The translations under genes and the position numbers were made by a program. From assembly GCF_017993425.1 (NCBI RefSeq), contig NZ_JAGOMQ010000034.1, positions 1-40,522 on the forward strand: a stretch of 40,522 bases of DNA, read 5' to 3'. Positions 1 through 40,522 of this stretch are shown here, piece by piece. This DNA is from Amaricoccus sp. (GTDB taxonomy: Bacteria; Pseudomonadota; Alphaproteobacteria; Rhodobacterales; Rhodobacteraceae). Position 1 is the stretch's first letter; each line of letters begins with the position of its first letter. The notes beneath the pieces are model-generated. The model did no database searches, was not told the DNA's origin, and was given only the letters and a program-made list of their open reading frames with translations.

Positions 1-2
1 AC

Positions 3-319
3 ACTGCACGACAGGAGCCGGTCGCCGCCCGAGGCCGCGTCGCTCCCCCCGACCGAAGCGGGCTCTGCCCGCGATGCTGCGGCGCGACAAGCGAAAGCAA
101 GGCTTTCGCCGCGCCGACGGCTGGAGCGCGTTGGCGCGTAAGCCGTAGGGGGTCCAGATTTCTCCGTCGCGCGCAATCCGTCCGTGATTGCCCCGGCGAG
201 CGCGGAATCGCGCTCGCCCCCCGAGGGGCGATCGCGGACGGATTTGCCACGGGTCAAATCCGTCTGGCGTCACCGTCCCGCACTCTCCCGACCGGGGTTT
301 CTCTCCACTGTCGTGCAGT
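3..319 (+). repeat. 317-bp terminal-inverted-repeat element, copy 1
   Basis: The segment starts with ACTGCACGACA and ends with its exact reverse complement. It matches the copy at 20117-20433 with 8 mismatches and no gaps by eye over 317 positions, and more distant copies lie at 14265-14581 (inverted) and 20449-20762. It contains several hairpins: GCGGGC arms at 58-63/67-72; a two-part stem at 80-116 with inner arms GCGAAAGC/GCTTTCGC (91-98/102-109); and a nested 70-nt palindrome at 175-244. Open frames inside it look accidental. There is no recognisable transposase, so it would be non-autonomous if mobile. The stretch 1-427 holds only this repeat and the flank motif at 340-391. Confidence 0.85.
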
Positions 320-339
320 GTGGGCCTCGTGGACGGTAA

Positions 340-391
340 TCTCCGGTTAACTTGGAAATCAATGGGTTAGCGAGTTTTCACGCGTGAACAG
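340..391 (-). repeat. Conserved flank motif, site A
   Basis: Read on the minus strand, this begins CTGTTCACGCGTGAAAA, with the 12-bp perfect palindrome TTCACGCGTGAA at 377-388. It continues through GCTAACCCATTGATTT to GGAGATTACC. Close matches on the plus strand lie at 20044 and 40111. The distance from the first C of the motif to the CTGCACGAC end of the adjoining repeat is 73 bp here and 74 bp at 20044. A second GTTCACGC half-site lies directly upstream (minus sense). Function unknown; it could be a recombinase or regulator binding site belonging to the repeat. Confidence 0.6.
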
Positions 392-427
392 CGTGAACGA
401 CGCCCCCTTCGGCCGGAGCGTCCCTGC

Positions 428-754
428 CTATCTCGACACCGGCGTCGCCCCGGTCTCGGTCCGAAGGATCTTTCCGTCCCGAAGCAGATGGACATGCAGC
501 ACCGCCTCGCGGGTCCCGTCGGGGAAGTCCATGAGGCTGTGGTCGATCAGGACGTCGGCGTTCTCGTAGATAAGCCGCTGATGGTGGATGGCGACGCCGC
601 CGCTCGCCGCGAGGCCGCGGATCAGTGCAGCCATCTCGGCGCGGTCCAGCGTCGTCCCGGTCTGGTGCCGGACGAACCGGAAGTCCTCGTGCAGCAGGCC
701 GACATAGGGCTCGGGGTCCTGCATTGCGGACCGCACCACGGGGTAGATCGACAT
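428..754 (-). CDS. SnoaL/NTF2-like small protein
   Basis: This 108-residue protein looks like the NTF2-like (SnoaL/DUF4440-type) fold: an N-terminal helix with a YVGLLHEDFRFVRH-type segment, then alternating strands, a central DRAEMAALIRGLA helix and a C-terminal strand pair around HVHLLRDGKI. Members are ligand-binding or small isomerase-like proteins, and the sequence does not fix a substrate. I start it at the ATG at 754 because GGGAGGGA lies just upstream. An in-frame ATG at 784 would add 10 residues unlike the family. It is on the same strand as the ABC ATPase gene that ends at 826, but the 71-bp gap makes a shared transcript uncertain. Family assignment is by overall pattern and is moderate. 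Confidence 0.7.
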   Translation of the reverse strand: MSIYPVVRSAMQDPEPYVGLLHEDFRFVRHQTGTTLDRAEMAALIRGLAASGGVAIHHQRLIYENADVLIDHSLMDFPDGTREAVLHVHLLRDGKILRTETGATPVSR

Positions 755-825
755 CGCGCGCCTCCCTCCCGGCTCCGACGCCAAAGCATGAGCCCGCCGC
801 GCCCGTGCGGCAAGCTCGGCGGCGC

Positions 826-1827
826 TCAGGCCGCGAGCCGCCGCCCGTCGGCGTCGAAGTGGAAGGCCCGCGCCGGGTCCGGGGTCAGGTGGACGACCTC
901 GTCGACCGCGAAGCGGTGCTCCCCGAAGCGCCGGACGGTGAGGAGGCCGTGCGCCTCGGTCCGGACATAGACGTTGGTCTCGCCCCCGAGGTGCTCGACA
1001 TGCGAGATGGCCCCCCGGATCGCCCCCGCCTCGCGGTCGAGCGCGAGGTGCTCGGGCCGGATCCCGAGGGTCTTGCCGCGCGCGCCGAGGGCGGGCGCGT
1101 CGAGGAAGTTCATCTGCGGGCTGCCGATGAACCCGGCGACGAAGGTGTTGGCCGGGTTGTTGTAGAGTTCCATCGGCGCCCCCACCTGCTCGATCCGCCC
1201 GGCGTTCAGCACCACGATCTTGTCGGCGAGCGTCATCGCCTCGACCTGGTCGTGGGTGACGTAGATCATCGTCGCCTTCAGCTCGCGATGCAGCCGCGCG
1301 ATCTCGATCCGGGTGGCGACCCGCAGCGCCGCGTCGAGGTTCGAGAGCGGCTCGTCGAAGAGGAAGAGCTTCGGCGTCCGCACGATGGCCCGCCCGATGG
1401 CGACGCGCTGGCGCTGCCCGCCGGAGAGCTCCGAGGGCCGCCGGGCGAGCAGCGGCTCCAGCGACAGCATCCGCGCCGCCGCCCCCACCCGCTCCTCGAT
1501 CGCCGCCCTCGCCGTGCCCGCCTGCCGCAGCCCGAGCGCCATGTTGTCCCGGACCGTCAGGTGCGGATAGAGCGCGTAGCTCTGGAACACCATGGCGATC
1601 TCCCGGTCCGCCGGCGCCGTGGCGTTGACCCGCCGGCCGTCGATCAGGATGTCCCCCGCCGTCGCGTCCTCGAGCCCGGCGATGATCCGCAGCAACGTGG
1701 ACTTGCCGCAGCCGGAGGGGCCGACGAAGACGCAGAACTCGCCGTCGGCGACGCCGAGGTCGACCCCCTTGATGACGTCGGTCTGGCCGAAGGACTTGGT
1801 CACGGCGCGAAGTTCGAGCTGGCCCAT
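826..1827 (-). CDS. Sugar ABC transporter ATP-binding protein (UgpC/MalK type)
   Basis: This is the 333-residue ATPase that powers a carbohydrate importer at the inner membrane. Walker [10 protein letters not shown] is at residues 36-44, a Q-loop QSYALYP near 82-88, signature LSGGQ at 134-138, Walker B LFLFDEP at 154-160 and switch His in THDQ near 192. A C-terminal TOBE/MalK-like domain (about 240-333, with GIRPEH) follows. The start is the ATG at 1827, since longer frames run into the preceding gene. It follows the oxidoreductase gene by 10 bp and closes the minus-strand operon whose permeases and binding protein lie upstream (3084-6864). Substrate is inferred from context as GlcNAc, MurNAc or a related amino sugar; the ATPase alone does not show it. 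Confidence 0.93.
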
Positions 1828-1837
1828 CGGGGTCCCC

Positions 1838-2866
1838 TCAGAGCTTGACGGGACGGCCCGAGCGCACGCTCTCGTCCGCCGCGAGGCAGACGGCGAGCGA
1901 GGCGACCGCGTCCTGGAGGTGGCGGGAAAGGTCGGCGTCGTCCCGGATCGCCGCGGCGACGAAGGCGGCCTCGCGGTCGCAGAGCGCCTGGTGGCCGGGC
2001 TCGTCGGCCATGCTGAGGTCCCGGTCGGCCTCGCCGACCCGGTGCAGGCGGATGGTCGAGGTCCTGGTGTGGGTGTCGATGTCATCGGACCTCGCGGTCT
2101 CCGGCATCCGGATCGACACCGCGCCGTTCGGCGAGACCACGTCCTTCACGAAGAACGCCGTGTCCGACATCATCGGCCCCCATCCCGCCTCGTACCAGCC
2201 GAGGGAGCCGTCCTCGAACAGCACCTGGAAGTGCCCGTAATTGTACATCTCCGCCGCGATCTCCGGCGACAGCCGCAGCCCCATGCCGCGCACCTCGACG
2301 GGTTTCGCGTCGGCGATCTGGCACATGACGTCGACGTAGTGGACCCCGCAATCCACGATCGGCGGCGTGGTCCGCATCAGCGCCTTGTGGGTCTCCCAGG
2401 TCGGCCCGGACGACTGCTGGTTGAGGTTGAGCCGGAAAACGTACGGCCCGCCGAGGGCGCGCGCCTCCGCGATGAGCCGCTGCCAGCTCGGATGATGCCG
2501 CAGGATGTAGCCGACGACGACCTTGCGCCCGGTCTCGCGGGCCTTCGCCGCCACGCGCTCCGCGTCGGCCACGCTGGTGGCGAGCGGCTTCTCGACGAAG
2601 ACATGCGCGCCTGCGTCCATGGCGGCGCAGGCATAGTCGGCGTGGCTGTCGGAATAGGTGGCGATCGAGACGAGGTCGGGCTTCAGCCGGGCGAGCGCCT
2701 CGGGAAAGTCGCCCGTCAGCGGATAGCCGCACAGCGCCTCGGGGAGGCCGGGGTCCGAGCGGTTGACCAGCCCGACGATCTCGAAGGCGGGGTCGGCGTG
2801 ATAGGCGAGGGCGTGGCTCCGGCCCATGGAGCCGAGGCCGACGACGAGCGTGCGGAGGGGGGTCAT
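1838..2866 (-). CDS. Gfo/Idh/MocA-family oxidoreductase
   Basis: This 342-residue NAD(P)-dependent sugar oxidoreductase has an N-terminal Rossmann fold starting [16 protein letters not shown] (GxGxxG). The EKP motif (FVEKPLATS, about residues 94-102) holds the catalytic or cofactor-binding lysine. The second motif HYVDVM sits in the C-terminal alpha/beta domain with its large sheet. The start is taken at 2866; an in-frame ATG at 2881 is possible, and neither has a strong ribosome site. It lies between the permease gene (217 bp upstream) and the ATPase gene (10 bp downstream), so it is probably part of the amino-sugar operon. It could oxidise or epimerise a sugar before entry into the NagA/NagB-II route. 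The substrate is unknown. Confidence 0.88.
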
Positions 2867-3083
2867 GGCGTCACCGGACATGCGGGCGGCAAGGGAGGGG
2901 TCGGGGGGTGAGAAGTCGATGCAGGGCCCGGCGTATCCGGACCTGCGTGACGGTCGGGCGGGAAGGCGGCGACGCTCGCGCCACGGCGCCGCGCGCCGCG
3001 GGCGGGACGGCGGAGCAGGCATGACCTCGACGCGGCGCCCGGGTCCGGCCGCCGGAGGCGGGCGGAGGCGGCGGGGGCAGGGG

Positions 3084-3923
3084 TCATTTCACCGCCCCCG
3101 AGGTGATGCCCCGGATGAGCTGGCGGGAGAAGATCAGGTAGAGGACGAGGACGGGCAGGATCGCGAGGCTGAGAGCGGCGAGGACGGCGTTCCAGTTGGT
3201 CACGAACTGGCCGATGAAGACCTGGGCGCCCAGGGTCACGGTCTTGGTCGCCTCCGCCGGCGCGAGGATCAGCGGGAACCAGAGGTCGTTCCAGATCGGG
3301 ATCATGGTGAACACCGCCACGGTGGCCATGGCCGGCCGGACGAGCGGCAGCACGAGGCGGAAGAAGATCGTGTACTCGCTGAGCCCGTCGATGCGGCCGG
3401 CGTTCTTCAGGTCGTCCGAGACGGTCTTCATGAATTCCGAGAGGATGAAGACCGCGAGGGGCAGCCCCTGCGCGGTGTAGACGAGGATCAGCGCCAGCAG
3501 GGTGTTGACGAGGCCGGAGGCGACCATGAGCTGCAGGATCGCCACCGTGCCGAGGCGGATCGGGATCATGATGCCGAGCGCGAGATAGAGGCCCATCAGG
3601 GTGGCGCCGCGGAAGCGGTACTCGCTGAGCGCGAAGGCCGCCATCGCCCCGAAGAGCAGCACGCAGGCGAGCGAGGCCACGGTCACGATCAGCGAGTTCT
3701 GGAAGTAGAGCAGGAAGTCGCCCTGCTGGAGCACGGTGCGGAAGCCGACGAGGTCCCAGGTGGCGGGGGTGGGCAGCGCCAGCGGCTCGGAGAAGATGGC
3801 GCGGCGCGACTTGAAGGCGTTCACCACGATCACGAAGACCGGGAAGAGCGCGATCGCCGTGTAGAGGATCAGCACGCCGTGGGCGGCGGCGGAGCGGGCG
3901 AGGGAGGCGCGGGCCTGGGCCAT
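3084..3923 (-). CDS. Sugar ABC transporter permease (MalG type)
   Basis: This inner-membrane permease has 279 residues and about six hydrophobic segments (for example 17-37, 75-100, 107-130, 138-160, 195-215, 245-265). The cytoplasmic EAA-type loop is at about 172-194 (NAGRIDG followed by LPL), where the ATPase docks. The EAA core is degenerate here (NAG instead of EAA). The typical family C-terminus FSRQLIRGITSGAVK is present. It pairs with the MalF-type permease at 4093-5001. The 169-bp spacer between the two permease genes is unusually long for such a pair. Direction and context place it in the amino-sugar uptake operon. Confidence 0.92.
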   Translation of the reverse strand: MAQARASLARSAAAHGVLILYTAIALFPVFVIVVNAFKSRRAIFSEPLALPTPATWDLVGFRTVLQQGDFLLYFQNSLIVTVASLACVLLFGAMAAFALSEYRFRGATLMGLYLALGIMIPIRLGTVAILQLMVASGLVNTLLALILVYTAQGLPLAVFILSEFMKTVSDDLKNAGRIDGLSEYTIFFRLVLPLVRPAMATVAVFTMIPIWNDLWFPLILAPAEATKTVTLGAQVFIGQFVTNWNAVLAALSLAILPVLVLYLIFSRQLIRGITSGAVK

Positions 3924-4092
3924 GGGTCAGGGCCGGGCCGCGACCGCGCCGCGGCGGGCGCCGCGACGCGCGGTCGCACGCGTGATATTCGGATCAAGGC
4001 ATTGTAATTCCATCACCTTCTCCGATCCGTCAACGCAATTTTCACGAAGGTTTACAGTCTCTTCGGGGGCGGGGCTCGTCACGTGCCGGCCC

Positions 4093-5001
4093 TCAGAACT
4101 GGTAGCGGCGGAGCCGCGTCTGGATGCCGAAGAGATAGATGCAGACGCCGACGAGGATGATGACGAACATCGCGGTCGCGATCGTCGCGCCCATGTGCGG
4201 GTCGCCGAGCTGGAGCTGGAAGCCGAAGAAGGTGCGGTAGAGGAAGGTGCCGAGGATGTCGGTGGCGAAGTTCGGCCCGGCGAGCGCGCCCTGGCTGACG
4301 TAGATCAGGTCGAAGGCGTTGAAGTTGCCGACGAAGGTCAGGATCGAGATGATGCCGATCGCCGGCAGGATCAGCGGCAGCTTGATCTTCCAGAACTGCG
4401 CCCAGCCGGTGATCCCGTCCATCTCGGCCGCCTCGATCACCTCCTCGGGGATGGAGAGCAGCGCCGCGTAGATCAGCATCATCGGGATGCCGACGAACTG
4501 CCAGACGGAGATCAGCGCCAGCGTGGTGAGCGCCGTCTCCTCCTGGCCGAGCCACGGCGCGAACAGCGACTTGAGGCCGAGGCTCGCGAGCATCCCCGGC
4601 GCGATGCCCCAGATCGGCGAGAGGATCAGCTTCCAGACGAAGCCGACGATGACGAAGGAGAGCACGGTCGGGACGAAGATCGCGGTGCGGTAGAAGGCCG
4701 CGAAACGAAGCCGCGGCGAGGAGAGGATGGCCGCGAGCGCCACGCCGATCGGGTTCTGCGCCAGCATGTGGATCAGGAAGAACCAGGCGTTGTTGCCGAG
4801 CGCGTTCCAGAAGCTCGCCGACCAGCGCGGATCGCCGAAGAGGGTGCGGAAGTTCGCGAGCCCGGCGAAGGCCTCGCCCTCGGGCCCCCGGGTGAAGAGC
4901 GCGAGGTTCAGCGTGGCGAAGAGCGGCAGGATCATCACCGCGGTGTAGACGACGACCGCCGGGGCGAGGAACACGATTATATGCCAGCGGAAGGGTTTCA
5001 T
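4093..5001 (-). CDS. Sugar ABC transporter permease (MalF/UgpA type)
   Basis: This 302-residue inner-membrane protein has six predicted hydrophobic segments (roughly 8-30, 70-92, 105-127, 160-182, 210-232 and 268-290). The EAA loop is well preserved at about residues 187-210 (EEVIEAAEMDG and KLPL). It forms the channel with the permease at 3084-3923. The binding-protein gene for the same system starts at 6864 and ends at 5599, but a terminator (5546-5583) and a small opposite-strand gene (5199-5450) lie between. The permease genes therefore probably use a separate promoter in the AT-richer stretch 5010-5190. Confidence 0.93.
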   Translation of the reverse strand: MKPFRWHIIVFLAPAVVVYTAVMILPLFATLNLALFTRGPEGEAFAGLANFRTLFGDPRWSASFWNALGNNAWFFLIHMLAQNPIGVALAAILSSPRLRFAAFYRTAIFVPTVLSFVIVGFVWKLILSPIWGIAPGMLASLGLKSLFAPWLGQEETALTTLALISVWQFVGIPMMLIYAALLSIPEEVIEAAEMDGITGWAQFWKIKLPLILPAIGIISILTFVGNFNAFDLIYVSQGALAGPNFATDILGTFLYRTFFGFQLQLGDPHMGATIATAMFVIILVGVCIYLFGIQTRLRRYQF

Positions 5002-5198
5002 GGCGCCCTCTCGACAGTGTGGAGCGATCCGCGAATCGCTGCCAACCGATGGCGGCCCGATGACGCCAGAGCGAAGGAGGAATCTTTCAAGATATTGATA
5101 TTTAATATGAAATTTTGAACCTGGCTGGCGATTCGCGATTGAAGCTCACGTCTCGAAGGAGCAATATCCGTTGCGATCTGAAAACTCGGAGAAAAACC

Positions 5199-5450
5199 AT
5201 GACGACGGCGGTGTGTGTCGGCTGCGGAGCCATGAAATTTGGCGTCCTTGTGCCGTGTAAATCCTGCGGTTTCGTTCCCGCCGAACCGCTGGATCGTGCC
5301 TACGCCTTCGCCTTGAGCGACCATCACATCGCGCGTGAGGAACTGGAGCAAATTTCTCGCGACATCATCGCCACTCAGACCCTTCCCTCGCTGCCTCCTG
5401 AAACTGAGGCGGCGTTCGTCAAGGCCTATGGCAAGCTCGGGGGAGCCTGA
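5199..5450 (+). CDS. Small zinc-ribbon protein of unknown function
   Basis: This 83-residue protein has two CxxC knuckles close to the N-terminus (CVGCG and CKSCG, about residues 6-24), a likely zinc-binding ribbon. A helical C-terminal half contains ALSDHHI and EELEQISRDII. The pattern recalls a family of small uncharacterised alphaproteobacterial proteins, but I cannot name a function. I start it at 5199 because GGAGA lies 7 bp upstream; the frame is open further upstream without a better start. It sits on the opposite strand inside the amino-sugar ABC operon, between the binding protein and the permeases. Its surroundings are more AT-rich than the rest of the window, which suggests a later insertion. 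Confidence 0.8.
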   Translation: MTTAVCVGCGAMKFGVLVPCKSCGFVPAEPLDRAYAFALSDHHIAREELEQISRDIIATQTLPSLPPETEAAFVKAYGKLGGA

Positions 5451-5545
5451 GAGGGCGCGCTTCGGCTCGGTTATGACGTGGCTCCTGTGCTCTGGGTCGG
5501 GCCGCTGCCGCAGGCTCGTGAGCGCGCGTCCTGCCTCAAGAAAGA

Positions 5546-5583
5546 GCCCCGCCCGGGATCCCGCGGATTCGGGCGGGCGGGGC
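5546..5583 (-). terminator. Rho-independent terminator after the binding-protein gene
   Basis: Ten-bp arms GCCCCGCCCG (5546-5555) and CGGGCGGGGC (5574-5583) form a perfect stem. On the minus strand it is followed by CTCTTTCTT. It lies 15 bp past the stop codon of the solute-binding protein gene, in the right direction to end that transcript. Confidence 0.75.
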
Positions 5584-5598
5584 CAGTCGCGGCAGAAC

Positions 5599-6864
5599 TC
5601 AGTTGCCCTTCTGCGGCTCGAACCAGGAGGCGAGGCCCTGCTGGAGCCGGGCGGCGGCCGCCTCCGGCGTCTCCGTCCCGCGGATGACGTTGGCCGAGGC
5701 GTTCCAGGTCTCGTTCTCGAGGTTCGGGGTGCCGCGCGACAGGATCTGGTAGGTCGAGCGGATGGTGGAGTGGCACTTCTCGCGCCAGGACAGGAACTCC
5801 TGCGCCAGCGGGTCCTCGATGGCGACGGCCTCCTTCTGCAGCGGGAAGAAGCCGGGCAGCGCGTTGCCGTAGAGCTTGGCGAACTCGGGCGTGCCCACCC
5901 ATTCGAGGAAGGCCTTGGCCGCGTCGGCGTTCTTGGTCGCCGCGTTCATGCCGATGGCGATGTCGACATGGTCGGAGATGTAGCACTCGTCGCCGGCCTT
6001 CGCGACCGGGGGCGGGAAGGCGCCCATCTCGAAGGCTCCCGCGATCTGCGCGCGGAAGGGCGCTATCTCCCACGAGCCGGCCGGGTAGATGGCGGCGCGG
6101 CCGAGGGTGAAGAGGTTCTGGCTGTCGGGATAGGTCTGCGCCTCGAAGCCGTCGCCGAGGTAGTCCTTCCAGCGCGCGATCTCCGCGAACGGCGCGACCC
6201 ATTGCGGGTCGGTCAGCTTCTGCTCGCCCTTGATCAGCGCGAGCCGGCCTTCCTCGCCGTGCCAGTAGTTCGGTCCGACGTTCTGGTAGCCCATGGTCGC
6301 GGCTTCCCACTGGTCGTTGGCGCCCATCGCCATCGGGATGTAGGTCCCGTCCGCCTTGATCTTGTCGAGCGCGGCGAAGAACTCGTCCGTCGTCGCCGGC
6401 GGCGTGATGCCGAGCTCGTCGAAGGCGGTCTTGTTGTAGATGAAGCCATGGATGACCGAGGCCATCGGCACGCAGAAGGTGTGGGCGCCGTCGTCGGTCG
6501 ACCAGCCGGACTTCGCCACGTCGGAAAAGTTCGCCATGGCGGCGAGGTCGGTCAGGTCGGCGAGTTGGCCCTTGTCGTAGAGCGTGAGGCTCGCGTCGAA
6601 GGGCCGGCAGGTGATCAGGTCGCCCGCGGTGCCGGCGTCGAGCTTGGAGTTGAGGGCGGCGTTGTACTCGGTCGGGGCGGAGGGGGCGAAGACTACCTTG
6701 ATCCCGGGATGCGAGGCCTCGAAGGCGGGGATGATCTGGTCCTGCCAGATCGGCAGGTCGTCGTTGCGCCAGCTCTCGATGGTCAGCGTCACGTCCTGGG
6801 CCTGCGCCGCGCCGGCGAGGCAGCTGGCGCCGAGGAGCAGGGCCCGGAGGGTCGGTCGGTTCAT
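5599..6864 (-). CDS. Extracellular sugar-binding protein of an ABC importer
   Basis: This 421-residue periplasmic solute-binding protein (family 1, MalE-like) captures the sugar and delivers it to the permeases at 3084-5001. It has a cleavable signal peptide (positively charged start, hydrophobic LRALLLGASCLAGAA, cleavage likely after AQA at about residue 22). Family features include VTLTIESWRNDD at the mature N-terminus and AKAFLEWVGTPEFAKLYG in the C-terminal lobe. The start at 6864 is preceded by AGAGAAGAGAG. It follows murQ by 46 bp on the same strand and so probably shares its promoter, with a terminator directly after. The link to murQ points to MurNAc, GlcNAc or a related peptidoglycan or chitin sugar as ligand (inference). 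Confidence 0.92.
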   Translation of the reverse strand: MNRPTLRALLLGASCLAGAAQAQDVTLTIESWRNDDLPIWQDQIIPAFEASHPGIKVVFAPSAPTEYNAALNSKLDAGTAGDLITCRPFDASLTLYDKGQLADLTDLAAMANFSDVAKSGWSTDDGAHTFCVPMASVIHGFIYNKTAFDELGITPPATTDEFFAALDKIKADGTYIPMAMGANDQWEAATMGYQNVGPNYWHGEEGRLALIKGEQKLTDPQWVAPFAEIARWKDYLGDGFEAQTYPDSQNLFTLGRAAIYPAGSWEIAPFRAQIAGAFEMGAFPPPVAKAGDECYISDHVDIAIGMNAATKNADAAKAFLEWVGTPEFAKLYGNALPGFFPLQKEAVAIEDPLAQEFLSWREKCHSTIRSTYQILSRGTPNLENETWNASANVIRGTETPEAAAARLQQGLASWFEPQKGN

Positions 6865-6910
6865 CTCTCTTCTCTCCCTGTGTCGGAGGCCGTCGGGCGG
6901 CCCCGGTTGC

Positions 6911-7798
6911 TTATCGGTGGAGCGCCGCGAGGGCGGGGCCGAGGCGGCCCTGCGCCGCGGCGAGCCGGCCCGCGGGGTCGGAGGCCCCGGCGGCGAGCAG
7001 GATGGCGGGCTTGACCGCGCCGCCGGCGTCGGCGAGCGCCGCCTCGCCGGCCTCGGGGGTGACGCCGGCAAGCTCCGCGACGATGCGGGCGGCGCGGGCG
7101 CGCAGCTTGGCGTTGTCGGCGACGAGGTTGATCATGAGGCCGTCGTGGACATGGCCGAGGCGGAGGGCGGCCAGCGTCGAGATCATGTTGAGGGCGATCT
7201 TCTGCGCCGTCGCCGCGCCCATGCGGGTGGAGCCGGCCACCACCTCGGCGCCGGTGTCGAGGAGGACGGGGCGGGCGGCGAGCCTCAGGAGCGGCGAGCC
7301 GGCGACGTTGGCGACCGCGATCACCGTGCAGCCCGCGGCGCGGGCCGCCTCGGCGGCGGCGAGCGTGTAGGGGGTGGCGCCGCTCGCGGAGACGGCGACG
7401 AGGGCGTCGGCGGGTCCGAGCCCCAGCCGGGCGACCCCGGCCGCGGCGGCGGCCGGGTCGTCCTCGACGGCGCCGGTCATGTGCAGGAGCGTGGCGGCGC
7501 CGCCGGCGAGGAGCACGGGGGCGCGGTGGGGGGCGAGGCCGAAGGTGCCGGGCAGCTCCAGCGCGTCGGCGAGCGCCATGACGCCCGAGCTGCCGGCGCC
7601 GGCATAGGCGAGGCGGCCGCCCGTCTCGAGCGTCGTCGCCGCCGCCTCGGCCGCTTCCGCGATCGCCGGCAGGGCGGCGCGCACCGCCGCCGCCGCCGCG
7701 ACCTGCGCCTCGGCCAGCGCGGCGGCGGCCTCGGCGAGCGGGCGGTCCTGCAGGCCCTTGGCGGCCGGGTGGCGCGCCTCGGTGGCGGCGAGGGGCAT
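6911..7798 (-). CDS. murQ: N-acetylmuramic acid 6-phosphate etherase
   Basis: This enzyme cleaves the D-lactyl ether of MurNAc-6-phosphate to give GlcNAc-6-phosphate and D-lactate, in the cytoplasm. The protein is 295 residues, close to the usual 298. It has the SIS fold with the GRLAYAGAGSSG phosphate loop (residues 61-72). The active-site segment DALELPGTFG carries a glutamate (E81) in the place of the catalytic Glu of MurQ (family DASECPPTFG). The segment GSTRMGAATAQKIALNMIST also matches the family GSTRLKAGTAQK pattern. The start at 7798 has CAGGGAGA upstream. It heads the minus-strand operon, divergent from the sugar kinase gene, and its product feeds NagA encoded at 10559-11722. Confidence 0.9.
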   Translation of the reverse strand: MPLAATEARHPAAKGLQDRPLAEAAAALAEAQVAAAAAVRAALPAIAEAAEAAATTLETGGRLAYAGAGSSGVMALADALELPGTFGLAPHRAPVLLAGGAATLLHMTGAVEDDPAAAAAGVARLGLGPADALVAVSASGATPYTLAAAEAARAAGCTVIAVANVAGSPLLRLAARPVLLDTGAEVVAGSTRMGAATAQKIALNMISTLAALRLGHVHDGLMINLVADNAKLRARAARIVAELAGVTPEAGEAALADAGGAVKPAILLAAGASDPAGRLAAAQGRLGPALAALHR

Positions 7799-7823
7799 GG
7801 GCGATTCTCCCTGACGCGATGAT

Positions 7824-7891
7824 GATGCCAAAAGAATACCAATTGTCCAGAGGGAAGTGCATCCCTTGCGCATTGGCATCAGTTTGGTATT
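7824..7891. promoter_or_regulatory. Divergent operator with mirrored half-sites (probably for the GntR regulator)
   Basis: The 120-bp gap between murQ and the kinase gene holds two mirrored pairs. GATGCCAA (7824-7831) and AATACCAA (7835-7842) lie on the left. Their exact reverse complements TTGGCATC (7873-7880) and TTGGTATT (7884-7891) lie on the right. Each pair is separated by 3 bp. GntR/HutC-family regulators such as NagQ bind TGGT/ACCA-type dyads, and the regulator is encoded just downstream (8761-9531). Binding is inferred. Confidence 0.65.
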
Positions 7892-7893
7892 AT
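7866..7893 (+). promoter_or_regulatory. Likely promoter of the kinase-nagQ-nagB-II-nagA operon
   Basis: TTGCGC (7866-7871) and TATTAT (7888-7893) are spaced by 16 bp, about 25 bp before the ATG at 7919. The right-hand operator half-sites at 7873-7891 fill the spacer and the -10, which would suit repression by a bound regulator. Confidence 0.5.
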
Positions 7894-7918
7894 CCGCAGC
7901 GTCAGGGAGACTCGCTGG

Positions 7919-8764
7919 ATGACGCTCTATCTCGGCATCGACGGGGGAGGCACCGGCTGCCGCGCGGCGGTGGCCGATGCGGACGGCGTTGTGCTGGGCG
8001 AGGGCGCCGGGGGGGCGGCGAACGTGTTCAGCGACCCCGAAGGCGCGCGGGCGAGCGTGGTCGCCGCGGCCGAGGCGGCGCTGGCGGCCTCGGGCGCCGG
8101 CGCGCGCCTCGGCGAGCTGGTGGCCGCGTTGGGGCTCGCCGGGGCGAACGTGCGCGGGCGGGCCGAGCAGCTGGCGGAGGGGCTGCCCTTCGCCCGGGCG
8201 CGGGTGGTGAGCGATGCGCTGATCTCGGCGCGGGGCGCGCTCGGGGCCAGCGACGGCGTGATCGCGGCCATGGGAACGGGGTCGGTCTTCGCGGCGCAGC
8301 GCGGCGGCGCGGTGCGCACCATCGGCGGCTGGGGCTTCCTGCTCGGCGACCAGGCCTCGGGCGCGCGGCTCGGGCGCAGCCTCTGCGAGGCGGCGCTGCT
8401 CGCCCATGACGGGCTGGCGCCGGGCTCAAAGCTTCTCGCCGCCGTGGTCGCGGAGGCGGGCGGGCCGGAGGAGCTGGTCGCCTGGGCGCGTGGCGCGCGG
8501 CCGGCGGATTTCGCGGCCTTCGCCCCGCGGATGATCGCGGCGACGGACGACGACGGCGCGGCGGGGATCCTCGACGCGGCGGTGGCGGACGCCGCCGCGG
8601 CGATCGACCTGCTCCTTGCGCCGGGGCCGGGGGCGGTGTGCTTCCTCGGCGGGCTCGGGCCCTACTACGCGGACCGGCTCGCAACGCGCTACGGCGCGCT
8701 GGTGCGGCCGGCGCGGGGATCGGCGCTCGACGGCGCGCTGGCGCTGGCGCGGGAGCTGGCGTGA
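7919..8764 (+). CDS. BadF/BadG-family sugar kinase (GlcNAc/MurNAc kinase)
   Basis: This 281-residue ASKHA-fold ATPase carries the phosphate-1 motif GIDGGGTGCRAAV at its N-terminus and a second AMGTGSVFAA segment. GWGFLLGDQASGARLG lies near the middle and FLGGLG near the C-terminus. This matches the BadF/BadG/BcrA/BcrD family, which includes GlcNAc kinases and the MurNAc/GlcNAc kinase MurK. It phosphorylates the imported amino sugar at O6 in the cytoplasm. Because murQ lies divergently next to it and needs MurNAc-6-phosphate, a dual GlcNAc/MurNAc substrate range is plausible (inference). The stop overlaps the next gene's GTG start by 4 bp (GTGA), so the two are translationally coupled. Confidence 0.88.
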   Translation: MTLYLGIDGGGTGCRAAVADADGVVLGEGAGGAANVFSDPEGARASVVAAAEAALAASGAGARLGELVAALGLAGANVRGRAEQLAEGLPFARARVVSDALISARGALGASDGVIAAMGTGSVFAAQRGGAVRTIGGWGFLLGDQASGARLGRSLCEAALLAHDGLAPGSKLLAAVVAEAGGPEELVAWARGARPADFAAFAPRMIAATDDDGAAGILDAAVADAAAAIDLLLAPGPGAVCFLGGLGPYYADRLATRYGALVRPARGSALDGALALARELA

Positions 8765-9531
8765 CCGCGCTCTTCGTTCCCGGCGACTTCGCCGACCCGG
8801 GGCGCGGGCCGCTCTACCTCCAGCTCGGCCGGCGCATCGGCGAGGCGATCGCCGCGGGCGCGCTCGCGCCCGGCGATGCGCTGCCGCCGGAGCGGGAGCT
8901 CGCGGCGCTGACGGGGCTCAGCCGCGTCACCGTGCGCAAGGCGGTCGCGGCGCTCGTCGCCTCGGGGCAGCTCGTGCAGCGCCGCGGCTCGGGCACCTTC
9001 GTCGCGCCGCGGCTGGAGAAGGTCGAGCAGTCGCTGTCGCAGCTCACCTCGTTCTCCGAGGACATGGCCCGCCGCGGCAAGGAGGTGCGGTCGGTCTGGC
9101 TGGAGCGCGGCGTCTTCGCCGCCTCGCCGGAGGAGATGATGGCGCTGGCGCTCGCCGCCGGCGAGCGGGTGGCGCGGCTCGACCGGCTGCGCCTCGCCGA
9201 CGGGGTGCCGCTCGCCATCGAGCGGGCGACGCTCGCCGAGGCGAACCTGCCCGATCCGGAGGCGGTCGGCGCCTCGCTCTACGCCGCGCTGCGCGCGCGC
9301 GGCCGGCGGCCGGTGCGGGCGGTGCAGCGCATCTCGGCGGCGAACCTCGGCGAGCGCGACGCGGAGCTGCTCGGGGTCGCCCCGGGGGTGGCGGGGCTCC
9401 GCATCGAGCGCATCTCCTATCTCGACGGCGGCCGCGCGCTCGAGCTCACCCGCTCGGTCTATCGCGGCGACGCCTATGATTTCGTGGCGGAGCTCCGCCT
9501 CGCGCAGGAAGCGGAGAAGAACGACGGATGA
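8761..9531 (+). CDS. GntR-family transcriptional regulator with UTRA domain (NagQ-like)
   Basis: This 256-residue protein has an N-terminal winged helix-turn-helix (about 15-80; LPPERELAALTGLSRVTVRK) followed by a UTRA sensor domain (about 95-245; LRIERISYLDG and a family-typical end). HutC/NagQ-type regulators of this class sense a phosphorylated amino sugar such as GlcN-6-P or GlcNAc-6-P and repress nag operons. The GTG start at 8761 overlaps the kinase stop. Its own stop overlaps the next ATG by 4 bp. Its likely target is the mirrored operator at 7824-7891, which would control both divergent operons. The gene symbol is withheld because NagQ is inferred from context. Confidence 0.9.
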   Translation: MTALFVPGDFADPGRGPLYLQLGRRIGEAIAAGALAPGDALPPERELAALTGLSRVTVRKAVAALVASGQLVQRRGSGTFVAPRLEKVEQSLSQLTSFSEDMARRGKEVRSVWLERGVFAASPEEMMALALAAGERVARLDRLRLADGVPLAIERATLAEANLPDPEAVGASLYAALRARGRRPVRAVQRISAANLGERDAELLGVAPGVAGLRIERISYLDGGRALELTRSVYRGDAYDFVAELRLAQEAEKNDG

Positions 9532-10562
9532 CCGACACGACGACCTTCATGCGGACGGAGGTGGAGGACATCCCCGCCGCCGCGGCCCGGTTCCTCGAGG
9601 GGGCCCGCGACGCGATCGCCGCGGCGGCGAAGGCGCTGCGCAAGCAGGACCCCCGTCTGGTGGCCACGGTGGCGCGCGGCTCGTCCGACCACGCCGCGAC
9701 CTACCTCAAATACGCGATCGAGCTGGAGACCGGGGTGCCGGTCGCCTCCGTGGGGCCCTCGATCGCCTCGATCTACGGGCGCAAGCTCAAGCTGCGCGAC
9801 GCCGCCTGCATCGGGGTGTCGCAGTCGGGCCAGAGCCCCGACATCGTGGCGATGATGGAGGGCGCCCGCGACGGCGGCGCGCTGACCATCGCCATCTCGA
9901 ACGACCCGGATGCGCCGCTGGCCGCCGCGGCGGACCACACGCTGGCGCTCCATGCCGGGCCGGAGCGGAGCGTCGCGGCGACCAAGACCTTCGTGACCTC
10001 GGTCCTCGCAGGGCTGGCGCTCCTCGCCGAGTGGCGCGAGGACGAAGGCCTGCGCGCCGCGGTGGCGGCGGCGCCGGAGGATTTCCGCCGGGCGCTCGGC
10101 TGCGACTGGGCGCCGCTCGCCGACCGGCTGGAGGGGGCCGCCTCGCTCTACGTGCTCGGGCGCGGGCCGGCCTGGGCGATCGCCTCCGAGGTGGCGCTGA
10201 AGTTCAAGGAGACCTGCGGCGTGCAGGCGGCGAGCTATTCCGCCGCCGAGGTGCTGCACGGTCCCTCGGCGATCGTCGGCGCCGGGTTCCCGGTGCTGGC
10301 GCTCGCCGTCGAGGACGCCGCGCTGCCGCAGGTGATCGCCACGGCCGACCGCCTGGCGCGGCAGGGGGCCGACGTGTTCCTGACCGCGAAGGGCGGCGGC
10401 GCCGGCGTGGTCGCGCTGCCCGCCGTGGAGGGGATGCATCCGCTCGTCGCGCCGCTGGCGCTTGCGCCGGCGTTCTATCTCTTCATCGAGGCGCTGGCGC
10501 GGCGTCGGGGCCTCAACCCCGACGCGCCGCCCAACCTGCGCAAGGTGACGGAGACCCGATGA
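9528..10562 (+). CDS. SIS-family glucosamine-6-phosphate deaminase (NagB-II/AgaS type)
   Basis: This 344-residue protein has two SIS domains, like the isomerase half of GlmS. The first carries RGSSDHAATYLKYAIE and SQSGQSPD, followed by SVAATKTFVTSV. The second carries GRGPAWAIASEVALKFKE. The C-terminus NPDAPPNLRKVTETR matches the GlmS/NagB-II tail. It has no glutaminase domain. NagB-II converts GlcN-6-P to fructose-6-P and ammonia, the last step of the pathway before glycolysis. It overlaps both neighbours by 4 bp (ATGA at each junction), so it is tightly coupled to the regulator and to nagA. Confidence 0.9.
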   Translation: MTDTTTFMRTEVEDIPAAAARFLEGARDAIAAAAKALRKQDPRLVATVARGSSDHAATYLKYAIELETGVPVASVGPSIASIYGRKLKLRDAACIGVSQSGQSPDIVAMMEGARDGGALTIAISNDPDAPLAAAADHTLALHAGPERSVAATKTFVTSVLAGLALLAEWREDEGLRAAVAAAPEDFRRALGCDWAPLADRLEGAASLYVLGRGPAWAIASEVALKFKETCGVQAASYSAAEVLHGPSAIVGAGFPVLALAVEDAALPQVIATADRLARQGADVFLTAKGGGAGVVALPAVEGMHPLVAPLALAPAFYLFIEALARRRGLNPDAPPNLRKVTETR

Positions 10563-11722
10563 GCCGCAGGATCTTCACCGGCGCGACCGTCTTCGACGGC
10601 GCGCGCCTGCTGCCGGACCACGCCGTGGCGGCGGAGGACGGCCACATCGCCGCCGTCCTGCCGGCGGGCGAGACGCCGGGCGCGCCGGGCGAGGTCGTGC
10701 GGCTGGCGGGGGGCACGCTCGCGCCGGGCTTCCTCGACCTCCAGGTGAACGGCGGCGACGGGATCATGCTCGACGGCGCCTGCGGGGCGGCCGGGATCGC
10801 CCGCATCTGCGCGGCGCACGGGCGGCTGGGGACGACCGGGCTCCTGCCGACGCTGATCACCGACACGCCCGAGGCGACCGCCGCGGTGATCGCGGCTGGC
10901 GTCGCCGCGGCGGAGCAGGGCGTGCCGGGGTTCCTCGGGCTGCATCTCGAGGGGCCGCATCTCGATCCGCGGCGCAAGGGCGCGCACGACCCGGCGCTGA
11001 TCCGGCCGATGACCGAGGCGGACGTCGCCGCGCTCTCGGACGCCGCCGCGCGGCTGCCGGCGTTGATCGTCACCCTCGCGCCGGCGGCGGCGAGCCCGGC
11101 GCAGGTCGCCCGGCTGGCGGCGGCCGGGGCGATGGTCAGCCTCGGCCACGCCGATTGCACTGCCGCCGAGGCGCGCGCGGCGCTCGACGCCGGGGCGCGG
11201 CTGGTCACGCATCTCTACAACGCCATGAGCCCGCTCGGGCACCGCGAGCCCGGCCTCGTCGGCGCGGCGCTCGACGACGGCCGCGCCAGCGCCGGGCTGA
11301 TCGCCGACGGCGTCCACGTAGCGGTCGAGCCGCTGCGGGTGGCGCTGGCCGCCAAGCGCGGCCCGGGCGCGCTCTTCCTCGTGACGGACGCGATGGCGCC
11401 GGCGGGGACGGCGATGACCGAGTTCCGCCTCGGCGGCCGGCGGATCCTGCGCCGCGACGGCCGGCTGACGCTGGAGGACGGCACGCTGGCGGGGGCCGAC
11501 TGCGACCTTCCCCACTGCATCCGCACCCTAACGGGCGAGGTCGGTCTCGACCTCGCGGCCGCGCTGGCGCTGGCGACGGCCGCGCCGGCCGACGTCCTCG
11601 GCCGGCGCGACCTCGGCCGGCTGGCGCCCGGGGCGCGCGCCGATCTCGTCCATCTCGACGACCGGCTGGCCCTCCGCGGCGTCTGGCGCGGCGGCGAGCC
11701 CCTCGGGCCCGGTCGCGGATAG
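10559..11722 (+). CDS. nagA: N-acetylglucosamine-6-phosphate deacetylase
   Basis: This 387-residue amidohydrolase-fold enzyme removes acetate from GlcNAc-6-P to give GlcN-6-P. Family motifs are in order: APGFLDLQVNGGDG near residue 57, the metal-ligand segment HLEGPHLDPRRKGAHD near 130, LGHADCTAAEA and VTHLYNAMSPL near 200-220, and LVTDAMAPAG near 278 with the catalytic aspartate. The length is usual for NagA. It is the last gene of the plus operon and overlaps the previous stop by ATGA. Its last 195 bp are overlapped on the opposite strand by the long C-terminal frame of the nsrR gene. Confidence 0.93.
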   Translation: MSRRIFTGATVFDGARLLPDHAVAAEDGHIAAVLPAGETPGAPGEVVRLAGGTLAPGFLDLQVNGGDGIMLDGACGAAGIARICAAHGRLGTTGLLPTLITDTPEATAAVIAAGVAAAEQGVPGFLGLHLEGPHLDPRRKGAHDPALIRPMTEADVAALSDAAARLPALIVTLAPAAASPAQVARLAAAGAMVSLGHADCTAAEARAALDAGARLVTHLYNAMSPLGHREPGLVGAALDDGRASAGLIADGVHVAVEPLRVALAAKRGPGALFLVTDAMAPAGTAMTEFRLGGRRILRRDGRLTLEDGTLAGADCDLPHCIRTLTGEVGLDLAAALALATAAPADVLGRRDLGRLAPGARADLVHLDDRLALRGVWRGGEPLGPGRG

Positions 11723-12115
11723 CACGCATTCGGCGAGGGTCATCGCGTCAAGCTCGCGGAAGAAGGCCTCGCGCGCCGAGAAGAGCCGCCCCTTGAGCCG
11801 GCAGCGGGGGGTGAGCGTGCAGGCCCCGCCGTCGTCGCGGAAGCATTCGACGAGCGGCTGGCCCGCCTCGAGGCGGCGCGCCACCGCGCCGATCGAGATG
11901 TCGCCGGCCGGGCGCGCCAGCCGGAAGCCGCCGCCCGCGCCGCGCAACGTCTCGACGTAGCCGGCCCGGGCGAGCGAGCCCACCACCTTGGTCAGGTGGT
12001 GGCGCGACAGGCGCAGCTCCGCGGCGATCGCCTCGGTGGTGAAGATCTGCGCCGGCTCCGCGGCGAGCCGCATCAGCGTCCGCAGGCCGTAGTCGGTGAA
12101 GAGCGTCAGGCGCAT
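11528..12115 (-). CDS. nsrR: Rrf2-family nitric-oxide-sensing repressor (NsrR)
   Basis: The protein begins MRLTLFTDYGLRTLMRLA, typical of NsrR. The winged helix-turn-helix covers residues 1-70. Three cysteines (C91, C99, C105), set in VECF, GACTLTPRC and the following stretch, are placed as in the iron-sulfur site of NsrR. Such proteins lose repression when NO attacks the cluster. I start it at 12115. The frame stays open to 11528, giving 195 residues where NsrR is usually about 140-155. The extra 50 or so residues are Arg/Ala/Pro-rich and antisense to nagA, so they are probably a passive read-through tail. It is divergent from a hemerythrin-like gene, a common NsrR target. Confidence 0.87.
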   Translation of the reverse strand: MRLTLFTDYGLRTLMRLAAEPAQIFTTEAIAAELRLSRHHLTKVVGSLARAGYVETLRGAGGGFRLARPAGDISIGAVARRLEAGQPLVECFRDDGGACTLTPRCRLKGRLFSAREAFFRELDAMTLAECVLSATGPEGLAAAPDAAEGQPVVEMDEIGARPGRQPAEVAPAEDVGRRGRRQRQRGREVETDLAR

Positions 12116-12210
12116 GTGAACGATGTGGCGCAGAAAGCGCTTCCCATCAATCCCTCTTTCGCGCATAAGTGGAATCCTAGATGCGTATTTCGTCTCTTGA
12201 TGGAGGAGCC
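12116..12210. promoter_or_regulatory. Divergent nsrR / hemerythrin promoter region
   Basis: This 95-bp gap, AT-richer than its flanks, must hold both promoters. GATGCGTATTT at 12180-12190 resembles one NsrR half-site (family GATGCATTT). CGCAT (12162-12166) and ATGCG (12181-12185) form a short dyad around it. A strong ribosome site GGAGGAG is at 12202-12208. The exact operator is not certain. Confidence 0.4.
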
Positions 12211-12732
12211 ATGCTCGTCGGCCGATCGGAACCCAATTCCCGGGGCGCGGCGGTCATGGCGGACGGGCTCGATTTCGTCCCGAGCGAGACGCTGATCCGG
12301 CTCGCGCTCTCCCAGCATGCCGCCTTCCGCGCGACGCTGCCGCAGCTCGTCGCGCAGGCCCGCGCGGTCGAGGCGGCGGCGCGGGAGCGTCGGGACGCGC
12401 CGCACGGGGTGGCCGGGCTGCTCGCCGAGCTGGCGTCGAGCCAGGAGGAGCACATGCTGCGGGAGGAGTACTGCATCTTCCCGCTGATGCAGGAGGGTCC
12501 GAGCCCGCGGCTGGCGGCGGGGATCGCCGTCATGCGGGCCGAGCACGACGACAACGTCGAGTTCCTCGTGCGCATGGAGCAGCTTTCGAACGGCTACCGC
12601 GCCCCGGCCGACGCGCCGGAGGAATGCTCCCGGCTCTGCGCGGCGCTGGAGCGGCTCGCCGACGACCTGATCGCCCATATCTACGCCGAGGAGCGGGTGC
12701 TCTTCCCGCGCTACGCCGCTCCCTCCGACTGA
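12211..12732 (+). CDS. Hemerythrin-domain protein (YtfE/RIC-like, NO stress)
   Basis: This 173-residue all-helical protein has a hemerythrin di-iron pattern: H36 in SQHAAF, H81 and E85 in EEHMLREE, H112 in AEHDDN, and H156/E160 in [14 protein letters not shown]. Proteins of this type (YtfE, DnrN, ScdA) repair iron-sulfur clusters or handle NO. The N-terminal ScdA-like cysteine domain of long YtfE proteins is absent. The start at 12211 is preceded by GGAGGAG. It is transcribed away from nsrR and is very likely under its control. Its 3' end overlaps the convergent rimO gene by 22 bp. Whether it acts in cluster repair or as an O2/NO binder is not decided by the sequence. Confidence 0.87.
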
Positions 12733-14132
12733 CCCTGGCGGGCCGGCGGCGCGGCGAGGCGGCCCCAGAGGTCGTAGTCCGCGGCCTCCTCGACCTCGAC
12801 CTGGACGAGGTCTCCGGAGCGCAGCCCCTCGAAGCCCTCGTCGATGAAGAGCGACCCGTCGATCTCCGGCGCGTCGGCCCAGGTGCGGCAGGTCGCGCCC
12901 TCGGCGTCGACCTCGTCGACCAGCGCCTCGAGGGTGCGGCCGACCTTGGCCGCCATCTTCGCGGCGCTGATCGCCTGGGCCTTCTCCATGAAGCGGTCCC
13001 AACGCTCCTGCTTCACCTCGGCGGGCACGTGGTCGGGGAGGGCGTTGGCGCGGGCGCCGGCGACGTTCTCGTACTGGAAGCAGCCGACCCGGTCGAGCCG
13101 GGCCTCGTCGAGCCAGTCCAGGAGGTGCCGGAACTCCGCCTCGGTCTCGCCGGGGAAGCCGACGATGAAGGTCGAGCGCAGCGCGATGTCCGGGCAGGCG
13201 GCGCGCCAGCGGGCGATCTCGTCGAGCGTCCGCGCCGAGGCCGCCGGGCGGGCCATGCGGCGGAGCGTGTCCGGATGCGAGTGCTGGAAGGGGATGTCGA
13301 GATAGGGGAGGACGAGGCCGTCGGCCATCAGCGGGATCAGGTCGCGGACGTGCGGGTAGGGGTAGACGTATTGCAGCCGCACCCAGGCGCCGAGCGCGCC
13401 GAGTTCGCGGGCGAGGTCGACGATGTGGGCGCGGACGTCGCGGTCGCGCCAGGGGGTAGCGTCATGCTTGCGGTCGACGCCGTAGGCGGAGGTGTCCTGG
13501 CTGATGACGATCAGCTCGCGCACCCCGTCCGCGACCAGCTTCTCCGCCTCGCGCAGCACCGCCCGGGCCGGCCGGCTCACCAGCCGGCCGCGCATGTCCG
13601 GAATGATGCAGAACCTGCACTTGTGGTTGCAGCCCTCGGAAATCTTTAGATAGGCGTAGTGCCGCGGCGTCAGCCTGATGCCCGAGGCCGGGATCAGGTC
13701 GACGAACGGATCGGGCGCCGGCGGCGCTGCGTCGTGGACGGCGTCGAGCACCGCCTCGTACTGGTGCGGGCCGGTCACCGCCAGCACGGCGGGATGCGCC
13801 GCGCGGATCGTCTCCGCCTCCGCCCCGAGGCAGCCGGTGACGATGACGCGCCCGTTCGCCGCGATCGCCTCGCCGATCGCCTCGAGGCTCTCGGCCTTGG
13901 CGCTGTCGAGGAAGCCGCAGGTGTTGACGATCACCGCGTCCGCCCCGGCGTAATCGGGCGAGATCGCGTAGCCCTCCGCCCGCAGGCGGGTCAGGATGCG
14001 CTCGCTGTCGACCAGCGCCTTGGGGCAGCCGAGCGAGACCATGCCGATGCGCGGGCCGGGGCCGCGGGGGCCGGGGTCGAGGCGCGGGGCCGGCGCGAGG
14101 TCCGGGCGCAGGTTGGGCGGGTTGAGGCTCAT
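12711..14132 (-). CDS. rimO: Ribosomal protein S12 methylthiotransferase
   Basis: This 473-residue radical-SAM enzyme adds a methylthio group to the conserved aspartate of ribosomal protein S12. The N-terminal MTTase domain has cluster cysteines C36 ([13 protein letters not shown]), C72 (NTCGF) and C101 (VTGCLG). The radical-SAM motif C168-x3-C172-x2-C175 lies in [19 protein letters not shown]-terminal TRAM domain (about 405-465) follows. The start is taken at 14132: there is no ribosome site there, but a -10 element TATACG ends only 8 bp upstream, so the mRNA may be leaderless. It overlaps the hemerythrin gene by 22 bp at the 3' end. Confidence 0.95.
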
Positions 14133-14140
14133 GGCGCGCG

Positions 14141-14168
14141 CGTATAGCCGCGGCGCCGGACGTTGGAA
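14141..14168 (-). promoter_or_regulatory. Likely rimO promoter giving a leaderless transcript
   Basis: Read on the minus strand, TTCCAA (14163-14168) and TATACG (14141-14146) are spaced by 16 bp. Only 8 bp separate the -10 from the ATG at 14132, so transcription would begin at or very near the start codon. This is consistent with the missing ribosome site. Confidence 0.45.
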
Positions 14169-14264
14169 AGCGGGCGGATTCCGCAGGAAACCGCGCTTCT
14201 CGCCGGGACGGCGGCCATCCGGTTGGAACGGCGGGAAAAACCCGGGCTGGAACGCGGCTGGCAC

Positions 14265-14581
14265 ACTGCACGACAGTAGAGCCGAAGCCCGGCCGGAAGC
14301 AGGTCGCGACGCCGATGCCAGACGGATTTGACCCGTGGCAAATCCGTCCGCGATCGCCCCTCGGGGGGCGAGCGCGATTCCGCGCTCGCCGGGGCGCTCA
14401 CGGACGGATTGCGCGCTTCCGGAGAAATCTGCGCCCCTCACGGCTTCCGCGCGCAACCGCGCTCCAGCCGTCGGCGCGGCGAAAGCCATGCTTTCGCCTG
14501 TCGCGCCGGGCCTCGCGGGCAAGCCCGCTTCGGTCGCTCGGGGCCTCGTGGAGTCAGCAGGGCAGACAGGTGTCGTGCAGT
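14265..14581 (-). repeat. 317-bp terminal-inverted-repeat element, copy 4 (inverted)
   Basis: Ends ACTGCACGACA (14265-14275) and its reverse complement (14571-14581) bound exactly 317 bp. The inverted ends extend to 14 bp here (14262-14275 and 14571-14584). The core runs opposite to copies 1-3. It groups with copy 3 by its outer segments (for example the CCCTG and GGCCCCGAGCGACC stretch, read minus). The nested palindrome is at 14341-14410. It occupies the rimO/Rid intergenic region. The rest of the gene-free stretch 14133-14815 holds a short direct repeat GGAATCCGGC near 14592-14612 and a T-run, but nothing else I recognise. Confidence 0.85.
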
Positions 14582-14815
14582 GTGGCGGCTGGAATCCGGC
14601 CGGAATCCGGCTTGCCACTTTTTTACGGGCGGTTAACGGCGGCGGCCGCCGTCAGGGCGCCGCCTCCGGCGGGGCTTGCCCGGTCGAGGCGCCGGAGAGG
14701 CTGCGCGACATCGGATGCCGGCGGCCCCCGAGGCGGCCCTCGATCTGCGGCGGCGCATTGCGCGGGCGGGGGCGTCGCCGCTATGTGGGCGCGTCCGCAA
14801 CAGGAGACCGCACCC

Positions 14816-15196
14816 GTGACCCGCCGCCTGATCTCGACCGGATCGCCCTTCGAGGCCGAGTTCGCCTATAGCCGCGCCGTCGTGCAGGGGGACTGGTGCT
14901 TCGTCGCCGGGACCACGGGATACGACTACGTCACGATGTCGATGCCGGAGGACCCGGGGCGGCAGGCGGAGAATGCGCTCGCCACCATCGGCAAGGCGCT
15001 CGCGGAGGCGGGGTTCTCGTTTGCGGACGTGGTGCGGACGGTGATCTATCTCGCGGATCCGGCGGACCATCCGGCGATCGGGCCGGCGCTCAGGGCCGCG
15101 CTCGGGGAGGTGCGGCCGGCGAACTCGACGGTGGTCGCGGCGCTGATCCGGCCGGAGATGAAGGTCGAGATCGAGGTCACGGCGTTCCGCGGCTGA
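14816..15196 (+). CDS. Rid-family (YjgF/UK114) protein
   Basis: This 126-residue protein has the Rid fold: RLISTGSPFEAEFAYSRAV, then WCFVAGTTGYD, the long helix ENALATIGKALAEAG, VVRTVIYLAD, and the closing RPANSTVVAALIRPEMKVEIEVTAF. RidA itself deaminates reactive enamines and imines. The RPANST segment contains an arginine near the usual active-site position, but the exact RidA motif is not preserved, so it may belong to another Rid subfamily. I choose GTG 14816 because AGGAGA lies 8 bp upstream; an in-frame ATG at 14783 would add 11 residues. The 3' end overlaps the MATE gene by 20 bp, tail to tail. Confidence 0.87.
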   Translation: MTRRLISTGSPFEAEFAYSRAVVQGDWCFVAGTTGYDYVTMSMPEDPGRQAENALATIGKALAEAGFSFADVVRTVIYLADPADHPAIGPALRAALGEVRPANSTVVAALIRPEMKVEIEVTAFRG

Positions 15197-16517
15197 GCCG
15201 GCGGAAGCGCAGGGCCAGCGCGGTCAGCGAGACGACGCTGGCGATGCCGATCGCCTGGTAGATGCCGGCGAGGCCCTGGCCGGCGGGGAAGGCGAGCGCC
15301 CAGGCGAGCGGCACGAGCACCAGCCAGTAGCTGCCGAAATGCAGGAGCGTCGGCAGCCAGGCGTCGCCGCGGCCGCGGCAGGCGGCGTTCATCACCGACT
15401 GGCCGCCGTCGAACACGGTGGCGAGCGCCACCCAGAACATGACGGGGATCGCGGCGGCGAGGACGGCCGGGTCGTCGGTGAAGGCGCCGATCGCCGCCGC
15501 GGGGAAGCTCGCATAGGCGAGCGTCGCCGCGCCGGTGAGGAGGGCGGCCAGCGCCAGCCCGGTCCAGCCGGCCATGGCGATGCCGCGGGCGTCGCGCCGC
15601 CCCCAGGCGTTGCCGACCCGCACCTGCGTCGCTCCGGCGATGCCGAAGGCGACCATGAAGGTGAGCGCCAGGAACTGGAAGAGCACGCCGTGGGCGGCGA
15701 GCGGCAGCACGCCGAGCCGGCCGACGAGCAGGGTGACGATGGTGAAGGCCCCGGCCTCGAACAGGAACGAGGTCCCCGACGCGAGGCCGAGCCGGACCTG
15801 CTGGCGGAAGGGCGGCGCGACGCCGGGGTTGAGGATGCCGTAGCGCTCCCGCCCGGGGAAGAAGAAGCGCACGTAGGCCGCCATGCCGACGGCGAGCCCG
15901 AGGCTGACGCAGGCGCTGCCGAGCGCGGCGCCGGGGGCGCCGAGCGGCGGGATCGGGCCGGCGCCGAAGACGAGGAGGACGTTCAGCCCGAGATTGGCGA
16001 TGTTGGCGATGAGGATGGCGACGAGCGCCACGCCCGGCCGGTGCAGCGCCTCGAGGAGCGAGGCGCTGACCGCGTAGGCGGCGATGCAGGGCAGGCCGAG
16101 GGCGACGAGCCGGGTGACCCGCGCGGCGCGGGCGGCGAGCTCCGGCGTCTGGCCGGAGAGCAGGTAGACCGGCTCGGCCCATTGCAGCGCGAGCGCGAGG
16201 AAGAGGCCGACGGCGACGGCGAAGCCGAGGCCGCGCCGCCAGATCCGCCCCGCGGCGGCGTCGTCGCCGGCCCCGGCGGAGCGGGCGACGAGGACGGGCA
16301 CGCCGATCATCAGGCCGATGGTCATGCCGACGAGGCTGTCGTTGATCGAGAGGCCGAGGACGTAGTCGGCGAGCTCCTCCGCCCCGGCGCGGCCGAGCAC
16401 GACGACGTCGATGGCGAACATCGTGACGATGCCGACGCGGCTGAGGATCATCGGCCAGGCGAGGACGAGCGTCCGAACGACGTGCCGGCCGATGGTGTTC
16501 TGGTCCGACGCGTCCAT
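15177..16517 (-). CDS. MATE-family multidrug efflux transporter
   Basis: This 446-residue inner-membrane protein has about twelve hydrophobic segments in two similar halves, as in NorM/DinF-type sodium or proton antiporters. It begins after a short cytoplasmic leader (MDASDQNTIGRHVVRTLVLAWPMI). Both halves carry MATE-like loops, for example LGRAGAEELADYVLG in the first, and VGNAWGRRDARG with FDGGQSVMNAACRGRGD in the second. The start at 16517 is the first ATG with family-like sequence; longer frames add an Arg/Pro-rich stretch. It would export cationic drugs, dyes or metabolites. No regulator is adjacent. Confidence 0.9.
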   Translation of the reverse strand: MDASDQNTIGRHVVRTLVLAWPMILSRVGIVTMFAIDVVVLGRAGAEELADYVLGLSINDSLVGMTIGLMIGVPVLVARSAGAGDDAAAGRIWRRGLGFAVAVGLFLALALQWAEPVYLLSGQTPELAARAARVTRLVALGLPCIAAYAVSASLLEALHRPGVALVAILIANIANLGLNVLLVFGAGPIPPLGAPGAALGSACVSLGLAVGMAAYVRFFFPGRERYGILNPGVAPPFRQQVRLGLASGTSFLFEAGAFTIVTLLVGRLGVLPLAAHGVLFQFLALTFMVAFGIAGATQVRVGNAWGRRDARGIAMAGWTGLALAALLTGAATLAYASFPAAAIGAFTDDPAVLAAAIPVMFWVALATVFDGGQSVMNAACRGRGDAWLPTLLHFGSYWLVLVPLAWALAFPAGQGLAGIYQAIGIASVVSLTALALRFRRLSRGTP

Positions 16518-16668
16518 GGCGCGCAGCCCTAGTCTGCGGGCGCGGCGGGCGCAATGCGCCCGGGCGAATGGCGGGGGTGGAGAGGCGACAGCCGGCAAGG
16601 GGGCGCGGCCGGGGGCCGGGGGGCGCTAAGGCTCGTCGCGCGGCGGCCTCACGGCGAGGCCCGCGGGC

Positions 16669-16890
16669 TCAGGCCTCCTCGTCGGGCTCGCCGTCGAGGG
16701 CCGGCAGCTCGAGGCCCTGTTCCAGCGCCGCCTCCAGCTCGACGAGGTCCTGGGGGAGCGGCAGGCCGAGGTCGCGCATCTCGGCGAGCTTCTCGCGCAG
16801 GCTCTCCTGCAGCGCGTGCGGATCCTCCGGCTGGCGCTCGATCTCGTCGAGGATCCTCGCGATCTGCACCTTCAGCGCCTCGAACGCCAT
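16669..16890 (-). CDS. Small acidic helical protein, unknown function
   Basis: This 73-residue protein is nearly all predicted helix, with many Glu, Leu and Asp residues (LDEIERQPEDPHALQESLREKLAEMRDLG) and an acidic end (GEPDEEA). The start at 16890 has AAGGGAGA upstream at good spacing. Codon use is like that of the neighbours. I do not recognise a named family, though short acidic helical proteins of this kind are common in alphaproteobacteria. It lies alone between the MATE gene and the divergent universal stress protein gene. Confidence 0.7.
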   Translation of the reverse strand: MAFEALKVQIARILDEIERQPEDPHALQESLREKLAEMRDLGLPLPQDLVELEAALEQGLELPALDGEPDEEA

Positions 16891-17016
16891 CGTCGGCTCT
16901 CCCTTGGGACTCGGGCGAGCCTAGCACGCCCCGCGGGCGATTGGACATTGATGTATCGCATTGCCGCGGCGGGGCGCGCGCGCTAACCCGGAGCCAGGCC
17001 CGGAGGGAGAACCGCC

Positions 17017-17853
17017 ATGGACTTCAGGACCATCCTTCTCGTCGTGGGCGTGGAGCAGGACGACGCGGAGATCGATCGCGCCGCGCGCATCGCCGAGGGG
17101 CTCGGCGCGCATCTGGTCATCCTCGCGCTCGGCGTCGCGCCGCCGCCGCCGTCCTCGCCCTACGGGGTGGTGTCGAACGACATCTGGGCCAACGAGATCC
17201 GCGACGGGCAGGATCTGGCGCGCGAGCGGGCGCAGGCGATCGAGGCGCGGCTGCGCGAGCGCGGCGCCCCGTTCACGGCGCAGTCGCAATACGTCGACCG
17301 GGGCGCCATCGCGACGCTGGTGGCGCGCTATGCGCGCTACGCCGACCTGACGCTGATCACCCCGGAGGTCGCCGACGTCGAGCTGGCGCAGAGCTGGGTG
17401 ATCAACGGCGCGCTCTTCGAATCGGGCCGGCCGGTGCTGCTGCTGCCGAAGGGCGACTGCGCCTTCCCGGCGGCGCGGCGGATCATGATCGCCTGGGACG
17501 CGAGCGTCGAGGCGTCGAAGGCGGTGCTGGACGCGATCGGGCTGATGCGCGGGGCCGAGGCGGTGGTCGCGGTGCTGATCGACCCGGTGCCCTCCTTCGA
17601 GGGGCACGGGCCGGAGCCGGGGGCCGATCTCGCGGCCTATCTGGGCCGGCACGACATCAGCGTCGAGGTGCGGCGGGTGCCCAAGGAGGGGCGCGAGGTC
17701 GCGGAGATCCTGCAGCGCGCCGCGGTCGACATCGGGGCCGACCTGATCGTGATGGGCGGCTTCGGGCATTCGCGGCTGCGCCAGCGCATCTTCGGCGGCA
17801 CCACGACGAGCACGATCCGCTCGACCGGCGTCCCGGTGCTGATGGCGCATTGA
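17017..17853 (+). CDS. Tandem-domain universal stress protein
   Basis: This 278-residue cytoplasmic protein has two Usp domains. The first begins FRTILLVVGVEQDD, with an incomplete nucleotide site. The second begins about residue 150 (RRIMIAWDASVEASKAVLDAIGLM). The second ends with the ATP-binding G-x2-G-x9-G(S/T) pattern in MGGFGHSRLRQRIFGGTT, followed by VPVLMAH. Such tandem Usps help cells survive energy or oxygen stress. The start at 17017 is preceded by GGAGGGAGA. The 126-bp gap from the small acidic gene contains a TTGAT half-site at 16948, but no complete Fnr-type dyad. The 3' end may be overlapped by a doubtful minus-strand frame. Confidence 0.92.
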   Translation: MDFRTILLVVGVEQDDAEIDRAARIAEGLGAHLVILALGVAPPPPSSPYGVVSNDIWANEIRDGQDLARERAQAIEARLRERGAPFTAQSQYVDRGAIATLVARYARYADLTLITPEVADVELAQSWVINGALFESGRPVLLLPKGDCAFPAARRIMIAWDASVEASKAVLDAIGLMRGAEAVVAVLIDPVPSFEGHGPEPGADLAAYLGRHDISVEVRRVPKEGREVAEILQRAAVDIGADLIVMGGFGHSRLRQRIFGGTTTSTIRSTGVPVLMAH

Positions 17854-18206
17854 GGCGGGGCCGCCCCCGGTCGGCCGGGGCGCGCCATCGCAGCGACGTC
17901 GCCGGCGGGCAGGCTGCGCAGGGGCCTGGCGGTGACCTTGCCCTTGCCCTTGCCCTCGACCGGATAGTCCGGCATCGCCCGGTCGGGGTGTACGCCGTCG
18001 CGGAAGAGCTTCTGCTCGGCCGCGCGGCGGCCGCGGATCTCCGGCGGACTGACCCGGCTCATGATCTCCTCGGCCGCGGCGCCTTTGTCGTGGCCGACCG
18101 CGGTGCTGCCGATGAAGCCGTCGAGCGCGGCGGCGATCGGCGAGCCGACGCCGCTCTGCGCAAAGGCGCGCATGACCCGGCGTCCGAGGGGCCGCGTCGC
18201 TTGCAT
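17637..18206 (-). CDS. Doubtful hypothetical protein or gene remnant
   Basis: The gap 17854-18261 between the stress protein and the SDR gene is covered by a minus-strand frame whose first 110 residues look protein-like, for example RVMRAFAQSGVGSPIAAALD, GHDKGAAAEEIMSRVSPPEI and GVHPDRAMPDYPVEGKGKGK. The frame then runs 217 bp into the antisense of the stress protein gene, where the sequence no longer looks like a protein. Two starts are possible (18206 or 18173), neither with a clear ribosome site. It may be a real short gene with a read-through tail, or an old gene whose end was lost or frameshifted. I recognise no family. Confidence 0.35.
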   Translation of the reverse strand: MQATRPLGRRVMRAFAQSGVGSPIAAALDGFIGSTAVGHDKGAAAEEIMSRVSPPEIRGRRAAEQKLFRDGVHPDRAMPDYPVEGKGKGKVTARPLRSLPAGDVAAMARPGRPGAAPPQCAISTGTPVERIVLVVVPPKMRWRSRECPKPPITIRSAPMSTAARCRISATSRPSLGTRRTSTLMSCRPR

Positions 18207-18261
18207 TCCGCCGGGGCGGCCCGCAATCTCGCCGGGCGCGTTTCGGATCGGGAGGCGGCTC

Positions 18262-19002
18262 GTGCGGCTGGAAGGCAGGACCGCGCTGGTGACGGGCGGC
18301 GCCTCGGGGTTCGGGGCGGGGATCGCGCGGGCGTTCCGCGCCGAGGGCGCGGCGGTGATGATCGCCGACGTCAACGCCGAGGCGGTCGAGGCGATGGCCT
18401 GCGTGCTGGACGCGCAGTTCGTGGTGGCCGACGTTTCGGACGGCGACAGCGTCGGGCACATGATCTCGACGGCGCTCGGCGCGCTCGGGCCGCTCGACAT
18501 CCTGGTGAACAACGCCGGGGTGACCCACCTGCCGACGCCGCTCGAGGACGTCGCCGAGGACGAGTTCGACCGGGTGCTGCGGGTGAACGCCAAGTCGGTC
18601 TACCTGACGGCCCGCCGGGTGGTGCCGGAGATGAAGGCGCGGGGGCGGGGGGCGATCCTCAACATCGCCTCGACGGCGGGGCTGAGCCCGCGGCCGCGGC
18701 TCAGCTGGTACAACGCCTCGAAGGGCTGGATGATCACCGCCACCAAGGCGATGGCGGTGGAGCTCGCGCCCTTCGGGCTGCGGGTCAACGCGCTCTGCCC
18801 GGTGGCGGGCGAGACGCCGCTCCTCAAGAGCTTCCTCGGCGAGGACACCCCGGAGATGCGGGCGAAGTTCCTCGCGACGATCCCGCTCGGCCGGTTCTCG
18901 ACGCCGCAGGATCTCGGCCACGCGGCGGCGTTCCTGTGCTCGGACGAGGCCTCGATGCTGACCGGCGTGGCGCTCGAGGTCGACGGCGGGCGGTGCATCT
19001 GA
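18262..19002 (+). CDS. Short-chain dehydrogenase/reductase
   Basis: This 246-residue classical SDR has the cofactor loop TGGASGFGAGIARAF near residue 12, DVNAEAVEAM after strand beta-2 (an Asp at the end of that strand suggests NAD over NADP), and NNAG near 84. The catalytic Ser is in NIASTAG, with Tyr and Lys in WYNASKGW (Y-x3-K). The C-terminus SDEASMLTGVALEVDGG is typical. GTG 18262 is chosen because GGGAGG lies 7 bp upstream. The substrate is unknown; relatives act on 3-oxoacyl compounds and secondary alcohols. The peptidase gene follows after 4 bp, so the two are probably co-transcribed. Confidence 0.88.
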   Translation: MRLEGRTALVTGGASGFGAGIARAFRAEGAAVMIADVNAEAVEAMACVLDAQFVVADVSDGDSVGHMISTALGALGPLDILVNNAGVTHLPTPLEDVAEDEFDRVLRVNAKSVYLTARRVVPEMKARGRGAILNIASTAGLSPRPRLSWYNASKGWMITATKAMAVELAPFGLRVNALCPVAGETPLLKSFLGEDTPEMRAKFLATIPLGRFSTPQDLGHAAAFLCSDEASMLTGVALEVDGGRCI

Positions 19003-19006
19003 GGCG

Positions 19007-20011
19007 ATGGTCCCCATGGTCCCGGGCCCGCGCAACCTGATCACCGACGTGGCCCCGCTGCGGGTGGGCAACGCCGCCGAGGCGCGGCTGAAGTCCGGGG
19101 CGACGGTGCTGACGGCGGATCGGCCGTTCACCGCGGCCGTCCACGTGATGGGCGGCGCGCCGGGGACGCGGGAGACCGACCTGCTCGCGCCGGGGCTGCT
19201 GGTCGAGGCGGTCGACGCGATCGTGCTCGCCGGCGGCTCGGCCTTCGGGCTCGACGCGGGCTCCGGCGTGGCGGACGCGCTGGCCGCGGCGGGGCGCGGC
19301 TATCCGGCCGGGGGGCATCGGGTGCCGATCGTGCCGGCGGCGATCCTCTTCGACCTTGCGAACGGCGGCGACAAGGCCTGGGCGGTCAACCCCTATCGCG
19401 GCCTCGGGGCCGCGGCGCTGGCCGCCGCGGCGGAGGATTTCGCGCTCGGCTCCGTCGGGGCGGGGACGGGGGCGATGACGGCGCGCCTCAAGGGCGGGCT
19501 CGGCTCGGCGTCGCTGCGGCTCGCGACCGGCGAGACGGTGGGGGCGCTCGTCGCGGTCAACGCCATGGGCGAGGCGGTGGTGCCGGGCGGGCGGGAGTTC
19601 TGGGCGGGGGTCTTCGAGATCGGCGACGAGTTCGGCGGGCTCGGGCCTGCGGGCCGGCGCGTCGCGCCGGGGATGCCGCCGGGCAAGCCGGGCCCGGGCT
19701 TCCACGCCGGCAACACCACGATCGCCATCGTCGCGACCGACGCCGGGCTCGACAAGGCGGCGGCGCGGCGGATGGCCGAGGCGGCGCAGGACGGCATCGC
19801 CCGGGCGCTGGTGCCGTCGCACTCGATCAGCGACGGCGACCTCGTCTTCGCCGTGGCGACGGGCGCCCCCGGCGAGGTCCATCCCCGCCGCCGCGCCGAG
19901 CTCGGCCACGCCGCCGCGCTGTGCCTCGCCCGGGCGATCGCCCGCGGCGTCCACGCGGCGACCCCGGCCCCGGGCGACCTGCTGCCGTGCTGGAGCGCGA
20001 TGGCCGGCTGA
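19007..20011 (+). CDS. P1-family aminopeptidase/esterase (DmpA/ThnT type)
   Basis: This 334-residue N-terminal nucleophile enzyme of peptidase family S58/P1 has the segments NLITDVAPLRVGNA, VLAGGSAFGLDAGSGV and GRGYPAGGHRVPIVPAAILFD, followed by the autocleavage region HAGNTTIAIVATDA. In this family the proenzyme cuts itself before a Ser or Thr, which becomes the nucleophile. Here a threonine occupies the position (GN|TT), as in ThnT, rather than the Ser of DmpA. The last motif SHSISDGDLVFAVATG is also typical. The start may be 19007 or 19016 (both ATG). Natural substrates are unknown; relatives release N-terminal amino acids or beta-peptides. It sits 4 bp after the SDR gene. Confidence 0.88.
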   Translation: MVPMVPGPRNLITDVAPLRVGNAAEARLKSGATVLTADRPFTAAVHVMGGAPGTRETDLLAPGLLVEAVDAIVLAGGSAFGLDAGSGVADALAAAGRGYPAGGHRVPIVPAAILFDLANGGDKAWAVNPYRGLGAAALAAAAEDFALGSVGAGTGAMTARLKGGLGSASLRLATGETVGALVAVNAMGEAVVPGGREFWAGVFEIGDEFGGLGPAGRRVAPGMPPGKPGPGFHAGNTTIAIVATDAGLDKAAARRMAEAAQDGIARALVPSHSISDGDLVFAVATGAPGEVHPRRRAELGHAAALCLARAIARGVHAATPAPGDLLPCWSAMAG

Positions 20012-20043
20012 GGGCGGACGGGCGAGCCGGCCGCGAGCCGAGG

Positions 20044-20116
20044 CTGTTCACGCGTGAAAATTGCGTAAGCCATTGATTCTACGTAGGGGTAAATGGGAGA
20101 TTACCCGCGTGACCAG
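20044..20116 (+). repeat. Conserved flank motif, site B, with spacer to the repeat
   Basis: It starts CTGTTCACGCGTGAAAATT (palindrome TTCACGCGTGAA at 20047-20058), then GCGTAAGCCATTGATT, and includes GGAGATTACC shortly before the repeat. It is closely similar to site A (read minus, 391-340) and more distantly to site C (40111). The distance to the CTGCACGAC end at 20118 is 74 bp. GCGTGACCA at 20107-20115 recurs at 20439-20447, beyond the other end of copy 2. Confidence 0.6.
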
Positions 20117-20433
20117 ACTGCACGACAGGAGCCGGTCGCCGCCCGAGGCCGCGTCGCTCCCCCCGACCGAAGCGGGCTCTGCCCGCGAGGCTGCGGCGCG
20201 ACAAGCGAAAGCATTGCTTTCGCCGCGCCGACGGCTGGAGCGCGTTGGCGCGTAAGCCGTAGGGGGTCCAGATTTTTCCGTCGCGCGCAATCCGTCCGTG
20301 AGCGCCCCGGCGAGCGCGGAATCGCGCTCGCCCCCCGAGGGGCGATCGCGGACGGATTTGCCACGGGTCAAATCCGTCTGGCGGCGCCGTCCCGCACTCT
20401 CCCGACCGGGGTTTCTCTCCACTGTCGTGCAGT
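20117..20433 (+). repeat. 317-bp terminal-inverted-repeat element, copy 2
   Basis: It has the same orientation and length as copy 1 and differs at 8 positions by eye. Its ends extend to 15 bp of perfect inversion here (CCAGACTGCACGACA at 20113-20127 against its complement at 20423-20437). The 9-bp direct repeat GCGTGACCA flanks it (20107-20115 and 20439-20447), so it could be a target duplication or simply the unit of a tandem array with copy 3. The nested palindrome lies at 20289-20358. Confidence 0.85.
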
Positions 20434-20448
20434 CTGGCGCGTGACCAC

Positions 20449-20762
20449 ATTGCACGACGCCTGCCCTGCCGGATCCACGCGGCCCCGAGCGACCGAAGCG
20501 GGCTTGCCCGCGAGGCCCGGCGCGACAAGCGAAAGCACGGCTTTCGCCGCGCCGACGGCTGGAGCGCGGTTGCGCGCGGAAGCCGTCAGGGGTGAAGATT
20601 TCTCCGGAAGCGCGCAATCCGTCCGTGATCGCCCCGGCGAGCGCGGCAACGCGCTCGCCCCCCGCAGGGGCGATCGCGGACGGATTTGCCGCGGGTCAAA
20701 TCCGTCTGGCGTCGGCGTCGCGACCTGGTTCCGGGCGGGCTTCGGCTTCACCGTCGCGCAGG
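20449..20762 (+). repeat. Terminal-inverted-repeat element, copy 3
   Basis: This 314-bp copy lies head-to-tail after copy 2, with less perfect ends (ATTGCACGACG and CGTCGCGCAGG). Its internal hairpins are retained: inner arms GCGAAAGC/GCTTTCGC with loop ACG, and the nested palindrome at 20616-20686, whose stem is fully paired and whose apical loop is GCAA. It belongs to the same subfamily as copy 4. No gene is present between 20012 and 20880. Confidence 0.8.
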
Positions 20763-20804
20763 GGGTCACGAGGCCCGCGTGACGCGGGCTGGACCCTTGC
20801 CGGC

Positions 20805-20872
20805 TCTGACCGCCCGCGAGGCATCGGCGCGACGGGCGAAAGCGCCGCCTTCGCCGCGCCGGCGGCCGGCGT
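20805..20872 (+). repeat. Decayed partial copy of the repeat element
   Basis: The stretch around GCGCGACGGGCGAAAGC and CCTTCGCCGCGCCGGCGG follows the order of the second hairpin of the full copies (CGGCGCG, GCGAAAGC, loop, TTCGC, CGCGCC), with substitutions. It ends directly before the stop of the RND pump gene at 20881. It may act as that gene's terminator hairpin, though no T-run follows. Confidence 0.5.
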
Positions 20873-20880
20873 GGTCGGCG

Positions 20881-23800
20881 TCAGGCCACGTGCAGGCCGC
20901 TGCGGCCGCCGGGGGGCGGGTTCTCCAGGCGGTCGATGCGCTGGCGCAGGGCGTCGATCTCGCTCTCGCTGGCGGTGAGCGCGGCGGCGACCTCCTCGGG
21001 CGACCGCGTCTCCGGATCGGGCTCCTTGCGGCCGACGAAGCGGCCGAAGACCCGGGCGAGCAGCCGCTGCAGGTCGTCCATGATCAGGAAGAACGACGGC
21101 ACCACCACGAGGCTGAGCAGCGTCGAGACGATGATGCCGCCGATCACCGCGATCGCCATCGGGGCGCGGAAGGCGCCGCCCTCGCCGACGCCGAGCGCCG
21201 AGGGCAGCATCCCCGCCGACATGGCGATAGAGGTCATCACGATGGGGCGCGCCCGCTTGTGGCCGGCCTCGATCAGCGCGGTCACCCGGTCCATGCCCTG
21301 CGCCCGCATCTCGATGGCGAAGTCGACGAGCAGGATGGCGTTCTTCGTCACGATGCCCATCAGCATCAGGAAGCCGATCAGCACCGGCATCGAGATGGCG
21401 TTGCCGGTCACGATCAGCGCCGCCGCCACGCCGCCGAGCGCCAGCGGCAGCGAGAACAGGATGGTGAAGGGCTGGATCACGCTGTGGAACAAGAGGATCA
21501 GCACCGTCAGCACCAGCATCAGGCCCATGACCATCGCGTTGCCGAAGGATTGCTGCATCTCGGCCTGGATCTCGGCGTCGCCCGCCTCGGCGATGCGCAC
21601 GCCGGGGGGGAGCTCGACCGCGCGGGTCAGCTCGTTGAACCGCGCCGAGGCGGTGCCGAGCGCGACGCCGGGAGGCAGGTTCGCGCCGATGGTGGCGAGG
21701 CGCTGGCGGTTCAGCCGCTCGATGCTGTTCGGGCCCTCGGCGACCACCACGTCGGCCACCGCGTTGAGCGGCACGGTCGCGCCGGAGGCGGTGGTGACCT
21801 TCAGCGCCGCGATGCGGCCGATGTCGGTGCGGACGTCCTCGGAGAGCTGCACCCGCACCGGGATCAGCCGGTCGTCGACCGAGACCTTGGCGAGCGCCGC
21901 GTCGATGTCGCCGATGGTGGCGACCCGCACCGTCTCGGCGATCTGCCGGGTGGTCACCCCGAGCCGGGCCGCCTCGGCGAGGCGGGGAGTGACCTGGATC
22001 TCCGGGCGGGGCAGGGCGCCCTCGGAGGCGACGTCGGCGAGGAGCGGATCGCCGCGCAGCGCCGCCTCGAGCCGGCCGACCGCCTCGGCGAGGCTCGCCT
22101 CGTCGGAGGAGAGCACGCTGAAGGAGAGGTCGCGCTCGCCGCGGTCGTTGAGCTTGAAGGCGCGGATGTCGGGCACCGTGGCGAGCTTGTCGAAGATCTC
22201 CGCCTCGATCTGGCTCTGCGGGCGCAGGCGGCCGTGCGGCGCGATCTCGGGCACGAGGGCGCCGAGGACGGGAATGTCGCGCAGGCCGGAGGCGAGCTTG
22301 CGCAGGATCGAGTGGTCGAGCTTCTCGAGGAGCGCGGTGACCGAGGCGCGGCGCACGTCGAGGTCGCCGGTCGGCGAGGCGCCGCCGAGGACGAAGACGC
22401 TGTCGACCCCCTCGACGCCGCCGACGAGCTCGCGCACCCGGTCGACGGCGACCTCGGTCTCGGCGAGCGTCGCGCCGGGCGGCAGCTCGACGCTGATCGG
22501 GATGCGCGAGACGTCCTCCGGCGGGATGAAGCTGCCCGGGATGCGCAGCATGAAGAACAGCGACACCGCGAGGACGCCGATGGCGGCGAGGAGCGTCAGG
22601 TAGCGCGCCCGGAGCGTGGTGCGCACCAGCCAGAGGTAGGCGCGCATGAACGGCCCGTCCTTCGGCTCGCCATGGTCGGCGGCGTCGCTGTCGCGCATCA
22701 GGTAGGCCGCCATCATCGGCGTGATGAGGCGCGCGACCAGCAGCGAGAAGATCACCGCGATGGCGACGGTGAGGCCGAACTGGCGGAAGTACTGGCCGGG
22801 GATGCCGGGCATGAACGACACGGGGACGAACACCGCGACGATGGTCATCGTCGTGGCGATGACGGCGAGGCCGATCTCGTCGGCCGCCTCGACCGCGGCG
22901 CGGTAGGGGGTCTTGCCCATGCGGATATGGCGCGAGATGTTCTCGATCTCGACGATGGCGTCGTCGACGAGGATGCCGGTGGCGAGCGTGATGGCGAGGA
23001 AGCTCACGAGGTTGAGCGAGAACCCGAGCAGGTCCATCAGCCAGAAGGTCGGGATCGCCGAGAGCGGCAGCGCCACCGCGGTGATCAGCGTCGCCCGCCA
23101 GTTGCGCAGGAAGAGGAGCACGACGAGCACGGCGAGGAGCGCGCCCTCGAAGAGCGTGTGCAGCGCCGCCTCGTAGTTGCCGTAGGTGTAGAACACCGTG
23201 TCGTCGGCGAGCGTGATCGACACCTCGGGATGCGCGGCGCGCAGGTCGGCGAGCGTCGCGTTGACCGTCTCGGCGACGGAGACCTCGCTCGCGCCCTTGG
23301 CGCGGAAGACCGCGAAGGTGACCACAGGCTTGCCGTCGACGCGGACGAAGGAGCGCGGCTCCTCGTAGGTGTCGATCACCTCGCCGAGGTCGCCGAGCCG
23401 GACGAAGCGGCCCGAGGGCAGCGCGATGGTCGTGTCCGCGAGGCTGTCGGCGGAGGCGGCGTCGCCGAGGGCGCGGATCGCCTGCTCCTGGCCGCCGACC
23501 TTGCCGCGGCCGGCGCCGAGGTTGGCGTTGGTCTCGCGGAGCTGGGCGTTCACCATCGCCGCGGTGATGCCGTAGCTGTCGAGCCGGGCCGGGTCTAGCT
23601 CGATGCGGATCTCGCGGTCGGCGCCGCCGTAGCGGTCGATCCGGCCGATGCCGGGCCTGCCCTGCAGCGCCCGCGAGATGGTGTCGTCGACGAACCACGA
23701 CAGCTCCTCGATCGACATGTCGGGCGAGGAGACCGCGAAGGTGAGGATCGCCTGGCCCTCGACGTCGATGCGGGTGACCGTCGGCGCCTCGATGTCGCCG

Positions 23801-24159
23801 GGCAGGTCGCCGACGATCTGGTCGATGGCGTCCTTGACGTCCTGCACCGCCTGGTCGGTCGGGACCTCCATGCGGAACTCGATCAGCGTCTGCGACATGC
23901 CGTCGCTGATCGTGGAGTTGACGTTCTTGACGCCGGCGATGCCGGCGACGGCGTCCTCGATCTCCTTGGTGACCTGGGTCTCCAGCTCGGCGGGCGCCGC
24001 GCCCTCCTGCGCGACGGTGACGGCGACGAGCGGCACGTCGATGTTGGGGAAGCGGGTGATCGGCAGCGTGTTGAAGCTCTGCCAGCCGAGGAGCAGCAGC
24101 ATCGCGAAGGCGAGGAGGGGCGCGATCGGCTTGCGGATCGCCCAGGCGGAGAAGTTCAC
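20881..24159 (-). CDS. RND-family efflux pump, inner-membrane transporter
   Basis: This 1092-residue proton-driven pump exports drugs or other amphiphiles across the envelope. It starts MNFSAWAIRKPIAPLLAFAMLL, with the first of twelve membrane segments. A large periplasmic loop follows, then the proton-relay segment LATGILVDDAIVEIENI with paired aspartates (about residues 395-410), and a second half with the matching cluster GFLMLMGIVTKNAILLVDFA. The length is typical of HAE-type RND proteins. A charged tail of about 60 residues contains a short leucine/arginine helix (DALRQRIDRLE). Its ATG overlaps the adaptor stop by 4 bp. The partner outer-membrane channel is not encoded here. Confidence 0.95.
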   Translation of the reverse strand: MNFSAWAIRKPIAPLLAFAMLLLLGWQSFNTLPITRFPNIDVPLVAVTVAQEGAAPAELETQVTKEIEDAVAGIAGVKNVNSTISDGMSQTLIEFRMEVPTDQAVQDVKDAIDQIVGDLPGDIEAPTVTRIDVEGQAILTFAVSSPDMSIEELSWFVDDTISRALQGRPGIGRIDRYGGADREIRIELDPARLDSYGITAAMVNAQLRETNANLGAGRGKVGGQEQAIRALGDAASADSLADTTIALPSGRFVRLGDLGEVIDTYEEPRSFVRVDGKPVVTFAVFRAKGASEVSVAETVNATLADLRAAHPEVSITLADDTVFYTYGNYEAALHTLFEGALLAVLVVLLFLRNWRATLITAVALPLSAIPTFWLMDLLGFSLNLVSFLAITLATGILVDDAIVEIENISRHIRMGKTPYRAAVEAADEIGLAVIATTMTIVAVFVPVSFMPGIPGQYFRQFGLTVAIAVIFSLLVARLITPMMAAYLMRDSDAADHGEPKDGPFMRAYLWLVRTTLRARYLTLLAAIGVLAVSLFFMLRIPGSFIPPEDVSRIPISVELPPGATLAETEVAVDRVRELVGGVEGVDSVFVLGGASPTGDLDVRRASVTALLEKLDHSILRKLASGLRDIPVLGALVPEIAPHGRLRPQSQIEAEIFDKLATVPDIRAFKLNDRGERDLSFSVLSSDEASLAEAVGRLEAALRGDPLLADVASEGALPRPEIQVTPRLAEAARLGVTTRQIAETVRVATIGDIDAALAKVSVDDRLIPVRVQLSEDVRTDIGRIAALKVTTASGATVPLNAVADVVVAEGPNSIERLNRQRLATIGANLPPGVALGTASARFNELTRAVELPPGVRIAEAGDAEIQAEMQQSFGNAMVMGLMLVLTVLILLFHSVIQPFTILFSLPLALGGVAAALIVTGNAISMPVLIGFLMLMGIVTKNAILLVDFAIEMRAQGMDRVTALIEAGHKRARPIVMTSIAMSAGMLPSALGVGEGGAFRAPMAIAVIGGIIVSTLLSLVVVPSFFLIMDDLQRLLARVFGRFVGRKEPDPETRSPEEVAAALTASESEIDALRQRIDRLENPPPGGRSGLHVA

Positions 24160-25337
24160 GGCCGCGCCTCCGCCGTGGGCGCGGCCGTCGCGGCGGCCGG
24201 CACCGGGTTGATCCGGTCGCCGGGCCGCACGAAGGCCCCGGCCTTGGTCACCACCACGTCGCCGGCGGCGAGGCCGTCGACCACCTCGACGAGGCCGCCG
24301 TCGCGGATGCCCGTGACGATCCGGGCGCTCTCGAGCACGTCGCCCGTGACGCGCAGCACCGCGCCGTCGTTCACCGCCGAGATCGGCACGGCGAGCGCCT
24401 CGGCCTCGCGGACGCGGATCTCGGCGTCCGCGAACATGCCGGAGCGGACGCGGGCGGAATCGTCGATGGCGATGCGGACGCGGCCGAGGCGCGAGGTCTC
24501 GTTCACCGTCGGCTCGACGAGGCGGATCTCGCCGCCGACTGGCCCGGCGAGGCCGACGATGCCGAGCTGCGCCTTCTGGCCGGGGGCGAGCTTCAGCAGG
24601 TCCTGCTCGGCGACGTCGGCGCGGAGCTCGAGCGCGCCGTCGCGCACGATGGCGAAGAGCGGCTCGCCGGCCATGCTGGCGATGGCGCCGATGGTGGCGT
24701 CGCGCTCGGTGACCCGGCCGGCGACCGGCGCCGCGACGGCGGTGCGGCGGAGCTGGAGGTCGATGTCGGCGAGCTGGGCGTCGACGAGGCGGAGCTGGGC
24801 GCGGGCCGCGTTCAGCCCCTGCGCCGCGGCGTTCATCCGCGCCGCCGCCGCCGCCGCGGTCGAGCGGGCGGTGTCGGCGGCCGCGCCCGAGGCGGCGCCG
24901 CGGGCGGCGAGGCTGACCGCGCGGTCGCGGTCGCGCAGCGCCTCGTCGCGCAGCGCCTCGGCCTCGGCGAGCTGCGCCTCGCCTTGCGCGATCGTCGCCT
25001 CGGCGGTGGCGCGGCTCGCCTCGAGCTGGCTGTGCTGGAGCTGGAGCGCCGCGTCGGAGAGCCGGGCCATCACCTGGCCGGCCTCGACCCAGTCGCCGAC
25101 CTCGACCTCGATCGACTCGATGGCCTGGCCCTCGATCTGCGGGGAGACCAGCACCTGCTCGACGGGGCCGATCATGCCGGAGCCGCGCACGCGGTCGACG
25201 AGGTGGGCGGTCGCGACCGTGGAGACGGTGATCGCGGGCGCGCCGGCCTCGGCGAGGGCGGGGGCGGCGTCGTCGCTCGCCCGGGCGGCCGGGGCGAGCG
25301 CGAGGAGGAGGAGCGCGGGGAGAAGGATCAGGCGCAT
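24156..25337 (-). CDS. RND efflux periplasmic adaptor (membrane-fusion protein)
   Basis: This 393-residue HlyD/AcrA-type adaptor links the RND pump to an outer-membrane channel. It has a signal peptide (MRLILLPALLLLALAPAARAS) with cleavage after about residue 20. The lipoyl half-motif IESIEVEVGDWVEAGQVMARL is near residue 75. A long alanine-rich coiled-coil hairpin (about 90-195) is followed by the second lipoyl half VAAPVAGRVTERDATIGAI near 205. The beta-barrel and membrane-proximal domains come last. There is no lipobox cysteine, so it is soluble or anchored by the signal. The start at 25337 is 8 bp after the regulator stop, and its own stop overlaps the pump start. Confidence 0.92.
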   Translation of the reverse strand: MRLILLPALLLLALAPAARASDDAAPALAEAGAPAITVSTVATAHLVDRVRGSGMIGPVEQVLVSPQIEGQAIESIEVEVGDWVEAGQVMARLSDAALQLQHSQLEASRATAEATIAQGEAQLAEAEALRDEALRDRDRAVSLAARGAASGAAADTARSTAAAAAARMNAAAQGLNAARAQLRLVDAQLADIDLQLRRTAVAAPVAGRVTERDATIGAIASMAGEPLFAIVRDGALELRADVAEQDLLKLAPGQKAQLGIVGLAGPVGGEIRLVEPTVNETSRLGRVRIAIDDSARVRSGMFADAEIRVREAEALAVPISAVNDGAVLRVTGDVLESARIVTGIRDGGLVEVVDGLAAGDVVVTKAGAFVRPGDRINPVPAAATAAPTAEARP

Positions 25338-25345
25338 GCGCGTTC

Positions 25346-25972
25346 TCAGGATGCGGCGGCCGCTTCGGCCGGCCGGCCGGCGAGGAGGACCTCGGACAGG
25401 ATGAAGGAGATGGTGCGCTCGACCAGCGCGACCATCTCGTCGTTGGCGCCCGGCGCCCGGCGCGCGCCGCAGCGCAGCGACACGCTCTGCACGAGCATCA
25501 GCACCAGCCCGGCATGGGCGCCGAACCGGGCGGCCGCCGCGGCCTCGCTCAGTCCGCCGATGCGGGCGAAGACCGCGACGAGGCTGCGCACGATCTCGTC
25601 CTCGACGCGGTCGAGGAGGGCGGCGAACTCGGGCCTGCGGGTGGCCGCCGCCTCGATCTCGGCCCACATCGCCGCGTCGCAGACGTCGCCGCAGGCGATG
25701 CGCTCGGCGACGGTGGCGCGGAAGGTGGCGAGCGGGTCGGGCGAGCGCAGGATGGCGCGGAACTTGGCCCGCACCTCGTCGAGCTCGCGCTCGACCATCG
25801 CCTCGATGATCGCGCTCTTCGACGGGAAGTAGCGGTAGAAGTTGCCCGCGCTCATGCCGGCGGCGCGCGCGAGGTCCTGCATCGACGCCCCGTCGAAGCC
25901 CTTGCTGGCGAAGATCGCCTTGACGCTGTCGAGTATCCCCAGCGCCCGCGGATCGCTCCCTGCCTCTTCCAA
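25346..25972 (-). CDS. TetR/AcrR-family repressor of the RND operon
   Basis: This 208-residue protein has a TetR-type helix-turn-helix at about residues 10-55 (GILDSVKAIFASKGFDGAS, then DLARAAGMSAGNFYRYFPSK). An all-helical ligand domain with the variable C-terminus follows. The best start is a TTG at 25972, because no ATG or GTG precedes the DNA-binding helix; the ribosome site is weak. It is the first gene of the efflux operon and sits downstream of the palindrome at 26028-26043, its most likely target. Ligands relieving repression would be pump substrates, which are unknown. Confidence 0.9.
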   Translation of the reverse strand: MEEAGSDPRALGILDSVKAIFASKGFDGASMQDLARAAGMSAGNFYRYFPSKSAIIEAMVERELDEVRAKFRAILRSPDPLATFRATVAERIACGDVCDAAMWAEIEAAATRRPEFAALLDRVEDEIVRSLVAVFARIGGLSEAAAAARFGAHAGLVLMLVQSVSLRCGARRAPGANDEMVALVERTISFILSEVLLAGRPAEAAAAS

Positions 25973-26027
25973 ACCCCGTCCCCCGCGCCGCCGCGCGAGC
26001 CGCGCGCGACTCGGCCCCTATACACGA

Positions 26028-26043
26028 GAATGAACGTTCATTC
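26028..26043. promoter_or_regulatory. Perfect 16-bp palindromic operator
   Basis: GAATGAACGTTCATTC is a perfect palindrome 55 bp upstream of the TetR gene. On the minus strand TATAGG (26017-26022) lies 5 bp beyond it and could be the -10, so a protein bound here would block RNA polymerase. The same kind of site is common for TetR/AcrR regulators of RND operons. The divergent dioxygenase-like gene starts 92 bp away on the other side. Confidence 0.75.
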
Positions 26044-26134
26044 ACGCGAAGAATTAACCTTTGCCCGGGCCGCGCCGGCCCGCGTCGCGCGATCGTGAGG
26101 CCGCGAACGCCCGCGAGCGGGGCAGGGTAGGGGA

Positions 26135-26863
26135 ATGACCCGCGACGACCCTCCCGCCCGGCCGTTCCGCCGCCGCCTCCTCGCCGCCCTCGCGCTCGCC
26201 CCCGCGGCCCCCTGGGCCGCCCTGGCCGCGCCCGCCGGTCCCTGGGCCGCGGCGCGGGCGGCGCGCGCGCCCGGGCTGATCGCCGCGGAGGTCTGCCGGG
26301 CGACGCCGGAGCTGACCGAGGGGCCGTTCTACCTCGACCCGCGCCTCGACCGCGCCGACGTGACCGAGGGCCTGCCCGGCCTGCCGGTCGAGCTCGCCCT
26401 GCAGGTGGTCGACGCCGACTGCGCGCCCATCCCCGGCGCCCGGGTCGAGATCTGGCAATGCGACGCGCTCGGGGCCTATTCGGGCGTCGGCCAGCGCCCG
26501 GGGACCACCTTCCTGCGCGGCGCGCAGCCCGCCGGCGCCGACGGGGTGGCGCGGTTCCGCACGCTCTATCCCGGCTGGTATCCCGGACGGGCCCCGCACA
26601 TCCACTTCAAGGCGCGGCTCGACGGCGGCCGCGTGCTGACCAGCCAGCTCTTCTTCCCCGACGCGCTGAGCCGCCGGGTCTACGCCGAGGTCGCGCCCTA
26701 CGACGGCCGCGGCGGCCGGCCGACCACCTTCAACGCCAACGACCGCATCGCCGCCGCCGGCGGCTCCGCCACCCTCGCCGACGTCGAGATGCGCCGCGAC
26801 GGGATCGCCGCCGCGCTGGTGGTGGGCGTCGATCCGCGCGCGCGCCGCTCGCGATCCGGATAG
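26135..26863 (+). CDS. Intradiol dioxygenase-like protein, probably Tat-exported
   Basis: This 242-residue protein carries the intradiol ring-cleavage signature: EGPFYLDP near residue 62, VEIWQCDALGAYSG near 104 with a tyrosine ligand, TLYPGWYPGRAPHIHFK near 142-158 with Tyr and two His ligands, and TSQLFFPD near 168. These are the non-haem Fe(III) ligands of catechol and protocatechuate dioxygenases. The N-terminus PFRRRLLAALALAPAAPWAALAA is a likely Tat signal, which is unusual for classical cytoplasmic intradiol enzymes but known for secreted relatives of unclear substrate. The start at 26135 has GGGGCAGGGTAGGGG upstream. It is divergent from the RND operon, so it may act on compounds met in the periplasm (inference). 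Confidence 0.87.
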   Translation: MTRDDPPARPFRRRLLAALALAPAAPWAALAAPAGPWAAARAARAPGLIAAEVCRATPELTEGPFYLDPRLDRADVTEGLPGLPVELALQVVDADCAPIPGARVEIWQCDALGAYSGVGQRPGTTFLRGAQPAGADGVARFRTLYPGWYPGRAPHIHFKARLDGGRVLTSQLFFPDALSRRVYAEVAPYDGRGGRPTTFNANDRIAAAGGSATLADVEMRRDGIAAALVVGVDPRARRSRSG

Positions 26864-26925
26864 GTCGCGTCGCGCGACGCACGGCGACCCCCGGAGCGAT
26901 GCGCTTGCGTTTCGCGGGCGTTTGT

Positions 26926-26944
26926 TCATTCTGCGGGCGAATGA
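26926..26944. promoter_or_regulatory. Short dyad upstream of the SorC-type regulator gene
   Basis: TCATTC (26926-26931) and GAATGA (26939-26944) are inverted with a 7-bp spacer, 17 bp before the start at 26961. It could be an autoregulatory site. Arms of this length also arise by chance. Confidence 0.25.
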
Positions 26945-26960
26945 CCGAAGGGGCGACCTC

Positions 26961-27911
26961 ATGTCGCGAGCCCGCGCCGCCACCGACCGCCTCGACGACG
27001 CCGCCCGCGCCGGCTGGCTCTACTACATCGCCGGGCGGACCCAGGACGAGGTGGCGGCGCAGATGGGCATCTCGCGCCAGGCGGCGCAGCGGCTGGTGTC
27101 CCTCGCCGTCGAGGCGCGCCTCGTCAAGGTCTGGATGGACCACCCGATCGCCCGCTGCCTCGAGCTCGGCGCGCGGCTGCGCGAGCGCTACGGGTTGCGC
27201 GGGGCCGAGGTGGTCCCCACCGACCCGGACGACGCCGCCGGCCTCGCCGGCATCGGCGAGGCCGGCGCCGCGGAGATGATGCGCTGGCTCGGCCGGCCGG
27301 ATCCGCTGGTGGTCGGCATCGGCAGCGGGCGGACGCTGAAGTCGGTGGTCGAGCACCTGCCGCCGATCTCCTGCCCGCAGCACCGCGTCGTGTCGCTCAC
27401 CGGGAGCATCGGCCCCGACGGATCGGCCGCGTACTACAACGTGGTGTTCTCCATGGCGGAAGCGGTGACGGCGCGGCGCTTTCCCCTGCCGCTTCCGGTG
27501 TTTCTCGCCTCCGAGGAGGAGCGGGCGGTCATGCACGGACTGGCGCTGATCCGCTCGACGCTCGAGCTCGCCGCGGCGGCCGACGTCGCCTTCATCGGGG
27601 TCGGCGAGATGGACGACGCGGCGCCGCTCTTCGTCGACGGCTTCCTCGGCCGCGAGGACCTCTACGCGCTGAAGGCGGCGGGGGCGGAGGGCGAGATCTG
27701 CGGCTGGGCCTTCGACGGGGAAGGGCGGCTCCTCACCGACGGGGTCAACCGCCGGGTGGCCAGCGCTCCGATCCCGCCGCGCGACCGCGCCACCGTCTTC
27801 GCGATCGCCAAGGGACCCCGCAAGATCGCGCCGCTGCGCGCCGCGCTGCGCGGCGGCCTCGCCAACGCCGTCGTCACGGACGAGGCCACGGCGGAGGCCC
27901 TGCTCGCATGA
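26961..27911 (+). CDS. smoC: SorC/DeoR-type sugar-binding regulator of the polyol operon
   Basis: This 316-residue protein has an N-terminal sigma-factor-like helix-turn-helix (LYYIAGRTQDEVAAQMGISRQAAQRLV, residues about 20-48). A sugar-phosphate-binding domain of the SorC family follows, with VVGIGSGRTLKSVVEHLPP, VVSLTGSIGPDG and a C-terminal KGPRKIAPLRAALRGGLANAVVTDE helix-strand unit. Such regulators sense phosphorylated or free polyols and control the adjacent catabolic operon. The start at 26961 is favoured by AAGGGGCG upstream. It stands 126 bp before the substrate-binding protein gene in the same direction, the position expected of SmoC. The symbol rests on context and family. Confidence 0.87.
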   Translation: MSRARAATDRLDDAARAGWLYYIAGRTQDEVAAQMGISRQAAQRLVSLAVEARLVKVWMDHPIARCLELGARLRERYGLRGAEVVPTDPDDAAGLAGIGEAGAAEMMRWLGRPDPLVVGIGSGRTLKSVVEHLPPISCPQHRVVSLTGSIGPDGSAAYYNVVFSMAEAVTARRFPLPLPVFLASEEERAVMHGLALIRSTLELAAAADVAFIGVGEMDDAAPLFVDGFLGREDLYALKAAGAEGEICGWAFDGEGRLLTDGVNRRVASAPIPPRDRATVFAIAKGPRKIAPLRAALRGGLANAVVTDEATAEALLA

Positions 27912-27956
27912 GCGATTTTCCGGACGCCCGCGACGCGGACCGCGTTAAGGATCTGC

Positions 27957-28020
27957 TTGACAGACTCGCCGCCGTGCATGAGTAATTGCCCACAACGATA
28001 GCAAATGCCCATGAAGGGCA
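27957..28020 (+). promoter_or_regulatory. Polyol operon promoter and operator
   Basis: TTGACA (27957-27962, perfect -35) and AGTAAT (27981-27986) are spaced by 18 bp. Downstream lies TTGCCC and then the dyad TGCCC-atgaa-GGGCA at 28006-28020, just before the ribosome site GGAGGA. The regulator encoded at 26961-27911 is the likely binder. Confidence 0.6.
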
Positions 28021-28037
28021 GACCAACCGGAGGAATC

Positions 28038-29345
28038 ATGAGAACGATCACCCTACTTCTGGGGGCGGCGTCCGTCCTCGGGCTCGCCGTGGCGGCGCAG
28101 GCGCAGACGATCACGATCGCGACGGTCAACAACGGCGACATGATCCGGATGCAGGGCCTGACCTCGGCGTTCACCGAGGCGCATCCGGACATCACGGTGA
28201 ACTGGGTCACGCTCGAGGAGAACATCCTGCGCGAGCGGGTGACCACCGACATCGCCACCGGCGGCGGCCAGTACGACATCCTGACCATCGGCAACTACGA
28301 GGTGCCGATCTGGGGCAAGCAGGGCTGGCTGGTGCCGCTCGAGTTCGACGCCGCCTACGACGTCGACGACATGCTGCCGGCGATCCGTGGCGGCCTGACC
28401 GTCGACGGCAAGCTCTTCGCCGCGCCGTTCTACGGCGAGAGCGCCTTCCTGATGTATCGCACCGACCTCTTCGAGGCGGCCGGGCTCACCATGCCCGCGG
28501 ACCCGACCTGGGAGTTCATCGGCGAGGCGGCGCGCAAGATCACCGACCGCTCGACGGGCGTCAACGGCATCTGCCTGCGCGGCAAGGCCGGCTGGGGCGA
28601 GAACATGGCGCTGATCAGCTCGATGGCGAACTCCTTCGGCGCGAGCTGGTTCGACGAGCAGTGGAAGCCGCAGTTCGACAGCCCCGAGTGGAAGGACGCG
28701 CTGCAGTTCTACGCCGACCTGATGAAGGACGCAGGCCCGCAGGGCGCCTCGTCCAACGGCTTCAACGAGAACCTGACGCTCTTCCAGCAGGGCAAGTGCG
28801 GCATGTGGATCGACGCCACCTCCGCCGGCTCGTTCGTGTCCGATCCCAAGCAGTCGACCGTCGCCGACAAGGTCGCCTACACGATCTACCCGCACAAGGA
28901 CGGCGTCGACAACCACGGCAACTGGCTGTGGTCGTGGAACCTCGCGATCCCGACCAGCTCGAAGAACGCCGAGGCGGCCAAGACCTTCATCCAGTGGGCG
29001 ACCGACAAGGCCTATACCGAGCTCGTCGCCTCGAAGGAGGGCTGGGCGAACGTGCCCCCGGGCACCCGCACCTCGCTCTACGAGAACCAGAACTACCTCG
29101 ACGCGGCGGGCTTCGCCGACGAGGCCAAGGCGGCGATGGACGCGGCCGACATCACCAAGCCGACGGTGAAGCCGGTGCCCTATATCGGCGGCCAGTTCGT
29201 CGCGATCCCGGAGTTCCAGTCGATCGGCACCAATGTCGGCCAGCTGTTCTCCGCGGTCCTCGCCGGCCAGTCGAGCGTCGACGACGCGCTCGCGCAGGCG
29301 CAGTCGGTGACCGAGCGCGAGATGCGGCGCGCCGGCTACAAGTAA
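28038..29345 (+). CDS. smoE: Polyol ABC importer, substrate-binding protein
   Basis: This 435-residue periplasmic family-1 binding protein is for hexitols or pentitols. The signal peptide MRTITLLLGAASVLGLAVAAQA is probably cleaved before QTITIATVNNGD. Matching features of SmoE/MtlE-type proteins include the early ITIATVNNGDMIRMQ and the FNENLTLFQQGKCGMWIDAT segment, and the HGNWLWSWNLAIP and EREMRRAGYK end. ATG 28038 has GGAGGAATC upstream. It is first in an operon with two permeases, an ATPase and two or three dehydrogenases. A strong hairpin (29371-29404) follows the gene and would favour surplus binding protein. Confidence 0.92.
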   Translation: MRTITLLLGAASVLGLAVAAQAQTITIATVNNGDMIRMQGLTSAFTEAHPDITVNWVTLEENILRERVTTDIATGGGQYDILTIGNYEVPIWGKQGWLVPLEFDAAYDVDDMLPAIRGGLTVDGKLFAAPFYGESAFLMYRTDLFEAAGLTMPADPTWEFIGEAARKITDRSTGVNGICLRGKAGWGENMALISSMANSFGASWFDEQWKPQFDSPEWKDALQFYADLMKDAGPQGASSNGFNENLTLFQQGKCGMWIDATSAGSFVSDPKQSTVADKVAYTIYPHKDGVDNHGNWLWSWNLAIPTSSKNAEAAKTFIQWATDKAYTELVASKEGWANVPPGTRTSLYENQNYLDAAGFADEAKAAMDAADITKPTVKPVPYIGGQFVAIPEFQSIGTNVGQLFSAVLAGQSSVDDALAQAQSVTEREMRRAGYK

Positions 29346-29370
29346 GGCGCCCTTCCTCCCGGCGCCTCTG

Positions 29371-29404
29371 CCGCCCGGCCGGTCCCGCACCGGTCCGGGC
29401 GGCC
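29371..29404 (+). other. Intercistronic hairpin between smoE and smoF
   Basis: GCCGCCCGG (29371-29379) pairs with CCGGGCGGC (29396-29404), and CCGGT (29380-29384) with ACCGG (29390-29394). This leaves a 5-nt loop and one bulged T. There is no T-run, so it is more likely an mRNA-stabilising or partial-attenuation structure that lets the binding protein be made in excess. Confidence 0.55.
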
Positions 29405-29462
29405 CCTTCCCGACCTCGCAAGAGCCGCCGTTCCCGAGCGGCCGACCCCAGGGGGAGACGTC

Positions 29463-30332
29463 ATGGCCACCCGACAGACCGAAGGCATCGCGCGCCTGAT
29501 GCGCCTGCCCGCGATCGTCCTTCTGCTGATCTGGATGATCGTGCCGCTCACGATGACGGTGTATTTCTCGTTCCGCTACTACAACCTGCTCAATCCCGCC
29601 GCCGGCGGCTGGGCCGGGTTCGAGAACTACCAGTACTTCCTGACCGACCCGGCCTTCTGGCAGGCGATCCGCAACACGCTCGCCATCGTCGTCGGCGTGC
29701 TGGCGATCACCGTCTGCCTCGGGATCGCCATCGCGATCCTGATCGACCAGCCGATCTTCGGGCAGGGGGTGGTGCGCATCCTCGTCATCTCCCCGTTCTT
29801 CGTCATGCCGCCCGTCGCGGCGCTGGTGTGGAAGAACATGATCCTCCACCCCGGCTACGGCGTCACCGCCGACATCGCCCGCTTCCTCGGGCTGCAACCG
29901 GTCGACTGGTTCGCCTCCTATCCGCTCGCCTCGATCATCGTCATCGTCGCCTGGCAATGGCTGCCCTTCGCGACGCTGATCCTGCTCACCTCGCTGCAAT
30001 CGCTCGACGGCGAGCAGAAGGAGGCGGCCGAGATGGACGGCGCCGGGATCTGGAGCCGCTTCTGGCACCTGACGCTGCCGCACATGGCCCGCGCCATCAC
30101 CATCGTGGTGCTGATCCAGACGATCTTCCTGCTCGGGGTCTACGCCGAGATCCTCGTCACCACCAACGGCGGCCCGGGCTACGCCTCGACCAACCTGCCG
30201 TTCCTGATCTACCGCGCGGCGCGTCTCTCGAACGACGTCGGCGGCGCGGCGGCGGGCGGCATCGTCGCGGTCGTGCTCGCCAACATCGTCGCGATCTTCC
30301 TGATGCGCGCCGTCGGCAAGAACCTGGACTGA
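29463..30332 (+). CDS. smoF: Polyol ABC importer, permease (MalF type)
   Basis: This 289-residue inner-membrane protein has about six hydrophobic segments (15-36, 75-97, 105-127, 155-178, 208-230, 260-282). The EAA loop is preserved at about residues 185-207 (EQKEAAEMDG and LTLPHM), where the ATPase docks. The ATG is preceded by CCAGGGGGAGACGTC. The next permease starts 10 bp after its stop. Together with smoG it forms the translocation channel for sorbitol, mannitol or arabitol (assigned from the operon). Confidence 0.93.
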   Translation: MATRQTEGIARLMRLPAIVLLLIWMIVPLTMTVYFSFRYYNLLNPAAGGWAGFENYQYFLTDPAFWQAIRNTLAIVVGVLAITVCLGIAIAILIDQPIFGQGVVRILVISPFFVMPPVAALVWKNMILHPGYGVTADIARFLGLQPVDWFASYPLASIIVIVAWQWLPFATLILLTSLQSLDGEQKEAAEMDGAGIWSRFWHLTLPHMARAITIVVLIQTIFLLGVYAEILVTTNGGPGYASTNLPFLIYRAARLSNDVGGAAAGGIVAVVLANIVAIFLMRAVGKNLD

Positions 30333-30342
30333 GGAGAGCGAC

Positions 30343-31167
<825 letters not shown>

Positions 31168-31179
31168 GGGAACAGACCC

Positions 31180-32190
<1,011 letters not shown>

Positions 32191-32209
32191 AATCACGGGA
32201 CAGAACACC

Positions 32210-32980
32210 ATGAGACTGCAAGGCAAGTCCGCGCTCATCACCGGCGCCGCGCGCGGCATCGGCGCCGCCTTCGCCAAGGCCTACGTCGCCGAGGGCGCGA
32301 CCGTGGCGATCGGCGACGTCGCGCTGGAGCGCGCCGAGGCCACCGCCGCCGAGATCGGCCCCGCGGCCTACGCGGTGAAGCTCGACGTCACCAGCCAGGC
32401 CTCCATCGACGCGGCCATCGCCGCGGTGGCGGAGCGCGCCGGCGGCCTCGACATCCTCGTCAACAATGCCGCGCTCTTCGACGCCGACAACATCGCCGAC
32501 ATCACCCGCCAGAGCTACGACAGGCTCTTCTCGGTCAACGTCGCCGGCACGCTCTTCACCATGCAGGCGGCGGCCCGGCAGATGATCAGGCAGGGCAGGG
32601 GCGGCAAGATCATCAACATGGCCTCGCAAGCCGGCCGCCGCGGCGAGAGCCTCGTCGCCGTCTACTGCGCCACCAAGGCCGCGGTGATCTCGCTGACCCA
32701 GTCGGCGGGCCTGAACCTGATCCAGCACGGCATCAACGTGAACGCCATCGCGCCCGGCGTCGTCGACGGCGAGCACTGGGAGCATGTCGATTCCATGTTC
32801 GCCAAGCTCGAGGGCAAGAAGCCCGGCCAGAAGAAGGCCGAGGTCGCCGCCGGCGTCCCCGCCGGCCGCTTCGCCACGCCCGAGGACCTGACCGGCATGG
32901 CGGTGTTCCTGGCGTCGAAGGAGGCCGACTACATCCTCGCCCAGACCTACAACGTCGATGGCGGCCAATGGATGAGCTGA
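32210..32980 (+). CDS. smoS: Sorbitol (glucitol) dehydrogenase, SDR family
   Basis: This 256-residue NAD-dependent SDR oxidises sorbitol to fructose and related polyols. It shows TGAARGIGAAFAKAY near residue 12, aspartate D37 of IGDVALERA after beta-2, and NNAALFDADN near 86. The active site includes the Ser of NMASQAGRRGES and Tyr/Lys in VYCATKAAVISL. The stretch SAGLNLIQHGINVNAIAPGV and the end AQTYNVDGGQWMS match the Rhodobacter sphaeroides sorbitol dehydrogenase as I remember it. Position after the ABC genes and before mtlK fits the smo operon. Confidence 0.93.
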   Translation: MRLQGKSALITGAARGIGAAFAKAYVAEGATVAIGDVALERAEATAAEIGPAAYAVKLDVTSQASIDAAIAAVAERAGGLDILVNNAALFDADNIADITRQSYDRLFSVNVAGTLFTMQAAARQMIRQGRGGKIINMASQAGRRGESLVAVYCATKAAVISLTQSAGLNLIQHGINVNAIAPGVVDGEHWEHVDSMFAKLEGKKPGQKKAEVAAGVPAGRFATPEDLTGMAVFLASKEADYILAQTYNVDGGQWMS

Positions 32981-33024
32981 CCGGCGCCGCCCGACCGTCC
33001 CGCCGCCACGGAGCCAGCTGACCC

Positions 33025-33813
33025 ATGGATCTCGACCTCTCCGGCAAGCTCGCGGTGGTGACCGGCGGCAGCGTCGGCATCGGCCTCGGCGTCGCGCGCG
33101 CCTTCGCCCGCGAGGGCGCGCGCGTGCTCATCGCCGCCCGCGACGGCGCCCGCGCCACGGCCGCCGCCGCCGACCTGACGCGCGAGAGCGGCGTCGACGT
33201 CGTCGGCCACGCCTGCGACGTGGCGACGGCCGAGGGCTGCGCCGGCCTCGTCGAGGCCGCCCGCGCGCTCGGCGGCGCCGACATCCTCGTCAACAACGCC
33301 GGCACCGGCTCGAACGAGACGATCATGGAGGCGCCGGACGACAAGTGGCAGGCCTACTGGGAGCTGCACGTCATGGCCGCCGTCCGCCTCGCCCGCGGCC
33401 TCGTGCCGCAGATGGAGGCGAAGGGCGGCGGCGCCATCCTCAACAACGCCTCGATCTGCGCCGTGCAGCCGCTCTGGTACGAGCCGATCTACAATGTGAC
33501 GAAATCGGCGCTGCTGATGCTTTCCAAGAACATGGCGACCGAGTTCATCCCGAAGGGCATCCGCGTCAACACCGTCAACCCCGGGCTGATCCTCACCCCG
33601 GACTGGGTCAAGACGGCGAAGCAGCTCTCGGCCGGCACGGGCGGCGACTGGGAGGGCTACCTCCAGTCCGTCGCCGACGAGCACGCGCCGATCCGCCGCT
33701 TCGGCACGGTCGAGGAGCTCGCCGACTTCATGGTGTTCCTCTGCTCCCCCCGCGCGTCCTACGCGGTCGGCTCCACCTTCCACGTCGACGGCGGCATGCT
33801 CCGCACCATCTGA
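33025..33813 (+). CDS. Second SDR dehydrogenase in the polyol operon
   Basis: This 262-residue classical SDR has TGGSVGIGLGVARAF near residue 14, AARDGARA after beta-2 (no acidic residue, so NADP use is possible), NNAGTGSNE near 90, and a Ser in NNASICAV. Tyr and Lys fall in PIYNVTKSALLML (Y-x3-K). The C-terminus ASYAVGSTFHVDGGMLRTI is usual. It is distinct from smoS in the same operon and lies between smoS (44 bp) and mtlK (12 bp). With a pentulose kinase at the end of the cluster, a pentitol such as ribitol, or a hexulose/hexonate, is a reasonable substrate, but the sequence does not prove it. Confidence 0.88.
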   Translation: MDLDLSGKLAVVTGGSVGIGLGVARAFAREGARVLIAARDGARATAAAADLTRESGVDVVGHACDVATAEGCAGLVEAARALGGADILVNNAGTGSNETIMEAPDDKWQAYWELHVMAAVRLARGLVPQMEAKGGGAILNNASICAVQPLWYEPIYNVTKSALLMLSKNMATEFIPKGIRVNTVNPGLILTPDWVKTAKQLSAGTGGDWEGYLQSVADEHAPIRRFGTVEELADFMVFLCSPRASYAVGSTFHVDGGMLRTI

Positions 33814-33825
33814 GGAGGCCCATCC

Positions 33826-35310
33826 ATGGCGACCACCACCCGCGCGACGCCCCTCTCGCTCGACAATCTGCCGAAGCTCGACCGCGTGGCCCGCCCCGCC
33901 TATGCCCGCGCCGACCTGTCGCCCGGCATCCTGCATTTCGGCGTCGGCAACTTCCACCGCGCCCATCTCCAAGTCTATCTCGACCGGCTGATGAACGAGG
34001 GGAAGGACCGCGACTGGGCCATCGTCGGCGCCGGCGTCACCCCCTACGACGTCAAGATGCGCGACGCGCTGATGGGCCAGGACCTGCTCTCGACCGTGGT
34101 CGAGCAGTCGGCGGCCGTCTCGGCCGCGCGCGTCACCGGGGTGATGACCGACTTCCTGCCGCCGATGGACGGCGGCGCCATCGTCGCGGCGCTCGCCGAT
34201 CCGGCGACCCGCATCGTCTCGCTGACCGTCACCGAGGGCGGCTACTTCGTGAACCCGGCGACCGGAAAGTTCGACCCGGCGAACCCCGCCATCGTCGCCG
34301 ACGCGAAGAGCCCGCGCGACCCGAAGACGGTGTTCGGCTTGATCCTCGCCGGCCTCGCCGCGCGCCGCGCCGCCGGGCGCGGGCCGTTCACGGTGATGTC
34401 CTGCGACAACGTGCCGCATAACGGCAACGTCTGCCGCGAAGCCGTCGCCGGCCTCGCCGCCGCGCAGGACCCGGCCTTCGCCGACTGGGTCCGCGCCGAG
34501 GTCGCCTTCCCGAACGCCATGGTCGACCGCATCGCCCCGGCGACCTCCGACCGCGAGCGCGCGATCACCCGCGACGAGTTCGGCGTCGAGGACGCCTGGC
34601 CGGTGTTCTGCGAGGACTTCCTGCAATGGGTGGTCGAGGACAGCTTCACCGCCGGCCGCCCCGCCTTCGAGGCGGCGGGGGCCGAGTTCGTCTCCGACGT
34701 CACCCCGTGGGAGATGATGAAGATCCGCATCCTCAACGGCGGCCACGCCATCATCGCCTATGCCGCCGGGCTGATGGACGTGCATTTCGTCCACGAGGGC
34801 ATGGAGCACCCGCTGGTCCGCGCCTTCCTGCAGAAGGTGGAGAAGGACGAGATCATCCCGATCGTGCCGCCGGTGCCGGGGACCGACCTCCACGCCTATT
34901 TCGCCAAGGTCGAGGAGCGCTGCCTCAACCCCAAGATCGGCGACACCATCCGCCGCCTCTGCCTCGACGGCTCGAACCGGCAGCCGAAGTTCATCATCCC
35001 CTCGATCCTCGACCGCCTCGACCGCGGCCTGCCCGTCGAGGGCCTGGCGCTCGAGAGCGCGCTCTGGGCGCGCTACTGCGAGGGCACGACCGAGGGCGGC
35101 AAGACGATCGAGCCAAACGATCCGAGCTGGGACCGCCTGCAGGAGCGCGCCCGCGCCGCCCGCGACAACCCGGCGGCCTGGCTCGAGATGCGCGACATCT
35201 ACGGCCGCGCGGCGGACGCGCCGGAGTTCGTCGAGCCCTTCGGCCGCTGGCTGCGCGCCCTCTGGTCCGACGGCGCCGCCGCCACGCTGCAGCGCTACCT
35301 CGCCGGCTGA
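33826..35310 (+). CDS. mtlK: Mannitol 2-dehydrogenase
   Basis: This 494-residue member of the polyol-specific long-chain dehydrogenases oxidises D-mannitol to D-fructose (relatives also take D-arabitol to D-xylulose). The N-terminal Rossmann-type domain has ILHFGVGNFHRAHLQVYLDRL. The central signature is VDRIAPATSDRERA. The catalytic region KIRILNGGHAIIAYAAGL, with its conserved lysine, asparagine and histidine, is near residues 302-320. The length matches the family. It follows the second SDR by 12 bp; GAGGAGGCCC is the likely ribosome site. The HAD gene follows after 24 bp. Confidence 0.94.
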   Translation: MATTTRATPLSLDNLPKLDRVARPAYARADLSPGILHFGVGNFHRAHLQVYLDRLMNEGKDRDWAIVGAGVTPYDVKMRDALMGQDLLSTVVEQSAAVSAARVTGVMTDFLPPMDGGAIVAALADPATRIVSLTVTEGGYFVNPATGKFDPANPAIVADAKSPRDPKTVFGLILAGLAARRAAGRGPFTVMSCDNVPHNGNVCREAVAGLAAAQDPAFADWVRAEVAFPNAMVDRIAPATSDRERAITRDEFGVEDAWPVFCEDFLQWVVEDSFTAGRPAFEAAGAEFVSDVTPWEMMKIRILNGGHAIIAYAAGLMDVHFVHEGMEHPLVRAFLQKVEKDEIIPIVPPVPGTDLHAYFAKVEERCLNPKIGDTIRRLCLDGSNRQPKFIIPSILDRLDRGLPVEGLALESALWARYCEGTTEGGKTIEPNDPSWDRLQERARAARDNPAAWLEMRDIYGRAADAPEFVEPFGRWLRALWSDGAAATLQRYLAG

Positions 35311-35334
35311 GGCCGGCGGGGGACGGGGGCCCGC

Positions 35335-36015
35335 ATGGCGACGCGGATGGCGGCGCGGACGACCACGGGCCTCGTCGTCTTCGACTGCGACGGGGTCCTC
35401 GTCGACAGCGAGCCGATCGCCTTCCGCCTGCTGCTCGAGACCCTCGCCAGCGCCGGGCTGACGATCACCCACGAGGAGGCGGACGCCCGCTTCCTCGGCC
35501 GCAGCCTCGCCTCGACCCGGGCGATCCTCGCCTCCGACTTCGGCGTCGAGCTGACCGACGCCGCGCTCGCCGACATGCGCGCCCGGCTCTACGCCGCCTT
35601 CCGCGCCGAGCTGAGGCCGATCCCCCACATCGCCGAGGCGCTCGACCGCCTGCCCTGCGGCTTCTGCGTCGCCTCCTCGTCGCAGCCGGAGCGGATCGAG
35701 CTCTCGCTGACCGTGACCGGCCTCTGGCCCCGCTTCGCCGGCCGGGCCTTCTCCGCCACCATGGTCGCGCACGGCAAGCCGGCGCCCGACCTCTTCTTGC
35801 ACGCGGCCGCCGCCCTCGGCTACGCTCCCTCGGCCTGCTGGGTGGTCGAGGACAGCCCCGCGGGCATCCGCGCGGCGCAGGCCGCCGGGATGCGGGTGGC
35901 GGCGTTCACCGGGGGGAGCCATGCGTCGACCGAGGAGCACCGCGCCCGCGTGGCCGCGCTCCGCCCCGACGCGATCCTCGCCGACATGCGCGACCTCCCC
36001 GCCCTCGTCGCCTGA
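35335..36015 (+). CDS. HAD-family sugar phosphatase or phosphoglucomutase-like
   Basis: This 226-residue HAD subfamily IA protein has motif I FDCDGVLVDSEP (nucleophile D17, acid D19), motif II CVASSSQPERIE, motif III lysine in HGKPAPDLF, and motif IV VVEDSPAGIRAAQAAGM. A helical cap domain lies between residues 30 and 95. It could dephosphorylate a sugar phosphate or act like beta-phosphoglucomutase. Polyol clusters in Rhodobacter-like bacteria often include such a gene after mtlK. It follows mtlK by 24 bp. The next gene is separated by a 265-bp gap holding its own promoter. Confidence 0.87.
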   Translation: MATRMAARTTTGLVVFDCDGVLVDSEPIAFRLLLETLASAGLTITHEEADARFLGRSLASTRAILASDFGVELTDAALADMRARLYAAFRAELRPIPHIAEALDRLPCGFCVASSSQPERIELSLTVTGLWPRFAGRAFSATMVAHGKPAPDLFLHAAAALGYAPSACWVVEDSPAGIRAAQAAGMRVAAFTGGSHASTEEHRARVAALRPDAILADMRDLPALVA

Positions 36016-36046
36016 GCGATCCGGATCATTCAGTAAATTCAATGAG

Positions 36047-36074
36047 TTGACCTACCTAACACGTGTGTTAGCCT
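36047..36074 (+). promoter_or_regulatory. Promoter with embedded palindrome upstream of the pentulose kinase gene
   Basis: TTGACC (36047-36052) and TAGCCT (36069-36074) are spaced by 16 bp. The inverted repeat CTAACACGTGTGTTAG (36056-36071; arms of 7 with a 2-bp spacer) fills the spacer and the first half of the -10, so a dimeric repressor would block initiation. The region is AT-richer than its surroundings. From here to the ATG at 36281 is a GC-rich leader of about 200 nt with no ribosome site. Confidence 0.55.
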
Positions 36075-36280
36075 CCCGGCCGGTCCCGGACGCTCACGCC
36101 CGCCCGGAGCGGTTCCGCCCGGCTGCGCCGGCCGGACCCGGGCGCCGCGTCGGCGTCCCGCCAGCCCGGCCGTCGCGCTCGCGGCGCGCTGCCGCGTCGC
36201 GCGGGCTTCGCCGTCTCCCCGCCCCGAGGGCAGGCGATCCGTCCGGCCGCGTCCCGGCCCCGCGCGCGACGGCCCCCTGA

Positions 36281-37852
36281 ATGCCGCTCGTCGCCGCCAT
36301 CGACGTCGGCACGGCCAGCGCGCGGGCCGGGGTGCTCGACGCCGCGGGGCGGCTCCTCGGCCGCGCCGAGGCGCCGCTCGACATCCACCGCAGCGCCGAC
36401 GGCCATGCCGAGCACGCCTCCGAGCAGGTCTGGGCCGCCGCCGCCGCGGCGCTGCGCGCCGCCCGGGCCGAGGCGGGGGCGCGCGCCGAGGACGTCGCCG
36501 GCCTCGCCTTCGACGCCACCTGCTCGCTCGTGCTGCGCGACCGCGCCGGCCGCCCGCTCGGCGTCTCGACGACCGGCGACGATTCCCGCGACACCATCCT
36601 CTGGCACGACCACCGCGCCGTCGCCGAGGCGGCGGAGGCCTCGCGCCTCGACCACCGCGTCGTGACCCGCTCCGGCGGGACGCTGTCGCCGGAGATGCAG
36701 ATCCCGAAGCTCATGTGGCTGAAGCGCCGCCTGCCGGGCGCCTGGGCCCGCGCCGGCCTCGCCTTCGACCTCGCCGACTTCCTGTCCTGGCGCGCCACCG
36801 GCGCCACCGCCCGCTCCCGCTGCACCCTCGCCAGCAAGTGGGGCTTCCTCGCCGACGAGCCCGCGGGCTGGCCGCAGGACTTCCTCGACGCGGTCGGCCT
36901 CGACGACCTGCGCGCCCGCACCGGCCAGCCGGAGACGGCCACCGCGGTCGGCGCCGACCTCGGGCCGCTCACGCCGGACGCGGCCCGCGACCTCGGCCTG
37001 ACCCCCGCCACCCGCGTCGCCGCCGGGCTGATCGACGCCCATGCCGGCGCGCTCGGCCTCCTCGGGGGCCTCGCGCCGGCCGAGGCCGGGCGCCGGGTCG
37101 CGCTCATCGCCGGCACCTCCTCCTGCCTGATGGGCTTCGGCCCCACGCCCCGGCCGCTCCCCGGCGTCTGGGGGCCCTATCTCGACGTGGCGCTCCCCGG
37201 CCTCTGGATGCGCGAGGCGGGCCAGTCCGCCTCGGGGGCGCTCCTCGACCACGTGCTGGCGCTCCGCGGCCTCGAGCCCGGCCGCGAGACCCACGCCCGC
37301 GTCATCGCCCGGGTCCGCGAGCTCCGCGCCGCCACGCCCGACCTCGCCCCCCGCCTGCACGTCCTGCCCGACTTCCACGGCCGCCGCGGCCCGGACCCGG
37401 ACCCGCAGGCGCTCGGCGCCGTCGCCGGCCTGCCGCTCGACGCCTCCTTCGACGCGCTCGCCCGGCTCTACTGGCGCGCCTGCGTCGGCATCGCCCTCGG
37501 CCTCGCCGCCGTCCTCGACCATCTCGTCGCCCACGGCCAGGGAGCGGACGTCGTCCACGTCGCCGGCGGCCATATCCGCAACCCGCTGCTGATGGAGCTC
37601 TACGCCGACGCCACCGGCCGGCGCATCGTCGAATCCGCCGCGCCCGACGCGACCCTCCTCGGCACGGCGATGGCCGCCGCCACGGCCGCCGGCCTCCACG
37701 CCGGCCTCGCCGCCGCCGGCGCGGCGATGGCGCGCGACGGCGCGGTCCGCGACCCCGACCCGGCGGCCGCCCCCCGCATCGCCCGCGACCGCGCCGCCCT
37801 CGCCGCCCTCGCCGCCGCGCAGGCCGGCCTCGACGCCCTCGCGGCGCCGTAG
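36281..37852 (+). CDS. FGGY-family pentulose kinase (D-ribulokinase-like)
   Basis: This 523-residue kinase begins AAIDVGTASARAGVLDAAG. It has FDATCSLVLRD near residue 80, TGDDSRDTILWHDHRAV near 100, GGTLSPEMQIPKLMWLK near 135 and FDLADFLSWRATG near 165. The second domain has IAGTSSCLMGFG and VAGGHIRNPLLMELYAD. This set matches the pentulose-kinase branch (ribulokinase-like, TIGR01315 type) rather than classical xylulokinase. It would phosphorylate D-ribulose or a similar ketopentose. An in-frame TGA directly precedes the ATG, fixing the start, and no ribosome site is visible. It is transcribed with the cluster or from its own promoter at 36047-36074. Confidence 0.87.
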   Translation: MPLVAAIDVGTASARAGVLDAAGRLLGRAEAPLDIHRSADGHAEHASEQVWAAAAAALRAARAEAGARAEDVAGLAFDATCSLVLRDRAGRPLGVSTTGDDSRDTILWHDHRAVAEAAEASRLDHRVVTRSGGTLSPEMQIPKLMWLKRRLPGAWARAGLAFDLADFLSWRATGATARSRCTLASKWGFLADEPAGWPQDFLDAVGLDDLRARTGQPETATAVGADLGPLTPDAARDLGLTPATRVAAGLIDAHAGALGLLGGLAPAEAGRRVALIAGTSSCLMGFGPTPRPLPGVWGPYLDVALPGLWMREAGQSASGALLDHVLALRGLEPGRETHARVIARVRELRAATPDLAPRLHVLPDFHGRRGPDPDPQALGAVAGLPLDASFDALARLYWRACVGIALGLAAVLDHLVAHGQGADVVHVAGGHIRNPLLMELYADATGRRIVESAAPDATLLGTAMAAATAAGLHAGLAAAGAAMARDGAVRDPDPAAAPRIARDRAALAALAAAQAGLDALAAP

Positions 37853-37879
37853 GGCGCGGCCCTCCCGCCGGCCGCCGGA

Positions 37880-37898
37880 GCGCAAGGGGCCATTGCGC
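37880..37898 (+). terminator. Hairpin after the pentulose kinase gene
   Basis: GCGCAA (37880-37885) pairs with TTGCGC (37893-37898) around a 7-nt loop, followed by CTTTCC. It sits 27 bp past the stop. The T-run is weak, so termination is a guess. Confidence 0.35.
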
Positions 37899-37948
37899 CT
37901 TTCCGCCGGCGCGCCGCGGTCCTACACTGCGCCCCGCAGCGACCTGTC

Positions 37949-37967
37949 AAAGGAGACCCCGATGTGA
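37949..37967 (+). other. Strong ribosome site followed by an ATG-TGA start-stop
   Basis: AAAGGAG (37949-37955) is a near-ideal ribosome site, 6 bp before ATG (37962-37964), which is immediately followed by TGA (37965-37967). An overlapping GTG at 37964 opens a frame that stays in phase with the EF-hand gene at 38135. This may be a minimal regulatory reading frame, a damaged start, or an alternative start for a longer protein. Confidence 0.5.
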
Positions 37968-38134
37968 CAGCTCGTACCGCCACCCCTGCCACCCCTGCCT
38001 CCGCAAGCGACGCCCGTCGAGGCGCAGGCGGGGGCGAGCGCCCAACCCCATCGCATCGCCCGGGACGAGCGAACGCGCGGCGCCGCCGCGCCCCGCCGCC
38101 CGCCGGTGATCGCCCAGCGAACAGGAGCGAACCC

Positions 38135-38395
38135 ATGCGCGCCCTTCTCCTCGCCGCCATCCTCGCGGCCACCACGCTCGCCGTCCCCGCCGAGGCGCGG
38201 CCGACGAACATGGCGGCGCTCCGCAGCGCGGCTTACAGCCCGGACGGGCTCACCTTCACCCGCGCCCGCCAGCTGATCCCCGGCCTGCAGCGCGTCACCT
38301 TCGACAAGGCCGACTTCAACCACGACGGCGTGATCGACGCCTCGGAGTTCCCGACCTTCCAGGCGGTCGTCAACGCGATGTTCCGCTCCCGCTGA
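38135..38395 (+). CDS. Small exported EF-hand protein
   Basis: This 86-residue protein has a signal peptide (MRALLLAAILAATTLAVPAEA) probably cleaved after residue 21. A single complete EF-hand loop DFNHDGVIDASEF supplies the calcium ligands at positions 1, 3, 5, 9 and 12. It is likely periplasmic. I start it at 38135, where AGGAG lies 8 bp upstream and the signal begins. The frame is open upstream to a GTG at 37964, which would add 57 Arg/Pro/Ala-rich residues before the signal and is less likely. The gap 37853-38134 contains the hairpin, the start-stop site and a CCACCCCTG tandem pair. Function is unknown beyond probable calcium binding. Confidence 0.8.
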   Translation: MRALLLAAILAATTLAVPAEARPTNMAALRSAAYSPDGLTFTRARQLIPGLQRVTFDKADFNHDGVIDASEFPTFQAVVNAMFRSR

Positions 38396-38461
38396 GTCGC
38401 CCCCCTTCCTGCCGCGCCCGCGCCCCGCTATAGGGCGCGGGCCGGAGCGGGAGGGCAGGGT

Positions 38462-39253
38462 ATGGCGCAGGCGTCCGCCAACGTGAACGTAATGATCAAG
38501 GCGGCCCGCAAGGCCGCCCGGTCGCTCCTGCGCGACTTCGGCGAGGTGGAGAACCTCCAGGTCTCCTCCAAGGGACCTGGCGACTTCGTCAGCCGCGCCG
38601 ACACCCGCGCCGAGCAGCTGATCCGCGAGGAGCTGACCGAGGCGCGGCCGAACTACGGCTGGGTCGGCGAGGAGAGCGCCGAGGTGAAGGGCGCCGACCC
38701 GACCCGGCGCTGGATCGTCGATCCGCTCGACGGCACCACCAACTTCCTGCACGGGATGCCGCACTGGTCGATCTCGATCGCGCTCGAGCACAAGCGCGAG
38801 ATCGTCGCCGCGGTGGTCTACGATCCGGCCAAGGACGAGATGTTCGTCGCCGAGAAGGGCGCCGGCGCCTACGTGAACGACCGCCGCCTGCGCGTCTCGG
38901 GGCGCAAGGACATGCTGGAGATGATCTTCGCCACCGGCATCCCCTTCGGCGCCCGCACCGACCTGCCGCCGGCCCTGCGCGAGATCGCCGCGGTCGCGAG
39001 CGTCTCGGCCGGGGTGCGGCGCATGGGCTCGGCGGCGCTCGACCTCGCCTATGTGGCGGCGGGGCGGGTCGACGGGTTCTGGGAGCGCGGCCTCAACGTC
39101 TGGGACCTCGCCGCGGGCGTGCTGCTCGTGCGCGAGGCGGGCGGCCTGACCGGCCCGCTCGCCGAGGGCGGCGACCCGCTGGCCGGCGGCGGCGTGGTCG
39201 CCGGCAACGCCAACGTCTTCGAGCCGCTCACGAAGCTCCTTCGGGCAGCGTGA
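38462..39253 (+). CDS. suhB: Inositol monophosphatase-family protein (SuhB-like)
   Basis: This 263-residue Mg2+-dependent sugar phosphatase has the metal-site motifs in order: SRADTRAEQLI, WVGEESAE near residue 67, IVDPLDGTTNFLHGMPHWS near 84-103, and RGLNVWDLAAGVLLVREAGG near 213-233. These are the inositol monophosphatase and SuhB signatures. It may hydrolyse inositol phosphate or similar, and SuhB proteins also act in RNA metabolism. The start at 38462 is preceded by GGGAGGGCAGGGT. It overlaps the convergent folate-binding protein gene by 26 bp. Confidence 0.9.
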   Translation: MAQASANVNVMIKAARKAARSLLRDFGEVENLQVSSKGPGDFVSRADTRAEQLIREELTEARPNYGWVGEESAEVKGADPTRRWIVDPLDGTTNFLHGMPHWSISIALEHKREIVAAVVYDPAKDEMFVAEKGAGAYVNDRRLRVSGRKDMLEMIFATGIPFGARTDLPPALREIAAVASVSAGVRRMGSAALDLAYVAAGRVDGFWERGLNVWDLAAGVLLVREAGGLTGPLAEGGDPLAGGGVVAGNANVFEPLTKLLRAA

Positions 39254-40037
39254 CGACCGCATCCCCGGCGCGCATCTCGCCGCCGGCCCGGTCGAGGCGC
39301 AGATAGGCGAGGCCCTCGCCCCCGGCGGTGGTGTAGAGCGTCCCCGCGGGCTTGCCCCCCGCGGCGATCTCCGTTCCCGGCGGCGGCGGGTCGCCCGCCA
39401 CCGCGACGCGGACGAGGCCCTTGCGCAGCTCGGTCTTGTGCTTCATCCGCGCCGTGACCTCCTGCCCGACATAGCAGCCCTTGCGGAAGTCGACGCCGTT
39501 CAGCCGCTCGAAGCCCATCTCGAGGATGTAGCTGTCGTCCGGGACCAGCTCGACCCCGCTCTCCGGCACGCCGAGCGCCACCCGCCGCGCCGCGATCTCC
39601 GCCGGATCGAGCGGCGCCATCCCGGCCACGAACGCGGCCGCGTCGGCAACGTAGGCCCGCCAGCCCATCGCCGCCGCGCGCGGGTCGGCGACGACGAGCC
39701 CGCCCGCGGGCAGGGGCCCGAGCCCGACGGCGACCTCCAGCCCGGCCGGCGCGATCGTCACCTTCGCCCGCAGCCGGTACATCGCCAGCCGCTGCGCCAG
39801 CGCTGCGGCGCGCGCGGCCGCGACGTCGAGGATCACGTCGTCGCCGTCGGCTATGAGGAAGAAGTCGAAGAGGTACTTGCCCTGCGGCGTCAGCAGCGCC
39901 GCGTAGACGGCGCCTTCCGCCAGCCGGCGCACGTCGTTCGAGACCAGCCCCTGCAGGAAGTCGCGCGCCTCCGGCCCGCCGACCCTGAGCGTCGCCCGGT
40001 CGGTCGCCGCCATTCCCCGTGTGACTGTCTCGGTCAT
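39228..40037 (-). CDS. ygfZ: YgfZ/GcvT-like folate-binding protein
   Basis: This 269-residue protein resembles the T-protein of the glycine cleavage system but is shorter. It has the diagnostic KGCYVGQEVTARMKHK motif (about residues 194-209), whose cysteine is required in YgfZ, and starts with a DFLQGLVSNDV segment. YgfZ proteins use tetrahydrofolate and support maintenance of certain iron-sulfur enzymes, including RNA-modifying methylthiotransferases such as MiaB; RimO in this window is a related enzyme. The start could be 40037 or the ATG eight codons in. It is convergent with suhB. Confidence 0.92.
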   Translation of the reverse strand: MTETVTRGMAATDRATLRVGGPEARDFLQGLVSNDVRRLAEGAVYAALLTPQGKYLFDFFLIADGDDVILDVAAARAAALAQRLAMYRLRAKVTIAPAGLEVAVGLGPLPAGGLVVADPRAAAMGWRAYVADAAAFVAGMAPLDPAEIAARRVALGVPESGVELVPDDSYILEMGFERLNGVDFRKGCYVGQEVTARMKHKTELRKGLVRVAVAGDPPPPGTEIAAGGKPAGTLYTTAGGEGLAYLRLDRAGGEMRAGDAVVTLPEGAS

Positions 40038-40110
40038 GGTCCGGGCTTAGCACGGCCGGGCGGCGACGGCGAGGGCAGGCGGAGGCTTGGTCCACGCCGT
40101 CCCGAACGGG

Positions 40111-40199
40111 CTGTCCACGCCTGGCAATTGGCTAAGAGGTTGATTTCATGTAATTGTTAGCGGAACGTCGCCGGAGGGTTCGCGCTACACGACGGAGGC
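40111..40199 (+). repeat. Conserved flank motif, site C, with degenerate repeat end
   Basis: CTGTCCACGCCTGGCAATT followed by GGCTAAGAGGTTGATTTC aligns with sites A and B. 74 bp after the first C lies CTACACGACGGAGGC (40185-40199), resembling the repeat end CTGCACGACAGGAGC at 11 of 15 positions. No 317-bp core follows. The stretch 40038-40413 contains no gene, only this motif, the palindrome at 40246 and an AT-rich tail before the insertion sequence. Confidence 0.5.
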
Positions 40200-40245
40200 T
40201 GCAAGGGCCGACCAACGGCGCCGTCTCGCCTCGCGACGGCTCCCG

Positions 40246-40273
40246 CAGGTTGACATGCGCATGTCAACCTGCT
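40246..40273. repeat. Perfect 28-bp uninterrupted palindrome
   Basis: GCAGGTTGACATGC (40246-40259) is followed immediately by its exact reverse complement (40260-40273) with no spacer. It is too symmetrical and long to be chance in a small region. It lies in a gene-free stretch between ygfZ and the insertion sequence. It might be a dimeric-protein operator or a recombination site. No promoter or regulated gene is obvious. Confidence 0.75.
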
Positions 40274-40410
40274 CGGGGCGGAGCGGCCGGGGCGGAGAAG
40301 GCGCCAGTTCGAAGTGAGTCGAACGGCGCCGCGAAATGCGGCGCTGATGACTGTGCAGTGATTTTCACCGTTTATATTCAAAATGTTTGCGAAAAATATT
40401 TCGAATTATA

Positions 40411-40522
40411 GGGTCAGGACTCATTGCTCAAGTAAAACAGGACGGTTGCCGCGAGGCATATCGCAGAGAAGAAGGTGTGGGCGCAGCGGTCGTATCGGGT
40501 CGCGATGCGGCGCCAATCCTTC
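40411..40522 (-). mobile_element. End of an IS5-family insertion sequence (IS427-like), truncated by the window
   Basis: The element end GGGTCAGGACTCATTG begins at 40411, preceded by TA (40409-40410) as expected for the TA target of IS427-type elements. The transposase frame inside reads out of the window. The other end and full length are not visible. Confidence 0.75.
40414..40522 (-). CDS. IS5-family transposase, C-terminal fragment (window edge)
   Basis: The last 35 residues plus stop are visible, including KDWRRIATRYDRCAHTFFSA and then ICLAATVLFYLSNES. This is the highly recognisable C-terminus of IS5/IS427-group DDE transposases, where RRIATRYD follows the catalytic glutamate region. 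The gene begins beyond the window, so completeness is unknown. Many such elements make the protein from two overlapping frames. Confidence 0.9.
   Translation of the reverse strand, partial: KDWRRIATRYDRCAHTFFSAICLAATVLFYLSNES

Follow-up and report, generated by a model that had tools for sequence, protein, structure and literature searches.

An abundant Amaricoccus MITE with insertion-sequence ends, a structured core, and a recurrent spacing from a gene-end palindrome

The 40,522-nt stretch of DNA analyzed here (hereafter "the window") corresponds to contig C46 of a 4.24-Mb Amaricoccus genome assembled into 102 contigs (G000), and carries four copies of a MITE of ~323 bp, bounded by 14-bp inverted ends (CACACTRCACGACA...TGTCGTGYAGTSTG) and without a gene. 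Copies 1 (1..322, + strand) and 3 (20114..20436, + strand) belong to subfamily A, copies 2 (14262..14584, − strand) and 4 (20446..20765, + strand) to subfamily B. All four are present where a preliminary description had placed them, i.e., at 3-319, 14265-14581, 20117-20433, and 20449-20762, but the lengths of 317 and 314 bp given there fall short of the full extent. Comparing the flanks of many copies placed the true ends 3 nt further out, with CAC or CAG before and GTG or CTG after, hence an end consensus of CAC/CAG + ACTRCACGACA ... TGTCGTGYAGT + STG and a 14-bp inverted repeat. Copy 1 thus consists of 3-319 plus these outer bases, with the first base (C) of its left end missing at the contig start. 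The inverted ends had been called perfect, which holds for three copies but not for copy 4, whose ends are degenerate (ATTGCACGACG and CGTCGCGCAGG). Similarly, a pair with 8 differences in 317 positions does exist, as does a second subfamily, but the numbers 2 and 3 had been swapped: 3-319 and 20117-20433 are identical at 309 of 317 aligned positions, and 14265-14581 and 20449-20762 make up the other subfamily (93% identical without gaps and 91% with gaps). Between subfamilies, identity without gaps is 85–88%.

Each copy contains a structured core recognized by a covariance model (R1), located at 81..264 (+) in copy 1, 14321..14507 (−) in copy 2, 20195..20378 (+) in copy 3, and 20519..20706 (+) in copy 4. 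Copy 2 sits within another palindromic repeat, between the two halves of an 8-bp target-site duplication (14254..14261 and 14585..14592, both +) identified by comparison with the empty site in the sister species G003. Copy 3 is framed by a 9-bp duplication (20105..20113 and 20437..20445, both +; 8 of 9 positions identical), the right half of which lies between copies 3 and 4, so that this tandem has a spacing of 3 + 9 + 3 nt; to the right of copy 4, no repeat matching the 9 bp at 20437..20445 was seen. The left duplication of copy 1 is not visible because this copy begins at the contig edge. Finally, the palindrome TTCACGCGTGAA of a gene-end motif is found 54 nt from the right end of copy 1 (377..388, −) and 55 nt from the left end of copy 3 (20047..20058, +). 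No promoter or terminator consensus was detected between window positions 19900 and 20900.

A search of the whole genome, suggested in the preliminary description, revealed many further copies sharing these ends. The element ends were found 173 times at ≤1 mismatch (vs 1 for the reversed pattern), the exact core hairpin pattern 138 times (vs 0 for the reversed pattern), and R1 detected at least 150 cores. Used as queries, copies 1 and 2 yielded at least 50 matches each in their own genome (best 40 of 339 and best 40 of 362 candidates scored, respectively), and the counts from these two queries and from R1 are lower bounds, the searches having scored 40, 40, and 150 candidates. The intact elements analyzed below were drawn mostly from the best-scoring search matches. 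We also considered a 440-kb sample, i.e., the window and most of contigs C92 and C4, which were picked for their length and were both known beforehand to contain copies. It included 27 cores (23 in 400 kb of C92 and C4, 4 in the window), and would therefore extrapolate, roughly, to ~250 cores genome-wide.

Although no transposition event was observed and mobility is read here from sequence comparison, several lines of evidence bear out the earlier proposal of a mobile element: duplicated 9-bp targets, an empty site for one copy, and an insertion sequence (IS) with the same end. Intact elements measure 311–338 bp (n = 60, a set that keeps some tandem and alternative-end rows), and are flanked by exact 9-bp direct repeats in 26 of 60 cases, or in 39 of 60 if ≤1 mismatch is allowed, for cross-copy expectations of 0.03 and 0.12, respectively. 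Other duplication lengths (5–8 and 10–12 bp) were exact in 0–2 of the 60. At the one site tested, that of copy 2, the sister species G003 displays a clean empty site, with a single copy of the 8-bp duplication. Tandem pairs occur at five loci (L006, L013, L016, L021, and L026), where the inner ends lie 14–16 nt apart (~3 + 9 + 3) with the duplication between the partners, and in a sixth pair (L054) the spacing is 5 nt. When loci with a shared neighbor were compared between species, 1 of 101 pairs (L088/L156) was alike on both flanks, and since the elements do not align even there, insertions look lineage-specific. Candidate targets of another kind, namely hairpins in general, were rejected: 39 of the 60 elements entered this comparison, with a mean of 11.05 for inverted repeats across the target point, compared to a cross-copy value of 12.28, and 294 of 300 permutations were at least as high as observed. 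No match was found for copy 3 in plasmids, or for the end-pair pattern in viral contigs. A further repeat containing CCTCCGTCGNGNAGCG adjoins the insertion sites of L004, L026, L030, and L053; it resembles the MITE ends and is perhaps a related older element.

These same data bear on whether the copies could result from a larger segmental duplication or from an artefact of the assembly, for which the position of copy 1 at a contig end might speak. This explanation is refuted: the flanks are unrelated from copy to copy, each with its own 9-bp duplication, the site of copy 2 is empty in G003, and the 23 cores of the two large contigs come in addition to the four of the window.

A plausible source of transposase is available in the same genome. 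Five contigs break off within a different element that bears the end of the MITE, at the contig start in C8, C19, C22, and C23 and at the contig end in C101; all five correspond to the transposase-start end, and the other end and the body of this IS were not found in the assembly. On C101, the first 78 codons of the transposase (P0001) are readable. This 78-residue fragment scores below every Pfam and NCBIfam threshold, with transpos_IS4_2 as the best NCBIfam model (12.3 bits), and is 65% identical to the corresponding part of P0002, a protein of G007 that is above cut-off for DDE_Tnp_1 and for the NCBIfam IS4 model (NF033591; 193 bits against transpos_IS4_2, cut-off 152). Outside the genus, IS4-family elements on plasmids of Cereibacter azotoformans (L106) and Roseomonas mucosa (ISLpn9-like, L107) begin with exactly CACACTACACGACA and, like the MITE, are flanked by 9-bp duplications (9/9 and 8/9 identical, respectively). 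Unlike the MITE, both are full-length with a transposase gene; the IS of the Amaricoccus genome itself is cut off at contig ends. The 311 nt of this IS available on C101 are similar to the MITE ends along the outermost 14–15 bp; the only other local match between the two, one of the same weak score, lies elsewhere. The MITE is therefore not explained by a mere deletion within the portion of the IS visible on this contig. At the start of contig C23 (L083), an IS end and a MITE copy stand in tandem with 7 nt between their outer ends.

The interior of the MITE is a structured, covarying repeat of ~190 nt with a wider distribution than the ends. R1, which was built on 25 cores from four genomes and applied at E ≤ 0.01, detected this core in 7 of 11 Amaricoccus genomes, with 56 matches in G007, 29 in G006, 20 in G003, 4 in G005, 3 in G004, and 1 in G009 besides those of G000, and no match in G001, G002, G008, and G010. 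At the DNA level, copy 1 matched 7 of 41 genomes, all of them Amaricoccus. The exact hairpin pattern occurred in 1 of 394 genomes of a family sample, namely its own, and was absent from the one other Amaricoccus genome in that sample. Among named genomes, the core pattern was found in at least six stretches, with A. macauensis DSM 101730 the only genome among the matches listed. The repeats of A. macauensis (G006) have the central 190-nt core in common with the MITE and not the ends. This difference is systematic: ends of the IS type, searched over 150 nt with ≤3 mismatches allowed, were present on both sides of 66 of 72 own copies, and on one side in 5, compared to both sides in 0 of 74 copies from G003, G005, G006, and G007, where this loose test gave a one-sided end in 3 of 74. 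Local alignment of the flanks found inverted repeats above the 95th percentile of cross-copy pairs in 1/15 own copies, 0/22 in G006, 1/15 in G003, 0/15 and 2/18 in two G007 groups, and 1/4 in G005. We gave preference to the direct end search because local alignment is blind to ends common to all copies, as the own copies illustrate. Core relatives with other stem sequences exist in G007 (L159–L178) and G003 (L126, L132, L136, and L140), and the loop CCACGGGT is the same in most of those from G007. Other candidate ends in G007 and G003, TGATACC...GGTATCA, were suggestive in a few copies, with no constant duplication, and were not retained; if they hold, the core would be bracketed by different ends in different species.

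The stems of the core covary. Two-sided changes affect 22 of 53 pairs (vs 9.5 in shuffles, s.d. 1.8) and 80 cells (vs 21.1 in shuffles), and 96.1% of cells are paired (vs 31–42% when slid), all for a structure drawn from the same alignment, which favours it. Together with the at least 150 core copies, this agrees with the structured repeat, common in the genome, of the preliminary description, which had offered a mobile element or a structured repeat as alternatives; the data support both at once. Selection on the core as a functional RNA or 3′-end structure, e.g., a transcript-end element for which the MITE would be a vehicle, could be one reason for this covariation. Such a role would agree with the excess of G-U over A-C cells on the core strand (57 to 11 across both alternative pairings, where a single inherited pair contributes 21 of the 57; in A2, the alignment fitted to the model, the counts are 93 and 19), and with a middle arm (columns 171–178) able to pair with either the 5′ or the 3′ arm. 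The three arms change together in L042, L032, L033, and L039, less exactly so for the 5′ partner; the 5′ pairing is kept in 5–8 of 8 pairs, against 10–11 of 11 for the 3′ pairing, and this weaker 5′ conservation counts against such a role. In addition, hairpin-templated repair or correction during replication could also make arms covary, and no Rfam 15 family matched the window at the gathering threshold, the best weak match, near copy 2, being whalefall-1 with 16.1 bits for a cut-off of 37.

The position of the core relative to genes, here predicted with a codon-usage caller trained on the window rather than taken from annotation, is also relevant to this question. Mechanical open reading frames cross the copies, yet no called gene overlaps the core in any of 72 own copies, consistent with the absence of protein-coding genes noted earlier. 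These 72 copies comprise 33 in convergent, 29 in tandem, and 4 in divergent regions, and 6 at locus edges. In the 440-kb sample, intergenic regions ≥60 nt with a MITE were convergent, tandem, and divergent in 9, 11, and 1 cases, compared to 32, 98, and 59 for regions without one; in G005, 2 of 4 copies were in divergent regions. This avoidance of genes and divergent regions by own copies fits both tolerated insertions and a 3′-end role. In three sets of copies from sister species, gene 3′ ends are close by (medians of 24 nt in G006, 9 in G003, and 36 in G007a), as would be expected for a 3′-end function, but in G000 the median reaches 142 nt. Moreover, the orientation of the core relative to genes is random, with cores in tandem regions in the same and the opposite direction in 14 and 15 cases in G000, 6 and 7 in G006, 4 and 5 in G003, and 0 and 4 in G007a. 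Overall, we regard a selected RNA or 3′-end function of the core as doubtful, if worth keeping in view.

The palindromes beside copies 1 and 3 are part of a wider pattern. They belong to a directional 47-bp motif found after genes, GTG-TTCACGCGTGAA-WATTNNNTAAGYCATTGATTT, and its palindromic center, CACGCGTG, occurs 48–80 nt outside one end of 44 of 65 intact copies, mostly within the 47-bp motif. These 65 copies are what remains of 71 element rows, at one each, after nested alternative ends were dropped, and they provide 45 distinct motif flanks for 44 elements (one flank tabulation has 141 rows, with each element counted on both strands). From the center of CACGCGTG to the outer end of the MITE, the distance is 59–62 nt at 42 of the 45 distinct sites, and 57, 57, and 54 nt at the others. 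The end facing the motif is the left one in 21 cases and the right one in 24. The 9-bp duplication shows a single preference, for G in its first position (26 of 45), and conservation is absent on the far side. The IS behaves alike in two of five flanks, with gaps to the palindrome of 54 nt (C8) and 53 nt (C19); the flanks at C22, C23, and C101 are without the motif, and at C23 another MITE lies directly next to the IS. Next to the single Cereibacter (L106), Roseomonas (L107), and G007 relatives, no conspicuous palindrome was seen at the fixed offset of 60 nt.

Conversely, motifs were surveyed in the 440-kb sample, where 21 detections reduce to 18 sites if a palindrome detected in both directions is counted once. 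Ten of the 18 have a MITE core edge 119–143 nt from the center, equivalent to a MITE end near 60 nt (the two arms measure 59 and 77 nt), and the remaining 8 lack a core edge in that range; a motif is found within 400 nt of 10 of the 27 cores, damaged and tandem copies included. The gene behind the palindrome is oriented toward it at 16 of these 18. The same sample contains TTCACGCGTGAA 17 times, compared to 0 times for 124 loci from other Amaricoccus genomes (377 kb, overlaps unmerged), and TTCACGCGTGAA thus appears to be a repeat of the own species, as far as seen. The gene-end motif had no match in plasmids or viral contigs, the TTCACGCGTGAA string was not found in the literature searched, and RNA folding of three examples (z = −1.36, 0.44, and −1.72) indicated no clear hairpin. 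At six loci, AACACGCGTGTT, ATCACGCGTGTT, or ATCACGCGTGAT takes the place of CACGCGTG. An AT-rich palindrome of the GTTATAATATAAC type lies between motif and insertion point in L003, L010, L051, L066, L072, L073, and L076, and at G000 C92:178952-179084 (L222) a single MITE is preceded by two successive motifs, separated by 121 nt and each with CGCTGAGCGGGGTG in front of it. Of the 21 intact copies without CACGCGTG, 4 have a tandem partner, and the other 17 have neither motif nor partner. Look-alike dyads first noted by eye beside the latter do not support a general dyad rule: a perfect 7-bp dyad was present at 58–62 nt in 1 of 17, compared to 0 or 1 elsewhere.

An ordinary MITE without aiming would offer a simpler account, in which insertion is random, insertions at harmless gene-end places survive, and the motif merely marks gene ends. 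The 0 of 72 own copies in called genes, the convergent and tandem skew of MITE-bearing regions, which would follow from the avoidance of promoters, and the 21 of 65 intact copies without the motif are all compatible with it. Survival, however, cannot yield 59–62 nt at 42 of 45 sites in both orientations, and random insertion into a 4-nt window is expected at ~2 in 10,000 (an estimate based on 18 motif sites per 440 kb). Since the spacing is constant to a few nt, for either orientation and across hardly conserved sequence, it is not explained by the survival of harmless insertions and rather points to a motif recognized at a distance when the target is chosen, and we consider unaimed insertion unlikely. 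Alternatively, motif and MITE may belong to a single larger unit and be moved or recombined together, which would account for their joint occurrence at constant spacing. We judge this highly improbable: the stretch between motif and MITE, duplication included, is hardly conserved, the duplications are particular to each copy, the motif is faced by the right MITE end in 24 cases and by the left one in 21, and 8 of 18 sampled motif sites have no MITE at that distance. Fixed-offset, aimed transposition is what these patterns suggest.

Taken together, the explanation we favor, at a probability of about 0.9, is that of a MITE moved in trans by the IS4-family transposase of an IS from the same genome, with IS ends around an older core and with aimed insertion behind the spacing. 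The transposase would recognize the 14-bp ends (CACACTRCACGACA) and make a 9-bp staggered cut, giving rise to 9-bp direct repeats; the ends, the duplications, and the one empty site are direct observations, and the action of the transposase on the MITE is the step that we infer. Given that the 311 nt of IS on C101 are unlike the MITE interior and that sister species have cores without these ends, the IS ends would have come to bracket an older structured repeat, which was then amplified. Insertion would be aimed at ~60 nt from the center of the CACGCGTG palindrome, a spacing seen for most intact copies examined and for 2 of 5 IS flanks, perhaps through a protein bound at the palindrome, with a host protein, the transposase, and DNA shape as candidates for the aiming factor. 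A more specific version appears somewhat better than even to us: an IS4-family system for which a bound sequence some way off sets the target, so that insertions of both IS and MITE, whatever their orientation and with hardly any preference at the cut, fall ~60 bp from the CACGCGTG of a directional gene-end motif, itself a repeat seen in this species alone, and in which a structured repeat of independent origin makes up the MITE interior and has acquired IS ends.

To our knowledge, insertion at a fixed distance from a recognized site has no IS4-type case, and is known for Tn7-like systems. We likewise found no claim of fixed-distance insertion by an IS4-type element in the titles and abstract starts returned by literature searches, and no literature naming both "Amaricoccus" and "insertion sequence". 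In the TnsD pathway of Tn7, insertion occurs at a constant distance from a recognized sequence beyond a gene end, as in the Amaricoccus system; unlike the latter, which is IS4-type, makes a 9-bp duplication, and inserts in both orientations, Tn7 relies on five proteins (TnsA–E), makes a 5-bp duplication, and inserts in one orientation. REP/BIME, ERIC, and Correia repeats also form many intergenic, structured copies; the ends and duplications of the present element are those of an IS4-family MITE. Tn7 is mentioned as a single-site element in one report (PMC10969869).

MITEs that have ends and 9-bp duplications in common with a resident IS are already known from MITEAba12. This 113-bp element, mobilized by ISAba12, is present in ≤22 copies per genome at AT-rich targets, shares its ends with the resident IS, and has 9-bp target duplications in 36 of 90 copies, with no orientation preference and no sequence trend in the duplications (PMC6382973). 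The Amaricoccus MITE resembles it in being short, with IS-shared inverted ends and 9-bp duplications, no orientation preference, and no sequence trend in the duplication, and differs from it in its 190-nt structured core, which sister species have on its own, and in its constant distance to a motif. If the proposed reading is true, it describes a compact system that directs insertions to harmless sites downstream of genes, with 8 of 18 sampled sites free. Since the core occurs within a single genus both bracketed by IS ends and free of them, it is a natural case in which to ask whether insertion sequences capture intergenic repeats.

The closest precedent seen is ISRm22, an IS4-family element of Sinorhizobium meliloti that inserts into REP itself (10 of 10 in a table, nine copies in the text; PMC1525189). 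On the reading proposed here, both would be alphaproteobacterial IS4-family systems aimed at a repeated palindromic intergenic sequence, with the difference that the Amaricoccus MITE inserts ~60 nt outside its palindrome, in hardly conserved sequence. Only three copies (L049, L061, and L231) were seen inside another palindromic repeat. The palindromic intergenic repeat around copy 2 (GGCTGGAATCCGGCTTGCCACTTTTT...) occupies window positions 14200-14262 and 14585-14650, and received copy 2 and two other copies (L061 and L231) at about the same point; it has more matches in G003, two of them within 100 nt of core copies (C41 and C187).
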